From positions 930,001 to 994,000 of the forward strand of contig NZ_CP117267.1 in NCBI RefSeq assembly GCF_007000325.2: a stretch of DNA of 64,000 nt, given 5' to 3'. A model generated the notes under the pieces. That model ran no database searches. It saw only the letters and a list, made by a program, of their open reading frames with translations, and was not told the DNA's origin. Made by a program: the position numbers and the translations under genes. Of this stretch, positions 1 through 64,000 are shown piece after piece. Source of the DNA: Rhizobium rhododendri. GTDB lineage: Bacteria; Pseudomonadota; Alphaproteobacteria; Rhizobiales; Rhizobiaceae. Position 1 is the first letter of the stretch. Each line of letters begins with the position of its first letter.

Positions 1-112
1 GCTTGCCGGTGGCGTAGGAACGGCCGAGCGAGTCGACCTTGCGAACGTGAACCGGAGCAGAAGGCTGTTCCGAAACCGTGCCGAGATCCTTCAGGGAAGA
101 GAGGTCAGCCAT
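1..112 (-). CDS. rpsI: 30S ribosomal protein S9, N-terminal part (cut by window edge)
   Basis: Only the first 37 codons are present. The reading frame starts with ATG at 112 on the minus strand and gives [20 protein letters not shown] and onward, the acidic/Pro-rich extension that rhizobial S9 carries before its conserved core. S9 is a small-subunit protein whose C-terminal tail reaches the P-site tRNA; that part lies outside the window. The start is 2 bp after the rplM stop, so the two genes form the usual rplM-rpsI operon. Identity is inferred from the N-terminus plus synteny with rplM. Confidence 0.9.
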
Positions 113-114
113 AC

Positions 115-579
115 TCAGGCGCTCCTTGTGTTCTTGCTGTTCAGCGCGGCGACGTCGAGAACGGTCGGCTGCTGCGCTTCATGGGGATGGTTGGAGCCGG
201 TGTAGACGCGCAGGTTCTTCATCTGGCGACGGCCGAGTGGTCCGCGGGGAACCATGCGTTCGACAGCCTTTTCGAGGACGCGCTCAGGAAAGCGGCCTTC
301 GATCAGCTGGCGAGCGGTACGCTCCTTGATGCCGCCGGCATAACCGGTGTGCCAGTAGTAAACCTTGTCTTCGTACTTCTTGCCGGTGAAGACGACCTTC
401 TCGGCATTGATGACGATGACATTGTCGCCGTCGTCGACGTGCGGAGTGAAGGTAGCCTTATGCTTGCCACGCAGACGCATTGCGATAACAGAAGCGAGAC
501 GACCAACGACGAGCCCTTCGGCGTCGATGATGATCCACTTCTTCTCCACCTCTGCAGGCTTCTGGGAGAAGGTTGCCAT
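115..579 (-). CDS. rplM: 50S ribosomal protein L13
   Basis: A 154-residue protein of normal L13 length (about 142-155). It begins [20 protein letters not shown] and carries the L13 hallmarks: the LVVGRLAS motif near residue 25, [12 protein letters not shown] near 51-62, and the signature [20 protein letters not shown] at about 104-123. L13 is an early assembly protein of the large subunit and binds 23S rRNA. rpsI follows 2 bp downstream. Upstream on the minus strand are a plausible sigma-70 promoter (701-729) and a leader hairpin (661-687). Confidence 0.97.
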
Positions 580-660
580 GTTGTATACTCTCTTTTAGGA
601 CCCAGAACCCGAAGGTCAGGGCGTTTCTTGTTGCTTGAATTGGAAAGGCTTGGCCCGGCC

Positions 661-687
661 AAAAAGAAAGCAGCCCGGAAAGGCTGC
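661..687 (-). terminator. Leader hairpin plus U-run upstream of rplM
   Basis: On the minus strand GCAGCC pairs with GGCTGC (plus 670-687), followed by a run read as TTTCTTTTT (plus 661-669). The shape is that of an intrinsic terminator. It lies just after the predicted rplM start point, so it could be a leader attenuator, an RNA-stability hairpin, or the terminator of an upstream unit. The sequence alone does not decide. Confidence 0.4.
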
Positions 688-700
688 GTTTCTGCTGCGG

Positions 701-729
701 CTTGTAGGGGAAACCCCATCTCAGGTCAA
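701..729 (-). promoter_or_regulatory. Candidate sigma-70 promoter for rplM-rpsI
   Basis: Minus strand TTGACC (729-724), a 17-bp spacer, then TACAAG (706-701). Transcription would start near 694 and read the hairpin at 687-661 at once, then rplM at 579. Spacing is ideal and the boxes are moderately good. Confidence 0.45.
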
Positions 730-1172
730 GATTGGCATTTCGAGAGACGGTTAAAAATAGTCAATGATATCAACGCTCTAGGAATGTGGTATATCAATAC
801 CACAAAATTCATGGCGTCTGATGTCTTCTATGACTAAAGCTCAGGGCGATCATTTCATCGAAAGTAAGCTGAAAAGCTTCAACGTCGCGACAATCAAGCC
901 TCTACCGAAGAGGGTAAACTCGAGTATTATTGTCGCTCTGCGAGCAACAGAGAAGCATCTGTTCGTCCACTGTCACAATGTTGCAATGCACCAAAGGCGG
1001 TAGCGGAATATCTGCGGCAACTATAAGATGTTACTGATGGATACCAGAACAAAAGTAGACCGAAACAGGACAATTGATAGAACCTTGTCCCGCTCCAATT
1101 TGGCTCGCTCTTTATCACTCTCAGCTGCGCTCGCTGGCGGTTTTGGAGCTCAAGTTAGGCGGCGTACCAAAA

Positions 1173-1499
1173 TCAACGGTCGGGTATGATCTCGTCGTCG
1201 TCCAGTTCGCTTGTCGAGTGACAGGTGTAGACCGGACAGTTTTTCGTGTCCTTCGTCGGCAGCGTGTCTTCGAAAGCATATTCGCCGAAATTGCAGGCCC
1301 CGCGGTCGCTGACGTAGCGGTCATAAAGCGTCAGGTTTTTCGTCCGTTCCGCAGGGTGACGGAAAATCACGGCGCGTTCGCGGCCGATCAGCGCCTGCGC
1401 TGCCGAGCAGCTGTATGACATGGAGTTGTAGCGATTGATCGCCAGTGCGGGCGTCGCCATAGATGCTGCCAAAACGCCGAGTAGGATGATTTTTTGCAT
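1173..1499 (-). CDS. Small secreted protein of unknown function
   Basis: A 108-residue protein when started at ATG 1499 (MQKIILLGVLAASMATPALA). That start has AGGA 8-9 bp upstream and directly opens a signal peptide: Lys, hydrophobic core, cleavage after PALA. The longer start at 1526 would put extra residues before the signal. The mature part holds four cysteines (SYSCSAAQ, RGACNFGE, KNCPVYTC), suggesting two disulfides in the periplasm. The family is not recognised. It stands alone between the rplM region and a divergent CoA-binding protein gene. Confidence 0.7.
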   Translation of the reverse strand: MQKIILLGVLAASMATPALAINRYNSMSYSCSAAQALIGRERAVIFRHPAERTKNLTLYDRYVSDRGACNFGEYAFEDTLPTKDTKNCPVYTCHSTSELDDDEIIPDR

Positions 1500-1608
1500 G
1501 AGACTGTCCTCACAGGTTCGGTTCATGCCTATATACGCAGAAGCGGTACGCTAGTTTCCGCTGGATACGACAAAAACGTAACTGTGATCGAAGCTGGAGA
1601 TGTCAGCA

Positions 1609-2040
1609 ATGAACCACGACCGTTATGACGATTCCTACATCGCCGATATTCTGCACAGCGTGAAGACCATCGCACTGGTCGGCGCGTCCCCGAATGCTGC
1701 ACGCCCGAGCAATGGGGTGATGGGCTATCTGCTGGCCAAAGGCTATCACGTCATCCCGGTCAATCCAGGCCTGGTCGGCAAGGAAATCCTCGGCCAGCCG
1801 GTGTTCGGCAAGCTCGCCGACATTCCCGAGCCTGTCGATATGGTCGATGTGTTTCGCGCGCCCGAATATCTGGATGCCGTCGTCGAGGATGCGCTGGCGC
1901 TTCCGGCCAAGCCGCAGGTCATCTGGTCGCAGCTGGACATCCGCGACGATGCGGCCGCCGAAAAGGCCGAGGCGGCCGGCGTGAAGGTGGTCATGAACCG
2001 CTGCCCGGCAATCGAGATCCCGAGACTTGCCTCCGCCTGA
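1609..2040 (+). CDS. CoA-binding domain protein (YccU-like)
   Basis: A 143-residue single-domain Rossmann protein. It has the CoA_binding_2 pattern: IALVGASPNAARPSNGVMGYL near the N-terminus, a second segment KGYHVIPVNPG, then DMVDVFR and the late VVMNRCPAIEIPR with the conserved Cys. Related proteins bind CoA, but their physiological role is unknown. The start at 1609 is chosen because GGAG (1596-1599) sits 9 bp before it; the in-frame ATG at 1600 directly abuts the same GGAG. It precedes the O-acetylhomoserine sulfhydrylase gene in the same direction with a 118-bp gap, so the two may be co-transcribed. Confidence 0.85.
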   Translation: MNHDRYDDSYIADILHSVKTIALVGASPNAARPSNGVMGYLLAKGYHVIPVNPGLVGKEILGQPVFGKLADIPEPVDMVDVFRAPEYLDAVVEDALALPAKPQVIWSQLDIRDDAAAEKAEAAGVKVVMNRCPAIEIPRLASA

Positions 2041-2158
2041 TCGACTGCCCGTGCAGGGTAGGATTTTCTCCGCTTCAGGCGGGAATGAGAAAAGATCGCG
2101 ATGAATTTGCATCGCCGTCGCGCTATGGTCGTCCGTGAGATATTGAGGGAGGACTACC

Positions 2159-3442
2159 ATGGCGACCACCAATCCGGGCTTCGACACGCTGGCAATTCAT
2201 GCAGGCGCACAGCCCGATCCGACGACCGGCGCCCGCGCGACGCCGATCTACCAGACGACCGCCTATGTCTTCAGCGACGCGGATGCCGCAGCCGCCCTGT
2301 TCGGGCTGCAGCAGTTCGGAAACATCTACACCCGCATCATGAACCCGACCCAGGCCGTGCTCGAGGAGCGCGTCGCGGCACTCGAAGGCGGCACGGCGGC
2401 GCTGGCGGTAGCATCGGGCCATGCGGCTCAGCTTCTGGTGTTCCACACCATCATGCAGCCGGGCGATAATTTCGTTGCGGCAAGCAAGCTTTACGGCGGT
2501 TCGATCAACCAGTTCGGTCATGCCTTCAAGAATTACGGCTGGCAGGCGCGCTGGGCCGATCCGCTGGAGCCCGAGAGTTTCGAGAGCCAGATCGACGATC
2601 GTACCCGCGCAATCTTCATCGAGAGCCTTGCCAATCCGGCCGGCACCTTCATCGACATTGCTGCCATCGCCGCCGTCGCCCACCGCCACGGCCTGCCGCT
2701 GATCGTCGATAACACGCTGGCAAGCCCCTATCTGATCCGCCCCCTCGAACACGGCGCCGATATCGTCGTGCATTCGCTGACCAAGTTCATGGGTGGCCAC
2801 GGCAATTCGATGGGCGGCGTCATCGTCGACGGCGGCACCTTCGACTGGTCCGCATCCGGCAACTATCCGATGCTGTCGGCGCCGCGCCCCGAATATAACG
2901 GCATGGTGCTGCATGCGACCTTCGGCAATTTTGCCTTCGCCATCGCCTGCCGCGTCCTTGGGCTGCGCGATCTCGGTCCGTCCATCGCCCCGTTTAATGC
3001 CTTCCTGATCCTCACCGGCATCGAGACGCTGCCGCTCCGCATGCAGCGCCATTGCGACAACGCGCTTGAAGTCGCGGGGTGGCTGAAGCGACACCCCAAG
3101 GTCGCCTGGGTCAAGTATGCCGGTCTTGCCGACGATCCCAACCATGCCTTGCAGCAACGCTATTCGCCTAAGGGCGCCGGCGCCGTCTTCACCTTCGGCC
3201 TGAAGAACGGCTACGAGGCGGGAAAGACCTTTGTCGAGAGCCTGACGCTGTTCTCGCATCTCGCCAATGTCGGAGACACCCGCTCGCTTGTCATCCACCC
3301 CGCGTCCACCACCCACAAGCAACTGAGCGACGACCAAAAGACAGCCGCAGGTGCCGGCCCCGACGTCGTCCGCCTCTCCGTGGGAATCGAGGACGTGAAG
3401 GATATCATCGCGGATCTGGAGCAGGCGTTGTCGAAGGTTTAG
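2159..3442 (+). CDS. metY: O-acetylhomoserine sulfhydrylase / aminocarboxypropyltransferase
   Basis: A 427-residue Cys/Met-metabolism PLP enzyme of normal length. Visible motifs are [12 protein letters not shown] near residue 25, the substrate loop with [11 protein letters not shown], the phosphate-binding ASGHAAQ, and the Schiff-base lysine in [11 protein letters not shown] (Lys209). The family makes homocysteine from O-acetylhomoserine and sulfide, or methionine from methanethiol, in the cytoplasm. The motif MNPTQ and the length favour the OAH-sulfhydrylase branch over cystathionine gamma-synthase. A strong GGGAGG ribosome site precedes the ATG. metY and metZ are not separable by eye, so the symbol is a best guess. 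Confidence 0.85.
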
Positions 3443-3568
3443 GAGCAGCCATCGCCATCGGAAACTGCCCTGCCGTAGAGCAGGGCAGTTCCAATCCGCC
3501 ATTATCCACTCTCGACGCTCTTGTGCTACAGGCAGGGCCTGTCACCAAGATCAGATGCGAGACTTCCG

Positions 3569-3913
3569 ATGACCAATGCCATCCTTTTCGACGCTACAGC
3601 CATCGCTCCTGAATTCGGCGTGCCTGCTGCCGATCGCGTGCTTTCCGGCAACCCCCAGTTTCGGACATGGAGCCTCGACGAGGCCGAGGGTGGCATTTAC
3701 GCCGGCATATGGGAGGCGACTCCCGGATCGTGGCGCATCGTCTATGAGGAGTGGGAATACTTTTCCATTCTGTCGGGATACTCCATCGTGACAGAGGATG
3801 GCGGCGAGGCGCATCATCTTCGCGCAGGCGACCGCATGGTCTTGAAACCCGGCTTCAGCGGAAGCTGGGAAGTGATTGAAACGACTCGCAAGGATTATGT
3901 CGTGCGGCTTTAG
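3569..3913 (+). CDS. Cupin-domain protein
   Basis: A 114-residue single-cupin protein starting MTNAILFDATAIAPEFG. The core reads GIYAGIWEATPGSWRIVYEEWEYFSILSGYSIVTEDGGEAHHLRAGDRMVLKPGFSGSWEV (shown in parts: IWEATPG, EEWEYFSILSG, GDRMVLKPGFSG). This pattern is typical of the DUF861 / ureidoglycine-aminohydrolase-like cupin family. The usual first-motif histidine is replaced (EEWEYF), as in much of that family, so catalysis is uncertain. Start 3569 is preferred over the frame's upstream codon at 3521, which would add 16 non-family residues. No operon partner is evident; pstS follows after 300 bp. Confidence 0.75.
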   Translation: MTNAILFDATAIAPEFGVPAADRVLSGNPQFRTWSLDEAEGGIYAGIWEATPGSWRIVYEEWEYFSILSGYSIVTEDGGEAHHLRAGDRMVLKPGFSGSWEVIETTRKDYVVRL

Positions 3914-4214
3914 GCGAGGGCGCAGGCTCCGGGCTGGCCGTTGCGCTCGACGACGATGGCCTTGCTCCCGTGACGAGCGGCAGTTGCTGTCTGCCCAGCC
4001 CCATTGGCGCGGTCTGCATTCTCGATCCATGCGGCCGCACACGCCCTGAAAACCGTGTCATTTGGCCATCATCAAACTGTCATCAAACTGAAACATTGCA
4101 ACTATAGAGCCATCCATGTCGCCGGAAGTGGCGGCCGTGATGGATCGATGGACGGTCCGTTTGTGGCTCCCTTCCGCCCGCCATCCGATCATCACTCAAG
4201 GAAGTGAGACCCTT
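3914..4214. other. pstS upstream region
   Basis: A gene-free 300 bp. The half next to pstS holds the tandem Pho box (4055-4094) and a -10 element. An in-frame ATG at 4116 would prepend 33 residues to PstS ahead of its signal peptide and is rejected as a start. The half next to the cupin gene shows nothing recognisable. Confidence 0.6.
4055..4108 (+). promoter_or_regulatory. Tandem Pho box and -10 of the pst operon
   Basis: Four 7-mers are spaced exactly 11 bp apart: GTGTCAT (4055), CCATCAT (4066), CTGTCAT (4077) and CTGAAAC (4088), each separated by 4 bp. The best unit, CTGTCAT-CAAA-CTGAAAC (4077-4094), matches the PhoB consensus CTGTCAT-N4-CTGTCAT. TATAGA (4103-4108) starts 9 bp after the last half-site, the position expected for a -10 box at a PhoB-activated promoter that lacks a good -35. 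Predicted to be activated by PhoB under phosphate limitation. Confidence 0.8.
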
Positions 4215-5240
4215 ATGTTGAATTTGAAAATCCGCACCCTCTGCCTGAGCGCAGGCCTGGTCGTCACCATGACGGCTTCGGCCATAGCTGCCGACATCAC
4301 CGGCGCTGGTTCGAGCTTCATCGCTCCGGTTCTGTCCAAGTGGGCCGAGGGTTACAAGGCTGCAACCAACAACTCCGTCAACTACCAGTCGGTTGGTTCG
4401 GGCGCCGGCATCAAGCAGCTCCTCGACAAGACCATCATCTTCGGCGCTTCGGACAAGCCGATGAGCGACGCAGATCTCGAGAAGAACGGCATTGCCCAGT
4501 TCCCGATGATCTCCGGCGGCATCGTCGTTTCCTATAACGTCGAAGGCGTAAAGCCGGGCGAACTCATTCTCGACGGCACGACGCTCGCCGACATCTTCCT
4601 CGGCAAGATTGCCAAGTGGGACGATGCTGCGATCAAGGCTCTCAACCCCAACGTAAAGCTGCCTTCCACGGCGATCTCCGTCGTTTACCGCGCTGACAGC
4701 TCTGGCACGACCTTCAACTTCACCGACTACCTCTCGAAGGTTTCACCGGATTGGAAGTCGAAAGTTGGTTCCAACACGGCTGTTGAATGGCCGGTCGGCT
4801 TCGGCGCCAAGGGTTCGGAAGGCGTTTCCACAACCGTCAACCAGACGGCTGGTTCGATCTCCTACGTTGAATACTCGTATGTCGTCGCCAACCACATCGG
4901 TTTCGCGAAGATGAAGAATTCCGCCGGCAAGGTTATCGAGCCTAGCCTGGAAACCTTCAAGGCTGCTGCTTCGAACGCCGATTGGGCACATGCCAAGAAC
5001 TTCAACCTGATCCTCACAAACCAGCCGGGTGAAAACAGCTGGCCGATTGCAGCGTCTACCTGGGTCATGCTTTACAAGAAGCCTGCCGATCCTGCTGCAA
5101 ACGCAGAAGCCCTGAAGTTCTTCAAGTGGGCCTACGAGAAGGGCCAGAAGTCGGCGACCGACATGTCCTACCTTGCTGTTCCGGAATCGGTTGCCAAGGT
5201 CGTGGAAGAGTCCTGGAAGAAAGACTTCGGCACCAAGTAA
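4215..5240 (+). CDS. pstS: Phosphate ABC transporter, periplasmic binding protein
   Basis: A 341-residue precursor (E. coli PstS is 346). The signal peptide [20 protein letters not shown] continues to a cleavage site after ASAIAA. The mature N-terminus [17 protein letters not shown] carries the phosphate-binding GAGSSF motif; [16 protein letters not shown] near residue 160 and [21 protein letters not shown] near 200 are the other binding loops of the family. The start at 4215 has AAGGAAGTGAG upstream and places the signal peptide first. It is the first gene of pstSCAB, controlled by the Pho box at 4055-4094. A strong hairpin follows the stop codon and probably raises pstS expression relative to pstCAB. 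Confidence 0.96.
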
Positions 5241-5263
5241 TCTGTGCTGACTGAAAAACGAGC

Positions 5264-5293
5264 GGCGGACAGGGTATTGCCCTGTCCGCCTTT
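5264..5293 (+). terminator. Intercistronic hairpin between pstS and pstC
   Basis: A perfect 11-bp stem, GGCGGACAGGG (5264-5274) with CCCTGTCCGCC (5280-5290), loop tattg, followed by only three T residues. Together with its place inside an operon, the short T-run suggests a partial terminator or 3'-end protector of pstS mRNA rather than a full stop. Confidence 0.7.
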
Positions 5294-5316
5294 AATGACA
5301 GGACAAGGAGAAAGCG

Positions 5317-6288
5317 ATGGCTGATGCGACTCAGACGGCTGGATTCCAGACCATGGAAACCTCCGCCGTCACCAGAAAATTCCGGACGCAGGATCGGATT
5401 TTCTATTTCATGACGCTCAGCTCGGCTTCTTTTGTCGTGCTTCTGCTGCTGGCAATCCTGACTGTTCTGGTCGTGGATGCCTTGCCAACATTCCAGGCCT
5501 TCGGTTTCTCGTTCCTCTGGGGCACAAGGTGGAGCGCTCCCCTGGAGATTTACGGAGCGGTGCCCGCCCTGGTCGGCACGCTGGTGAGTTCGCTCATCGC
5601 GATGCTGATTGCAGTTCCGCTGGGCATTGGTATCGCCATCTTCCTGACCGAGCTTTGCCCCGGCAGCCTGCGGCGCCCGATCAGCACCGCCATTGAGCTC
5701 TTGGCCGGCGTTCCCTCGATCATCTACGGCATCGTCGGTCTGTTCATGATCGTGCCGCTGATGCAGACTTATGTCCTCCCATTCCTCATGAACACCGTTG
5801 GCCAGGTGCCGCTGATCGGGTCGCTCTTCCAGCCACCTGCACCGGGCGTCGGCCTTTTGACGGCAAGCCTCGTGCTGGCCATCATGATCCTGCCGTTCAT
5901 CACGGCGATTGCCCGCGACGTCTTCACCACCGTGCCGCCGATGCTGCGTGAATCCGCGTACGGCATGGGCATGAGCACCTGGGAAGTGGCGCGCAACATC
6001 CTGATACCCTACACACGCCGCGGTCTCGTCGGCGGCATCATGCTCGGCCTTGGGCGTGCGCTCGGCGAAACCATGGCCGTCACCTTCGTTGTCGGCTCCG
6101 TCAGCCGCCTGCAGTCGTCGATCATCTCGCCGTCGACCACCATTTCCGCCCAGATCGCCAATAATTTCGGCGACGCCGACGGTCTGCAATTTTCGAGCCT
6201 GATGGCACTCGGCCTGCTCCTGTTCGTCCTTTCCTTCTGCGTGCTTGCAGTGGCGAGATGGATGATCGGCCGCGTCGACTCGTTTTGA
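5317..6288 (+). CDS. pstC: Phosphate ABC transporter, permease PstC
   Basis: A 323-residue inner-membrane protein with about six TM segments. The first spans residues 30-52 (FYFMTLSSASFVVLLLLAIL region). The family motif is IELLAGVPSIIYGIVGLF near 125-142, and the permease EAA loop is ESAYGMGMSTWEVARNILIPY near 211-231. Its length matches PstC (about 319). PstC pairs with PstA to form the channel for phosphate delivered by PstS. A GGAG ribosome site lies 8 bp before ATG 5317. The gene ends 11 bp before pstA. Confidence 0.96.
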   Translation: MADATQTAGFQTMETSAVTRKFRTQDRIFYFMTLSSASFVVLLLLAILTVLVVDALPTFQAFGFSFLWGTRWSAPLEIYGAVPALVGTLVSSLIAMLIAVPLGIGIAIFLTELCPGSLRRPISTAIELLAGVPSIIYGIVGLFMIVPLMQTYVLPFLMNTVGQVPLIGSLFQPPAPGVGLLTASLVLAIMILPFITAIARDVFTTVPPMLRESAYGMGMSTWEVARNILIPYTRRGLVGGIMLGLGRALGETMAVTFVVGSVSRLQSSIISPSTTISAQIANNFGDADGLQFSSLMALGLLLFVLSFCVLAVARWMIGRVDSF

Positions 6289-6299
6289 GGAAGAAAGCC

Positions 6300-7151
6300 A
6301 TGGAAAACGCAATTCGTCAGAGGATCATCTCGCGCCGCCATATGACGAACCAGGTCATGATGGCCTTGTCGTTTCTCGCTGCCATCCTCGGCATACTGTT
6401 CCTGAGCGTCATCCTCGTGACCTTGGTTTATCGAGGTGTCACGGCACTCAGCCTCGACGTGTTTACGATGTCGATCCCGGCCCAGGGCTCGCGCGGCGGC
6501 CTGCTGAACGCCATATACGGTACCTTCATCGTGACCGGTCTGGCGACCCTGCTGGCAGCACCGATCGGCATTCTTGCCGGCACCTACCTGGTAGAATTCG
6601 CCAACGGCAGCAAGCTTGCCGAGGTCGCCAAGTTCATCAACGACATCCTGCTCTCCGCACCCTCGATCATCATCGGCGTGTTCGTCTACGGTGTCGTGGT
6701 CGTGCCGATGCATGGGAACTCCGCCATCGCCGGCATCCTTGCATTGGCGCTCATCGCGCTCCCGGTCATCAACCGCACGACGCAGGACATGCTTCTGCTG
6801 GTGCCGAACTCGCTTCGTGAAGCAACGGCGGCCCTTGGCGCGCCACGCTGGAAAGCGATGACGACTGTGATATACAAGTCTGCCTGGTCGGGCATCCTGA
6901 CGGGCATCCTGCTGGCCGTTGCCCGTATCAGTGGTGAGACCGCGCCGCTGCTGTTTACGGCCGGCTATAGCAAGTTCATGCAGGGGGGACTGACCGGTCC
7001 GATCGCCACGCTGCCGGTTGCCATCAACACGCTGGCCGCTGATGCCGGTGAGGATCTGAAGCAATTGGCCTGGGCAGGCGCGCTGATCATCACTGTCGCC
7101 ATTCTGGCCCTCAATATCATTGCCCGTTTTCTGAGTGGGCGCCGCCAGTGA
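6300..7151 (+). CDS. pstA: Phosphate ABC transporter, permease PstA
   Basis: A 283-residue membrane protein starting [20 protein letters not shown], with GAGGAAG just upstream; the frame's earlier codon at 6258 overlaps pstC and is not used. Six TM segments are visible. Key segments are [15 protein letters not shown] near residue 115 and the EAA loop [24 protein letters not shown] near 172-195 (family form LREAAxALGAPxW). It forms the heterodimeric channel with PstC. The stop overlaps an in-frame GTG of the pstB frame, but pstB most likely starts 30 bp further on. Confidence 0.95.
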
Positions 7152-7180
7152 CGCAGCCGCCGAACGATAGGAATAAGACC

Positions 7181-8017
7181 ATGAACATGAGCGACAACAA
7201 TTTCCTGAGCGTTAACGCACAGTCGGGCAAGGGCGCAGTCTCCGCTTCGGATATTGGTGACCTTCCGAAGCTCGATGTGAAGAACCTCGATTTCACCTAT
7301 CAGAACGGCCATCGCGTTCTGAAGGGTGTGAACATGAGCATCAGCAAGAATGCCGTGACGGCGTTCATCGGTCCTTCGGGCTGCGGAAAGTCCACGCTGC
7401 TGCGCACCTTCAACCGCATGTATGATCTTTATCCGGGCCAGACGGCTTCTGGGGAGATCCTGCTGGACGGTCGCAACATACTCAGCAAGGACGTCGATCT
7501 GAACGATCTGCGTGCCAAGGTCGGCATGGTGTTCCAGAAGCCGACGCCGTTCCCGATGTCGATCTATGAAAACGTCGCTTTTGGCATTCGTCTCTATGAG
7601 AAGATTTCCAAGGCGGAGATGGATGCGCGCGTCGAACAGGCGCTGACCGTCACGGCGCTGTGGGGCGAAGTGAAGGACAAGCTGCACCAGAGCGGCCTCG
7701 GGCTTTCCGGCGGCCAGCAGCAGCGTCTCTGCATCGCCCGCGCCATCGCCGTGAAACCATCCGTCCTGCTGTTGGACGAACCGACATCGGCACTCGATCC
7801 GATCTCGACTGCCAAGATCGAGGAACTGGTTGCGCAATTGAAGGGCGATTTCACCATCGTCATCGTCACGCACAACATGCAGCAGGCCAGCCGTATCTCC
7901 GACAAGACCGCCTTCATGTATCTCGGCGACCTGATCGAATACGGCGCCACCGACCAGATCTTCCAGGCGCCGAAGAACAAGCGTACCGAAGACTACATCA
8001 CCGGCCGCTACGGCTGA
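7181..8017 (+). CDS. pstB: Phosphate ABC transporter, ATPase PstB
   Basis: A 278-residue cytoplasmic ATPase with a rhizobial N-terminal extension of about 20 residues relative to E. coli PstB (257). Walker A is GPSGCGKST near residue 65, the PstB-specific Q-loop region is [20 protein letters not shown], the signature is [14 protein letters not shown], and Walker B is [12 protein letters not shown]. Start 7181 is chosen because AGGA lies 8 bp upstream; a GTG at 7148 overlapping the pstA stop is possible but lacks a ribosome site. The usual downstream phoU is absent: the operon ends in a terminator at 8041-8068. Confidence 0.95.
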
Positions 8018-8040
8018 TATTTGCCTTTATCGTATTGCAG

Positions 8041-8068
8041 ATGGCGCTCCGCAAGGGGCGCCATTTTT
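8041..8068 (+). terminator. Rho-independent terminator of the pst operon
   Basis: ATGGCGCTCC pairs with GGGGCGCCAT around a GCAA tetraloop, with one T.G pair, followed by TTTTTG. It closes pstSCAB without phoU. Confidence 0.85.
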
Positions 8069-8178
8069 GTTTGGATTTTGCAGCCAGTCGTCGACCACTG
8101 TGCACTCGCCCTCGAAAATGCTGCAGGTTGCATTTCAGTCGTGCTGCGTTATCATCTATGTAAAGTGGGATCATGGTA

Positions 8179-8505
8179 ATGGTAGAAGACAATATCGACC
8201 TGGGGTTGATCGCCAAACTCGTTCAGAAGAACAACGATGAGATGCGCGGTCTTCGCAGAGAGGTGGCCGACATCCGGACACTATGCGTTCAAACATACGA
8301 TTATCTGAACCGCAGCGATAGGCGTTACATGGAGCTACGCGACGATCTCGAGTTGATGATCAAAATGGAGGTAGGCGGCGCGATAACGCACGTCCACTCT
8401 GTCTTGGAGAACTCCCTGGTGCGTATCGAGGGAAAGATCGCCGATGTTTCTGTAAAAGTGGACGATCTCTCGGGCAGGATCTTCGCAGCCGAAAATAAAC
8501 ATTAG
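8179..8505 (+). CDS. Small coiled-coil protein of unknown function
   Basis: A 108-residue protein from ATG 8179 (MVEDNIDLGLIAKLVQKNND). GTGGGA lies 8 bp before this ATG but only 2 bp before the in-frame ATG at 8173, so the later start is chosen. It is highly charged and heptad-like throughout (EMRGLRREVADIRTL, then ENSLVRIEGKIADVSVKVDDL), predicting a long helix and probably a dimeric coiled coil. It has no signal peptide or TM segment. Similar short polypeptides are common in rhizobia, sometimes next to mobile DNA. The family is unknown. It is convergent with the P450 gene. Confidence 0.65.
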   Translation: MVEDNIDLGLIAKLVQKNNDEMRGLRREVADIRTLCVQTYDYLNRSDRRYMELRDDLELMIKMEVGGAITHVHSVLENSLVRIEGKIADVSVKVDDLSGRIFAAENKH

Positions 8506-8524
8506 CTGATAGCTAAAATCCCGC

Positions 8525-9769
8525 TCACCAGCGCAAATCCAGCCGCTCCAGCCCATGGAAATGGTAGACGTCCTTGACCACCGGCGTCTTTGCCAGCCGC
8601 AATCCCGGCAGCCGCTCGAACAGGATCGGCAGTGCGATATTGAGCTCGAGGCGGGCAAGCGGTGCACCGATGCAAAAATGGATACCGGCGCCGAAGGAGA
8701 GGTTGGGCGCTTCGCGGCGGTCGGGCTTGAATGTCAGCGGGTCGGAGAACTTTTTCGGGTCAAGGTTGGCGGCAGCAAGGATCATCGCCACCTTGTCGCC
8801 GCGCTGGAAGGTGACGCCATCGATTTCGGCAGTCTCCAGTGCCCAGCGCTGGAAGATGTGCACCGGCGCGCAGAGTCTGAGTGTTTCCTCGACGGTGCGC
8901 TCGGTCGCGGCTTCGTCGGCAAACAGCGTCTCCGGGGGCAGCCCGCATTCGAGGATCACACGAACCGAATTGCCGATCTGATGGACGGTTGCCTCGTGGC
9001 CGGCGTTGAGGAGCACAATCGTCGTCGACACCAGTTCCTCGTCGGTGAGATACTGGCCCTTGTGCTCCGTGGTGATCATGTGGCTCAGCAGGTCGTCGCG
9101 GGGCTCGGCGCGCCGCTCCCGGATCACCGATCTGACATAGTCGGCAAATTCCTTTGCGGCCGTGTCTGCGGCATCTTCGTCTGCACGCGTCCTGCCAAAC
9201 ATGTACATGCGCACATAGGCATGCGACCATTTCAGCAGCTGCGGCCCCATCTCGTCGGGAATGCCGATCATCCGGGCGATCATCGTCACCGGAATGATGT
9301 CGGCAAAGGCCGTGAGCAGCTCTACTTCGCCGTTTCCCGCAAAATTGTCTATCAGCCCGTTTGCCAGTTCTGCAATTTCCGGCTTCATCTTCTCGACGTG
9401 GCGCGACACGAAGGCCCGATTGATCAGCGTCCGCAGTCGCGTGTGCTCCGGGGGCTCTATCTCCAGCAGCGAATGCAGCTCGGCGGCGTCGAAGTTGCGC
9501 AGATGGGGCAGCGGTTCGGCGAGACCGATCTCGGCACGGCTCGCGACGTGCAGGATCTGGCGGCCGAAGCGACGATCCCGCAAAAGAGCGTTCACGTGAT
9601 CGTAGCCAGTGACCGTCCAGAGCTTCTGCTCCTCCCAATAGAAGGTCGGACACTGCTCGTGCAGCGCCGCATAGACGGCGTTCGGATTGCTATAGAATGC
9701 GGGATCTTTGCCATCGAGAGAAACGTGGCGGGTAGCAGGATCGATACGGAGCATGGGAGGGATCATCAT
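8525..9769 (-). CDS. Cytochrome P450
   Basis: A 414-residue soluble bacterial P450 of typical length. The I-helix oxygen-activation motif is AGHEAT near residue 245, the K-helix ExxR is ETLR near 284, and the heme loop is FGAGIHFCIGAPLARLE with proximal ligand Cys366. It has no TM anchor, so it is cytoplasmic and needs separate ferredoxin partners; none is encoded nearby. The substrate cannot be told; the pattern resembles the CYP107/CYP109-type soluble group. The start is ambiguous among three ATGs within 5 codons (9769, 9766, 9754), and none has a clear ribosome site. Confidence 0.92.
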   Translation of the reverse strand: MMIPPMLRIDPATRHVSLDGKDPAFYSNPNAVYAALHEQCPTFYWEEQKLWTVTGYDHVNALLRDRRFGRQILHVASRAEIGLAEPLPHLRNFDAAELHSLLEIEPPEHTRLRTLINRAFVSRHVEKMKPEIAELANGLIDNFAGNGEVELLTAFADIIPVTMIARMIGIPDEMGPQLLKWSHAYVRMYMFGRTRADEDAADTAAKEFADYVRSVIRERRAEPRDDLLSHMITTEHKGQYLTDEELVSTTIVLLNAGHEATVHQIGNSVRVILECGLPPETLFADEAATERTVEETLRLCAPVHIFQRWALETAEIDGVTFQRGDKVAMILAAANLDPKKFSDPLTFKPDRREAPNLSFGAGIHFCIGAPLARLELNIALPILFERLPGLRLAKTPVVKDVYHFHGLERLDLRW

Positions 9770-9826
9770 GATACTGGCATTAGCCCAAACCGGCGTGCAC
9801 GGGAAGCGCGTCGGCGCCCCTTTATC

Positions 9827-11080
9827 CTAGTTTCGCGCCAGTGTGCCGATCCGTTGCAGCGCCTGGATCTGGTCGTCGACCGTAGGCACCAGTTCGCCGG
9901 CTTCCTGTTCGCTGGACGCGCTAATTGCGCTTTCGGTGGCAGCCTCGCTGAAGACCACGGTGCAATTGCGTCCCGCTCGCTTGGCGGCGTAAAGCGCCCG
10001 GTCCGCAGCCCCGGTGAGCTTGTCCCAGTCTGCGGCCTCGGCAGTCGCGAGTGCCACGCCGACGCTGACGCTGGCATTGACGGCAGCTCCCTCGATCTGC
10101 AAAGGCACCCTGCAAAATTCGCTGCGGATCGTTTCCGCCACCGCTTCGGCCTCCGTCTGGTCTGTCACGGTGATGAAAGCCATGAATTCCTCGCCGCCCA
10201 TGCGACCGAGGGCGCCGCCGCGCGGAAGGCACTTTCGAGTGATGGTGACGAATTCGCACAGCACCTGGTCGCCGGTTTGGTGGCCATAGCGGTCGTTGAT
10301 GCTCTTGAAGTGATCGAGATCGAACAGCAGGGCGGCAATCCGCCGAGACGGCGACGTCGTCTCGAGTCGGAGCAGCCCGAAGAATTCCAGCAGCCCGCGC
10401 CGGTTGAAGGCCGAGGTCAGCGAATCGTTCAGCGACAATGCGCGCCAGCGTCGCTGCGACCGCTGGACCAGCACATGGCCGGTCAGCACGACAGCGATCG
10501 TGATCAGCAATGCGTTCACCACTACCGTAACTGTGCGGTAGGTGACGGCCGTCTCTGGCGAGGGCCGGAAAACGACTGCCGAGAGTGCAATGACGAAGCA
10601 CAGGGAGGCGAGCGTCATCAGCACGAAAGCCAGCGGCATGCGGGCCGCCTCGGGGCGGCTGGTCGCCGGACGGACGGCCGCGGCAAGGAGAGTTGCGCTG
10701 GCAGCGCTTGCCAGCAGGAAAAGGACAACGCGGTTGGCGAGATCGTCATGCACCCAGGGAAGACTGATGCCGATCAGCCATATGGCCGGCGGCAGCAACG
10801 CGGTCCATTCCGGCCGGCGCTTGTCGAACAGGCTGAAGCCGGCGATCCAGGCGCTCTGGCCGAGGAAGGTGAGTACGTTGCCGAGATCGATTGTGAGAAC
10901 ATTGGGCATCACGCCCTGCAGGCTGATCAGCGCGTAGCCGACTGCGCGCAGGGCGAAGCCGATGGACCAGAGCAGGTAGAAGGACGATCTGCGGTCGCTG
11001 CGCCAGGCGAAAAACAAGACTACGGCAAGCGTCGTCGCTTCCGAACACCAGATCGTCAATCCCGTCGTGATATTGAACAC
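9827..11080 (-). CDS. Membrane-bound diguanylate cyclase (GGEEF)
   Basis: About 417 residues. The N-terminal half has roughly six TM segments (from TIWCSEATTLAVVLFFAW through VVNALLITIAVVLTGHVLV), then a short linker and a GGDEF domain. The active loop is GGEEF, preceded by DLDHFKSINDRYGHQTGD (metal/GTP site). The inhibitory RxxD site is missing: the position reads PRGG. It should therefore make cyclic di-GMP without I-site feedback. The start is uncertain: GTG 11080 gives MFNITTGL right before the first TM with GGAG upstream; a TTG at 11119 would add 13 residues. No effector or EAL gene lies next to it. Confidence 0.85.
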   Translation of the reverse strand: MFNITTGLTIWCSEATTLAVVLFFAWRSDRRSSFYLLWSIGFALRAVGYALISLQGVMPNVLTIDLGNVLTFLGQSAWIAGFSLFDKRRPEWTALLPPAIWLIGISLPWVHDDLANRVVLFLLASAASATLLAAAVRPATSRPEAARMPLAFVLMTLASLCFVIALSAVVFRPSPETAVTYRTVTVVVNALLITIAVVLTGHVLVQRSQRRWRALSLNDSLTSAFNRRGLLEFFGLLRLETTSPSRRIAALLFDLDHFKSINDRYGHQTGDQVLCEFVTITRKCLPRGGALGRMGGEEFMAFITVTDQTEAEAVAETIRSEFCRVPLQIEGAAVNASVSVGVALATAEAADWDKLTGAADRALYAAKRAGRNCTVVFSEAATESAISASSEQEAGELVPTVDDQIQALQRIGTLARN

Positions 11081-11456
11081 AGGCTGCGCAACTCCATCTC
11101 GCGCAGTACCATGCCGCAAGAAACTGGCCAGCCGGTTAACGCGGACCGCAAATTACGCCCATCGGTCGTGGAATCGCGGCACGGTTGCGTCAATACGGAG
11201 GCCTGGGATCGAACATTCATCGTTTCTTCACTCTGCCACGTCGAAAAGCTGTGGGCGGCCTCTGGCGTAACGCCGCCTTAATAGCCATCTGTGACAAACA
11301 GCCGTAACTGCAGCCTGAACTTCATTCGCATCCGCTTCTTGACGTTATCCTCTGGCGCGTCTTGAAGTACAGGGCGGTGACACTCTATGTAGGGGTGACG
11401 ATTTTATTCGATTCCCGGTATTTCGCCGCCGGGTGCAAGTTTGACAGAGGACGCAC
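11081..11456. other. Intergenic region upstream of clpP
   Basis: About 375 bp between the divergent cyclase gene and clpP. The clpP-proximal end holds a candidate promoter (11362-11391) and the ribosome site AGAGGA just before ATG 11457. The rest shows no gene or obvious repeat. Confidence 0.5.
11362..11391 (+). promoter_or_regulatory. Candidate clpP promoter
   Basis: TTGAAG (11362-11367), an 18-bp spacer, then TATGTA (11386-11391), about 65 bp before the clpP start. The preceding C gives CTTGAA, which also resembles a heat-shock sigma-32 -35 box. The box type is not resolved from sequence. Confidence 0.35.
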
Positions 11457-12089
11457 ATGAGAAATCCAGTCGATACCGCAATGGCTCTGGTCCCCATGGT
11501 TGTGGAGCAGACCAATCGGGGCGAACGGTCCTACGACATTTATTCGCGCCTTCTGAAAGAGCGCATCATCTTCATGACGGGTCAGGTCGAAGATCATATG
11601 GCGACGCTTGTCTGCGCGCAGCTGTTGTTCCTCGAGGCTGAGAACCCGAAGAAGGAGATTGCGATCTATATCAATTCTCCGGGCGGCGTCGTGACTGCCG
11701 GCATGGCAATCTATGACACCATGCAGTTCATCAAGCCGGCCGTATCGACCCTGTGCATCGGTCAGGCGGCATCGATGGGCTCGCTGCTGCTGGCGGCAGG
11801 GCATAAGGACATGCGCTTCACCACGCCGAATTCCCGCATCATGGTTCACCAGCCCTCCGGCGGTTTCCAAGGGCAGGCATCGGACATCGAGCGCCACGCC
11901 CGCGACATCATCAAGATGAAGCGCCGCCTGAACGAGATCTATGAAAAGCATTGCGGCCGCACCTATGAGGAAGTCGAGCAGACACTCGATCGCGACCACT
12001 TCATGACCGCCGAAGAGGCAAAGGACTGGGGTCTGGTCGACAAAGTCCTGACGTCGCGCGCCGAAATGGAATCAGACGCCGAAGCGTGA
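11457..12089 (+). CDS. clpP: ATP-dependent Clp protease proteolytic subunit
   Basis: A 210-residue serine protease subunit (E. coli ClpP 207). The catalytic triad is visible: Ser106 in GQAASMGS, His131 in MVHQPSGG, Asp180 in [15 protein letters not shown], all shifted by +9 from E. coli. INSPGG (oxyanion strand) precedes it. Fourteen copies form the barrel that degrades substrates fed by ClpX or ClpA. ATG 11457 has AGAGGA upstream. clpX follows 300 bp downstream on the same strand, with lon after it, a protease cluster conserved in alphaproteobacteria. Confidence 0.97.
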
Positions 12090-12392
12090 TTATTCGCGGG
12101 GCGGTGTCTTCTAAGCCACAGTTCTATCCCATTTGTGATCAACGAGGGGGTTTCAACTGCGGTAGAAGAAGCTAATAGTAGGCTTTAACGCTATGTTTTG
12201 ATTTTATGACATAGCGTTCGGATTCGACGGGGAATTCGTTGCCGCCGTGGCCCGTGCAGTGTGCGGACCACGTTCAGTACCCCTAGGAGCGCCTGAACCG
12301 GCTAAGCTCCAGTCCATGGAGTGGCGCAGGCGAGCGCAGAGAGTGGACCGCCATTTCGATTTGGAAATGCGGCGTGCTGGAAGGAAAGTGAT
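12090..12392. other. clpP-clpX intergenic region with a 10-bp inverted repeat
   Basis: About 300 bp without a gene. It contains a perfect inverted repeat, AACGCTATGT (12187-12196) and ACATAGCGTT (12209-12218), with a 12-nt A+T-rich loop and no T-run, so it is more likely an operator or mRNA structure than a terminator. clpX has its own strong ribosome site (GGAAGGAAAG) before ATG 12393. In-frame codons from 12321 to 12392 are not part of ClpX. Confidence 0.6.
12187..12218. repeat. Perfect 10-bp inverted repeat upstream of clpX
   Basis: Arms AACGCTATGT and ACATAGCGTT, loop 12 nt. Symmetric on both strands and not followed by a T-run. Possible regulator-binding dyad or 5'-UTR stem for clpX. 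Confidence 0.7.
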
Positions 12393-13670
12393 ATGAGCAA
12401 AGTCAGCGGCAGCAACGGCGGTGACTCCAAGAACACCCTGTATTGTTCTTTCTGCGGCAAGAGCCAGCACGAAGTCCGGAAGCTTATCGCCGGACCGACG
12501 GTCTTCATCTGCGATGAATGCGTCGAGTTGTGCATGGACATCATCCGCGAGGAAAACAAATCCTCGATGGTCAAGTCCCGCGACGGCGTTCCCACGCCCC
12601 AGGACATCATAAAGGTCCTCGACGAATACGTGATTGGCCAGCGCCAGGCAAAGAAGATCCTCTCTGTCGCCGTCCACAACCACTACAAGCGGCTGGCGCA
12701 TTCTTCGAAGAATGGCGACATCGAATTGGCAAAGTCGAACATCCTGCTCGTTGGCCCGACGGGTTGCGGCAAGACTTACCTTGCCCAGACGCTCGCCCGG
12801 ATCATCGACGTGCCCTTCACCATGGCTGATGCCACGACGCTGACGGAAGCCGGCTATGTCGGTGAAGACGTCGAGAACATCATCCTGAAGCTTCTGCAGG
12901 CTGCCGACTACAACGTCGAGCGCGCCCAGCGCGGCATCGTGTATATCGACGAAGTCGACAAGATCTCGCGCAAGTCCGACAACCCGTCGATCACCCGCGA
13001 TGTATCGGGCGAGGGCGTGCAGCAGGCACTGCTGAAGATCATGGAAGGCACTGTCGCTTCCGTGCCTCCCCAGGGCGGTCGCAAGCATCCCCAGCAGGAG
13101 TTCTTGCAGGTCGACACGACCAATATCCTGTTCATCTGCGGCGGTGCGTTTGCCGGTCTCGACAAGATCATCTCTGCGCGTGGCGAGAAGACCTCTATCG
13201 GCTTCGGCGCTTCGGTCAAGTCGCAGGACGATCGCCGCGTCGGTGAAGTGCTCCGCGAACTCGAGCCGGAAGACCTGGTCAAGTTCGGCCTGATCCCGGA
13301 ATTCATCGGCCGCCTGCCTGTCTTGGCGACGTTGGAAGACCTGGACGCCGATGCGCTGATCCAGATCCTGTCCGAGCCCAAGAACGCGCTGGTGAAGCAG
13401 TATCAGCGGCTGTTCGAGATGGAAGACGTGGAACTCAACTTCCACGAGGACGCTCTTCGCGAAATCGCCCGCCGGGCAATCACGCGAAAGACCGGCGCTC
13501 GTGGCCTGCGGTCGATCATGGAGAAGATCCTTCTCGACACGATGTTCGATCTGCCGGCACTCGAAGGTGTTCGCGAAGTTGTGATTTCAGACGAAGTCGT
13601 GCGCGGCTCCGCCCGGCCGTTGTACATCTATGCTGATCGTCCCGATGAGAAGGCCAATGTGTCGGCCTGA
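12393..13670 (+). CDS. clpX: ATP-dependent Clp protease ATP-binding subunit ClpX
   Basis: A 425-residue AAA+ unfoldase (E. coli 424). The N-terminal zinc-binding domain has Cys18, Cys21, Cys40 and Cys43 (YCSFCGK, ICDECVE). Walker A is GPTGCGKT near residue 124, Walker B is VYIDEVDKI near 187, and the ClpP-binding IGF loop is [11 protein letters not shown]. In alphaproteobacteria ClpXP degrades cell-cycle regulators such as CtrA, a process for which DivK/PleD-type signalling (end of this window) matters. A strong Shine-Dalgarno GGAAGGAAAG supports start 12393. Terminator at 13698-13730. Confidence 0.98.
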
Positions 13671-13697
13671 TGTCTGACGCAATAGTGCAGCAATCTT

Positions 13698-13730
13698 AAG
13701 GGGCTCGTCGGTGACGGGCCCCTTTCTGTT
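13698..13730 (+). terminator. Rho-independent terminator of clpX
   Basis: AAGGGGC pairs with GCCCCTT, with an inner CGTC/GACG stem (one mismatch between them), followed by TTTCTGTTT. Confidence 0.8.
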
Positions 13731-13972
13731 TGAAATACCATGCAGTTTGCTGTTAGACTTTCGAATATGGTGGTCACTGATCCGGCGTAGTCGTTGCACT
13801 TGAGATCACCGGCGGCCATGATGGCGTGATTCTTCGAGCGTTCTCGCATCAGCCATTCCGTTCCGTACCGGTGGACATGGCAGGGAGGCGAGGCGCCGGA
13901 CGAGCCCGATTTGTTTTGCGTTGATCGTTGTAATAAGCCTGTCACATCTGCCACGGCCGGCAGGCGGCATGG

Positions 13973-14001
13973 CTTGAAATTGCCAAGGTGAAACTCCACT
14001 T
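13973..14001 (+). promoter_or_regulatory. Candidate sigma-32 (heat-shock) promoter of lon
   Basis: CTTGAAA (13973-13979), a 14-bp spacer, then CTCCACTT (13994-14001). The -35 is a perfect match to the RpoH consensus and the -10 a partial match to CCCATnT. It sits about 80 bp before lon, a classic heat-shock gene. Confidence 0.5.
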
Positions 14002-14080
14002 CTACATCAAGTGAGAGAGGCCGGCGCACTGAATACTGCCGGCGCTTATCCCGGAAACGGGACGATGGAAAGGAATTGAA

Positions 14081-16501
<2,421 letters not shown>

Positions 16502-16545
16502 TGTTGGCTTTTGCCATACTTGTGCCGAATTGACATAATTCACCA

Positions 16546-16576
16546 AAAAGGCCGGCTTAATCGCCGGCCTTTTCTG
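16546..16576 (+). terminator. Rho-independent terminator of lon
   Basis: AAAAGGCCGGC (16546-16556) pairs perfectly with GCCGGCCTTTT (16563-16573) around ttaatc. The A-run/T-run symmetry would also work on the minus strand. Confidence 0.9.
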
Positions 16577-16627
16577 TGAAAACAACGCAGGAATGCTTGC
16601 TTTTCCTTGCTTTGCAGGGCTTTTGGG

Positions 16628-16655
16628 TTGCGACGGGCCAGAGCTTACGTATTCT
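16628..16655 (+). promoter_or_regulatory. Candidate hupB promoter
   Basis: TTGCGA (16628-16633), a 16-bp spacer, TATTCT (16650-16655), about 50 bp before the hupB start. Confidence 0.4.
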
Positions 16656-16707
16656 GCGCCCGGCTTAAACGATTGAGTCGTTTCATACCGAAGAAAGGGT
16701 TGGAAAC

Positions 16708-16983
16708 ATGAACAAGAATGAACTCGTGTCTGCTGTGTCCGAGAAAGCCGGCATCACCAAGGCTGATGCAGCATCCGCTGTTGACGCTGTTTTTGAGGTT
16801 GTGCAGGGCGCACTGAAGAGCGGTGGCGACGTTCGTCTCGCCGGTTTCGGTAGCTTCACCGTTTCTCACCGTGCAGCGTCCAAGGGTCGTAACCCGTCGA
16901 CCGGCGCTGAAGTCGACATTCCGGCTCGCAACGTGCCGAAGTTCACGCCCGGCAAGGGCCTGAAGGAATCCGTTAACAGCTGA
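16708..16983 (+). CDS. hupB: Nucleoid-associated protein HU
   Basis: A 91-residue HU-family protein: MNKNELVSAVSEKAGITKAD, then GDVRLAGFGSFTVSHRAASKGRNP with the DNA-binding beta-arm, ending VPKFTPGKGLKESVN. It has the length and pattern of HU rather than IHF. It binds and bends DNA non-specifically as a dimer. It lies directly after lon with its own promoter and terminator, the same lon-hupB neighbourhood as in many proteobacteria. Ribosome site AAAGGGTTGG. Confidence 0.97.
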   Translation: MNKNELVSAVSEKAGITKADAASAVDAVFEVVQGALKSGGDVRLAGFGSFTVSHRAASKGRNPSTGAEVDIPARNVPKFTPGKGLKESVNS

Positions 16984-17035
16984 TTTCGCTTTGCCGGCCG
17001 GATCATGGCGATCCATGCTGGCGGCGCTTGTAAAG

Positions 17036-17064
17036 AGGGTCCGGTTTTTGCCGGACCCTTTTTC
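17036..17064 (+). terminator. Rho-independent terminator of hupB
   Basis: AGGGTCCGG (17036-17044) pairs with CCGGACCCT, loop tttttg, then TTTTT. It sits 3 bp from the stop of the convergent aldo/keto reductase gene and may serve both. Confidence 0.9.
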
Positions 17065-17066
17065 GT

Positions 17067-18053
17067 TTACCAGCGCTGATGCACGTGCGGTGCGACGAGC
17101 CTGTCGTAGACGTCGCGCGTGGCCGCCATGACGTCGGCCGATAGCGGCGCCAGATCGGCTGCGGCGGCATTTGCCTTCGCCTGCTCGCCGTTTCTAGCGC
17201 CCGGAATGACCACCGTCACGGCGTCGCTCATGAGGATCCAGCGCAGCGCGAAGGCCGCCATGGTCGTTCCCTCCGGCACCAGCTTGCGGACCTCCTCGAC
17301 AGCCTGCAGCCCGACTTCGAACGGCACGCCGGCAAAGGTCTCGCCGACATCGAAGGCCTCGCCGTTGCGGTTGAACTTGCGGTGGTCGTCGTCAGCGAAT
17401 GCGGTGGCGGAGTTGATCTTGCCGGAGAGCAGGCCGCTTGCCAGCGGCACGCGGGCGATGACGGCAACATTCTTGCGTCGTGCCTCTGCGAAAAACAGGT
17501 CGGACGGCCGCTGGCGGAAAATATTGTAGATGATCTGGATGCTGACGACGCCCGGGAATTCGATCGCCTTCAGGGCTTCTTCGACCTTTTCGACGCTGAC
17601 GCCATATCCCTTGATCTTGCCCGCCGTCTGCATGGCGCCGAGGGCCTCGAAGACCTCAGGCCGATATAGGACTTCCGTCGGCGGGCAATGCAGTTGCACC
17701 AGATCGAGGCTGTCGACGCCAAGGTTGTTCAAGCTCCGGTCGACAAAGGCCTCGATGTTGGCCTTGGTGTAGCCGTCCGCAACATGCGGATCGAGCCGCC
17801 GGCCGGCCTTGGTAGCGACCATCGGCCGCTCGCCGCTACGCGTCTTCAGCACTTCGGCGATGATTTTTTCCGAGCGGCCGTCGCCATAGACGTCAGCAGT
17901 ATCGATGAAGGTCATGCCGGCATCGAGCGCTGCGTTCAATGCGGCCCGCCCATCGGCCTCGCTGACGTCGCCCCAGGCGCCGCCGATCTGCCAGGCGCCG
18001 AAACCGACGTCGCTGACGATGAATGGTGTGCGGCCGAATGCGTGATATCTCAT
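17067..18053 (-). CDS. Aldo/keto reductase
   Basis: A 328-residue NADPH-dependent TIM-barrel oxidoreductase. Start 18053 (MRYHAFGRTPFIVSDVGFGA) has a perfect GGAGGA 7 bp upstream; 61 upstream in-frame codons are not part of it. Catalytic residues of the family are visible: Asp and Tyr in FIDTADVYGDGRSEKI, Lys in MVATKAGRR, and the HC motif in LVQLHCPP. The nucleotide-binding end is VVIPGARNGEQ. The substrate is unknown. It is divergent from the mutarotase-like gene. Confidence 0.93.
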   Translation of the reverse strand: MRYHAFGRTPFIVSDVGFGAWQIGGAWGDVSEADGRAALNAALDAGMTFIDTADVYGDGRSEKIIAEVLKTRSGERPMVATKAGRRLDPHVADGYTKANIEAFVDRSLNNLGVDSLDLVQLHCPPTEVLYRPEVFEALGAMQTAGKIKGYGVSVEKVEEALKAIEFPGVVSIQIIYNIFRQRPSDLFFAEARRKNVAVIARVPLASGLLSGKINSATAFADDDHRKFNRNGEAFDVGETFAGVPFEVGLQAVEEVRKLVPEGTTMAAFALRWILMSDAVTVVIPGARNGEQAKANAAAADLAPLSADVMAATRDVYDRLVAPHVHQRW

Positions 18054-18263
18054 GGTATTCCTCCTCCAGTGGGGTGGGTGTCGGCGTAGCAGGCGGCTCG
18101 GTTTGCAGCAAGCGCACCTCGTGTACGACCGGGACGCAGATAGAGGCGGGCTGCAGCGCGGCAACCAACGTCGTGGTCGGCGCCGGTAAATTCGTCTCCT
18201 CGCTGGAAATCCCGAGGCCGCCCCGGTAAGCTCCATCTCGACTCGAAGTCATGAGGATCCGCC

Positions 18264-19133
18264 ATGCCGACGCCCATTCGCCTCTCCAACGAATTCCTCA
18301 CAGTCGACATTTCGTCTCTCGGCGCTGAAATGCAGGCGCTGACATCAGCCGATGGGCGTTCCTATCTCTGGAATGGCGATGCCGCGTTCTGGACCGGCCG
18401 CTCGCCGATCCTGTTTCCGATCGTCGGCAGGGCTCCTGACGACCAGCTGACGATCGATGGCAAGACCTATCCCATGGGGCAGCACGGCTTTGCCCGGCGC
18501 AGCGAGTTTGTCCTCGCAGCATCGACCGCGACCATGAGCCGGCACGAACTTGCAGCCTCGGCAGAAACGCGAGCGGTCTACCCCTTTGAATTCCGGCTCG
18601 CCGTCGAGCATCGGATCGCGGGGCGGGCGGTGACGGTTGCTGCCGAAGTCAGCAATCTCGGCAACACGCCGATGCCGTTCGGCCTCGGCTTCCACTCGGC
18701 CTTCGTCTGGCCGCTGCCGGGATGCGAAGGAAAGCCACACGGTGTCACCCTCGATAACGGCGCCGAACCGCCGCTGGTGAGGCTCCAGGGCGGTCTCGTG
18801 AAGCCCGGCACCCTTCCATCGCCGTTCAAGGCCGGCCACCTGCAGCTCGAACATGCAATGTTCGATGCGGATGCGATGATCTTTCCGGAGGGCGCAGGGC
18901 AGGGGCTCACCTATGGCGCGGAAGGCGGGCCACATCTTCGTTTCGCGTTCGAAAATCTCCCGAACCTCGCGCTGTGGTCCAAACCCGGTGCCCCGTTTCT
19001 GTGCGTCGAACCCTGGCATGGCACGGCAGCGAAGATCGATGGCTCGAAGGAACTGGCCGACAGGCCATACTCCGAGATCCTCGCTCCTGCGGCAACCGCA
19101 CGCTTTTCGTTCACGGTCGAAATCCCGGCATAG
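18264..19133 (+). CDS. Aldose 1-epimerase family protein (LacX-like)
   Basis: A 289-residue galactose-mutarotase-fold protein. Landmarks are ISSLGAEMQALTSADGRSYLWNGD near the N-terminus, PILFPIVGRAPDDQ, the conserved His in GQHGFARRSEF (near 75), and the second His plus acidic residues in FGLGFHSAFVWPL and FLCVEPWHGTA. The pattern fits the LacX/YeaD-like branch. It interconverts sugar anomers in the cytoplasm; the substrate is not evident. GAGGAT precedes ATG 18264. It has no sugar transporter or kinase neighbours. Confidence 0.85.
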   Translation: MPTPIRLSNEFLTVDISSLGAEMQALTSADGRSYLWNGDAAFWTGRSPILFPIVGRAPDDQLTIDGKTYPMGQHGFARRSEFVLAASTATMSRHELAASAETRAVYPFEFRLAVEHRIAGRAVTVAAEVSNLGNTPMPFGLGFHSAFVWPLPGCEGKPHGVTLDNGAEPPLVRLQGGLVKPGTLPSPFKAGHLQLEHAMFDADAMIFPEGAGQGLTYGAEGGPHLRFAFENLPNLALWSKPGAPFLCVEPWHGTAAKIDGSKELADRPYSEILAPAATARFSFTVEIPA

Positions 19134-19254
19134 GCAGCGTGCTGGCGGCAAGCCGTTAATGCTGGATAACCCCGGGACGAGCGACCCGTCGCCATAGCAT
19201 TCGCTGCCGAAGACGCTTAAAAAAGGCGCTCGACGCCTTTGCTGTCTGGAGCGC

Positions 19255-20499
19255 ATGTCCGCATTCACCTTCATCCACGCCGCCGACCTCCATCTTGGCA
19301 GTCCCTTCCAGGGGCTGGCACTGAAGGATGCCGACATTGCAGCTGTGTTCGTCGATGCCAGCCGTAAGGCCTTCTCGACGCTGGTCGATCGTGCGGTCGA
19401 GCGCAGGGTGGATTTCTTCGTCATCGCCGGTGACGTCTATGACGGCGACTGGAAGGACAACAAGATCGGGTTGTTCTTCAACCGCGAGATGGCGCGGCTG
19501 GAGCGGGCTGGAATCCCCGTCTATCTGCTGAAAGGCAACCACGACGCCGAAAGCGTCATCACCCGGACGATCACGCTGCCCGACAACGTCCACCAGTTCC
19601 CGACCGGAAAACCCGGCACTTTCAAGCTGGAGGCCTTGAAAGTCGCGCTGCACGGGCAGGGCTTCGCCGACCGCTCGGCAACCGACAACCTGGCGCTCGG
19701 TTATCCGGCCGCGGTCCCCGGCTGGTTCAACATCGGCGTGCTGCACACCTCGCTGACCGGCCGCGAGCCGCATGCCAACTATGCCCCTTGTTCGCTCGAC
19801 GACCTGCGCTCGCGCGGCTACGACTACTGGGCGCTCGGCCATGTTCACGAATATGAGTTGCTGGCTGAAAACCCGGCGATCATGTTTCCCGGCAACCTGC
19901 AGGGGCGAAGCATCCGCGAATGCGGCCCAAAGGGCGCGCTGCTGGTGAGTGTCGAGGATGGTATCGCCACCCACACCCGGATCATCGTCGATGAGGCGCG
20001 CTTCGGCGAACTCGCCGTCCTCGTCGATGTCGATGACGATCAACCGGCGATCCTGCGTCGTATCCAGCAGGCAGTCGAGCCGCTGGTCGAGGCTATGGAG
20101 GAACGCATCCTGGCCCTGCGCATCCGGCTTTCTGGCGAAAGCCACGTCCGCAAGGCGATCATTGCCCGCCGCCAGGATTTTCACGACGAAGTACAGGCAG
20201 CCTGCCATCGTGCGCACGCCGACATCTGGTTGGAGAAGCTTGAGATCAGGCTTGAGGATCCGGCAGGTCGCGCTGTCACCGCCAGCGCGACTGCCGGGCT
20301 GGACCTGGACGCCTTGATCCCGCCGGCGTCAGACTTGCCGCCGGCCGTGATCTCGGAGGCTGAGGCCCGTCTATCGGAAATCGTCGCCAAGCTGCCGGGC
20401 GGTCTCGGCGCCCAGGAACAGCCGCTGGACGTCGATCTGCAATCGCTGCTGGCCGAAGCCCGCGACCTGCTGGTTGCCCGGTCCGGAGGGGCGGTCTAG
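19255..20499 (+). CDS. Metallophosphoesterase / DNA repair exonuclease (YhaO/SbcD-like)
   Basis: A 414-residue calcineurin-like nuclease. The five phosphoesterase motifs are clear: HAADLHLGSPF (residues 8-18), GDVYDGDW, KGNHDAES, VLHTS and GHVHEYE, which bind two metal ions. The C-terminal 130 residues form the helical capping/partner-binding part. It resembles Bacillus YhaO more than SbcD. The partner ATPase starts 3 bp after its stop, so the pair is translated as one unit and probably forms an Mre11-Rad50-like complex. Confidence 0.85.
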   Translation: MSAFTFIHAADLHLGSPFQGLALKDADIAAVFVDASRKAFSTLVDRAVERRVDFFVIAGDVYDGDWKDNKIGLFFNREMARLERAGIPVYLLKGNHDAESVITRTITLPDNVHQFPTGKPGTFKLEALKVALHGQGFADRSATDNLALGYPAAVPGWFNIGVLHTSLTGREPHANYAPCSLDDLRSRGYDYWALGHVHEYELLAENPAIMFPGNLQGRSIRECGPKGALLVSVEDGIATHTRIIVDEARFGELAVLVDVDDDQPAILRRIQQAVEPLVEAMEERILALRIRLSGESHVRKAIIARRQDFHDEVQAACHRAHADIWLEKLEIRLEDPAGRAVTASATAGLDLDALIPPASDLPPAVISEAEARLSEIVAKLPGGLGAQEQPLDVDLQSLLAEARDLLVARSGGAV

Positions 20500-20502
20500 C
20501 CG

Positions 20503-23500
20503 ATGCGTTTCAAGAGCCTGGAAATCCTGCGCTACGGTGCACTCACAGACCGCACCCTGACATTCCGGCCGGACGCGCGGCTGCACATCATCTACGGGCC
20601 CAACGAGGCCGGAAAGTCGTCGGCTCTGGCTGCGATTTCCGATCTGATGTTCGGTTTCCCGACGGCTGCCGAATACAGTTTCCTGCACGAGGCCAACACA
20701 TTGCGGGTCGGCGCCGAAATTGTCAGCCAAGGTGGCCAGAGCCTTGCCTTCCGCCGCCGTCGTGGCCGCAAGAACACGCTGCTGTCGGCAGACGCCGCGG
20801 AAACCGCGTTGCCGGAGGATGCGCTTGCAGCCTTTATCGGGAGTCTCAACCGTGATGTTTTCGAGCGTGCCTTCGGGCTGAATTCCGATCGTCTGCGCCG
20901 TGGTGCTGCCGCGATGCTGAAAGGTGGCGGCGAGATCGGCAGCCTGCTGTTTTCGGCGGCCTCCGGTCTGCTCGGCCTGACGCAGCTGAAGCAGTCGCTG
21001 GAGAATGAGGCCGATCTCATCTTCGGGCCGCGAAAATCCAAGGATCGATCGTTCTACCAAGTGCTCGAGCGCCATGACGAGGCCAAGCGCGCCGAGCGGG
21101 ACAGCGAGCTGAAATCCGGCGACTGGAAACGGCTTTTGGCCGATGCTGCCGATATCGAGGCACAGCTGGCCGCGCTTCAGGCGGAGCGACAGGAGACCAG
21201 GCACACCCTGGACCGCCTGACGATGCTGAAAACGCTGGAGCCGGTGCTGGCAGAAATCGATGCGGAGCAGGATCGGCTAGCCGAGTTCGTCGACCTTGCC
21301 CCGCTGCCGCAGGCTTTTGCAACGGAGCTGGCGCAAGCACTGGCGCGTCGTCAGGCGGTAGAGGCTGCGATCCGCGTTGCCGATGCCGAGATGGACCGCA
21401 TTGCCGACGACATCAGCGCCACCCCTGTAGATGAGGCGATACGGGCAGCGGCGCCGGCGATCATGGCCCGCTACGCCGAGACAGCCGATTATCGTTCCAA
21501 GACCAAGGACATGCAGCGCGTGTCGGGCGAGATCGATGAATTCGACGCCCGTCTGGTGCAGTTCGCCCGCAGGCTTGGCCTTAGCGATGTGGCCGAGGTC
21601 GAGCGCGTTCAGCCCAGCGACGCGGAACTCGCGCGCATCCGCAGGCTCACAAGCGCGGGCATCGCCCTCCATCGCGATCATTCGGATGTCGGCCAGAGAC
21701 TGGCCGAGGCGCGTGACCAGTTGCGGCGCCTTGAGGAGACGGCGGCGAGCGGCAGGCTCATCGACCCCAAGCCCTATCAGGAGCAGATGACCGTTCTGCA
21801 GCCCGATCTGTCTGAACTGTCGCGTCTGGATGCCGTTGCCGTTCAGGTGGAGCGTCTGGAGAGAGACCTCGAGGCGGCCACCGCCCGAATGTCGCCTGCG
21901 ATAGACGACCTCGAGCGTCTGCTGTCCGTTCCCCTGCCGGACATCGCCGCACTTGCCAAGCAGGGCGACACGCTGGCAGAGGCCGAGGCCGATAGCCGGG
22001 ACGCTGCCAACCGACTGGCGGCGCTGGAGAACGAAGCCAGCCAGATCGTCGCAAAGATCGCCGGTATGCAGCACGAGGGCTCGATCGTCACCCGCGAAGA
22101 GATCGCCGAAGCGCGCACCCTGAGAGACGGGGTTTGGCAATCCTTCGCTGCCGCACCGAAATCTACCAAGGACAATGCAGAAGTCGTGTCGCAAGCCATC
22201 CGCGAAGCCGACAGGTTGGCCGACCTGGCGCTGGCCAACGCCGACCGCGTCTCGCGCCACACGCAGCTACGTCTGCGGCAGGCCGAACTCGAGCCGCAAC
22301 TGGAGGCCGCACGGTCCGAGAGCTTCACAAAAGACAAGGCGCTCGAGGCTGCGCGTAAAACGTACCGGCAGCTGTTCGAGCCGGCCGGTGTCAAACCGTT
22401 GTCGCCGGACCGCATGATCGACTGGCGCCGCGCCGTCGACGCTCTCTCCAGGCAGCGTGAAACCCTCAACGACATCAGGGATGAACTGGCTGAACTGAAA
22501 CGCAAGGAAGCGCGGCTCGGACCGGTGCTTGCAGACCTCGCCGATGCGACCGGATATAGCGCCACCGCCTCCCTTGCGCCATCGGCGCTGGCTCGTGGCC
22601 TGTCGCGACACATCGAGACGATAGCCGAGCGCTGGACCGATAGCCGGTCGCTCGAGGGCAAGCGCGCTGCGGCGCGGGAAAACATCGCCGGTCTCGAACA
22701 GCGCCAGTCGGATATCAACGTCTCCATCGCCAAATTCGAGGCAGCCTTTGCCAACGCCGCGCTGGCGATAGGGCTACCGGAAGGCACCACCGTCGATATG
22801 GCGGAGGCGGCGATCGAGATATGGAAGTCGTTGCCGGAAACGCTGACGGAGCGGGAAAACCGCCGCCGCCGCGTCCGTGGCATGCAGCGCGATACGACAG
22901 CCTTCGAGCACGCCGTACGGGATCTCGTGAACGCCATCGCGCCGGACCTGAAGCCGCTGGCGCCCGATGCCGCCGCAGAAGCGCTGCACGAGCGGGCCGT
23001 GTCGGCCAATGCCGGCGACCAGCGCCGCGCGGCTCTGGAAAAGGCCCGCCAGCAGGCCGGGTTACGGCTGGCACGATGCCGGTCGGATCTGGAGGAGGTC
23101 GAGGCCGAACTCGCCGCACTTTCAATACAGGTGCCGGCTGAGCATGACCTCGATGCGCTTCTGGCGCGGCTTGAGGAGCGCCGCCGCCTGCAAAGCCGGC
23201 TCGCTGAAAGCCGGGCGCGATTTGCACTGCAGGCAAACGGACAGGATGAGGCACATGTCCGGGCCGGCCTATCGGGTTTCGACCGGGTCGTGGCGGAGCT
23301 CGAAATCGAGCAACTCGCAGCCCGGGACCAGACTCAGCTCAGCCGGTTTGCCGACCTGAACGTGCGGCTCGCGGAAAACCAGCGGCAACGCCAGCTGCTC
23401 GAGAACGGTGCGGGCGCGGAACTGGCGGTCTTCCAGAAATACGCGGCGGAAGCGGAGGCCAAGGCGCTCGCCCGCGAGTGGCTCGTCCTCAAGCTGGCAT

Positions 23501-23952
23501 CGAGCCTGCTGGCGTCATCCATGGAAACCTACCGAGAGCGGCAGGCAGATCCTGTGATGCGCCGGGCAGGGGAGTTGTTCTCTGTGCTGACAGGTGGCCG
23601 TTTTTCGCGCCTGGTGCAGCTGTATGACGACAGGGACGAGCTGCAGCTACAGGCGGAGCGGACGGGTGGCGAGAAAGTGCCGCTCGACGGCCTCAGCGAA
23701 GGCACCGGCGACCAGCTGTACCTGGCTCTGCGGCTTGCCTTCCTCGAGGACTATTCAGCGCGCAACGAGCCAGCGCCGCTGATTGTCGACGACATTTTCC
23801 AGACGTTCGACGATGATCGCACCGCATCGGGCCTCAAAGCTCTCTGCGGTACGGCTGATCGGTTCCAGACGATTCTCTTCACCCATGAAATGAGTGTCGT
23901 CGATATCGCCACCCGCGAGATCGGCAAGGAGCTCGATCTCATCAGGCTTTAG
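20503..23952 (+). CDS. SMC/Rad50-like AAA ATPase (YhaN-like)
   Basis: An 1149-residue protein. N-terminal half-ATPase: MRFKSLEILRYGALTDRTLT, Walker A GPNEAGKSSAL near 32-42. Long central coiled coils run about residues 180-960, rich in Glu/Arg/Ala with no visible CxxC zinc hook at the middle. The C-terminal half has the signature LSEGTGDQLYLALRLA and Walker B PLIVDDIFQTFDDDR, then the H-loop LFTHE. It starts 3 bp after the nuclease gene. It likely opens DNA ends or bridges DNA for the YhaO-like nuclease. It is not SbcC: the length and hook differ. Confidence 0.85.
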   Translation: MRFKSLEILRYGALTDRTLTFRPDARLHIIYGPNEAGKSSALAAISDLMFGFPTAAEYSFLHEANTLRVGAEIVSQGGQSLAFRRRRGRKNTLLSADAAETALPEDALAAFIGSLNRDVFERAFGLNSDRLRRGAAAMLKGGGEIGSLLFSAASGLLGLTQLKQSLENEADLIFGPRKSKDRSFYQVLERHDEAKRAERDSELKSGDWKRLLADAADIEAQLAALQAERQETRHTLDRLTMLKTLEPVLAEIDAEQDRLAEFVDLAPLPQAFATELAQALARRQAVEAAIRVADAEMDRIADDISATPVDEAIRAAAPAIMARYAETADYRSKTKDMQRVSGEIDEFDARLVQFARRLGLSDVAEVERVQPSDAELARIRRLTSAGIALHRDHSDVGQRLAEARDQLRRLEETAASGRLIDPKPYQEQMTVLQPDLSELSRLDAVAVQVERLERDLEAATARMSPAIDDLERLLSVPLPDIAALAKQGDTLAEAEADSRDAANRLAALENEASQIVAKIAGMQHEGSIVTREEIAEARTLRDGVWQSFAAAPKSTKDNAEVVSQAIREADRLADLALANADRVSRHTQLRLRQAELEPQLEAARSESFTKDKALEAARKTYRQLFEPAGVKPLSPDRMIDWRRAVDALSRQRETLNDIRDELAELKRKEARLGPVLADLADATGYSATASLAPSALARGLSRHIETIAERWTDSRSLEGKRAAARENIAGLEQRQSDINVSIAKFEAAFANAALAIGLPEGTTVDMAEAAIEIWKSLPETLTERENRRRRVRGMQRDTTAFEHAVRDLVNAIAPDLKPLAPDAAAEALHERAVSANAGDQRRAALEKARQQAGLRLARCRSDLEEVEAELAALSIQVPAEHDLDALLARLEERRRLQSRLAESRARFALQANGQDEAHVRAGLSGFDRVVAELEIEQLAARDQTQLSRFADLNVRLAENQRQRQLLENGAGAELAVFQKYAAEAEAKALAREWLVLKLASSLLASSMETYRERQADPVMRRAGELFSVLTGGRFSRLVQLYDDRDELQLQAERTGGEKVPLDGLSEGTGDQLYLALRLAFLEDYSARNEPAPLIVDDIFQTFDDDRTASGLKALCGTADRFQTILFTHEMSVVDIATREIGKELDLIRL

Positions 23953-23954
23953 GC

Positions 23955-24458
23955 TCAGGGGCGCGTGAAGACCACATGCGTGCGCGCAACGGGGAAGCCA
24001 TATTTCGTTACCCAGGCGTTGTTGATCATGCTGCCATCCGGTTGGACGACCATCGAATCATGGAACCGGACGATGTTGGGTTTGCCCTTCGGTTCGAGGT
24101 TGACCAGGTACGTGAATCTCGCGGTCTGGCCGGTAATCTTCACCTCGGTGTCGCCGACCACATCCTCTCGCGTACCGCGATAAGTGTTGGGTCCGGTGCG
24201 CGTGAAGCGCCAGGTCTTGCGGTCGGTCTCGCCGTCCGCATAGCGAAAGTCCTCGCGCAGGGAAAAATGCTTGCCCGACGATGTGCCCGTAAGCTTGACC
24301 TTGAAATCGCGGCTGACGCCGTTGATTGCGCCAAAATGCCCGGTCGCCACGGTGTGCCCCGCAAAGTACTGTTCAAGCCGCAGATCGGCGGCGGATGCTC
24401 CGGCCACGCCCACCAGCTGCAGCAGGGCGGCGGCGATAAGGGTTCGTCCAAAACGCAT
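23955..24458 (-). CDS. DUF3833 family secreted protein
   Basis: A 167-residue precursor with signal peptide MRFGRTLIAAALLQLVGVAG and cleavage after ASA. The body reads LRLEQYFAGHTVATGHFGAINGVSRDFKV and DGSMINNAWVTKYGFPVARTHVVFTR, matching the DUF3833 pattern (FxG...AxG, later WLxxG-like end). It is probably a lipocalin-like periplasmic or outer-membrane-associated protein; the function is unknown. It ends 2 bp from the convergent YhaN-like gene. Confidence 0.75.
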   Translation of the reverse strand: MRFGRTLIAAALLQLVGVAGASAADLRLEQYFAGHTVATGHFGAINGVSRDFKVKLTGTSSGKHFSLREDFRYADGETDRKTWRFTRTGPNTYRGTREDVVGDTEVKITGQTARFTYLVNLEPKGKPNIVRFHDSMVVQPDGSMINNAWVTKYGFPVARTHVVFTRP

Positions 24459-24862
24459 CTATTCTCTCCCGTGATTGCCGGCGTCACCCGTTGGCACGCC
24501 GTTGCAAGACATACGCCGGCATCCCGGGCATGGATCATAGCAAGGGCTCCGCACACGAGGTGCCGCGAGCCTGCGGGGAGGGCTGTATTCGAACCAACCA
24601 ATGCGGCGAGCACGAATCGGCTCCGGATTTCGGCCGAGGGCAAAGGCAACGCTGCTTCGGGCTCGATGGTTTTGGCTGCAAACGGCGGCTCCAACGTGCT
24701 TTGCGGGAAGCCCCGGATGGTCATCCAAAACAAATCACCGGCGGTCATGGAATTGTCTTCAAAGCTGCTTGACACCAAAAGGCGAACCTCGTAGTTAGCC
24801 GCTCATCGAACGGCGAGCCGCTCGGTTGGATACGCAAGTGTCCGGAATGCTTGAAATGAATT
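24459..24862. other. Intergenic region before the tRNA pair
   Basis: About 400 bp. No gene is supported: frames here lack ribosome sites and family resemblance. The last 100 bp carries the candidate tRNA promoter at 24769-24797. Confidence 0.5.
24769..24797 (+). promoter_or_regulatory. Candidate tRNA-Asp promoter
   Basis: TTGACA (24769-24774), a 17-bp spacer, TAGTTA (24792-24797), about 65 bp before the first tRNA. The -35 is perfect. Confidence 0.5.
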
Positions 24863-24939
24863 GCGGGTGTAGCTCAGTTGGTTAGAGTGCCGGCCTGTCA
24901 CGCCGGAGGTCGCGGGTTCGAGCCCCGTCACTCGCGCCA
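24863..24939 (+). tRNA. tRNA-Asp (GUC), copy 1
   Basis: A 77-nt cloverleaf with GCGGGTG pairing to CACTCGC in the acceptor (one G.U), D-arm AGCTCAGTTGGTTAGAG, anticodon arm CCGGC-CTGTCAC-GCCGG with anticodon GUC, T-arm CGGGTTCGAGCCCCG, and encoded CCA. The sequence is identical to copy 2. Confidence 0.97.
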
Positions 24940-25015
24940 TTTCAAGTTAAGCAGATCTTCTGAAGATCGCCTTTCCGGTTGTTTGGGGCCACGGCTTTAG
25001 GGCCACATAATATGC

Positions 25016-25092
25016 GCGGGTGTAGCTCAGTTGGTTAGAGTGCCGGCCTGTCACGCCGGAGGTCGCGGGTTCGAGCCCCGTCACTCGCGCCA
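25016..25092 (+). tRNA. tRNA-Asp (GUC), copy 2
   Basis: Identical over all 77 nt to the copy at 24863, with a 76-bp spacer between them. Probably co-transcribed with copy 1 from the promoter at 24769. The spacer holds a short dyad, AGATCTTC-TGAAGATC. Confidence 0.97.
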
Positions 25093-25468
25093 TTAGCCAA
25101 CGCTGATGACCCCTCCCAGAAAACCTTCGAAAGTGCGGCATAGTGGCATCGAAGCCGTGCGGTTTCTCCTGCTACGTGATCCGATGTCTGGTCACTCAAG
25201 ACATTGCGGCTTCCGATAAGTCTTTATTTTCAATCATAATTCAGTACCTTGCCGACCTGTGCTGCCCTGTCGGTTTCTCTGTCTGCGCGCATAGGTATTA
25301 AGCTTTGCAGCCGACGTGTCCTGATGCGCGTCCAAATCCCCCGTCAAAGCTCTTGCACCGGCGCGTCGCCTGCGCTAACCACGGCGTGTTGCAATGCTCT
25401 TTCGCTTGCTGGGCAATCGCCCCGAGGTGCCGCCCCGGCGCTTCCCCCCGCAGGCAGGGATGGACACC
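25093..25468. other. nuo operon upstream region
   Basis: About 375 bp between the second tRNA and nuoA. The middle part (about 25205-25245) is A+T-rich and is the most likely promoter area, but no pair of boxes with good spacing stands out. The frame that opens at 25394 continues into nuoA; its first 25 codons are not NuoA-like. Confidence 0.5.
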
Positions 25469-25834
25469 ATGACTGGACTTCTGAGCGCCTATATTCCGAT
25501 CGCAATCTTCATCGGAATTGCCCTGATCATCGGCCTTGCGCTGCTGGTCACGCCTTTCGCCGTCGCCTTCAAGGCACCGGATCCGGAAAAGCTTTCGGCT
25601 TTCGAATGCGGCTTCAACGCCTTCGACGATGCCCGCATGAAATTCGACATCCGCTTCTACCTGGTATCGATTCTCTTCATCATCTTCGATCTGGAAGTTG
25701 CCTTCCTGTTTCCGTGGGCAGTGTCGTTCTCATCGATCGGCTGGTTTGGGCTGTGGTCCATGATGGTATTTCTCGGCGTGCTGACCATCGGATTCGTCTA
25801 TGAATGGAAAAAGGGAGCCTTGGAATGGGAGTAG
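25469..25834 (+). CDS. nuoA: NADH-quinone oxidoreductase subunit A
   Basis: A 121-residue membrane subunit with three TM helices. It starts [20 protein letters not shown], the rhizobial NuoA N-terminus, with AGGGA upstream; ATG 25460 is a second possibility. The signature [24 protein letters not shown] includes the Cys/Asp loop that lines the quinone channel, then [17 protein letters not shown]. It is the first gene of the 14-subunit nuo operon and overlaps nuoB by 10 bp. Confidence 0.96.
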
Positions 25835-26409
25835 GCAATAGCAACGCGACGCTGATCGCGCCGCAGCCGAAGGGCCTTGTCGATCCGTCGACCGGCCGTC
25901 CCATCGGCAGCAACGATCCGTTTTTCGGCGAAGTGAACAACGAGCTGGCCGACAAGGGCTTCTTGACGACAACCACCGACAACCTCATCACTTGGGCTCG
26001 TACCGGCTCGCTGATGTGGATGCAGTTCGGGCTCGCCTGTTGCGCCGTGGAAGGCCTGATGCAGGTCTCCGGTCCGCGTTACGACATGGAGCGCTTCGGT
26101 GTTGCACCGCGCGCCTCTCCGCGCCAGTCCGACGTGATGATCGTGGCGGGCACTCTCACCAACAAGATGGCCCCGGCGCTCCGCAAGGTCTACGACCAGA
26201 TGCCCGAGCCGCGCTATGTGATCTCGATGGGATCCTGCGCCAATGGTGGCGGCTACTACCACTATTCCTACTCGGTCGTGCGCGGCTGCGACCGCGTCGT
26301 GCCTGTCGATATCTACGTCCCGGGCTGTCCTCCTACGGCAGAAGCGCTTCTCTACGGCGTGCTCCTGCTGCAGAAAAAGATCCGCCGCACCGGCACGATC
26401 GAACGCTAG
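25825..26409 (+). CDS. nuoB: NADH-quinone oxidoreductase subunit B
   Basis: A 194-residue peripheral-arm subunit that ligates cluster N2 next to the quinone site. N2 cysteines are Cys72-Cys73 (GLACCAVE) plus those in [10 protein letters not shown] and [10 protein letters not shown]. Start 25825 has AAAGGGAG 8 bp upstream. Odd point: after CCAVE the sequence reads [16 protein letters not shown], where most NuoB proteins read MM in this spot, so there is one extra residue and the Met next to N2 is replaced. This could be a clade variant; the gene is otherwise intact. Confidence 0.95.
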
Positions 26410-26427
26410 ATCGAGGGACAAAGTATC

Positions 26428-27045
26428 ATGACTGAAGCCCTGAGCGAACTTGCTGCCTACATCGGCGAAGCGCGCGGCACGCTGGTTTCCTCGTCGGAGA
26501 TCAAGTTTGGCGAACTGACGCTCACAACGGATGTTGATAACATCGTCGCGCTCCTGACATTCCTGCGTGACGATCCGAAATGTGCGTTCATCGCGCTCAC
26601 CGATATCTGCGGCGTAGACTGGCCACAGAGGCCGGAGCGTTTCGACGTGGTTTATCACCTTATGTCGCCGACGAAGAACCTACGCATCCGCATCAAGCTC
26701 GTTACGACGGAAGACCGTGCCGTTCCGTCCGCCGGCGGTGTATTTCGCGGTGCAGACTGGTTCGAGCGCGAGGCATGGGACCTGTTTGGGATCACATTCT
26801 CCGGCCACACGGACCTTCGCCGTATCCTTACCGACTACGGTTTCGAGGGTCATCCGCTGCGCAAGGATTTTCCGACAACGGGCTTAGTCGAAGTACGCTA
26901 CGATGATCTGGCCAAGCGGGTCGTCTACGAGTCGGTCGAACTGAAACAGGAATTCCGCAATTTCGACTTCCTCAGCCCCTGGGAAGGCACAGACTACGTC
27001 CTGCCGCCCGTGGTGCTGCCGGGTGACGAGAAGGCGAAGCAGTAG
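26428..27045 (+). CDS. nuoC: NADH-quinone oxidoreductase subunit C
   Basis: A 205-residue 30-kDa subunit. The family signature is present near residues 112-150: [24 protein letters not shown], then [16 protein letters not shown]. It bridges NuoD and NuoB in the hydrophilic arm and is separate from nuoD, as usual in alphaproteobacteria. The stop codon lies inside GCAGTAGGC, which resembles the repeat units flanking the next gene, so an insertion may have landed at or near the nuoC end. Confidence 0.96.
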
Positions 27046-27066
27046 GCGGCAGATTAGGCTATGGGG

Positions 27067-27502
27067 AATAGGCAGTAGGCAATAGTAGGGGAGACTGCGA
27101 CGGCGATTAACTCTTATCAGGATCTGATAGTGTGGAAGCGCTCGATGGATATTGCAGTTGACTGCTACAGCCTGACCAAGACTTTTCCCAAAGACGAAAT
27201 CTACGGCCTCGTTTCGCAGATAAGACGTTCCGCGGCCTCTGTTGCGGCGAATATTGCCGAAGGTTACGGACGAGAAACGACGGGCGCGTACCTTCATCAT
27301 CTGAAGATCGCGCAGGGTTCGCTGAAGGAATTGGAAACGCATCTTATCTTGTGTTCACGCGTGGGATTGATTGAAGCGCATCAACTTGAAACGGCGCTTT
27401 CCACAAGTGAAGAAATCGGAAAAATGCTTCGCTCTCTCGTGCGGCGCCTGCAGGAGGTACGGAGCAAATGAAGGCTAAGACTGAACCGACTGCCTATTGC
27501 CT
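27067..27502. mobile_element. Inserted cassette: four-helix-bundle gene flanked by inverted repeats
   Basis: Between nuoC and nuoD, where closely spaced genes are the rule, lies about 490 bp of extra DNA. Left flank: AATAGGCAGT (27067-27076) and AGGCAATAG (27077-27085). Right flank: their inverted copies ACTGCCTATT (27489-27498) and CTATTGCCT (27494-27502). Inside is one gene of the S23/IVP family. No transposase is encoded, so any mobility would be in trans. The mobile nature is inferred from the position, the repeats and the family's known patchy occurrence. Confidence 0.6.
27130..27471 (+). CDS. Four-helix-bundle protein (23S rRNA intervening-sequence protein family)
   Basis: 113 residues from GTG 27130. 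Family motifs: LTKTFPKDEIYGLVSQIRRS, then SVAANIAEGYGRET and YLHHLKIAQGSLKELETHL. These proteins form a four-helix bundle that oligomerises into a barrel with a basic pore; they occur inside 23S rRNA intervening sequences, and relatives (Avd) help diversity-generating retroelements. Function here is unknown. The conserved N-terminus INSYQDLIVW is encoded upstream of this GTG: the frame is open back to 27079, with GGGGAG (27088-27093) 6 bp before an ACG at 27100, which looks like a mutated ATG. Either ACG is used or the protein is N-terminally shortened. No link to complex I is known. Confidence 0.8.
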   Translation: MWKRSMDIAVDCYSLTKTFPKDEIYGLVSQIRRSAASVAANIAEGYGRETTGAYLHHLKIAQGSLKELETHLILCSRVGLIEAHQLETALSTSEEIGKMLRSLVRRLQEVRSK

Positions 27503-27537
27503 AATGGCTAATGCCTGCAGGAGCGGAGCGACGAGCA

Positions 27538-28728
27538 ATGACTGAACACAACGTCCGTAATTTCACGATCAACTTCGGTCCGGAGCATCCGTCTGCGCAT
27601 GGCGTGCTGCGTCTGGTGCTGGAGCTGGATGGGGAGATTGTCGAGCGCGTCGATCCGCACATCGGCCTGCTGCATCGTGGCACCGAGAAATTGATCGAGA
27701 CCAAGACCTATCTGCAGGCTGTGCCCTATTTCGATCGGCTGGACTACGTTGCGCCGATGAACCAGGAGCACGCCTTTGCGCTCGGCGTCGAGAAGCTGCT
27801 TGGCCTCGAGATCCCTATTCGTGGCCAGTTGATTCGCGTGCTCTATTCGGAAATCGGCCGCATCCTGTCGCACATCATGAACGTCACGACCCAGGCGATG
27901 GACGTGGGCGCCATGACGCCGCCGGTCTGGGGCTTCGAAGAGCGCGAAAAGCTGATGATCTTCTACGAGCGCGCTTGCGGCGCTCGGTTACACGCAGCCT
28001 ATTTCCGTCCGGGCGGCGTCCATCAGGACATTCCACCGGAGCTCGTCGAAGACATCGGCAAGTGGTGCGATCCCTTCCTGAAGATCCTCGATGACATCGA
28101 AGGCCTGCTCACCGGCAACCGAATTTTCAAGCAGCGCAACGTCGATATCGGCGTCGTGAAGCTGGAAGACGCATGGAACATGGGCTTTTCCGGCGTCATG
28201 ATCCGTGGCTCCGGTGCCAAGTGGGACCTGCGTCGCTCGCAGCCGTACGAATGCTATTCCGATCTCGAATTCGACATCGCCATCGGCAAGAACGGCGACT
28301 GTTTCGACCGCTACCTGATCCGCATGGAAGAGATGCGCCAGTCGGTGCGGATCATGAAGCAGTGCGTCGACCGTCTTCTCGGTGTTGCAAAGACCGGGCC
28401 CGTGTCGTCGCTGGACGGCAAGGTCGTGCCGCCGAAGCGCGGCGATATGAAGCGTTCGATGGAAGGCCTCATCCACCATTTCAAGCTCTACACAGAGGGC
28501 TACCACGTGCCGGCCGGCGAAGTTTATGCGGCCGTCGAAGCACCGAAGGGCGAGTTCGGCGTCTACCTGGTGGCCGATGGATCGAACAAGCCATACCGCT
28601 GCAAGATCCGTGCGCCTGGCTTCGTTCACTTGCAGGCAATGGATTTCCTCTGCCGTGGGCACCAGCTGGCCGACGTCACCGCAGTTCTCGGCTCGCTCGA
28701 CATCGTCTTCGGCGAGGTCGATCGCTGA
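27538..28728 (+). CDS. nuoD: NADH-quinone oxidoreductase subunit D
   Basis: A 396-residue 49-kDa subunit. The start [26 protein letters not shown] includes the quinone-site GPEHPSAHG loop. The signature [10 protein letters not shown] follows, and the C-terminus ends in [25 protein letters not shown]. It forms the quinone cavity with NuoB. GGAGC precedes the ATG; the 9 upstream in-frame codons come from the cassette junction. The stop overlaps the next small gene (TGATG). Confidence 0.96.
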
Positions 28729-29030
28729 TGCAGCGTCTTCCCCTCGTCATTGCCGCTTTGATGTTTGCGTCGGTTGCCTCTGCGCAGCAGACGACGACCA
28801 AGCTTGGCTCGATGGGGCAGGTGGTGGGCAAGCCGATTACCGGCGACAGCACCGGGTCGGGTGCAGCCTCTGGCGAGCAGACCATGGCAGAGCTTCTGAA
28901 CAAGGGTTATGATATCAAGGCCGCCGTGCCGAATGGCGGCAAGTTCATCGTATTTATGCAGAAAGACCAGTCGGCCTATGCCTGCGAGTTCCAGTCCCTG
29001 ACGGGCGCGCGGTGTGGTTCCATAAACTGA
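28728..29030 (+). CDS. Small secreted protein between nuoD and nuoE
   Basis: 100 residues. The ATG at 28728 overlaps the nuoD stop by 1 bp, so translation is coupled. Signal peptide [19 protein letters not shown] with cleavage before QQTTT. The mature part is Gly/Ser-rich, then ELLNKGYDIKAAVPNGGKFIVFMQKDQSAYACEFQ and a second Cys in GARCGSI, so one disulfide is likely. It is not a known complex I subunit. Small genes at this position recur in rhizobial nuo operons, which suggests a conserved accessory role. The function is unknown. Confidence 0.8.
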   Translation: MQRLPLVIAALMFASVASAQQTTTKLGSMGQVVGKPITGDSTGSGAASGEQTMAELLNKGYDIKAAVPNGGKFIVFMQKDQSAYACEFQSLTGARCGSIN

Positions 29031-29046
29031 GATAAGGCGTGAAAGT

Positions 29047-29937
29047 ATGTCCGTTCGTCGACTAGCAGAAAATCAGTTCCAGCCTGCCGGCTTCGCGTTC
29101 AGCGACGAGAATTCCGCATGGGTGGACCGGACTATCCAGAAATATCCGGAAGGTCGCCAGCAATCGGCGGTGATCCCGGTGTTGATGCGCGCGCAGGATC
29201 AGGAAGGCTGGGTGTCCAAGGCTGCGATCGAAAAGGTCGCAGATATCCTCGGCATGGCCTATATCCGCGTCCTGGAAATCGCCACCTTCTACACCCAGTT
29301 CCAGCTGCAACCGGTCGGCACCCGCGCCCATGTGCAGGTATGCGGCACGACCCCTTGCATGCTGCGCGGCTCGCAGAAGCTGATGGATGTCTGCAAGAGC
29401 AAGATCCACGAGCACACCTTCGCCCGCAATGCCGAGGGCACGTTGTCCTGGGAAGAGGTCGAATGTCTCGGGGCCTGCGTCAATGCACCGATGGTGATGA
29501 TCGGGCGCGATACCTACGAAGACCTGACACCGGAACGGCTTGGCGAGATCATCGATACTTTCGAGGCCGGCAAGGGCGCCGAGATCAAGCCGGGTCCGCA
29601 GATCGACCGCTGGTTCTCGTCCCCGGAAGGTGGCCCGACGGCTCTTCTCGGCGAATACCAGCCCTACACCAAGGCAGAGGACAAGCCGCCGGAGCCTGCT
29701 GCCCCTGCCGCTGAAGGCGCGACAACGCCGCCGTCTGAGGCAGCCAAGCCGAAAAGCACGGATGCCGAGACCAACGCTGCGCTGAAGAGCCCGGCCGATG
29801 GCAAGTCGGCAGCGCCAGCGGGTACTCCGAACGCACAGCCGGCAAAAGCGGACAACACTGCGTCCGGTCCGGCCAAGGCCGGCGCGACAGAGCCGGCTGA
29901 AGCGCCTGCAGCGCCGACGCCCAAGAAGCCGCAGTGA
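29047..29937 (+). CDS. nuoE: NADH-quinone oxidoreductase subunit E with long C-terminal tail
   Basis: A 296-residue subunit (E. coli NuoE 166). Residues 1-190 form the 24-kDa domain, with the [2Fe-2S] N1a cysteines in VCGTTPCML and VECLGACVNAP. Residues about 200-296 are an Ala/Pro/Lys/Thr-rich, low-complexity tail, probably disordered and likely exposed on the cytoplasmic arm. The tail is in frame and has normal codon use. The stop overlaps the next small gene. Confidence 0.94.
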   Translation: MSVRRLAENQFQPAGFAFSDENSAWVDRTIQKYPEGRQQSAVIPVLMRAQDQEGWVSKAAIEKVADILGMAYIRVLEIATFYTQFQLQPVGTRAHVQVCGTTPCMLRGSQKLMDVCKSKIHEHTFARNAEGTLSWEEVECLGACVNAPMVMIGRDTYEDLTPERLGEIIDTFEAGKGAEIKPGPQIDRWFSSPEGGPTALLGEYQPYTKAEDKPPEPAAPAAEGATTPPSEAAKPKSTDAETNAALKSPADGKSAAPAGTPNAQPAKADNTASGPAKAGATEPAEAPAAPTPKKPQ

Positions 29938-30194
29938 TGATGACAGGAATGGCCAACGTCACGAATGATCGTCTCCAGATGAGCATGAAGCCTTTTCTGG
30001 CCGACATGGTTTTCGGAAACGCCGAAGCGGATGAATGCGTCGCGTCGATCCGTGGTCGGCTTCCAGTCCATACGCTAAACGCAAACGCTGCTCGCGGCGA
30101 CGTTGCCAATCTGTATAGATCTGTTGGACGTATGAACATGCGACTGTCACGCATCGAAACACGTCTCGAAATAATCGACGAACCGGCGGAATAA
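29937..30194 (+). CDS. Small protein between nuoE and nuoF
   Basis: About 85 residues. ATG 29937 overlaps the nuoE stop (TGATG); ATG 29949 (MANVTNDRL) with AGG just upstream is an alternative. The sequence has no signal peptide; the C-terminal half is basic and helical ([19 protein letters not shown]) and could form a coiled coil. It lies 4 bp before nuoF. The family is unknown, but its tight packing argues for a translated gene. Confidence 0.65.
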
Positions 30195-30198
30195 GCAC

Positions 30199-31503
30199 AT
30201 GCTGAACGATCAGGATCGCATCTTCACAAACATCTACGGCCTTCGCGACAAGTCGCTGAAGGGCGCCATGAGCCGTGGCCACTGGGACGGCACCAAACAG
30301 ATCCTCGAAAAGGGTCGCGACTGGATCATCAACGAGATGAAAGCCTCTGGCCTGCGCGGTCGTGGCGGCGCCGGCTTCCCGACCGGGCTTAAATGGTCGT
30401 TCATGCCGAAGGAAAACGACGGCCGCCCGCACTACCTCGTCGTCAACGCCGACGAATCGGAGCCGGGCACCTGCAAGGACCGCGACATCCTGCGCCACGA
30501 TCCGCACACGCTGATCGAGGGCTGCGTCATCGCGTCCTTCGCCATGGGCGCCAACCACGCCTACATCTACGTTCGCGGCGAATACATCCGCGAGCGCGAG
30601 GCGCTTCAGGCGGCGATCGACGAATGCTATGATGCCGGCCTGCTCGGCAAGAACAACAAGCTCGGCTACGACATCGACATCATCGTCCATCACGGTGCCG
30701 GCGCCTACATCTGCGGCGAGGAAACCGCGCTGCTCGAAAGCCTCGAGGGCAAGAAGGGCCAGCCGCGCCTGAAGCCGCCGTTCCCGGCCAATATGGGCCT
30801 TTACGGCTGCCCGACGACGGTCAACAACGTCGAGTCGATCGCCGTTGCGCCGACCATCTTGCGCCGTGGCGCTGCATGGTTCTCCGGCATAGGCCGCCCG
30901 AACAACGTCGGCACCAAGCTGTTCATGCTGTCCGGTCACGTCAATAAGCCGGTCACCGTCGAAGAAAGCATGGGGATCACCTTCCGCGAGCTCGTAGAAA
31001 AGCATGCCGGTGGCATCCGCGGCGGCTGGGACAATCTGCTGGCGGTCATTCCCGGCGGCGCATCCTGCCCGATCGTTCCTGCCAAGGACATGATCGACGG
31101 CATCATGGATTTCGACGGCATGCGGGCGGCGGGTTCGTCCTTCGGTACCGGCGCCTCCATCGTCATGGACAAGTCCACCGACGTCATCAGGGCGATTGCC
31201 CGCATCTCGGCCTTCTTCAAGCACGAGAGCTGCGGCCAGTGCACGCCGTGCCGCGAAGGTACCGGCTGGATGTGGCGGGTGCTCGAGCGCATGGCGAAGG
31301 GCAATGCCCAGAAGCGCGAGATCGACATGCTTCTGCAGGTCACCAAGCAGATCGAAGGCCACACGATCTGCGCACTTGGCGACGCGGCATCATGGCCCGT
31401 GCAGGGCCTGATCCGGCATTTTCGTCCCGAGATCGAAAAGCGTATCGACCAATACAGTGCCAACGCGCTGGACCACGGCGCCGTACTCGAGGCGGCGGAA
31501 TAG
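30199..31503 (+). CDS. nuoF: NADH-quinone oxidoreductase subunit F
   Basis: A 434-residue 51-kDa subunit, the NADH-oxidising one. The FMN/NADH site is in [19 protein letters not shown] and the Gly-rich [10 protein letters not shown] region; [17 protein letters not shown] follows. The N3 [4Fe-4S] cysteines are in [14 protein letters not shown] near residue 350 and a later Cys in TICALGDAA. Length is normal. The stop is followed by 326 bp without a clear gene before nuoG. Confidence 0.97.
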
Positions 31504-31829
31504 GAATAACGGCAATGGCGACGCACGAAGAGGCGCCGCTCTCCGACTGTGGCGGGGCAGCGAAAGCGGTGACCCGACGAGATGGCGACAGATACGCGGT
31601 TGACCCGGGCAACTGTCGGTAGAATGAAGGAAGCAGCCGTGTTGCGGATCGTCTCCGTTGATTCGGGTGCTTGGGGGGCAGGGGGCGACCAGGTGGTGGT
31701 CTCTGTAGGCGGAATGCTAGGCAATTGCATCGCGCGCGGCTTCTCGGCCGTTTGACGGCGAGGCTGTTGCGGTCATGAATTTGTTGCAGCCGGGTCCGGC
31801 GGCAAATGCGAAACAGGACTGAGTGGACG
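31504..31829. other. nuoF-nuoG spacer with two mini-ORFs
   Basis: A 326-bp spacer, long for this operon. Two tandem short ORFs are present: 31515-31622 (35 codons, MATHEEAPLSDC..., with AGGAA upstream) and 31624-31755 (43 codons, MKEAAVLRIVSVDSG...), the second starting 1 bp after the first stop. Neither resembles a known family. They may be small genes, remnants of one broken gene, or chance. Confidence 0.4.
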
Positions 31830-33911
31830 ATGGCAAAACTGAAGATTGACGGCAAAGAGATCGAAGTCCCGGATCACTACACGCTCATCCAGGCGTGCGA
31901 GGAAGCCGGCGCCGAAGTTCCGCGCTTCTGTTTCCATGAACGCCTGTCGGTTGCCGGCAACTGCCGCATGTGCCTGATCGAGGTCAAGGGCGGACCGCCG
32001 AAGCCGCAGGCTTCCTGCGCCATGGGCGTGCGCGATATCAGAGGCGGCCCGAACGGCGAGCTGCCGGAAATCTTCACCAACACGCCTATGGTCAAGAAGG
32101 CCCGCGAGGGCGTGATGGAATTCCTGCTCATCAACCATCCGCTAGATTGCCCGATCTGCGACCAGGGTGGCGAATGCGACCTGCAGGACCAGGCGATGGC
32201 CTTCGGCATAGACTCGTCGCGCTACCGCGAAGACAAGCGTGCCGTCGAGGACAAGTACATCGGCCCGCTGGTCAAGACCGTGATGAACCGTTGCATCCAC
32301 TGCACGCGCTGTGTCCGCTTCACCACCGAAGTCGGCGGCATCTCCGAGCTCGGCCTGATCGGCCGTGGCGAGGATGCAGAAATCACCACCTATCTCGAGC
32401 AGGCAATGACCTCCGAGCTGCAGGGCAATGTCGTGGACCTCTGCCCGGTCGGCGCGCTGACATCAAAGCCATTCGCCTTCACGGCCCGTCCTTGGGAACT
32501 CAACAAGACCGAATCGATCGACGTCATGGACGCGCTCGGTTCCGCCATCCGCGTCGATACCCGTGGTCGCGAAGTGATGCGCATCCTGCCGCGCACCAAC
32601 GATGCTATCAACGAGGAATGGATCTCTGACAAGAGCCGGTACATCTGGGACGGCCTGAAGACGCAGCGTCTCGACAAGCCCTATGTCCGTCGCGACGGTC
32701 GCCTGCAGGTCGCTACCTGGGCAGAAGCCTTTGCCGCGATCAAGTCGGCAGTCGCCTCCACGTCGGGCGACAAGATCGGCGCAATCGCCGGCGATCTCGC
32801 CTCGGTCGAGGAAATGTACGCCCTTTCCGAACTCATGAAGGCGCTCGGGTCTGAAAACCTCGACTGTCGCCAGGATGGGGCGGCATTCGATCCGTCGCTC
32901 GGTCGCGCAAGCTATGTCTTCAATCCGACCATCGAGGGCATCGAGGCGGCAGACGCGCTGCTCATCGTCGGCGCCAATCCGCGGTACGAGGCCGCTGTCC
33001 TAAACGCGCGTATCCGCAAGCGCTGGCGTCGTGGCAAGTTCCCGATCGGCGTGATCGGTGAAGGCGGCGAGATGCGTTACAAGTACGATTATCTCGGTGC
33101 AGGTCCGGATACGCTGCTGGATGTCGTCAACGGCGGCCACGCTTTTGCAGAGATCCTGAAGAATGCCGAACGCCCGATGATCATCGTCGGATCCGGCGCG
33201 TTCATCCGTGAAGATGCGGCTGACATCGTTGCCAACGTCGCTAAGCTTGCCGTCGGAGTTGGTGCAGTCACCGAGGGCTGGAACGGGCTTGCCGTTCTGC
33301 ACACGGTTGCCTCCCGCGTCGGTGGCCTCGATCTCGGCTTTGTGCCGGGTGAGAAGGGCGTCAACGCGGCCGCCATGCTGACGGCGATGGATGTTCTGTT
33401 CCTGCTCGGCGCCGACGAGATGGATTTCTCCGGCAAGACCGCAAAGTTCACGGTCTACATCGGGTCGCATGGCGACCAGGGTGCCCACACCGCCGACGTC
33501 ATCCTGCCCGGCGCGACCTATACCGAGAAGTCGGGTATCTGGGTCAATACCGAGGGCCGTGTCCAGATGGGCAACCGCGCCGGCTTCGCACCGGGCGATG
33601 CGCGCGAGGATTGGGCGATCCTCCGGGCTCTCTCCGACGTCCTCGGAAAGAAGCTGCCATTTGATTCGCTGAGCCAGCTGCGGTCGAAACTCTACGCTGC
33701 ATTCCCGCATTTCGCTGAGATCGACGAGATCGCCGTGGCTGACAGTGCCAGAATTGTCGCTTTGTCGAAGAAAGCCGGGAAGATGGGCAAATCCGCGTTT
33801 GCGTCGCCGATCAAAGACTTCTATTTGACGAACCCGATAGCGCGCGCCTCCGCTGTTATGGCGGAGTGCTCGGCATTGGCCCGCAACAACTTCCAGGCTG
33901 CGGCAGAGTAA
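31830..33911 (+). CDS. nuoG: NADH-quinone oxidoreductase subunit G
   Basis: A 693-residue 75-kDa subunit starting MAKLKIDGKEIEVPDHYTLI; 8 upstream in-frame codons are rejected. The N-terminal ferredoxin-like domain carries N1b (CFHERLSVAGNCRMCLIEV), then the His/Cys ligands of N5 (HPLDCPICDQGGECDLQ) and N4 (CIHCTRCVRF, later CPVGALTSKP). The rest is the molybdopterin-oxidoreductase-like fold without cofactor. The length is typical of alphaproteobacterial and mitochondrial forms. Confidence 0.97.
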   Translation: MAKLKIDGKEIEVPDHYTLIQACEEAGAEVPRFCFHERLSVAGNCRMCLIEVKGGPPKPQASCAMGVRDIRGGPNGELPEIFTNTPMVKKAREGVMEFLLINHPLDCPICDQGGECDLQDQAMAFGIDSSRYREDKRAVEDKYIGPLVKTVMNRCIHCTRCVRFTTEVGGISELGLIGRGEDAEITTYLEQAMTSELQGNVVDLCPVGALTSKPFAFTARPWELNKTESIDVMDALGSAIRVDTRGREVMRILPRTNDAINEEWISDKSRYIWDGLKTQRLDKPYVRRDGRLQVATWAEAFAAIKSAVASTSGDKIGAIAGDLASVEEMYALSELMKALGSENLDCRQDGAAFDPSLGRASYVFNPTIEGIEAADALLIVGANPRYEAAVLNARIRKRWRRGKFPIGVIGEGGEMRYKYDYLGAGPDTLLDVVNGGHAFAEILKNAERPMIIVGSGAFIREDAADIVANVAKLAVGVGAVTEGWNGLAVLHTVASRVGGLDLGFVPGEKGVNAAAMLTAMDVLFLLGADEMDFSGKTAKFTVYIGSHGDQGAHTADVILPGATYTEKSGIWVNTEGRVQMGNRAGFAPGDAREDWAILRALSDVLGKKLPFDSLSQLRSKLYAAFPHFAEIDEIAVADSARIVALSKKAGKMGKSAFASPIKDFYLTNPIARASAVMAECSALARNNFQAAAE

Positions 33912-33923
33912 GGGTAGGGGACG

Positions 33924-34967
33924 ATGGATTCATTCTTCATGGCCTACGTCTGGCCGACGATCATCATGGTTGGACAGTCGCTCCTGCTGCTCGTCTGCCT
34001 GCTGATCTTCATCGCCTTCATCCTGCTTGCCGACCGCAAGATCTGGGCCGCAGTGCAACTGCGTCGCGGCCCGAACGTCGTAGGTCCTTTCGGCCTCTTC
34101 CAGTCGTTTGCCGACCTTTTGAAGTTCATGTTCAAGGAGCCGCTAATCCCGGCGGGCGCCAACAAGGGCGTCTTCCTGCTGGCGCCTCTGGTTTCGGTGA
34201 CGCTGGCGCTGATGACCTGGGCGGTCATTCCGTTGGCCAACGGCTGGGTCATCGCCAACATCAATGTCGGCATCCTCTACATCCTGGCGATCTCGTCTCT
34301 CGAGGTCTACGCCATCATCATGGCCGGCTGGGGATCGAACTCGAAATATCCGTTCCTCGGCGCGCTGCGTTCTGCGGCACAGATGGTCTCCTACGAAGTC
34401 TCGATCGGCCTCGTGATCGTTACCGTGCTGCTCTGCGTTGGCTCTCTCAATCTCTCCGACATCGTGCTGTCTCAGAAGATCGGCCTTGGCACCAAGATCG
34501 GCTTGCCCTCGTCCTTCCTCGACTGGCATTGGCTGTCGCTGTTCCCGATGTTCATCATCTTCTTCATCTCGGCGCTGGCCGAGACGAACCGTCCTCCCTT
34601 CGATCTTCCTGAAGCGGAGTCCGAGCTGGTGGCCGGCTACATGGTCGAGTACGGCTCGTCGATGTACATGATGTTCATGCTTGGCGAATATTGCGCCATC
34701 GTCATGATGTGCTCGCTGACGACGATCCTGTTCCTCGGCGGCTGGTTGCCTCCGTTGGATGTCTGGTTCCTGAACTGGGTTCCCGGCGTCATCTGGTTCC
34801 TGATCAAGTCGTGCCTGGTGTTCTTCATGTTCGCCATGGTCAAGGCCTTCGTTCCGCGCTACCGCTACGACCAGCTCATGCGCCTCGGCTGGAAGGTATT
34901 CCTGCCGCTGTCGCTCGCCATGGTCGTCATCGTCGCATTCGTCCTGAAGCTGACGGGATGGGCATGA
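33924..34967 (+). CDS. nuoH: NADH-quinone oxidoreductase subunit H
   Basis: A 347-residue membrane subunit with about eight TM helices. It has [27 protein letters not shown] (family signature ADRKI.A..Q.R.GPN) and the quinone-channel loop [27 protein letters not shown] with its conserved Glu residues. It joins the hydrophilic arm to the membrane arm. AGGGG precedes the ATG. Confidence 0.97.
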
Positions 34968-35006
34968 TCATGTCCGTCTCGCTTTCATGCAGATTTGGAG
35001 TTTAAA

Positions 35007-35498
35007 ATGGCCGGATTATCCAACGCCATCGGCTCGCTGTTTCTGAAGGAATTCGCCGGCGCCTTCCTGCTGACGATGCGCTATTTCTTCAAGCAGAAAG
35101 CGACCATCAACTATCCCTTCGAAAAGGGACCGGTCAGCCCGCGCTTCCGGGGCGAGCATGCGTTGCGCCGCTATCCGAACGGCGAAGAGCGCTGCATCGC
35201 CTGCAAGCTGTGCGAAGCGATCTGTCCGGCGCAGGCGATCACCATCGAGGCTGGCCCGCGCCGCAACGACGGAACCCGCCGCACCGTCCGTTATGACATT
35301 GACATGGTGAAGTGCATTTATTGCGGCTTCTGCCAGGAAGCCTGCCCGGTCGACGCCATCGTCGAGGGGCCGAATTTCGAGTTTGCCACGGAAACCCGCG
35401 AAGAACTGTATTTCGACAAGCAGCGGCTTCTGGATAACGGCGATCGCTGGGAGCGCGAAATCGCTCGCAACATCGCAATCGACTCGCCCTATCGCTGA
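35007..35498 (+). CDS. nuoI: NADH-quinone oxidoreductase subunit I
   Basis: A 163-residue ferredoxin-like subunit with two [4Fe-4S] clusters (N6a, N6b): [12 protein letters not shown] and [12 protein letters not shown], each also capped by a following Pro. The N-terminal amphipathic helix is [18 protein letters not shown]. Start 35007 has GGAG 6 bp upstream; an in-frame TTG 4 codons earlier is not needed. Confidence 0.97.
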
Positions 35499-35569
35499 GC
35501 CGTTGCGCCTGAATATGCCATGACGGCCGGCGGCACTATTCGCCATCGCCATGGTTCAAGATAGACCGG

Positions 35570-35594
35570 GGCTTCGCGTCATTGTTGCGAAGCC
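35570..35594 (+). other. Stem-loop in the nuoI-nuoJ spacer
   Basis: GGCTTCGC (35570-35577) pairs perfectly with GCGAAGCC (35587-35594), loop 9 nt, not followed by a T-run. The 150-bp spacer is otherwise G+C-rich and gene-free. Probably an mRNA processing or stability element separating the hydrophilic-arm genes from nuoJ-N. Confidence 0.55.
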
Positions 35595-35651
35595 GCATCG
35601 GGCCGGGGGTTTTCTCCCGATTGCCCGGGGGAAGATGAAAAAGGCACCAAC

Positions 35652-36266
35652 ATGGGTCTGCAGGCTCTATTTTTCTATCTGTTCGCCTTCATCGCGGTAG
35701 CGTCGGCGTTCATGGTCATTTCGGCGCGGAACCCGGTTCACTCGGTCCTGTTCCTCATCCTGACATTCTTCAACGCGGCCGGCCTGTTCTTGCTTCTGGG
35801 TGCCGAGTTCCTGGCGATGATCCTGCTGGTCGTTTATGTCGGCGCCGTGGCGGTGTTGTTCCTTTTCGTCGTCATGATGCTCGACGTCGACTTTGCCGAA
35901 CTGCGCTCCGGGCTTTTGAGCTACGCGCCGATCGGGGCGATAATCGGGATCATCCTCGCCGCCGAACTGATCGTCGTGGTCGGCGGCAGCGTCATTTCGC
36001 CTGAGATCGCCAAGACCGTGGCGATGCCTATCCCCGATCTTGCCACCCGCACGAACACCGCAGCGCTCGGCGACGTGCTCTATACAAACTACGTCTTCTT
36101 CTTCGAGATCGCCGGCCTCGTGCTGCTGGTGTCGATGATCGGCGCCATCGTGCTGACGCTGCGGCATCGGGTGAACATCAAGCGCCAGGATATTTCCAAA
36201 CAGGTTGCCCGTACGCCGGCGACTGCCGTCGAGGTAGTTTCCGTCAAGCCCGGGCAGGGCATCTGA
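35652..36266 (+). CDS. nuoJ: NADH-quinone oxidoreductase subunit J
   Basis: A 204-residue membrane protein with five TM helices. ARNPVHSVLFLILTFFNAAGLFLLLGAEFLA and LLVVYVGAVAVLFLFVVMML (the pi-bulge TM3 motif YVGAVAVLFLFVVMM) are diagnostic. The C-terminal 25 residues are a hydrophilic tail. It is followed by nuoK 30 bp later. Confidence 0.97.
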   Translation: MGLQALFFYLFAFIAVASAFMVISARNPVHSVLFLILTFFNAAGLFLLLGAEFLAMILLVVYVGAVAVLFLFVVMMLDVDFAELRSGLLSYAPIGAIIGIILAAELIVVVGGSVISPEIAKTVAMPIPDLATRTNTAALGDVLYTNYVFFFEIAGLVLLVSMIGAIVLTLRHRVNIKRQDISKQVARTPATAVEVVSVKPGQGI

Positions 36267-36296
36267 GCTGAGACGCGGGGATAAAGGAACAACACT

Positions 36297-36605
36297 ATGG
36301 TCATCGGTCTTTCCCACTACCTGACGGTCAGCGCCATCCTCTTCGTGCTCGGCGTCTTCGGCATCTTCCTGAACCGCAAGAACGTCATCATCATCCTGAT
36401 GTCGATCGAGCTCATCCTCCTTGCGGTCAACATCAACATGGTTGCCTTCTCGTCCTTCCTGAACGACATCGTCGGCCAGGTCTTCGCGCTGTTCATCCTG
36501 ACCGTCGCTGCTGCTGAAGCTGCCATCGGCCTTGCAATTCTGGTGGTCTTCTACCGAAACCGCGGCTCCATCGCCGTGGAAGACGTCAATGTGATGAAGG
36601 GCTGA
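36297..36605 (+). CDS. nuoK: NADH-quinone oxidoreductase subunit K
   Basis: A 102-residue membrane subunit with three TM helices. Conserved Glu residues of the proton path are in [18 protein letters not shown] and [21 protein letters not shown]. Length is normal. Ribosome site AAAGGAAC before ATG 36297. Confidence 0.97.
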
Positions 36606-36612
36606 TCGCGCT

Positions 36613-38598
36613 ATGTTGTTGTATAAGGCAATCGTCTTTCTTCCCCTGATCGGTGCCCTGATCGTCGGCTATTTTGGCCGGCAGATGGGCGCCAAGGCGT
36701 CGGAATACCTCACATCCGGCCTGATGATCATCGTCGCCGTGCTGTCGTGGATCGTCTTCTTCCAGGTTGCCCTCGGCACCCAGGAAACGCTCGTCGTAGA
36801 CCTGTTCCGCTGGATGCAGTCCGGCCGCTTCGATGTCTCCTGGCAGCTGCGCATCGACACGCTGACCGCCGTCATGTTCGTCGTGGTCAACACGGTCTCG
36901 ACACTCGTGCACATATACTCGATCGGCTATATGCACGACGATCCCAACCGTCCGCGTTTCTTCGCCTATCTGTCGCTGTTCACCTTCATGATGCTCATGC
37001 TGGTGACCGCCAACAACCTGCTGCAGCTGTTCTTCGGCTGGGAAGGCGTCGGCCTGGCATCCTACCTGCTGATCGGCTTCTGGTTCCAGAAGCCTTCGGC
37101 CAACGCCGCCGCTATCAAGGCCTTCGTCGTCAACCGCATCGGCGACTTCGGCTTCCTGCTCGGCATCGCCGGCGTCTTCGTGCTGTTCGGCTCGGTCAGC
37201 TTCGACGTGATCTTCTCCAACGCCCAGTCCTTTGCTGCAAATAGCCGCGCCGATCAGGTGGTGCTTAGCTTCCTCGGCATGCACCTCAACCACACCAACG
37301 CCCTGACCGCCGTCTGCCTGCTGCTGTTCATGGGTGCCATGGGCAAGTCAGCGCAGTTCCTGCTGCACACCTGGCTGCCGGATGCCATGGAAGGCCCGAC
37401 ACCGGTGTCGGCGCTGATCCATGCCGCGACCATGGTGACGGCCGGTGTGTTCCTTGTTGCCCGCATGTCGCCGCTGTTCGAACTGTCGCCGGATGCGCTG
37501 GTCGTCGTCACCACCATCGGCGCCATCACCGCGTTCTTCGCGGCAACCGTCGGCCTGGTCCAGAACGACATCAAGCGCGTCATCGCCTATTCGACCTGTT
37601 CGCAGCTCGGCTACATGTTCGTGGCGCTGGGCGTCGGCGCCTATGGCCCGGCGATCTTTCACCTCTTCACCCACGCCTTCTTCAAGGCGCTGCTATTCCT
37701 CTGCGCCGGCTCTGTCATCCACTCCGTCGGCGGCGAGCAGGACATGCGCAAGATGGGCGGCCTGCGTCCACATATCCAGAAGACATTCTGGATGATGATT
37801 GTCGGCACGCTGGCAATCACCGGTTTTGGCATTCCGTTCACCTCGATCGGCTTTGCCGGCTTCTTCTCCAAGGATGCCGTCATCGAGGCCTCCTTCGCCT
37901 CGAACAGCCCGGTCGCAGGCTTTGCCTTCACGCTGCTGGTCATTGCCGCGCTATTCACCAGCTTCTACTCCTGGCGCCTGATCTTCCTCACCTTCTTCGG
38001 CAAGCCACGCGCCTCGCACGAGGTCATGCACCATGTGCATGAATCCCCCAACGTCATGCTGGTGCCGCTCTATGTGCTCGGCCTCGGCGCGCTGGCGGCC
38101 GGCTTCCTCTTCCACAGCGAATTTGTCGGCGAAGGCTTCGAGCACTTCTGGAAGGGCGCCCTGTTCATGGCGCCGACCAACCATATCCTCGAAGAGATGG
38201 AGCATCTGCCGACTTGGGTCGAACTCAGCCCGTTCATCGCCATGGTGATCGGTTTCGTGCTGGCCTGGTACATGTACATCAAATCGCCGGAGACGCCGAA
38301 GGCGCTGGCCCGCCAGCAGCGCGTGCTCTACGAATTCCTGCTCAACAAGTGGTACTTCGACGAACTCTACGACTTCCTGTTCGTCCGGTCCTCCAAGGCC
38401 CTCGGCCGCTTCCTGTGGCACGGCGTGGATGAGGGCACGATCGATCGGTTCGGCCCGAACGGTGTTGCCGCCCGTGTCGTCGACCTTGCCAACCAGGTCG
38501 TTCGCTTGCAGACCGGCTACCTCTACCACTATGCCTTCGCGATGCTGCTCGGCGTTGCAGCCCTCGTTACCTGGATGATGCTCGGGAGTTCTATCTGA
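36613..38598 (+). CDS. nuoL: NADH-quinone oxidoreductase subunit L
   Basis: A 661-residue antiporter-like proton-pumping subunit at the tip of the membrane arm. Proton_antipo core: [44 protein letters not shown] and [18 protein letters not shown]. The long C-terminal amphipathic HL helix region lies after residue 500. It shares the last base of its stop with the nuoM start (TGATG). Confidence 0.97.
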
Positions 38599-40106
38599 TG
38601 ACCGATTGGCCAATTCTTTCCACGGTCATTTTCCTGCCGCTGGTCGGCTGCCTGCTGTTGTTGTTCATGCGTGACGACACACCCGCCGGCCGCCAGAATA
38701 TCATGATCATCTCGCTCGTGACGACGCTCGTCACCTTCGTGGTGTCACTCTTCGTCTGGATCGGCTTCGACAACGGCAATGCCGGCTTCCAGATGGTCGA
38801 GAAATACAACTGGCTTGCCCGCGGCATCTCCTATCATGTCGGCGTCGATGGCATTTCCATGCTGTTCATCGTGCTGTCGACCTTCCTGATGCCGTTCGGC
38901 GTGCTGACCTCATGGAATGCGATCACCTACCGCGTTCGCGACTACATGATCGCCTTTCTGGTGCTCGAAACGGTCATCCTCGGCGTGTTCGCGTCGCTCG
39001 ATATCGTGCTGTTCTACGTATTCTTCGAGGCCAGCCTGATCCCGATGTTCCTGATCATCGGCGTATGGGGTGGCCCACGGCGCATCTATGCCTCGTTCAA
39101 GTTCTTCCTTTATACGCTGCTCGGCTCGATCTTCATGCTGGTCGCGATCATCGTCGTCTATAACGAGGTCGGCTCCACCGCCATTCCGGACATCCTTGCC
39201 CATCATTATACGGAGCGAATGCAGTTCTGGTTGTGGCTGGCGTTCTTTGTTTCCTTCGCGGTGAAAGTGCCGATGTGGCCGTTCCACACCTGGCTCCCCG
39301 ACGCCCACGTCGAGGCGCCGACCGCAGGCTCGGTCGACCTTGCGGCGCTGCTTCTGAAGTTCGGCGGCTACGGCTTCCTGCGCTTCTCCCTGCCGATGTT
39401 CCCCGACGCGTCTGCCTATTTCGCGCCTATGATGATGGTGCTTTCGGTCATCGCCATCATCTACGCGTCCTACGTGGCCCTGATGCAGACGGACATCAAG
39501 AAGATGATCGCCTACTCCTCGGTCGCCCACATGGGCTACGTGACGATGGGTATCTTCGCGGTCAATCAGCAGGGCATCCACGGCGCCCTTTTCCAGATGC
39601 TGTCGCACGGTCTTATCTCTGGCGCGCTGTTCCTTTGCGTCGGCGTTATCTATGAGCGCATGCACACCCGCGACATCACCGCCTATGGCGGCATCGTCAG
39701 CACCATGCCGAAATACGCGGTGGCCTTCATGTTCTTCACCATGGCCAATGTCGGTCTGCCCGGCACGTCCGGTTTCGTCGGCGAGCTGCTGACTACGATC
39801 GGCGTCTTCCGCATCAGCACCTGGACGGCGTTCTTTGCCGCTACCGGCGTTATCCTGTCGGCTGCCTACATGCTCTGGCTCTATCGCCGAATGATCTTCG
39901 GTGCGGTCACCAACCCGAAGATCAAGGACCTCCTCGACATCTCGATCCGGGAAAAGTTCATCGTCTATCCGATGATCCTGGTGACGCTGTTCTTCGGGAT
40001 CTATCCGCAGCCTGTTTTCGACGTCTCCGCTGCGTCTGTCGACTTGCTGATACATAACTACAATGCTGCGCTGCACGTCACGCCGCTTGCACCACAGCCG
40101 AAGTAA
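38598..40106 (+). CDS. nuoM: NADH-quinone oxidoreductase subunit M
   Basis: A 502-residue antiporter-like subunit. [20 protein letters not shown] has the key Glu of TM5, [29 protein letters not shown] has the Lys of TM7, and [17 protein letters not shown] is family-typical. Its start overlaps nuoL by one base, so it is translationally coupled. Confidence 0.97.
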
Positions 40107-40117
40107 GAACGGGACGT

Positions 40118-41563
40118 ATGGACATGATCGCGGAAACAATTTCAGCTAGTCTTTATCTCTCCGTCCCGGAGATCATCCTTGCTATCGGCGCGCTGGTGCT
40201 GCTGATGGTCGGCGTGTTCGCAGGTGAACGCTCGGGGCGGCTGGTCACCGGACTTGCCATTCTGGTGCTCATCGCCGCAGCGCTGTGGATCTTGTTCGTC
40301 CAGGGCACCGGCTCAGCCTATGGCGGTGCCTACGTCGCCGATGGCTACGCGCGCTTCATGAAGATCACGGCCCTGGTGGGCTCTGGCGTCGCCATGTTCA
40401 TGGTGATGGGCGAGGGCAGCGACGAGCAGCTCGACCGCTTCGAATATCCGGTCCTGCTGCTGCTGGCGACGCTGGGCATCGTCCTGATGATCTCGGCCCA
40501 CGACCTGATTTCGCTCTACCTGTCGTTGGAACTGCAGTCGCTGGCACTTTACGTCGTCTGCGCCATCAATCGCGACAGCCTGCGCTCGACGGAAGCCGGC
40601 CTCAAATATTTCGTCCTCGGCGCCCTCTCGTCCGGCATGCTGCTCTACGGCATGTCTCTGGTCTACGGCTTCACCGGCCACACGACGTTCGATGGCATCG
40701 CCACGGCGCTGGCCGGCGGACGGTCGCTCGGTCTGGTGTTCGGCCTGGTCTTCGTGATCGCCGGTCTCGCCTTCAAGATCTCGGCCGTGCCGTTCCATAT
40801 GTGGACGCCTGATGTGTACGAAGGTGCACCCACCGGCGTTACAGCCTTCCTCTCGGGCGCACCTAAGGTCGCCGCCATGGCGCTGCTTGTGCGTATCACC
40901 ACCACCGCTTTCCACCCCGTCATCGGCGACTGGCAGCAGATCATCATCTTCGTCGCAATCGCCTCGATGCTGCTCGGTTCCTTTGCCGCTGTCGGCCAGC
41001 CAAACATCAAGCGGCTGATGGCCTATTCGTCGATCGCAAACATGGGTTATGCGCTGGTCGGCCTTGCCGCCGCAAATGCACACGGCGTGTCGAGCGTGAT
41101 GATGTATATGCTGATATACATGATCATGACGCTTGGCGCCTTTGCCTGCATCATGGCCATGCGCCTGAAGGACGGAACACGCGTAGAGAAGGTCAGCGAT
41201 CTCGCCGGCCTGTCGGTGACCAACCCTTTCATGGCATTTGTGCTGACGATCCAGATGTTTTCCATGGCCGGCATTCCGCCCATGGCTGGCTTCTTTGCCA
41301 AGTATTTCGTCTTCACGGCGGCCGTCGAAGCGAAGCTCTATGCCCTGTCGGTCATCGGCCTGATGGCCTCGGTCGTCGGTGCCTACTACTATCTGCGCGT
41401 CGTTCGTGTCATGTGGTTCGATAAGGCGACTGTCGAGTTTGCGAGGGTTCCCGGCACGCTGCGCATCGTCTTCGGCGCTTCATGCATCTTCGTGCTCGCC
41501 TATGCCTTCTTCGGCGGCGCGCTTGGAACGGCGGCAGACGTCGCGGCCACGACGCTGTTTTGA
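40118..41563 (+). CDS. nuoN: NADH-quinone oxidoreductase subunit N
   Basis: A 481-residue antiporter-like subunit. Landmarks are [20 protein letters not shown] (TM5 Glu), [27 protein letters not shown] and [20 protein letters not shown]. It is the last nuo gene. Its final bases TTTTGA overlap the TTG start of birA. Confidence 0.97.
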
Positions 41564-42324
41564 CGGCGGCGGATACAGGACGTCGGCGGGAGGTCGACTA
41601 TCGGCACGTGGCGCTTGGCGAGACTATCTCTACCAACAGCGAATGCCTGTCGCGGGCACGGGCCGGCGACAGCGGCAATCTCTGGGTCACGGCTTCACGG
41701 CAGACAGGTGGGCGCGGGCGTCGTGGCCGTGCCTGGGCGTCCGAGCCTGGCAATCTCTATTCTTCCCTTCTGCTCATAGATCTCGCGCCGATGGAGCGGA
41801 TTGGGTCGCTTCCTCTGGCTGTTGCGGTTGCGGTCCAGGAGGCAGTGCGATCGGTGATGCCAGCCGGCGGTAACCCGGTCGAAGTCAAATGGCCGAACGA
41901 TGTCCTGATCGGCCGCAAAAAGACCAGCGGCATCCTGATCGAGGGCGAGGCGCTGTCTGACGGCCGCTACGCACTTGTCATAGGCATCGGCATAAATGTT
42001 GCGGTCATGCCCGACAACCCGCTATACCCGGTGACTTCGCTTGCCGAGCAAGGTGCTGCAGTTTCACCGGAAGAGTTGTTTGCGCACCTCTATGCGGCGA
42101 TGGCAGAGGCTTTGAAGGAATGGAACGGCGGCCACGGTGTGGCGGATACGGTGGCGCGTTGGCGAAGGGTCGCCTGCGGCATCGGTGAGAAGATAATGGT
42201 AAACCTGCCTGACCGGTCGATTTCCGGCCATTTCGCAGGGATAGATGATAGTGGCTTGCTCAAGCTCGATACCGGCGATGGCCGGCTGATGACGATCGCC
42301 GCAGGCGACGTCTTTTTCGGATAA
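41560..42324 (+). CDS. birA: Biotin--[acetyl-CoA-carboxylase] ligase
   Basis: About 254 residues, class I (catalytic domain only, no N-terminal helix-turn-helix), so it should not act as a repressor. Motifs: [10 protein letters not shown] near residue 20, the biotinyl-AMP loop [23 protein letters not shown], the catalytic [21 protein letters not shown], and a C-terminal SH3-like cap. No ATG fits the family start; TTG 41560 overlapping the nuoN stop gives [21 protein letters not shown]. In-frame codons upstream of it overlap nuoN and are rejected. rnj follows 16 bp downstream. Confidence 0.88.
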
Positions 42325-42340
42325 TGGATTAAAGAACAGA

Positions 42341-44011
42341 ATGGCTAATCAAGACGAACTGGTGTTCCTGCCGCTGGGCGGCGTTGGCGAGATCGGTATG
42401 AATCTCGCGCTCTACGGCTACGGCCCCAAGGACCATCGTCAATGGATCATGGTCGATTGCGGCGTGACTTTCCCCGGTCCGGACCTGCCGGGCGTCGATC
42501 TCGTGCTGCCTGACATCCGTTTCCTCGCCAAGGAACGCAAGAACCTCAAGGCGATCATCATCACCCACGCCCACGAGGACCACTACGGCGCCCTCAACGA
42601 TCTGTGGCCAGGCCTGAATGTCCCGGTATACGCCTCCGGGTTCACCGCCGGCCTGCTGGAAGCCAAGCGCAACTATGAGCGCAACACAATGGGCCAGATC
42701 CCGATAACGCCATTCAAGGCCGGCGACCGGGTAAATATCGGTCCGTTCGAAGTCGAGGCTATCGGCGTGAACCACTCCATTCCAGAGCCGATGTCGCTTG
42801 TCATCCGAACGCCTCTGGGCAATGTCGTCCACACCGGCGACTGGAAGATCGACCACGAGCCGTCGCTTGGACCTTTCACCGATGAAGCCCGCTTCCGCCA
42901 GGTTGGCGACGAGGGCGTTCTGGCGCTGCTCTGCGATTCTACCAACGCCATGCGCGACGGCGTTTCCCCTTCCGAAAAATCCGTGTCCGAAAGCCTCGGC
43001 AGGATCATCGCCAGCGCCGAAGGCCGGGTGGCGATCACCACCTTCTCCTCGAACGTCGGTCGTATCCGCACCGTCGCCCAGGCTGCGGAAGCAGCCGGAC
43101 GCGAGATCCTGCTGCTTGGTTCGTCGCTGAAGCGCGTCGTCGAGGTTGCACGCGACAATGGCCTGATGGAGGGCATTAAGCCGTTCATCGCCGAAGACGA
43201 GTACGGCTACATCCCCCGCGACAAGGTCGTCATCATCCTGACCGGCAGTCAGGGCGAGCAGCGCGCGGCACTCGCCAAGCTCTCCCGCGACGAGATGCGC
43301 AACGTCGCGCTGTCGTCCGGCGACATCGTCGTGTTTTCGTCGCGCGCCATTCCCGGCAACGAAAAGGCCATTGGCGATATCAAGAACGGCCTCATCGAGC
43401 AAGGCATCCAGATCATCACCGACAACGATGCCCTCGTGCATGTCTCCGGCCATCCCCGCCGCAACGAATTGCAGCAGATGTACCAGTGGGTTCGCCCACA
43501 GGTGCTCGTGCCTGTGCACGGCGAGGCCGCCCATCTCGTCGCCCAGAAACTGCTCGGCGAGCAGTCCGGCATTCCGCTCGTGCCGAAGGTTCGCAACGGC
43601 GACATTCTGCGCCTGGCGCCAGGTCCCGTCGAAGTCATCGGCGAAGCGCCGCACGGCCGTATTTTCAAGGACGGCACGCTGATCGGCGACTACGATGAAA
43701 TGGGCATCGGCGACCGCAAGAAGCTCTCCTTCGTTGGCCATGTCACCATCAACGTTCTGCTCGACAGCAAACTGGACATCGTCGGAGACCCCGACCTCGT
43801 TGCAATCGGCCTGCCGCAGTTCGACGTCGAGGGCGAAGAGATGGAGGACACGCTGTTCGACGCGGTCGTCAGCGCCATCGAAAGCATTCCGCGCGCTCGC
43901 CGCAAGGATATCGCCATGCTGCAGGAAGCGGTACGCCGCGCCGTTCGCTCGACAGCCAATGCCGTCTGGGGGAAGAAGCCGATCGTCACCGTCTTCATGA
44001 ACAAGATCTGA
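42341..44011 (+). CDS. rnj: Ribonuclease J
   Basis: A 556-residue metallo-beta-lactamase/beta-CASP ribonuclease. The active-site motif THAHEDHYGA is near residue 75; GDWKIDHEP supplies the later metal Asp/His. The beta-CASP region includes SSNVGRIRTVAQAAE and VHVSGHPRRNELQQMYQWVRP with the HxxGH-like His. RNase J matures rRNA and degrades mRNA 5'-to-3'; in rhizobia it coexists with RNase E. It is followed 22 bp later by mce. Confidence 0.95.
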   Translation: MANQDELVFLPLGGVGEIGMNLALYGYGPKDHRQWIMVDCGVTFPGPDLPGVDLVLPDIRFLAKERKNLKAIIITHAHEDHYGALNDLWPGLNVPVYASGFTAGLLEAKRNYERNTMGQIPITPFKAGDRVNIGPFEVEAIGVNHSIPEPMSLVIRTPLGNVVHTGDWKIDHEPSLGPFTDEARFRQVGDEGVLALLCDSTNAMRDGVSPSEKSVSESLGRIIASAEGRVAITTFSSNVGRIRTVAQAAEAAGREILLLGSSLKRVVEVARDNGLMEGIKPFIAEDEYGYIPRDKVVIILTGSQGEQRAALAKLSRDEMRNVALSSGDIVVFSSRAIPGNEKAIGDIKNGLIEQGIQIITDNDALVHVSGHPRRNELQQMYQWVRPQVLVPVHGEAAHLVAQKLLGEQSGIPLVPKVRNGDILRLAPGPVEVIGEAPHGRIFKDGTLIGDYDEMGIGDRKKLSFVGHVTINVLLDSKLDIVGDPDLVAIGLPQFDVEGEEMEDTLFDAVVSAIESIPRARRKDIAMLQEAVRRAVRSTANAVWGKKPIVTVFMNKI

Positions 44012-44033
44012 GGCATCACACACGGAGGCAGCC

Positions 44034-44438
44034 ATGCTCGGGCGGGTTAATCACATTGCCATTGCCGTTCCCGACCTGGCTGCCGCTGCTGCTGTCTACC
44101 GGGACACACTGGGGGCGGCAGTGTCTCAGCCGCAGGCGCTCGCCGACCACGGCGTGACAGTCGTCTTCGTGGAACTTCCCAATACCAAGATCGAATTGCT
44201 GGAGCCGCTCGGCACCGGCTCGCCGCTTTCGGCATTCCTTGCCCGAAATCCGGATGGCGGCATGCACCATGTCTGCTACGAGGTGGACGACATCATCGTG
44301 GCCCGCGACCGGATGCTTGTCGGCGGGGCGAGGGTGCTTGGCGACGGTCAGCCGAAGATAGGCGCCCATGGCAGGCCGGTGCTCTTTCTCCATCCAAAGG
44401 ATTTCATGGGCACGCTGATCGAGCTCGAACAGATCTGA
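44034..44438 (+). CDS. mce: Methylmalonyl-CoA epimerase
   Basis: A 134-residue vicinal-oxygen-chelate protein. Metal ligands are expected at His7 (LGRVNHIAIAVPD), His87-88 (GGMHHVCYEVDD) and the late Glu (GTLIELEQ). It interconverts (R)- and (S)-methylmalonyl-CoA in propionate breakdown. Length matches the family. Ribosome site GGAGGCAGCC. Confidence 0.93.
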   Translation: MLGRVNHIAIAVPDLAAAAAVYRDTLGAAVSQPQALADHGVTVVFVELPNTKIELLEPLGTGSPLSAFLARNPDGGMHHVCYEVDDIIVARDRMLVGGARVLGDGQPKIGAHGRPVLFLHPKDFMGTLIELEQI

Positions 44439-44554
44439 CAAGAAGCATGCGGCAGTGCTTGGCGCCGCCCCGCGTTGCCCTTATAGTCGGAGCGGGAGAG
44501 TGTGCAGTCCGGTCTTGATTTCCGCTGGCTGCCATCTGTGGTGAGGAGCGCAGC

Positions 44555-44830
44555 ATGATACAGCCTGTACTATCGGCAATGGCAGTCTATTTTGTAGTGT
44601 GGTGGATCACGCTCTTCGCCATTCTGCCAATCGGCCTCCGGACGCAGGAGGAAGATAACCATGTTGTGCTCGGCACCGTGGCAAGCGCCCCAACGAAATT
44701 CAGGGCTGCAAGGGTGGTGATGCTGACGACGCTGACATCCGGTATTCTCTACGGCACGTGGTATATCTGTTCCACCTATCTGGGCCTCAGCATCGACGCC
44801 ATTCCGCAGATCGTTCCGCGCTTCGAATAG
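44555..44830 (+). CDS. DUF1467 family membrane protein
   Basis: A 91-residue protein with two TM segments: AVYFVVWWITLFAILPIGLRTQEE at 9-32 and VVMLTTLTSGILYGTWYICSTY at about 55-76. The YFVVWWITLFAILPIGLRTQ stretch is the DUF1467 hallmark. The function is unknown. It is conserved beside mce and proS in Rhizobiales. GAGGAGCG precedes the ATG. Confidence 0.9.
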   Translation: MIQPVLSAMAVYFVVWWITLFAILPIGLRTQEEDNHVVLGTVASAPTKFRAARVVMLTTLTSGILYGTWYICSTYLGLSIDAIPQIVPRFE

Positions 44831-44998
44831 TGGAATTGGATGTGGCAGCGCTTTGCGCGCGATAATCGGCAAGGTTGCTGTCATCGCTGCAACCCATGCA
44901 GTGTGTCATACGCCCGTCATCTATCGGATGCATAGACCGCACTGCGGGAAGTCCGATCCGCCGCCTGGATGTTAATATTTCGGGCTTCGTGAAAGGCC

Positions 44999-45028
44999 AA
45001 AAAAAAACAAGGCCAGAAGCCTTGTTTT
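44999..45028 (-). terminator. Strong minus-strand rho-independent terminator
   Basis: On the minus strand AAAACAAGGC (45028-45019) pairs perfectly with GCCTTGTTTT (45013-45004), loop TTCTG, and the T-run extends to nine T (45007-44999). On the plus strand only four T follow the stem, so the main direction is minus. Confidence 0.85.
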
Positions 45029-45190
45029 CAAAGTATCGCGTGATCCGTAACCGTTACCGGGGCTGCGACTAAGCGCGCCTAAGATCTAATCCTCCCAAGA
45101 CTTGACCGCGAGATCGACAGGAATTTAATCATCCTGCCTCTTTTGTGAGCTGAAACTAGCCCAAGGAGGGGGCTTTGTCATCTGTTTTTT
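44999..45190 (-). ncRNA. Probable minus-strand small RNA upstream of proS
   Basis: The 3' end is marked by a textbook minus-strand terminator (45028-44999, nine T). Going 5'-ward the unit includes a C-rich stem, AAGCCCCC with GGGCT (about 45153-45175). It also has two overlapping mini-ORFs: 45181-45125 (18 codons with three consecutive prolines) and 45132-45079 (17 codons, preceded by AGAGGCAGG), joined by ATGATTAA. The 5' end is not fixed. The place between DUF1467 and proS and the size are reminiscent of rhizobial alpha-r trans-encoded sRNAs, but I cannot confirm a family. Confidence 0.45.
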
Positions 45191-45224
45191 TGCATATTTG
45201 TTACACCTGCGCAAATTTTTTCTG

Positions 45225-45253
45225 TTGACAAGTTTTTGCTAAAGTCGTCAATC
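45225..45253 (+). promoter_or_regulatory. Candidate proS promoter with overlapping dyad
   Basis: A perfect -35 TTGACA (45225-45230); 17 bp later TCAATC (45248-45253) is a poor -10. TTGAC (45225-45229) and GTCAA (45247-45251) form an inverted repeat that could bind a regulator. The transcript would carry a leader of about 170 nt before proS. Confidence 0.35.
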
Positions 45254-45287
45254 GTGCGTCATTTTGGCGCGGTGGGCCGAAAGGTGG

Positions 45288-45316
45288 GGATGGCGCATCC
45301 GGTCCCCCGATGCGCC
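45288..45316 (+). other. Stem-loop in the proS leader
   Basis: GGCGCATC pairs perfectly with GATGCGCC around a C-rich loop CGGTCCCCC. A second weaker hairpin (TCCGC-caata-GCGGA) lies just before the proS start, near 45397-45411. An in-frame mini-ORF (MAHPVPRC...) begins inside the first stem with a G-rich ribosome-site-like stretch. A regulatory leader is possible but unproven. Confidence 0.4.
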
Positions 45317-45432
45317 GTGAAGGCGGGCAAATGCGGGTTTCTTTCCGTCCGCGAAGCAGCTATGAACGCCCCCAGCGTTAACTTTTTTGCGATTCCGCCA
45401 ATAGCGGATTCGTACAACCTCTGGAATATGCG

Positions 45433-46755
45433 ATGCGCCTGTCCCGATACTTCATGCCTATCCTCAAGGAAAATCCCAAGGAAGCGGAAATCGTCTCGCA
45501 TCGACTGATGCTGCGCGCCGGCATGATCCGCCAGCAGAGCCAGGGCATCTACTCGTGGCTGCCGCTCGGCAAGCGTGTTCTCGACAAGGTCAACAACATC
45601 ATTCGCGAGGAGCAAAACCGCTCCGGCGCCATCGAACTGTCGATGCCGACCCTACAGTCAGCCGAACTCTGGCAGGAAAGCGGACGTTACGAAGCGTACG
45701 GCAAGGAAATGCTGCGCATCAAGGACCGTCAGGACCGGCCAATGCTCTACGGCCCGACCAACGAGGAAATGATCACCGACATTTTCCGTTCGTCGGTCAA
45801 ATCCTACAAGGATCTGCCCCTCAACCTCTATCACATCCAGCTGAAATTCCGCGATGAGATCCGTCCGCGCTTCGGCACCATGCGCTCGCGCGAGTTCATG
45901 ATGAAGGACGCCTATTCCTTCGACCTGACCAAGGAGGGTGCCGAACATTCTTACAAGAAGATGTTCGCGGCCTACCTGCGGACGTTCGAGCGGCTTGGCC
46001 TGCGCGCCATCCCGATGCGTGCCGACACCGGCCCCATCGGCGGCGACCTTAGCCATGAGTTCATCATTCTGGCCGACACCGGCGAGTCGGAAGTCTTCAG
46101 CCACCGCGACTTTGTGAAATTCGACATCCCCGCCGAGGACACTGACTTCGACGATATCGCCGGCATCAACGCGATCTTCGAAAAGTGGACATCGGTCTAC
46201 GCCGCCACTTCCGAAATGCACGACGAGGCGGCCTTCGACGCCATCCCCGATAGCGAGCGCCTGTCCGCACGCGGTATCGAAGTCGGCCACATCTTCTATT
46301 TCGGAACCAAATATTCCGAGCCGATGAACGCCAAGGTACAGGGTCCCGATGGCAAGGAGCACCTCGTTCACATGGGCTCCTACGGCATCGGACCGACACG
46401 TCTGGTGCCTGCCATCATCGAAGCGTCGCACGATGAAAACGGAATCATCTGGCCAGCATCCGTGTCCCCCTTCGATGCCATCATCATCAACATGAAGGCG
46501 GGTGACGAAGCCTGTGATTCTGCCTGCGAAAAGCTTTATTCGACGCTTACCAAGGCGGGTAGGGACATCCTCCTCGATGACCGCGACGAACGAGCCGGCA
46601 CGAAATTCGCGACGGCAGACCTGATCGGCGTGCCGCTGCAGATCATCGTCGGTCCGCGCTCCGTTGCGTCGGGCGAGGTGGAGGTCAAGGATCGCAAGAC
46701 CGGTGCGCGCGAGACCATGACCATGGACGCTGCAATCAACCGGCTTCTGGGCTGA
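45433..46755 (+). CDS. proS: Prolyl-tRNA synthetase (short alphaproteobacterial type)
   Basis: A 440-residue class II synthetase lacking the roughly 180-residue editing insertion of E. coli ProRS (572). Class II motifs: motif 2 [27 protein letters not shown] near 138-164 and motif 3 [15 protein letters not shown] near 315-330; the anticodon-binding domain occupies the last 100 residues. It charges tRNA-Pro in the cytoplasm. The editing function is presumably supplied by free-standing proteins elsewhere. It is followed 17 bp later by the Lol genes. Confidence 0.95.
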
Positions 46756-46772
46756 GCGAAGGACGACAGGGT

Positions 46773-48086
46773 ATGGCGGTAAGCGGCGCAGCAGTGGCCA
46801 AACAGGAAAAGACATCTGGCGCTCGCTCGCCGTCGCGTGCATTTTCTGCATTCGAACGGCTCGTTGCCTGGCGCTACCTGCGCGCCCGGCGCAAGGAAGC
46901 CTATATCTCGGTGATTGCGGGCTTTTCCTTCATTGGCATCATGCTCGGCGTCGCGACGCTGATCATCGTGATGGCGGTCATGAACGGTTTCCGCACCGAA
47001 CTGATTTCGCGCATCCTCGGCCTTAACGGCCATGTCATCGTCCAGCCTATCGACACTCCGCTGAACGACTACGCGGCACTTGCCAAGAAGTTTGCGGCCG
47101 TTCCCGGCGTGACCATGGCCCTGCCGCTGGTGGAGGGCGAAACGCTCGCCTCCGGCCGGGGTGGCGTCGGCAGCGGTGCGTTGATCCGCGGTATTCGTGC
47201 CGAGGATCTTGAGAAGCTGAAGACCGTCTCCGGCAACATAAAGAGCGGCGACATGGTGGGCTTTGCCGCCGGCACCGGTGTGCTGATCGGCTCGCGCATG
47301 GCACAGCAGCTGGGGCTGGCCGCCGGCGACCAGATCACTCTCATTGCACCCGACGGCGACGTCACGCCATTCGGCGTCAACCCGCGCGTAAAATCCTACA
47401 CCGTCTCCGGTATCTTCGAGATAGGCATGTCCGAATACGATTCCTCCATCGTCTTCATGCCGCTCGAAGAGGCGCAGCTCTATTTCAACTCGCCCGGCAT
47501 CGTCCAATCCATCGAGATCTTCGTCAACAAGCCCGACGATGTCGACACCATCAAGCCTTTGATAGAGGCAGCAGCCGGCCGGCAGGTCTACCTCACTGAC
47601 TGGCGCGCCCGCAACGAGACGTTCTTCTCGGCCCTCCAAGTCGAGCGCAACGTCATGTTCATGATCCTGACGATGATCGTGCTGGTCGCGGCACTGAACA
47701 TCATCTCCGGCCTCATCATGCTGGTGAAGGACAAGGGCAGCGACATCGCCATCCTCAGGACGATGGGGGCGACATCCGGCTCCATCATGCGGATATTCTT
47801 CATGACCGGGGCAGCTATCGGCATCGTCGGCACTTTTGGTGGGGTCGCGCTCGGCGTCCTCGTTTGCATCAACATCGAATCCATCCGCAAATTTTTCTCT
47901 TGGGTTTCCGGCACCGTGCTGTTCGATCCGCAGCTGTATTTCCTGAGCAAGCTGCCGGCCGAGATGAACCTCAGCGAAACTGTCACTGTCGTCGTCATGG
48001 CGCTTGGCCTGTCGTTCCTCGCCACGATCTTCCCCGCCTGGCGTGCCTCGCGGCTCGACCCGGTCCAGGCGCTGCGCTATGAATAA
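46773..48086 (+). CDS. lolC: Lipoprotein-releasing ABC transporter, permease LolC/LolE
   Basis: A 437-residue inner-membrane protein with the MacB/FtsX-like layout: TM1 [31 protein letters not shown] at about 45-75, a large periplasmic domain (about 76-300), then three C-terminal TM segments. [21 protein letters not shown] is the coupling helix. A single gene here probably serves as both LolC and LolE (LolF-like), since no second permease adjoins. The stop overlaps lolD (ATGAATAA). Confidence 0.92.
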
Positions 48087-48786
48087 GGATGCCAGCATTT
48101 CCATGAAATCCAACGTCGTGCTTCAGCTGACCGGCATCGATCGCCACTATGGTGAGGGCGAGACCATGCTCTCCATCCTGAAGGATGCAGATTTCGCGCT
48201 CCATCGCGGCGAAATCGTCGCGCTCGTTGCACCGTCCGGCACCGGCAAGTCGACGCTGCTGCACGTCGCCGGCCTGCTCGAGCAGCCCGATGCCGGCGAT
48301 GTCACGATCAACGGCAATCCCTGCAACAACCTCACCGACGAGAAGCGCACGGCCATCCGTCGCAACGACATCGGCTTTGTCTACCAGTTCCACCACCTGC
48401 TGCCGGAGTTCTCGGCCATCGAGAATGTCATGATGCCGCAGATGATCGCCGGACTGACGCAGAAGGAAGCCCGGGCCAGGGCAAGCCAGCTTCTCGACTA
48501 CATGCGCGTCGGCCATCGCGGCGAGCACCGCCCGGCCGAGCTCTCCGGCGGCGAACAGCAGCGAGTCGCCATCGCCCGTGCCGTCGCCAACGCGCCACTG
48601 GTGCTTCTCGCCGACGAACCCACCGGCAATCTCGACCCCGGCACCGCCCACTACGTCTTCGATGCCCTGGAGGCGCTGGTGCGCCAATCGGGACTGGCCG
48701 CGATGATTGCCACCCACAATCACGATCTGGCTGCCCGCATGGACCGTCGCGTTACAATCTCGGGCGGCAAGGTCGTCGAATTCTGA
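48079..48786 (+). CDS. lolD: Lipoprotein-releasing ABC transporter, ATPase LolD
   Basis: 235 residues from ATG 48079, which overlaps the permease stop by 8 bp; ATG 48103 (MKSNVVLQL) is an alternative with AAGGATG upstream. Walker [10 protein letters not shown] near 47-55, the LolD/MacB Q-loop [20 protein letters not shown], signature [14 protein letters not shown], Walker [13 protein letters not shown]. It powers extraction of outer-membrane lipoproteins from the inner membrane. Confidence 0.95.
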
Positions 48787-48798
48787 TCGTCGTGCCGG

Positions 48799-49262
48799 TC
48801 AAGGCACGATGAGGCCGCCGCGATAGTCGAGTTCATAGGCCGCGCGACCGTCTACGATGATATGCTCGCGCCCGCTGAAATGGGTGCAATCACCGCTACT
48901 CTCGTCCGTGTAGCGACCGAAGTCATGGTCGAACTGCAACCCACCGAGGAACCGCTTCTCCTCGACATACAGATGCCGCAACGCTGCCTTGATGACGCAG
49001 CCCGCCTTCACAGCATCGATCGTGCCGGCTCGATGATCCTCCCGAAATAATTCATCGCCCAGACGGGATCGCCTGATAACCACACCACCTCCTGGCCGGC
49101 AAAATCGGAGCCTCCGAAATAGCTGTCGAGATAACGCCACCGACCGCGCTCGTAACCGGTGTCGTGAGACCCCGGACGACAGGAAGATAGTTTTACCGCA
49201 TCCGCTACATAGGTCTGCGATTTCGCCACGACAATAAAGTCATTCAGCAGCGTCCGATCCAT
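48799..49262 (-). pseudogene. DUF5680-like protein, split by a frameshift
   Basis: Two overlapping minus-strand frames together give one protein of about 154 residues. The N-terminal part (49262 down to about 49008) runs MDRTLLNDFIVVAKSQTYVA to VWAMNYFGRIIEPA. The C-terminal part (from about 49030 down to 48799) runs IDAVKAGCVIKAALRHLYVE to DYRGGLIVP. The reading frame must change by a net -1 base near 49010-49035. AGGGGAG precedes ATG 49262, so the start is real. Either the gene is broken or this is a sequencing error. The family function is unknown. Confidence 0.7.
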
Positions 49263-49369
49263 AACTGCTCCCCTGGATGCATTCCCAGGGTTGCATTTTC
49301 ACGCGGCCATGTAAAGAACAAAATAAGAACAAAGGCATCTGGCTGCAGGCGCTGTAATTGTCCCGGCGC

Positions 49370-49957
49370 TCATTCATCGCGGATGCCACACGCGTCCATG
49401 GCAGTTTGATCCGCCCAGTCGGCAACTGCGACCGTCCTCGCGTCGACTTTGCGTTCCTTGCCACCGCTGCTGACCTTGCCGCTGAGCACATTATAGTCGC
49501 AGGTGCCGCTGTTGTCGGGATCCAGCGTGTCGTGATGGGTGTAAGTGAAGCCGGCAACGACGAACGTCGCGTTGCGATAGGCGATCGTCAGCGTCTGCTC
49601 CCAGCGGTCGCGTCCACCACCGCTGTTTTCCGAATGGACGGAGATCGAGCCGTTAGGCAGCGTCGATATGCCTGCGTCCCTGCCGAACATTCCGTCGAGA
49701 CTGGTATTGCCGGATACCTTGTTCGGTGCTGCTGCGGCGAGATGAAGGAGAAGATGCTCCCTGTCGCGCACGTAGATGTAGATGCCGATGTCGTCGCCAT
49801 CATCCTCAGGGGCAATCAGCAGGGCGAGGTCAGCATTGCCGTCCCTGTTCCAGTCGCCGATCGCAGCTCCGATGATCTTTTCCGGCGCGATATCGCCGGC
49901 AAACGCACTCGACACGCATAAGGCGGCACCGACCAGCGCCAAGGCCAAATTTTTCAT
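49370..49957 (-). CDS. Secreted FG-GAP/VCBS-like protein
   Basis: 195 residues from ATG 49957, which has GGAGGA 7-10 bp upstream. Signal peptide MKNLALALVGAALCVSSAFA, then GDIAPEKIIGAAIGDWNRDGNADLALLI, an FG-GAP calcium-binding-like unit (DWNRDGNAD). The rest is a beta-rich domain ending in a Cys pair (SGTCDYN, DACGIRDE). Probably periplasmic; the role is unknown. It is divergent from the SOS-like peptide gene. Confidence 0.75.
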   Translation of the reverse strand: MKNLALALVGAALCVSSAFAGDIAPEKIIGAAIGDWNRDGNADLALLIAPEDDGDDIGIYIYVRDREHLLLHLAAAAPNKVSGNTSLDGMFGRDAGISTLPNGSISVHSENSGGGRDRWEQTLTIAYRNATFVVAGFTYTHHDTLDPDNSGTCDYNVLSGKVSSGGKERKVDARTVAVADWADQTAMDACGIRDE

Positions 49958-50056
49958 GATCATCTCCTCCACGCACGCTCATAGCATGGCGTCGGTGTAC
50001 GTCCCAGCCATAGGGAATAGCGTAGCAGCATTTGAATCAAGCTCGCTGAAATGCTG

Positions 50057-50085
50057 TTGACAGGTGAATATAAAGGGAACATATA
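50057..50085 (+). promoter_or_regulatory. Promoter of the 28-residue peptide gene
   Basis: A perfect -35 TTGACA (50057-50062), a 17-bp spacer and a -10 CATATA (50080-50085). The predicted start is near 50092. The LexA-type operator at 50077-50091 lies across the -10 box. Confidence 0.75.
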
Positions 50086-50091
50086 AGGAAC
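50077..50091 (+). promoter_or_regulatory. LexA box (SOS operator) over the peptide promoter
   Basis: GAAC-atataag-GAAC, that is GTTC-N7-GTTC on the other strand, the established LexA site of alphaproteobacteria. It overlaps the -10 box exactly as an SOS repressor site should. The same pattern occurs before dinB (61802-61816). Confidence 0.8.
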
Positions 50092-50113
50092 ATAACAACA
50101 CCGGAGAGGCCCA

Positions 50114-50200
50114 ATGACCGATATTATTCGAGACGTCGCCGCTTTCGCCTCCATCGTCATGTTCGTCACCAGCCTGTCGATCATCGTCATGGCGATGTAA
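50114..50200 (+). CDS. 28-residue single-TM peptide, putative SOS-induced (SidA-like)
   Basis: 28 codons starting MTDIIRDVAAF and ending SLSIIVMAM, then TAA. GGAGAGG lies 4 bp before the ATG. Residues 1-8 are polar with balanced charge (D, R, D); residues 9-28 are an unbroken hydrophobic helix (AAFASIVMFV, then TSLSIIVMAM), so a one-pass inner-membrane peptide is predicted. Directly upstream is a LexA-box promoter. Caulobacter SidA, a 29-residue LexA-controlled inner-membrane peptide, blocks division by acting on the late division proteins FtsW/FtsN. Size, topology and control agree; sequence homology is not claimed. dnaE starts 114 bp downstream with no clear terminator between. Confidence 0.7.
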   Translation: MTDIIRDVAAFASIVMFVTSLSIIVMAM

Positions 50201-50243
50201 GTTTTCGGGTATGACGACCGCCACGTGGTCTTGCCGACCTGAG

Positions 50244-50272
50244 TTGTTCTGGACTTTGCTAACCGCTATGCC
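50244..50272 (+). promoter_or_regulatory. Candidate dnaE promoter
   Basis: TTGTTC (50244-50249), a 17-bp spacer, TATGCC (50267-50272), 43 bp before the dnaE ATG. It would give dnaE SOS-independent expression beside any read-through from the LexA-controlled promoter. Confidence 0.35.
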
Positions 50273-50314
50273 GACAATAGGACCGATTCATTCGGGCATG
50301 CGGAAGGGCTTATC

Positions 50315-53300
50315 ATGGCAGAGGCAACTGACAGGCAGGGCGGACCCTCTGGATCGTCGCCGGAGTTCGTGCATCTGCGTGTGCATTCGGCATATTCGCT
50401 TCTAGAAGGCGCTTTGCCGCTGAAGAAGATCCTCGCCAAGGCTTCAAGCGACAGCCAGCCGGCTCTGGCGATCACCGATACCAACAACCTGTTCATCGCG
50501 CTCGAGTTCTCCCAGAAGGCGATGGACGAGGGTCTGCAGCCGATCATCGGCTGCCAGGTTTCGATCGACATGGAAGACAGTGTCGAGGGCGAGAAGCGCA
50601 ACGGCCAGCAGGGGCTCGCCAAGCTGCCTGCCATCGTGCTTCTGGCGGCCAGCGACGCCGGCTACGAGCGCATGGTCGATCTCGTCAGTCGCGCCTATCT
50701 CGGCGGCGACAATAGTCAGGCCGTGCATGTCAAGGCGTCCTGGCTGGAGGAGATCGGTACCGACGGCCTGATCGCGCTGTCCGGCTCCGTTGGCGGGCCC
50801 GTCGATATCGAAATCAAGGAAGGCCATCCGCAGAAGGCGGTGGCGAGGCTGCTGCGCCTGAAGGCGCTTTTCGGCGACCGGCTCTATGTCGAGTTGCAGC
50901 GCCACGGCACCTATGATCGCCGCCACGAACAACGCATGATTGCACTCGCCTACGAGCACGAACTGCCGTTGGTCGCCACCAACGAGGCCTTCTTTCCGAC
51001 CCGCGACGACTACGATGCCCATGATGCGCTGATGGCTGTCGCCCACAATGCGATCGTCTCGGACGACAGCCGGTTTCGCCTCACGCCGGACCACTATCTG
51101 AAAAGCCGCGCCGAAATGGCAAGGCTGTTTGCCGATCTGCCGGAGGCGCTGGCCAACACCGTCGAGATCGCCGAGCGCTGTGCTTTCGTGCTGCAGACCC
51201 GCAAGCCGATCCTGCCGCGCTTCACCGGCGCCAGCGATGATCCGAAGGAGGCTGAGCGCGCCGAGGCACTCGAATTGCGGGCGCAAGCTGTCGAGGGGCT
51301 CGACCTGCGGCTGGCGACGCTCGGCACGGCGCCGGGCTATGACGAACGGGTCTATCGCGACCGGCTGGAATTCGAACTCGGTGTTATCGAGCGCATGGGT
51401 TTTCCGGGCTACTTCCTGATCGTTGCCGACTTCATCAAGTGGGCGAAGAACGAGGATATCCCGGTCGGTCCCGGGCGCGGATCGGGTGCGGGCTCGCTGG
51501 TGGCCTATGCCCTGACCATCACCGACGTCGACCCTTTGCGTTTCTCGCTGCTGTTCGAACGCTTTCTCAATCCCGATCGTGTGTCGATGCCAGACTTCGA
51601 CATCGACTTCTGCCAGGACCGGCGCGAAGAAGTCATCCGCTACGTCCAGAAGAAATACGGCCGCGAGCAGGTGGCGCAGATCATCACCTTCGGATCCCTG
51701 CAGGCCCGCGCTGCCCTGCGCGACGTCGGCCGCGTGCTGGAAATGCCCTATGGCCAGGTCGACAAGATCTCGAAGCTGGTGCCGAACAACCCGGCCAATC
51801 CGGTGACGCTCGCACAGGCGATCAAGGACGAGCCGCGATTTCAGGAGGAGGCCGAGAAGGAGCCGGTGGTCGCCCGCCTGCTTGACATCGCGCAGAAGCT
51901 GGAGGGTCTTTATCGCCACGCCTCGACCCATGCCGCCGGTATCGTCATCGGCGACCGGCCGCTGTCGAAGCTGGTGCCGATGTACCGCGATCCGCGCTCC
52001 GACATGCCGGTCACCCAGTTCAACATGAAGTGGGTCGAACAGGCGGGCCTCGTCAAGTTCGACTTTCTCGGCCTCAAGACCCTGACGGTGCTGAAGACGG
52101 CAGTCGATTTTGTGAAGCTACGCGGCATCTCGGTCGACCTCGCCACCATTCCGCTTGATGACGCGGTAACCTACGAGAAGCTGGCGCGCGGCGAAACGGT
52201 CGGCATCTTCCAGGTGGAAAGCCAGGGGATGCGCAAGGCGCTGCTCGGCATGCGGCCGGACTGCATCGAGGACATCATCGCACTGGTGGCGCTTTATCGT
52301 CCCGGCCCGATGGAAAATATCCCGACCTACAATGCCCGCAAGCACGGCGAGGAGGAGATCGAGTCGATCCACCCGATGATCGATCACCTTGTCAAGGAAA
52401 CGCAGGGCGTCATCGTCTACCAGGAACAGGTGATGCAGATCGCCCAGGTCCTGTCAGGCTATTCGCTTGGCGAGGCGGATCTTTTGCGCCGCGCCATGGG
52501 CAAGAAGATCAAGGCGGAGATGGACCAGCAGCGCGTTCGCTTCGTCGAAGGTTCGATGAAGAACGGCGTCTCGAAGGTGCAGTCCGACAACATCTTCGAA
52601 CTCTTGGCCAAATTCGCCAATTACGGCTTCAACAAGTCGCATGCCGCCGCCTACGCCATCGTCTCCTACCAAACGGCCTATATGAAGGCCCATTACCCGG
52701 TCGAGTTCCTCGCCGCGTCGATGACGCTGGATATGGCCAACACTGAAAAGGTCAACGATTTCCGCCAGGATGCCAAGCGCCTCGGCATCGAGGTCGTGGC
52801 GCCGTCGGTACAGACTTCTTTCCGCCATTTCCAGACCGGCGACCGAACGATCTTTTATTCGCTGGCTGCCATCAAGGGCGTTGGCGATGCCGCCGTCGAG
52901 CACATCGTCGAGGTGCGTGGCGACAAGCCTTTCGCTAGCATCGAGGATTTCTGCCTGCGCATCGACCCGAAACAAGTCAATCGCCGTGTCCTCGAAAGCC
53001 TGCTCTATGCCGGCGCCTTTGATTGCTTCGGCATCGACCGGGCCCAGCTTCTGGCGGGCATGGAACGGCTGATCGGCTATGCCCAGCTTGCACAGGAAAA
53101 CCGCCGCAGCGGCCAGCATGACATGTTCGGCTCGGGCTCCGCCTCCGGCCCGGAAAAGATTTCCTTCCCGGCCTTCACGCCGTGGCTTGCGTCCGAACGG
53201 CTGCTGAAGGAGTTCCAGGTACTCGGCTTCTATCTCACGGCCCATCCGCTCGATGCCTATAGCGGCGTGCTCGACAAGTTACGGGTGCAGAGCTTTGCGG

Positions 53301-53809
53301 ACTTCTCTGCCGGCATCAAGCACGGCGCCGGCAATGCGCGGCTGGCCGGCACCGTCATCGCCAAGCAGGAGCGCAAGACGCGCACCGGCAACAAGATGGG
53401 GATCTACACATTCTCGGATGCCACCGGGCAGTTCGAGGCTGTCATGTTTTCCGAACTGCTGGCCCAGTACCGCGAAATCCTTGAGGTGGGCAAATCCTTC
53501 GTGCTGACCGCCGCCGCCGAGGAGAGGCCGGAAGGTATCAGCCTGCGGCTGAATTCCGTGCAGTCGCTGGAGGAAAAATCGCTGCAGATGCAGAAGGCCA
53601 TGCGCGTCTTCGTGCGTGATTCAGGCCCGCTGAAGATGGTCGCCGCTCATCTCAACGCCAGGGGCGACGGCTTGGTATCCTTCATCGTCATCAAGGAAGA
53701 CGGCAAGCGAGAGGTCGAAGTCGCACTGCCCAACAAGTATCGCATCTCCCCCGAAATCGCCGCCGCGATGCGCTCCGCACCGGGGGTGATCGACGTCGAA
53801 CTGGTTTGA
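50315..53809 (+). CDS. dnaE: DNA polymerase III subunit alpha
   Basis: An 1164-residue replicative polymerase of DnaE1 type (E. coli 1160). N-terminal PHP domain: FVHLRVHSAYSLLEGALPLKKI at 18-39. The polymerase palm holds GPGRGSGAGSLVAYAL near 387 and the catalytic PDFDIDFCQDRREEVI near 427; the third acidic residue lies in FDFLGLKTL. The helix-hairpin-helix and beta-clamp-binding regions follow, and the C-terminal OB domain is near GTVIAKQERKTRTGNKMGIY (about 1011-1030). The full-length PHP and size argue for DnaE1, not the mutagenic DnaE2. It is convergent with the L,D-transpeptidase gene, 4 bp apart. Confidence 0.96.
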   Translation: MAEATDRQGGPSGSSPEFVHLRVHSAYSLLEGALPLKKILAKASSDSQPALAITDTNNLFIALEFSQKAMDEGLQPIIGCQVSIDMEDSVEGEKRNGQQGLAKLPAIVLLAASDAGYERMVDLVSRAYLGGDNSQAVHVKASWLEEIGTDGLIALSGSVGGPVDIEIKEGHPQKAVARLLRLKALFGDRLYVELQRHGTYDRRHEQRMIALAYEHELPLVATNEAFFPTRDDYDAHDALMAVAHNAIVSDDSRFRLTPDHYLKSRAEMARLFADLPEALANTVEIAERCAFVLQTRKPILPRFTGASDDPKEAERAEALELRAQAVEGLDLRLATLGTAPGYDERVYRDRLEFELGVIERMGFPGYFLIVADFIKWAKNEDIPVGPGRGSGAGSLVAYALTITDVDPLRFSLLFERFLNPDRVSMPDFDIDFCQDRREEVIRYVQKKYGREQVAQIITFGSLQARAALRDVGRVLEMPYGQVDKISKLVPNNPANPVTLAQAIKDEPRFQEEAEKEPVVARLLDIAQKLEGLYRHASTHAAGIVIGDRPLSKLVPMYRDPRSDMPVTQFNMKWVEQAGLVKFDFLGLKTLTVLKTAVDFVKLRGISVDLATIPLDDAVTYEKLARGETVGIFQVESQGMRKALLGMRPDCIEDIIALVALYRPGPMENIPTYNARKHGEEEIESIHPMIDHLVKETQGVIVYQEQVMQIAQVLSGYSLGEADLLRRAMGKKIKAEMDQQRVRFVEGSMKNGVSKVQSDNIFELLAKFANYGFNKSHAAAYAIVSYQTAYMKAHYPVEFLAASMTLDMANTEKVNDFRQDAKRLGIEVVAPSVQTSFRHFQTGDRTIFYSLAAIKGVGDAAVEHIVEVRGDKPFASIEDFCLRIDPKQVNRRVLESLLYAGAFDCFGIDRAQLLAGMERLIGYAQLAQENRRSGQHDMFGSGSASGPEKISFPAFTPWLASERLLKEFQVLGFYLTAHPLDAYSGVLDKLRVQSFADFSAGIKHGAGNARLAGTVIAKQERKTRTGNKMGIYTFSDATGQFEAVMFSELLAQYREILEVGKSFVLTAAAEERPEGISLRLNSVQSLEEKSLQMQKAMRVFVRDSGPLKMVAAHLNARGDGLVSFIVIKEDGKREVEVALPNKYRISPEIAAAMRSAPGVIDVELV

Positions 53810-53813
53810 TAGG

Positions 53814-55076
53814 TTACCCCTTCGTAGCCAGCCCGCCATGCCGCGTGATAGTGATGAAGTCGGTGCCTTCGCCGGTCTCCGGGCCGACGCCGGTGTCCGA
53901 TATGGTCAGCGACGATCCCGTTGTCAGCAGGCCCTCGATCTTTTGCCTGACGTCGTCGGGGATCGAGATGCGGTCGAGTGCCCGGTCGGCGGCATCCAAG
54001 GCTTCCGATTGTTTCTCGCTGGTAATGCCGAAGCGCTTTTTCGTATCCCTGGACAGGTCGCCCTCAAGCGTCATGCCGTACCACTGCGCCTGGCCAATGG
54101 CGCGTTCCACGTCGTGGGCGGTAAAGAAATGCGTTCCGAGAGCTTCCTGTGGCTCCGCAATGGTTGCCGACGCCTCGAGCACCGGCTTGAAGCCCTGGCG
54201 GACCATGATGGCACCGTTCGGTGGTTCGCCCTTGCCGGCGGCGGCATAGACGGCCTTCATCAGTTCCGGCCCGATCAGCCCGCCTGTTGCGGGGAGACCA
54301 TGGGCACTCCGAAAATCGCGGATAGCCCGGACGGTGGCAGGGCCGAGATAGCCGTCAGGAAGGCCTGCATCGAAGCCGAGCGTGGATAGAAGTTGCTGCA
54401 GGTCGCGGACGTTTTCGCGCAAGCCCCGTCGGGTGATCAAGATGCTCAGCGGCGCCTCGTTGCGCGGGGCAGTGAGTGCCGGCGGCGGTGGCAGCGCGGC
54501 AGTGTCGTTCATGGCTACTTCCACCGGCTCGGCGCGCAACAGAAAGCCTGACGTCGTCGGACGCAGAGACAGCTCGGAAAACATCGGGCCACTGACCGTC
54601 GGGGCCAGCGGATGAAACAGCGTCGCATGCTCGATCGGCTGGGGTACGACGGCGGCGTCATTGATGACAACGTGCACGCCGGGCTGCGTCATTGCGTAGA
54701 GCTTCTTGGCGAAGGCTTTTGGCATGCGGACGCAGCCGTGAGAGGCCGGATAGTTCGGCACAGAGCTGGATTCGTGGAGCGCGATGCCCGACCACGTCAG
54801 CCTTTGCATGAACGGCATCGGCGAATTCGAATAGATGTTTGAGCGGTGGTAGACCTCCTTTTCCAGGACCGAAAAGATGCCCGATGGCGTCGAATGGCCG
54901 GATTTTCCAGTCGATACTTTCGAGGTCGCGACCACGGTGTCGCCGTCATAGACCGATAACTGCTGCCGGTTCGTCGACACGACGATCTGAAGCACCCGGG
55001 CATCGGCCGCCTCGGCCGGATGGGTCACTGCGGTAGCCGAAAGCAAGCCGATACCAAGAACCAGACGCGTAAACAT
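53814..55076 (-). CDS. L,D-transpeptidase with peptidoglycan-binding domain
   Basis: A 420-residue periplasmic enzyme from ATG 55076 (MFTRLVLGIGLLSATAVTHP, a signal peptide cleaved after AEA). The YkuD domain (residues about 30-150) has the catalytic HGCVRMP (SHGCVRMPKAF) and the upstream His in IALHESS. A C-terminal PG_binding_1 domain reads LQQLLSTLGFDAGLPDGYLGPATVRAIRDF. It makes 3-3 crosslinks or anchors proteins to the cell wall, the dominant crosslink mode in polar-growing Rhizobiales. The 13 codons upstream of 55076 are rejected. Confidence 0.9.
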   Translation of the reverse strand: MFTRLVLGIGLLSATAVTHPAEAADARVLQIVVSTNRQQLSVYDGDTVVATSKVSTGKSGHSTPSGIFSVLEKEVYHRSNIYSNSPMPFMQRLTWSGIALHESSSVPNYPASHGCVRMPKAFAKKLYAMTQPGVHVVINDAAVVPQPIEHATLFHPLAPTVSGPMFSELSLRPTTSGFLLRAEPVEVAMNDTAALPPPPALTAPRNEAPLSILITRRGLRENVRDLQQLLSTLGFDAGLPDGYLGPATVRAIRDFRSAHGLPATGGLIGPELMKAVYAAAGKGEPPNGAIMVRQGFKPVLEASATIAEPQEALGTHFFTAHDVERAIGQAQWYGMTLEGDLSRDTKKRFGITSEKQSEALDAADRALDRISIPDDVRQKIEGLLTTGSSLTISDTGVGPETGEGTDFITITRHGGLATKG

Positions 55077-55426
55077 GATGTCCACCAAAAACGCAATACT
55101 CGTGACTATGACCATAGCAAGGGAAGTTTAAGGAAGACTTGAGACCGCATCGAATGCAAGGTAAGATTGTGTCGAGCGGGGATACCACTTTCATAACGGT
55201 TTAATAATAAACCTCTTGGCAACAACTCAAGAGATTGGTATTGCATCGAAAAAGCGGTATAGGTTGCTGTATGTTTCTGTCATGCGATGCACTTATACGT
55301 CTGCATGAATGACAGTTTATCGTAAATACTAATGAACCTTAAGGTAGATTAAATGTCGTCTACCGCCGTATATTCGGAAGGTGTCTCGGTATTAAGCCTC
55401 AGTGAGTTAGCCAGTTTGGAATATCT
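55077..55426. other. AT-rich intergenic region upstream of the glycosyltransferase
   Basis: 350 bp, clearly richer in A+T than its surroundings. It holds two dyads: GGTTTA-ATAA-TAAACC (55199-55214) and a 39-bp imperfect palindrome (55277-55315). No ORF is supported. It is likely the promoter region of the glycosyltransferase gene and perhaps of the divergent transpeptidase gene. Confidence 0.55.
55277..55315. repeat. 39-bp imperfect inverted repeat
   Basis: Outer arms CTGTCAT (55277-55283) and ATGACAG (55309-55315) are perfect; inner arms ATGCA and TGCAT continue the dyad with small offsets around a 10-nt centre. Either a two-site operator or a large stem-loop. CTGTCAT is also a Pho half-site, but the partner is inverted rather than direct, so it is not called a Pho box. 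Confidence 0.6.
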
Positions 55427-56506
55427 ATGTCTGATAGTGATGTCGAAATGAAAATGCCGCACCAAGAGACTGCGTCGCGGATAGAAACTGTTGCTGTTAT
55501 AATACCCTATTATAATGGTTCGAAATATATTCGTAGGTCGGCCGAGAGTGTGTTGGCGCAGACCGTTCCTGCGACAGAATTTGTAGTCGTCGATGACGGA
55601 TCTTCACCAGAGGAAGCCGCCTTGCTTGACGAAATAGCCCAGTCCATGGGCTTTCGTGTCTTGAGAAAAGAGAATGGCGGCCAGGGGACTGCAAGAAACT
55701 ACGGTGTTGCACATACGTCTTCGAGGTTCATCTGCTTTCTCGATCAGGATGACTTCTACCTGAAAACGCATATAGCAACGCTCCTCGACGCAGTTCCTCT
55801 TGACGATCCGCATTTTGGTTGGGTTTATGGCGACCTGATGGAGGCGGATGGCGAGGGCAATATAGTGCGCTCGGACATGGTCAAGCAGCATGCGTTGCAC
55901 CCTAAGCGGTTCATCAATGACCTGCTTGCGAACGACATGTTTGTACTGCCGTCAGCGTCGTTGATCGAGCGCACAGCTTTCGAGGCAGTCGGCGGCTTCG
56001 ATCCGCAATTTACCGGCTACGAAGATGACGACCTTTTCCTGCGTATCTTCCGTCGCGGGTATACGAATTACTTTGTCGATAAAGCCGTCACCGTCTGGTG
56101 CATCAACAGTGAGAGCACGTCGTACAGCATCAAGATGAGCCGAAGCCGGCTTCGCTATGTGAAAAAGCTCTGCTCGCAGTTTCCCGATGATGTCGACAAG
56201 AGGCGCAACTATGTGAGGGACCTCATCGCGCCGCGTTTTACGCATATGATAATTTCGGATGCCTTTACGGCCGTGGCATTTTCCAAGACGCCGCAACAGA
56301 AAAAGATGGCGGCTTACAAGGACGAACTGGTCGAAATCATGAATGGTTATGTAGAAACCATATTCGGATGTACGAAGCTGAGTATCAAAAATCGTATTGC
56401 GATATATGTGCAGTCAAAGATCATCAATCTGAAGTCGAAAAATCTTTCGTTGGCGGCGTTGTATCTTTTCCGGACGTCTAGACGGGCGAGAAATTTCATT
56501 CGGTGA
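55427..56506 (+). CDS. Family 2 glycosyltransferase
   Basis: A 359-residue GT-A fold enzyme. The nucleotide-sugar motif is VAVIIPYYNGSKYIRRSAESVLAQT with VVVDDGSS, the DXD-like motif is CFLDQDDFY, and the acceptor loop is GGFDPQFTGYEDDDLFLRIFRRG with its ED catalytic pair. No TM segment is seen; a basic, helical C-terminus (KSKNLSLAALYLFRTSRRARN) may touch the membrane. Composition is noticeably more A+T-rich than its neighbours and codon use differs, suggesting horizontal gain. The sugar and acceptor are unknown; no other polysaccharide genes adjoin. Confidence 0.88.
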   Translation: MSDSDVEMKMPHQETASRIETVAVIIPYYNGSKYIRRSAESVLAQTVPATEFVVVDDGSSPEEAALLDEIAQSMGFRVLRKENGGQGTARNYGVAHTSSRFICFLDQDDFYLKTHIATLLDAVPLDDPHFGWVYGDLMEADGEGNIVRSDMVKQHALHPKRFINDLLANDMFVLPSASLIERTAFEAVGGFDPQFTGYEDDDLFLRIFRRGYTNYFVDKAVTVWCINSESTSYSIKMSRSRLRYVKKLCSQFPDDVDKRRNYVRDLIAPRFTHMIISDAFTAVAFSKTPQQKKMAAYKDELVEIMNGYVETIFGCTKLSIKNRIAIYVQSKIINLKSKNLSLAALYLFRTSRRARNFIR

Positions 56507-56536
56507 AAATTGAGTGTGTCCACATCAGGCCTATCT

Positions 56537-57472
56537 CTATTTGCCACCAAGGCTCCCGACCATGTCTTTCGTGACCTCGACGATAAGGGATCTTAGCCAG
56601 CGGTGAGCCGGGTCTTGGCGATAGCGCACGTGCCAGGCCATTTCGACGGGAAATGTGCCGAGGTCCACGGGCGCAGGCAGGACCCGCAATCGCGGGTCCG
56701 CAGCAAGGTGGCGGCAAATAAGGCCGGGCAGGGTGGCGCAGTAGTCCGTCACGGCGATCATCTCCGGCACGGCCAGAAAGTGGGTGACGGACACAGCGAC
56801 CTCGCGGTTCAAGCCCTTCTGTCCAAGCGCCTGGAAAAGACCGGCCCGCAGCCGTCCAGGCGGGATGACGTTGACATGCTTGAGGGTCTCGTACTGTTCC
56901 CGTGAAATACCGTCGCGGATGTCGGGATGTCCGGCTCTCACCACGCAGGCCAGCCCGTCGTCCATCAGGTGCTGGACGACCAGATTATCCGGCGGATCTA
57001 CGATCCGGCCCATCACCATATCGGTCGCACCGGATACCGCGCCGGCTTCCGTGGCATCGTTGTTGAAGGGTATGAGACGCAGCCTGATGCCGGGCGCGCG
57101 TTCGCGTAGTTTCGAAACGATCGAGGGCATCAGGACAAATTCGACATAGCTGTTCGGTGCGATAGTGAAGAGCCGCTCGGCGTGCCACGGATCGAAATCC
57201 TGTTGCCCGACGATTGCCTCGTCGATCTTGGCGAGAGCATCGATGATCACAGGGGCTAGCTCTTCTGCCATCTGCGTCGGCCTCATGCCATAGCGCTCCC
57301 GGATAAACAGCGGGTCGCGCAGTGTCTCTCGCAGTCGGTTCAGGGCGTTCGACAAGGCCGGCTGGGTTATGCCCAACCGCTCGGCTGCACGGGTGACATT
57401 GCGCTCCTCCATCATGACGATGAAGACCGGTAGCAGATTGAGATCATACTTCATCCAGTCATCATCTTTCAT
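56537..57472 (-). CDS. LysR-family transcriptional regulator
   Basis: 311 residues. The N-terminal winged HTH reads LLPVFIVMMEERNVTRAAERLGITQPALSNALNRLRETLRDPLF (motif parts: RNVTRAAERLGITQPALSNAL). A periplasmic-binding-like co-inducer domain follows from about residue 95. The layout resembles the NodD/PnbR-type subgroup (MKYDLNLLPVF start). It is divergent from the DJ-1-like gene with a 162-bp shared control region, so it probably regulates that gene. Inducer unknown. Confidence 0.93.
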   Translation of the reverse strand: MKDDDWMKYDLNLLPVFIVMMEERNVTRAAERLGITQPALSNALNRLRETLRDPLFIRERYGMRPTQMAEELAPVIIDALAKIDEAIVGQQDFDPWHAERLFTIAPNSYVEFVLMPSIVSKLRERAPGIRLRLIPFNNDATEAGAVSGATDMVMGRIVDPPDNLVVQHLMDDGLACVVRAGHPDIRDGISREQYETLKHVNVIPPGRLRAGLFQALGQKGLNREVAVSVTHFLAVPEMIAVTDYCATLPGLICRHLAADPRLRVLPAPVDLGTFPVEMAWHVRYRQDPAHRWLRSLIVEVTKDMVGSLGGK

Positions 57473-57495
57473 GAATATCTGAAATACAACTAATA

Positions 57496-57508
57496 AATTT
57501 CCGAAATT
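57496..57508. promoter_or_regulatory. Candidate LysR operator
   Basis: A perfect interrupted palindrome, AATTTC-C-GAAATT, in the divergent LysR/DJ-1 intergenic region, consistent with the T-N11-A type LysR site. Confidence 0.4.
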
Positions 57509-57634
57509 CCTCGCCGAGGCGCATAGTCACCTCATCGGAAACGATGGCCGCGCCGCAAGCGGTTCGTCGGTACCGGAAGGAGGGCGTGGCGTGGTGCCGG
57601 GCCCGATTTCAAAACCCTCGATGGGATCTATAAA

Positions 57635-58327
57635 ATGAAAATTCTGATGGTTCTGACCTCGCATGACGAACTCGGCAACACTGGCCGCAAGACCGGTTTC
57701 TGGCTCGAGGAGTTCGCCGCTCCCTATTATGCTTTCCTTCAGGCAGGCGCTGAGATCACCGTTGCTTCGCCGGCTGGCGGCCAGCCGCCTCTCGATCCGA
57801 AAAGCGACGAGGAGGGCTCCCAGACGGAGCAGACCCGCCGTTTCCATAACGACCAGAAGGCCCAGGCGGTTCTCGCCTCCACCGTCAAGCTTGGCTCCGT
57901 TTCGCACGAAGACTTTGACGGCGTCTTTTATCCCGGCGGCCATGGCCCCCTGTGGGATCTTGCCGAAGACAAGACCTCGATCGCGCTGATCGAAAGCACT
58001 TATCGGGCGGGCAAGCCGGTTGCCCTCGTCTGCCACGCGCCGGGTGTCCTGCGCCATGTGAAGGCTGCGGACGGAACACCGCTGGTGAGCGGCAAGAAGG
58101 TCACGGGCTTCAAGAACTCGGAAGAAGATGGCGTCGGCCTCACGGATGTCGTGCCTTTCCTGGTCGAGGATATGTTGAAGCAGAACGGCGGCGTCTATTC
58201 CAGCGGCGATGACTGGGCGTCCTACACGATCAAGGACGGTCTCCTGATCACCGGCCAGAATCCAGGCTCTTCCGTTGAGACGGCAGGCATCCTTGTCGCA
58301 GCACTGACCACCGCCAAGGCTGTGTAA
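57635..58327 (+). CDS. DJ-1/PfpI family protein (Hsp31-like glyoxalase)
   Basis: 230 residues. MKILMVLTSHDELGNTGRKTGFWLEEFAAPYYAF holds the acidic partner Glu; the nucleophile elbow is PVALVCHAPGVL with the catalytic Cys near residue 133, and GVFYPGGHGPLWDL is the oxyanion region. The pattern is that of Hsp31-like glyoxalase III, which converts methylglyoxal to lactate without cofactor. It is divergent from the LysR regulator and ends in a terminator at 58367. Confidence 0.88.
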   Translation: MKILMVLTSHDELGNTGRKTGFWLEEFAAPYYAFLQAGAEITVASPAGGQPPLDPKSDEEGSQTEQTRRFHNDQKAQAVLASTVKLGSVSHEDFDGVFYPGGHGPLWDLAEDKTSIALIESTYRAGKPVALVCHAPGVLRHVKAADGTPLVSGKKVTGFKNSEEDGVGLTDVVPFLVEDMLKQNGGVYSSGDDWASYTIKDGLLITGQNPGSSVETAGILVAALTTAKAV

Positions 58328-58366
58328 GCACGGTTAACAGCTTTTCTCGCAGATATTTTTCGAACA

Positions 58367-58396
58367 ATGGCCAGGCCGTCAAGCCTGGCCATTTTT
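58367..58396 (+). terminator. Rho-independent terminator after the DJ-1-like gene
   Basis: ATGGCCAGGC (58367-58376) pairs perfectly with GCCTGGCCAT (58383-58392), loop cgtcaa, then TTTT. Confidence 0.88.
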
Positions 58397-58575
58397 ATGG
58401 GGCCATGAGAGTTGCGGCAGGTGTGTCGTCTCCGAATTTGGCTCGGCTGACCGCTTCGGTCGCCTTCACTTTTCGGATGCCGGTTCGTTTTCCCATTGAG
58501 ATTGGGCCCGTGAACTGCTGGTATGCCATTCATTAGTCCAGAGTTTTCGCTTTCCGATGATCACCGGAGCGGCTT

Positions 58576-60429
58576 ATGTCGATTTCAAATGCGATCTATC
58601 GTCCCTTCGAAACCTTGATCCGGCCGCTCGATATCCCTTATCGGCCATTACCCACCAAAGGCCCCATCGCAGTTCTGCTCCACCTGATTAAGATGTTCCG
58701 CGGCGTGCTGATTGCCATGGCGCTGTGTTCGATGGTGGTCGAGGCGATCAACCTTACGATCATCTGGGGGCTCTCTGTGATTGTCGATGGCATCACCACA
58801 CAGGGCGTCGCGAGCTTTGTCGATAGCAGGTCAGAACTGCTGGTCTTGCTTGCCCTCATGATCTTCCCGGTCATGCCGATATTTTTCTACGTCACCAACA
58901 TCCTGAATTCCCACACCGTCGGCATCAGCCTGCCCATCGCCATCCAGTGGCAGGGGCACATGGCGGTGGAGCGGCAGGACCTTGCCTTCTTCCATGACCT
59001 GTTTGCAGGCCAGGTGGCGTCGCGGCTCAATCAGGTTGCCTATGCCGTTCAGCAACAGATGCTGATTACCTTCCAGACAGCACCGCGCTTCATGTTGCAG
59101 ATTGTCGGCTCCGTATTCCTGCTGCTGACATTGTCGTGGCAACTGGCGCTTCCCGTCATCGTCTGGATTGCGCTGAACATTGCCTTCACCATCAAGGTCG
59201 TCCCCGATTTCACGGAGCGTGCCCGTCGCTCCGCCAAGCAGAACAGCCTTATCTCCGGTGCGCTGACAGACCTCTACAGCAATATCCAGATGGTCAAGCA
59301 GTTTGCCGCCGAAGACAGCGAGGCGGGCACGCTGAGGAAGATCATGTCCGAGGCGGTGCGTACACTCCATCATGAGCAGCGTATCTACCGGACGACCGAA
59401 CTGGTCGTCATCAGCTTCAATATGCTGCTCTGGCTGGTGATGCTGGGGATCGGGTTTGTCGGGCTCTACGACCGCTTTGTCACCGTCGGCGATTTCGTGG
59501 CGACGGTCTATATCCTGCAGCGTCTGTCGGCGGGATCCTTCACCTTCCTGCAGATGGGCCAGCAAATCTTCAAGGCGCTCGGCACCATCAAGGACGCGAT
59601 GCCTGTGATGACGACGCCGCCGACGATTACCGATATGCCCGGTGCGAAGAAACTCTCTGTGTCGCATGGGGAGATCCGCTTCGAGGGCGTCGCCTTCTCC
59701 TATGCATCCGGCAGGGCCATCATCACCGATCTCTCGCTGACGATAAGACCCGGCGAAAAGATCGGGCTTGTCGGCCTCTCCGGCGCCGGCAAGACGACGT
59801 TGGTGAACCTGCTGCTTCGATTTTATGATATCACTGCCGGCACGATCCGCATCGATGGCCAGGATATCCGGGAGGTCACCCAGGCGAGCCTGCGCAAGGG
59901 GATCGGCGTCATCGCCCAGGATGTAGCGCTCCTCCACCGCTCGGTTGCCGACAATATCCGCTACGGTCGCCCCGACGCGGATCAAGCGGAGATCGAGGCA
60001 GCAGCACAGGCTGCACGGGCCAACGATTTCATTGCCGAGCTTGCCGATGGCGAGGGGCGCAAGGGATTGGATGCCTTCGTCGGAGATCGCGGCATCAAGC
60101 TCTCCGGCGGCCAGCGCCAGCGGATTGCGATTGCACGCGTCATTCTGAAGGATGCGCCGATCCTGGTGCTCGACGAGGCGACCTCCGCCCTGGACAGCGA
60201 GTCGGAGGCGGCCATCGAGGAAAGGCTGAGCGCAGTGATGGAAGGGAAAACGGTGATTGCCATCGCCCATCGACTGTCGACAATTGCAAGAATGGACAGG
60301 ATCGTGGTGCTCGATCAGGGAAGGATCGTCGAGGAGGGCACGCCGGATGCGTTGATCGAACAGGACGGTCTGTTTGCTCGTCTGTGGAAACGCCAGACAG
60401 GTGGCTTTATGCCGGAGGAGATCGGCTAG
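58576..60429 (+). CDS. ABC exporter half-transporter (TM domain fused to ATPase)
   Basis: 617 residues. The N-terminal membrane domain (about 30-330) has six TM segments, e.g. GVLIAMALCSMVVEAINLTIIWGL and ELLVLLALMIFPVMPIFFYV. The C-terminal ATPase has Walker A GLSGAGKTTLVN near 408, signature LSGGQRQRIAIARV and Walker B ILVLDEATSALDSESE. It works as a dimer in the inner membrane. The cargo is unknown; the group includes lipid and drug exporters. It stands alone, followed by the convergent dinB. Confidence 0.92.
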   Translation: MSISNAIYRPFETLIRPLDIPYRPLPTKGPIAVLLHLIKMFRGVLIAMALCSMVVEAINLTIIWGLSVIVDGITTQGVASFVDSRSELLVLLALMIFPVMPIFFYVTNILNSHTVGISLPIAIQWQGHMAVERQDLAFFHDLFAGQVASRLNQVAYAVQQQMLITFQTAPRFMLQIVGSVFLLLTLSWQLALPVIVWIALNIAFTIKVVPDFTERARRSAKQNSLISGALTDLYSNIQMVKQFAAEDSEAGTLRKIMSEAVRTLHHEQRIYRTTELVVISFNMLLWLVMLGIGFVGLYDRFVTVGDFVATVYILQRLSAGSFTFLQMGQQIFKALGTIKDAMPVMTTPPTITDMPGAKKLSVSHGEIRFEGVAFSYASGRAIITDLSLTIRPGEKIGLVGLSGAGKTTLVNLLLRFYDITAGTIRIDGQDIREVTQASLRKGIGVIAQDVALLHRSVADNIRYGRPDADQAEIEAAAQAARANDFIAELADGEGRKGLDAFVGDRGIKLSGGQRQRIAIARVILKDAPILVLDEATSALDSESEAAIEERLSAVMEGKTVIAIAHRLSTIARMDRIVVLDQGRIVEEGTPDALIEQDGLFARLWKRQTGGFMPEEIG

Positions 60430-60500
60430 AGAATTGCATGCATCGCAGTTTTGCTGGGCGGCTCTGGCAGCATCAGTGAAGGGGGCACCTGTTCAGGCCT

Positions 60501-61796
60501 TCAAGACCGCTCCCGCTTGCCGGCGCCAAACGTGTACCCCGTTTCCACCGACGCATCCCCGAACTTGGCCCTGAGCTTGTCCATCGCTGCCTCGGCTGCA
60601 GCCCGGCGGGCGGCGGGTTCGTCCACCAGATCTGGCGGATCGGCGCGGCCGGCGTCGCAGAGGTCGCCGACCCCGATGCCGAGAAGGCGGAATTTCGTGC
60701 CGTCGGTCTCGGCCTCCAGCAGCCTGAGCCCGGTCCGGAAAATCCGGTCGGCCAGTTGTGTCGGGTCTTCGAGCTTGCGGTTGCGGGTGCGGCTCTTGAA
60801 GTCCGCCGTCTTCAGCTTCAGCACCACGGTATGGCCGGCGATGTCGCCCTTCTTCAGGCGTCTCGACACTTTTTCGGAGAGGTTGCGCAGAACAGGCACT
60901 AGGTCGTCATATCGGGAGATATCTTCGAAAAAGGTCGTCTCCGCAGACACGCTCTTGGCCGGGTCGTTCAGATGCACCTCGCGATCGTCTATGCCGCGCG
61001 CCAGCCGGAACAGCCGCTGCCCCATGACGCCGTAGCGGCGCATCAAGGCTCCTTCGTCCATTGCCTGCAACTGGCCGATGGTGCGGATGCCGTCGCCCTC
61101 CAGCGTCGCGGCAAACGCCTTGCCGACACCCCAGATGGTGGTGACGGGACGTGGCGCCAGGAACTCGACTGCCTCCTGTCGGCCAATGATCGAAAAGCCG
61201 CGTGGTTTATTGAGGTCGGAGGCGACCTTGGCGAGGAATTTGCAGTAGGACAGGCCGACCGACACCGTGATGCCGATCTCGGACTGCACCCGCCTGGCAA
61301 ACTTCGCCAGGATACGGGCAGGGCGATCCTGGTGCAGAAGCTGCGTGCCGGCAAGTTCGAGAAAGGCCTCATCGATGGAAAGCGGCTGCACCAGAGGCGT
61401 CAGTTCCTCCATCATCGCCCTGACCTCGCGCCCGACCCGGACATATTTCTCCATGTCCGGGCGAATGACGACCGCGTTGGGACAGGCCTCGAGCGCTTTG
61501 TACATCGGCATGGCCGAACGAACGCCGTGAATGCGGGCGACGTAGCAGCAGGTCGAGACGACGCCGCGCTTGCCGCCGCCGATGATCACAGGCTTGTCTG
61601 CAAGCTCCGGATTGTCGCGCTTTTCGACCGACGCGTAGAAGGCGTCGCAGTCGATATGCGCGAGCGTCAGGTCGTTGAGTTCGCGGTGGTAGACAAGCCT
61701 TGGACTGCCGCACGCACGGCAACGCTTCACGACCGCCGGCTGTTCGCTCAGGCAATCGCGGCAGAAGCCGGGCGTGGTATCAGGCAAGTTGGTCAT
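60501..61796 (-). CDS. dinB: DNA polymerase IV with N-terminal zinc-ribbon-like extension
   Basis: A 431-residue Y-family polymerase (E. coli 351). Residues 1-45 add a Cys4 motif, Cys12-Cys15 (FCRDCLSE) and Cys26-Cys29 (RCRACGSP), likely a zinc ribbon. The palm follows with [20 protein letters not shown] and the catalytic SIDEAFLEL, then fingers, thumb and little finger. It does translesion synthesis. The LexA box at 61802-61816 ends 6 bp before the ATG, so SOS induction is expected. No Shine-Dalgarno is visible in the short leader. Confidence 0.95.
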
Positions 61797-61801
61797 GATG
61801 A

Positions 61802-61816
61802 GAACAAATGTTGAAC
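61802..61816 (-). promoter_or_regulatory. LexA box (SOS operator) of dinB
   Basis: On the plus strand GAAC-aaatgtt-GAAC, i.e. GTTC-N7-GTTC read toward dinB. A promoter TTGAGT-17-TAGAGT can be drawn just upstream on the minus strand, placing the operator at about +1 to +20. Confidence 0.8.
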
Positions 61817-61906
61817 ATCATCACTCTATGCATTATGGTCTAGCCACTCAAGGATGAAAATCGGCGCAAGAGGTGGAGCATGTATAAGTGCCTGCAGTCC
61901 AGGACC

Positions 61907-62548
61907 TCAAAGCCCGATATGCGCCCGGATCAACATGTCCGCCGCAGACCAGTCCTCGACGCTGACGATCCCGGGCGAGGGCACTGGAAGGAACGGCCGG
62001 AAATCGGCATTGGCCATGAGGTTGACCAGCAGGCAATCCGGCACGGCCTGTCCGACGGAGAGCAGATTTCTCTCGATGTCGTCCAGAAACACAACCGGCT
62101 GCGGCCTGTCGCCATGCAGCTGCGCGAGCACCGGCCCCTTTGGCTGCTCGGTAGCGATCATCGGGAAATGAAGCCCGAACCTGTCGAGCACGGCGCGGCG
62201 GGTTTGCTGGTGGCGCGGCGGCATGGCCGTCAGGAAGACGATATCGGCATCTCCGGCAAGGCCGGTGAGCGTTTCGACGACGCGCTCGGCCGGCGTCTGC
62301 CACTGGTCCTGCGTCAGGAAGAAATCCTCGAGGAAGGCCGAAACGGTTTCGTCGTCCGGCACCGTCCCATCCTGGTTCGAGACGACGTTGCCGTGAATAC
62401 GGAAGGAGCGCGCCAGAAGGTCGTGATCCCTGGCGCGCAAAAAGCGGGTGAACGGCGTCAGAAACTCCAGAACAACCTCGTCGATGTCGCAAACCACGAG
62501 AGGTCTGTCCCGAAGCGGCACATGTCCTATGTCAGTTGTCTCGTCCAA
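61907..62548 (-). CDS. HAD-like hydrolase family protein
   Basis: About 213 residues from TTG 62548, chosen because GGGGGA lies about 9 bp upstream and the next gene's stop abuts it; in-frame codons further upstream overlap DUF3572 and are rejected. HAD motif I is VCDIDEVVLEF, motif II is VFLTAMPP, motif IV is VFLDDIERN. A conserved Lys lies in TEQPKGPVLAQ. The substrate is unknown. It follows DUF3572 with no gap and precedes dinB. Confidence 0.75.
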   Translation of the reverse strand: MDETTDIGHVPLRDRPLVVCDIDEVVLEFLTPFTRFLRARDHDLLARSFRIHGNVVSNQDGTVPDDETVSAFLEDFFLTQDQWQTPAERVVETLTGLAGDADIVFLTAMPPRHQQTRRAVLDRFGLHFPMIATEQPKGPVLAQLHGDRPQPVVFLDDIERNLLSVGQAVPDCLLVNLMANADFRPFLPVPSPGIVSVEDWSAADMLIRAHIGL

Positions 62549-62550
62549 GA

Positions 62551-62859
62551 TCAGTATTCCCCCGAGCCGAGGCCTGGAGCTGAGAAGTGTGCGGAAGCCG
62601 CCATGACCGCCTCCGGCGCAGTGCCTGTCGCCGCACAGAAGGCCATAAGCGATGGCTCGTGGTTCATCAGGAAATCCAGGAGACCGCCGAGAAAGCTTGG
62701 CTCGTTGACAGCATTGCGCAACTGGGCGGCCTCCATTCCGGTCAGTGCCAGGAAGCGGCCGAACATATCCGGCTCGTTCGCCAGCCATCCGAGTACAGCG
62801 ATAGCGATTTCCTGCGGATCTGCGTCAGATCCTTTCGGCTTCTTGAAGTTGCTTTGCAT
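62551..62859 (-). CDS. DUF3572 family protein
   Basis: 102 residues from ATG 62859 (MQSNFKKPKGSDADPQEIAI). The signature AIAVLGWLANEPDMFGRFLALTGM and LLDFLMNHEPSLMAFCAATG matches DUF3572, a small helical cytoplasmic protein of alphaproteobacteria with no known function. A TTG at 62871 with AAAGG upstream is an alternative start. It is the head gene of a minus-strand unit with the HAD-like gene, divergent from divK. Confidence 0.82.
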   Translation of the reverse strand: MQSNFKKPKGSDADPQEIAIAVLGWLANEPDMFGRFLALTGMEAAQLRNAVNEPSFLGGLLDFLMNHEPSLMAFCAATGTAPEAVMAASAHFSAPGLGSGEY

Positions 62860-62991
62860 TTCGCGGGGCAAATTACCTTTTTCTCAACCAAATGCCGCTA
62901 GCGTCACCCTAACGGATTTATCGAATCGGCTTCCGCGCGACCTTATATTTTCGCTGAGTGGATTCAAGGCCGGTGGCGAGGACACTGTATT

Positions 62992-63363
62992 ATGCCGAAG
63001 CAAGTGATGATTGTCGAAGACAACGAGCTGAACATGAAGCTCTTTCGCGATCTCATCGAGGCGTGCGGTTACTCGACGATCCAGACCCGCAACGGCATGG
63101 AGGCGCTCGAACTCGCCCGCAAGCACCGTCCCGACCTGATCCTGATGGACATTCAGCTGCCGGAAGTCTCTGGGCTGGAAGTGACGAAATGGTTGAAGGA
63201 AGACGACGAGCTGCACGTCATTCCTGTGATTGCCGTCACTGCTTTCGCGATGAAGGGCGACGAGGAGCGTATCCGCCAGGGCGGCTGCGAAGCTTATGTC
63301 TCCAAGCCGATTTCCGTGCCGAAATTCATTGAAACAATAAAGACCTATCTGGGCGACGCCTGA
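62992..63363 (+). CDS. divK: Single-domain response regulator DivK
   Basis: A 123-residue CheY-like protein: [20 protein letters not shown] with the acidic pocket (Glu9, Asp10), phospho-acceptor Asp53 in [10 protein letters not shown], Thr in [11 protein letters not shown] and Lys in [10 protein letters not shown]. It has no output domain. In alphaproteobacteria DivK~P controls the DivL-CckA-CtrA pathway and thus the cell cycle. It is followed 17 bp later by pleD, the conserved divK-pleD operon. Confidence 0.93.
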
Positions 63364-63380
63364 GCGTTGAAAAAGGCCAT

Positions 63381-64000
63381 ATGACCGCGCGAATTCTGGT
63401 TGTTGACGATATTCCGGCGAATGTGAAGCTTCTCGAAGCAAGGCTTCTGGCCGAGTATTTCGAAGTGCTGACCGCCGATAATGGCAGGGATGCGCTGGCC
63501 ATCTGCGACACCACCCAGGTGGATCTCATTCTGCTCGATATCATGATGCCTGGCATGGATGGCTTTGAGGTCTGCGAGCGGCTGAAGGCAGATCCGAAGG
63601 TTGCCCATATCCCTGTTGTCATGGTGACGGCGCTCGACCAGCCGGCAGACCGTGTTCGCGGCCTCAAGGCCGGTGCCGACGACTTCCTGACAAAGCCGGT
63701 CAATGACCTCCAGCTGATTTCACGCGTCAAGAGCCTGCTGCGGCTGAAGACCCTGAGTGACGAGCTGCGCTCGCGTGCCGAGACCGCACGCACGCTCGGC
63801 TTTGAGGATGGCAGGATCGGCGAGGGCAAGGGCGAGGAGATTGCGCAGGTCCTGCTGGTCGACGGCCGCGCCAATTCGCAGGAGCGCATCGTGCGCGCCT
63901 TGAAGCCGATTGCCAATGTCGTGGCCATGTCCGACGCCCAGGCAGCCTTATTCGAAGCAGCGGAAAGCTCCTTCGAGCTGGTGATCGTCAACTCCAATTT
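63381..64000 (+). CDS. pleD: Response regulator PleD, N-terminal part (cut by window edge)
   Basis: 207 codons are present with no stop. Receiver 1: MTARILVVDDIPANVKLLEA, phospho-Asp in LILLDIMMPGMDGFE, Thr in MVTALDQPADR, Lys in LTKPVNDLQL. A second, degenerate receiver begins near residue 155 (AQVLLVDGRANSQERI). The GGDEF output domain lies beyond the window. PleD makes cyclic di-GMP at the stalked pole in Caulobacter. The order divK-pleD and the two-receiver layout identify it. Confidence 0.93.
   Translation, partial: MTARILVVDDIPANVKLLEARLLAEYFEVLTADNGRDALAICDTTQVDLILLDIMMPGMDGFEVCERLKADPKVAHIPVVMVTALDQPADRVRGLKAGADDFLTKPVNDLQLISRVKSLLRLKTLSDELRSRAETARTLGFEDGRIGEGKGEEIAQVLLVDGRANSQERIVRALKPIANVVAMSDAQAALFEAAESSFELVIVNSN

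Follow-up and report, generated by a model that had tools for sequence, protein, structure and literature searches.

SOS-controlled division inhibitors with a single membrane helix are a known kind of system. In Caulobacter crescentus, SidA (CCNA_02004; PMC10769358) is a 29-residue inner membrane protein that is induced through LexA and stops division by way of FtsW (PMC4211646; PMC12700426). SidA also touches FtsN (PMC4211646), and the filamentation of a lexA mutant is relieved by deletion of sidA (PMC12700426). The Caulobacter protein DidA is likewise a small, damage-induced inner membrane inhibitor of the FtsW/FtsI/FtsN step; however, it has 71 residues, is SOS independent, and binds FtsN (PMC4211646). 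YneA of Bacillus, SosA of Staphylococcus, and ChiZ of Mycobacterium are damage-induced small membrane division inhibitors of other phyla, with a LysM domain in YneA and ChiZ, and are likened here by description (PMC13396833). The YneA helix contacts TM7 of FtsW, and SidA, SosA, and ChiZ have been modeled on FtsW TM7 with low confidence (PMC13396833). The available parts of the open-licence literature treat SidA as belonging to Caulobacter, and nothing found there mentions relatives from other bacteria. In Sinorhizobium meliloti 2011, a translated short ORF, sORF25, lies in the 5'-UTR of dnaE1 and was detected in ordinary growth; its authors raise the possibility that it acts as an upstream ORF (uORF), and the main text mentions none of LexA, SOS, and SidA (PMC10117765).

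A locus of this type was examined in a 64-kb window, which here means the whole stretch of DNA that was analyzed (positions 930001 to 994000 of contig 1, in a genome of 5.96 Mb). The initial annotation had described a TTGACA-17-CATATA promoter, a GGAGAGG ribosome site, and a 28-codon ORF encoding one helix, and all of these were confirmed by direct reading. The features of the locus are as follows.

50057-50062, plus strand: -35 element TTGACA of the sidA promoter, read in the sequence
50066-50091, plus strand: putative LexA operator of three half-sites 11 bp apart (GAAT at 50066, GAAC at 50077, GAAC at 50088), from sequence and conservation
50080-50085, plus strand: putative -10 element CATATA of the sidA promoter, read in the sequence and overlapped by the operator
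50103-50109, plus strand: ribosome site GGAGAGG, 4 nt ahead of the ATG, read in the sequence
50114-50200, plus strand: ORF of the proposed sidA ortholog, MTDIIRDVAAFASIVMFVTSLSIIVMAM, 28 codons and a stop, from conservation, selection, and a profile match to Caulobacteraceae peptides
50249-50278, plus strand: probable separate dnaE1 promoter, CTGGAC-N18-GACAAT, from conservation
50315-53809, plus strand: dnaE1, replicative DNA polymerase III alpha subunit (Pfam PHP, DNA_pol3_alpha, DNA_pol3_finger, and HHH_6)

The spacer between TTGACA and CATATA is 17 nt, the ATG of the ORF is at 50114, the stop codon ends at 50200, and dnaE1 starts 114 nt beyond that stop. The peptide of 28 residues contains a single hydrophobic stretch of about 20 residues, with a hydropathy of 2.3 over 17 residues (Kyte-Doolittle scale). 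A sigma-70 consensus scan with a fixed rule did not list the promoter at 50057 to 50085, in which CATATA lacks the final T. A terminator-like hairpin at 50182 to 50197 lies inside the coding sequence and was therefore given no weight.

The arrangement is that of Caulobacter SidA: an ORF directly before dnaE1, with a LexA box ahead of it, encoding one membrane helix. The rhizobial peptide has 28 residues versus 29 in SidA, and the two share R6, D/E7, A10, S13, F17, and V18 when aligned start to start without gaps. They differ in their low pairwise identity, in the C-terminal half (FVWMM... versus FVTSL...), and in the upstream neighbor, which is a nucleoside hydrolase in Caulobacter; in rhizobia, moreover, the division inhibitor function is a prediction. 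The Caulobacter gene order was assembled from published locus tags. In the older numbering, dnaE1 is CC1926 and lexA is CC1902 (PMC1839093). Since lexA is also CCNA_01979 (PMC11535069), an offset of 77, dnaE1 should be CCNA_02003, beside sidA, and we infer this identity; CCNA_02005 is an inosine-uridine nucleoside hydrolase (PMC3667746). Genome G1011 shows the order of a divergent nucleoside hydrolase (PF01156, E = 6.2e-79), a box, an ORF of exactly 29 residues behind that box (GAACATCTTGTGAAC), and dnaE1. Because this is the gene order of sidA, the 29-residue ORF was taken as SidA. A pilin of G1011 is identical to the Caulobacter PilA sequence used as query, and from this match we take the family of G1011, f115, to be Caulobacteraceae. 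Thirty f115 genomes were hand-picked from 89, and a SidA-like ORF was found upstream of dnaE1 in 24 of the 30, with a motif that was read off those same peptides and so was not blind. An exact box followed by a hydrophobic ORF, with no motif applied, was present in 13 of the 30, and controls with spacings of 8 and 5 gave 1 and 2 of 30.

Profiles of 27 rhizobial and 13 Caulobacteraceae peptides aligned Met1 to Met1, ungapped, over 21 columns (E = 2.8e-5, probability 74%). This score was reached by 1 of 150 class-preserving column shuffles, in which the hydrophobic pattern is kept, and was not reached by the reversed profile. The single SidA peptide scored 5.4 bits against the rhizobial profile; 40 of 2000 free shuffles and 110 of 2000 class-preserving ones reached this value. 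The ungapped single-pair score with SidA was reached by 414 of 5000 shuffles, a weak match. Because hydrophobic helices align easily, the case for orthology is carried chiefly by place, operator, and length, together with the profile. The likeness to SidA that the initial annotation had proposed is well supported by this comparative evidence, but its term "functional analogue" is too weak, since order, operator, length, and profile point to orthology.

A protein search found the ORF in 25 of 25 searched genomes of the genus, its own included, and gave weak matches in 2 of 16 other members of the order. At the same-genus loci, the ORF had 28 codons and an exact GAAC-N7-GAAC box lay at -37 to -48 in all 25. 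A scan of named genomes gave 202 relatives; locus counts are based on the best 80 of these. The nearest named relative among these best 80 of 202, Rhizobium sp. L51/94, has an identical peptide. According to the initial annotation, loss of the ORF from relatives that keep the box would speak against a gene; the ORF was 28 amino acids long in all of the best 80 of 202.

The pattern of substitution is that of a coding sequence. Over 61 distinct DNA versions, dN/dS for the ORF was 0.136, and the variable columns at codon positions 1, 2, and 3 numbered 18, 7, and 27 of 28. With 25 sequences, a pN/pS value as low as that observed occurred in 0 of 200 column permutations. Majority-base conservation (best 80 of 202 named relatives) was 0.83 in the operator and 0.85 in the ORF; values for the flanks were 0.38 to 0.47 upstream, 0.56 behind the stop, 0.69 ahead of dnaE1, and 0.74 at the dnaE1 start. 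All 80 of these loci have TTGAC in the 70 nt ahead of the ORF, and 79 have a Shine-Dalgarno-like run before it. Judged by sequence comparison, the ORF at 50114 to 50200 is a real protein gene under selection. Pfam and NCBIfam searches with six family peptides named no family; the matches, to MrpF-type antiporter subunits and DUF6405, were all below threshold.

The perfect operator pair, GAACATATAAGGAAC, occupies 50077 to 50091 and spans the -10 element. GAAC-N7-GAAC was found 3 times in the window versus 1.95 expected, and at least 3 copies occurred in 31 of 100 shuffles. Genome-wide, 163 copies were found versus 120 of the backwards-read pattern, a modest enrichment. The box upstream of the ORF is raised above chance by its conservation: of the best 80 of 202 relatives, 70 have it exactly and all 80 with no more than one mismatch. 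The three half-sites together match 10 or 11 of 12 letters in 80 of these 80 loci, and random stretches reached 10 in 1 of 80. Most relatives have GAAC-GAAC followed by a third half-site with one change, and the species of the window has GAAT-GAAC-GAAC. Read across these loci, the operator is an array of three half-sites in which the perfect pair has shifted by one half-site and the position of the array is unchanged. The GAAC-N7-GAAC pair that the initial annotation placed across the -10 element is present in the window, but it is a variant of the window's lineage, and in most relatives the perfect pair lies one half-site upstream. At Caulobacter sidA loci (L369, 2490 to 2560, and others of the family), near-match boxes such as GAACAAAACCGGAAT occur beside the exact box, and half-site arrays may therefore be general.

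The lexA gene of this genome lies at C1:1225655-1225843 (TIGR00498, above the cut-off) and has its own box ahead. Twenty boxes of the genome were examined, hand-picked from 100 listed of the 163. Among these 20, boxes lie ahead of lexA, of uvrA and ssb (one shared box between the two), of an ImuA-like protein (E = 1.1e-15, below the curated cut-off), of comM (ComM/YifB-type ATPase), of a UvrD-like helicase, and of two radical-SAM proteins; others fall within long reading frames and appear to be chance matches. The conservation of the box and the presence of the same motif at SOS genes argue strongly that the ORF is under LexA control, as the initial annotation had proposed. One box sequence, GAACATAAAGAGAAC, is present in identical form on two contigs (G000 C1:1053487 and C2:144044), with no recognized long ORF nearby.

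The distribution of the locus was examined at the levels of family, order, and class. A family-wide profile search gave matches in 90 of 247 genomes at E <= 1e-3. At loci found by protein similarity alone, an exact box lay upstream in 25 of 28 and 36 of 40. The dnaE1 gene was downstream at 25 of 25 same-genus loci, at 28 of 28 and 37 of 40 family loci, at 16 of 16 boxed order loci, and in all of the best 80 of 202 named relatives (76 by pattern and 4 by reading). The family loci with no dnaE1 directly downstream were L145 to L147 of the 40; L148 has dnaE1 at 1.8 kb. Peptides from other families of this order have 28 to 32 residues, or more through an N-terminal extension, and mostly keep the RDxAA[FL] pattern. 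Twenty-five order-level loci were read, and a box was upstream in 16, including L086, which had supplied a peptide to the query profile. Among the nine unboxed loci, L097 alone is followed by dnaE1 and appears to be a true relative; the remaining eight have no dnaE1 downstream, look like chance, and were rejected. L184 (JAIBEK010000020.1), a MAG labeled Arenimonas, carries a rhizobial sidA locus with dnaE1. Arenimonas is a gammaproteobacterium, and the assignment is probably a binning error.

A class-wide search of 385 genomes with the peptide profile gave 26 at E <= 0.1, and roughly every second match fell inside a long frame. Because the profile reached almost nothing outside the order, the search was anchored on dnaE1 instead. 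Matches to DnaE were present in 289 genomes; the class sample was not random but comprised 90 of these from among the high scores, the genome under study included. In 23 of these 90 dnaE1 upstream regions, an exact box was followed by an ORF of 22 to 60 residues with a hydrophobic stretch; by this strict rule, the combination was absent from the other 67. Controls on the same 90 regions gave 3 with the box orientation reversed and 0 with a spacing of 5, 6, or 8 or with CAAG-N7-CAAG, and Markov-sampled sequences gave a mean of 0.02.

Three other explanations of the locus were weighed. That the ORF is a chance reading frame beside a LexA box serving another transcript is extremely improbable: a single GAAC-N7-GAAC match is expected about twice per window, but a chance frame would not be held at 28 codons in all of the best 80 of 202 relatives, with a dN/dS of 0.136 and 0 of 200 permutations as low. 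Selection at the amino acid level across the peptide also argues against a role of the ORF as a uORF or leader peptide adjusting dnaE1 expression in cis, with the polymerase as the LexA target and the peptide itself inert. Such a role would fit the presence of dnaE1 downstream in all of the best 80 of 202 and the naming of the S. meliloti dnaE1 5'-UTR sORF among possible uORFs (PMC10117765), but it is made very unlikely by five genomes of two genera in which the ORF stands apart from dnaE1. In genus g84, the distance is about 51 kb in G107 and G191 and 422 kb in G253; in genus g101, the ORF lies 8.0 kb (G264) and 1.8 kb (G203) before dnaE1. The box stays with the ORF in four of the four separated loci read (G107, G191, G264, and G203), and a lolC-like coding sequence (lolC assigned by eye) is upstream of the separated ORF in G107, G191, and G264. 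None of the five separated dnaE1 genes is preceded by the family motif, by an exact box up to 1.5 kb away, or by a hydrophobic short ORF up to 500 nt away. Because the box stays with the split ORF and is absent at the split dnaE1, box and peptide form one unit, of which dnaE1 is the usual neighbor and not the target. Also against a leader role are a promoter-like element of dnaE1's own, which is conserved in the genus, and the fact that SidA acts from plasmids (PMC4211646). Among the best 80 of 202 named relatives, 36 carry that element, CTGGAC-N18-GACAAT, in exact form and 78 carry it with at most two mismatches, versus 0 and 1 of 80 in a shuffled control. From these comparisons, the ORF is a gene of its own and not a leader of dnaE1; read-through from the LexA promoter into dnaE1 is possible where the two adjoin. 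By its position at dnaE1, sORF25 of S. meliloti is probably a direct ortholog, and if it is the same gene, its detection in ordinary growth means that repression may be leaky.

The remaining explanation accepts an SOS-induced peptide but gives it another action. Toxins of the TisB/DinQ type are typically controlled by antisense RNA and depolarize the membrane, and the product of the ORF could similarly lower the membrane potential and slow growth, with no divisome target. Its size class and SOS control are those of DinQ and TisB; however, orthology with SidA by place and the profile match to the Caulobacteraceae peptides make this action unlikely. We therefore favor, with considerable confidence, the reading that the ORF is the rhizobial sidA ortholog, held by LexA, induced by damage, and blocking the FtsW/FtsI/FtsN septal wall synthase. 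As far as sequence can carry it, this reading draws on the gene, its operator, their conservation, the independence from dnaE1, the place, and the kinship with the Caulobacteraceae peptides.

In this mechanism, LexA in an undamaged cell would occupy the array of three half-sites that overlaps the promoter and repress transcription. Upon DNA damage, RecA would trigger LexA self-cleavage, and the TTGACA promoter would fire. The resulting burst of the 28-residue, single-helix peptide would insert into the inner membrane and hold the FtsW/FtsI/FtsN septal wall synthase inactive, and cells would filament without dividing until repair is complete and LexA returns. Division arrest and contact with FtsW and FtsN are established for Caulobacter SidA (PMC4211646), and an FtsW-family gene is present in the genome studied here. 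For rhizobia, LexA binding, damage induction, membrane insertion, the target, and division arrest are predicted.

On balance, we also lean toward a broader proposal, that LexA box, sidA, and dnaE1 constitute an ancestral alphaproteobacterial checkpoint module, in which a fast-evolving one-helix divisome inhibitor has stayed next to the gene of the replicative polymerase across much of the class, rhizobia included, with Caulobacter SidA as the first known case. New, as far as we have seen, are the rhizobial member, SidA orthology by gene order, the class-wide recurrence of LexA box, short ORF, and dnaE1, and the sliding triple operator. Identification by place and not by sequence would give SidA a family across rhizobia and other alphaproteobacteria and explains why similarity searches would miss its relatives. 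The gene is a likely answer to how these bacteria halt division after DNA damage. The translated short ORF in the S. meliloti dnaE1 leader becomes a testable prediction, and the variety in the C-terminal half provides a natural set for mapping the helix residues that contact FtsW. The module proposal would extend to rhizobia, in which control of division also matters for bacteroid formation.

The window contains two further LexA-type boxes. The second, GTTCTTATTTTGTTC, at 49316 to 49330 (minus-strand reading), lies ahead of a minus-strand DUF5680 gene. A DUF5680-like motif was found upstream of sidA on the opposite strand at 54 of 80 loci (best 80 of 202), and in 40 of those 54 it is accompanied by a separate exact box that lies over 80 nt away from the start of sidA. 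The DUF5680 gene thus appears to be a second SOS-type gene at the sidA locus. In the window, this gene (48799-49262, minus strand) is frame-broken, with profile positions 1 to 34 in one frame at 49008 to 49262 and positions 35 to 104 in a different frame at 48799 to 49140. Between the second box and that of sidA, positions 49370 to 49972 (minus strand) encode a 200-residue protein that has a signal peptide-like start and no Pfam match and may be an insertion in the window's lineage. The third box, at 61796 to 61816 (minus strand), is directly ahead of dinB (PF00817, E = 1.3e-45). SOS control of DinB was not seen in Caulobacter (PMC1839093); given the box ahead of it, dinB is probably an SOS gene here.
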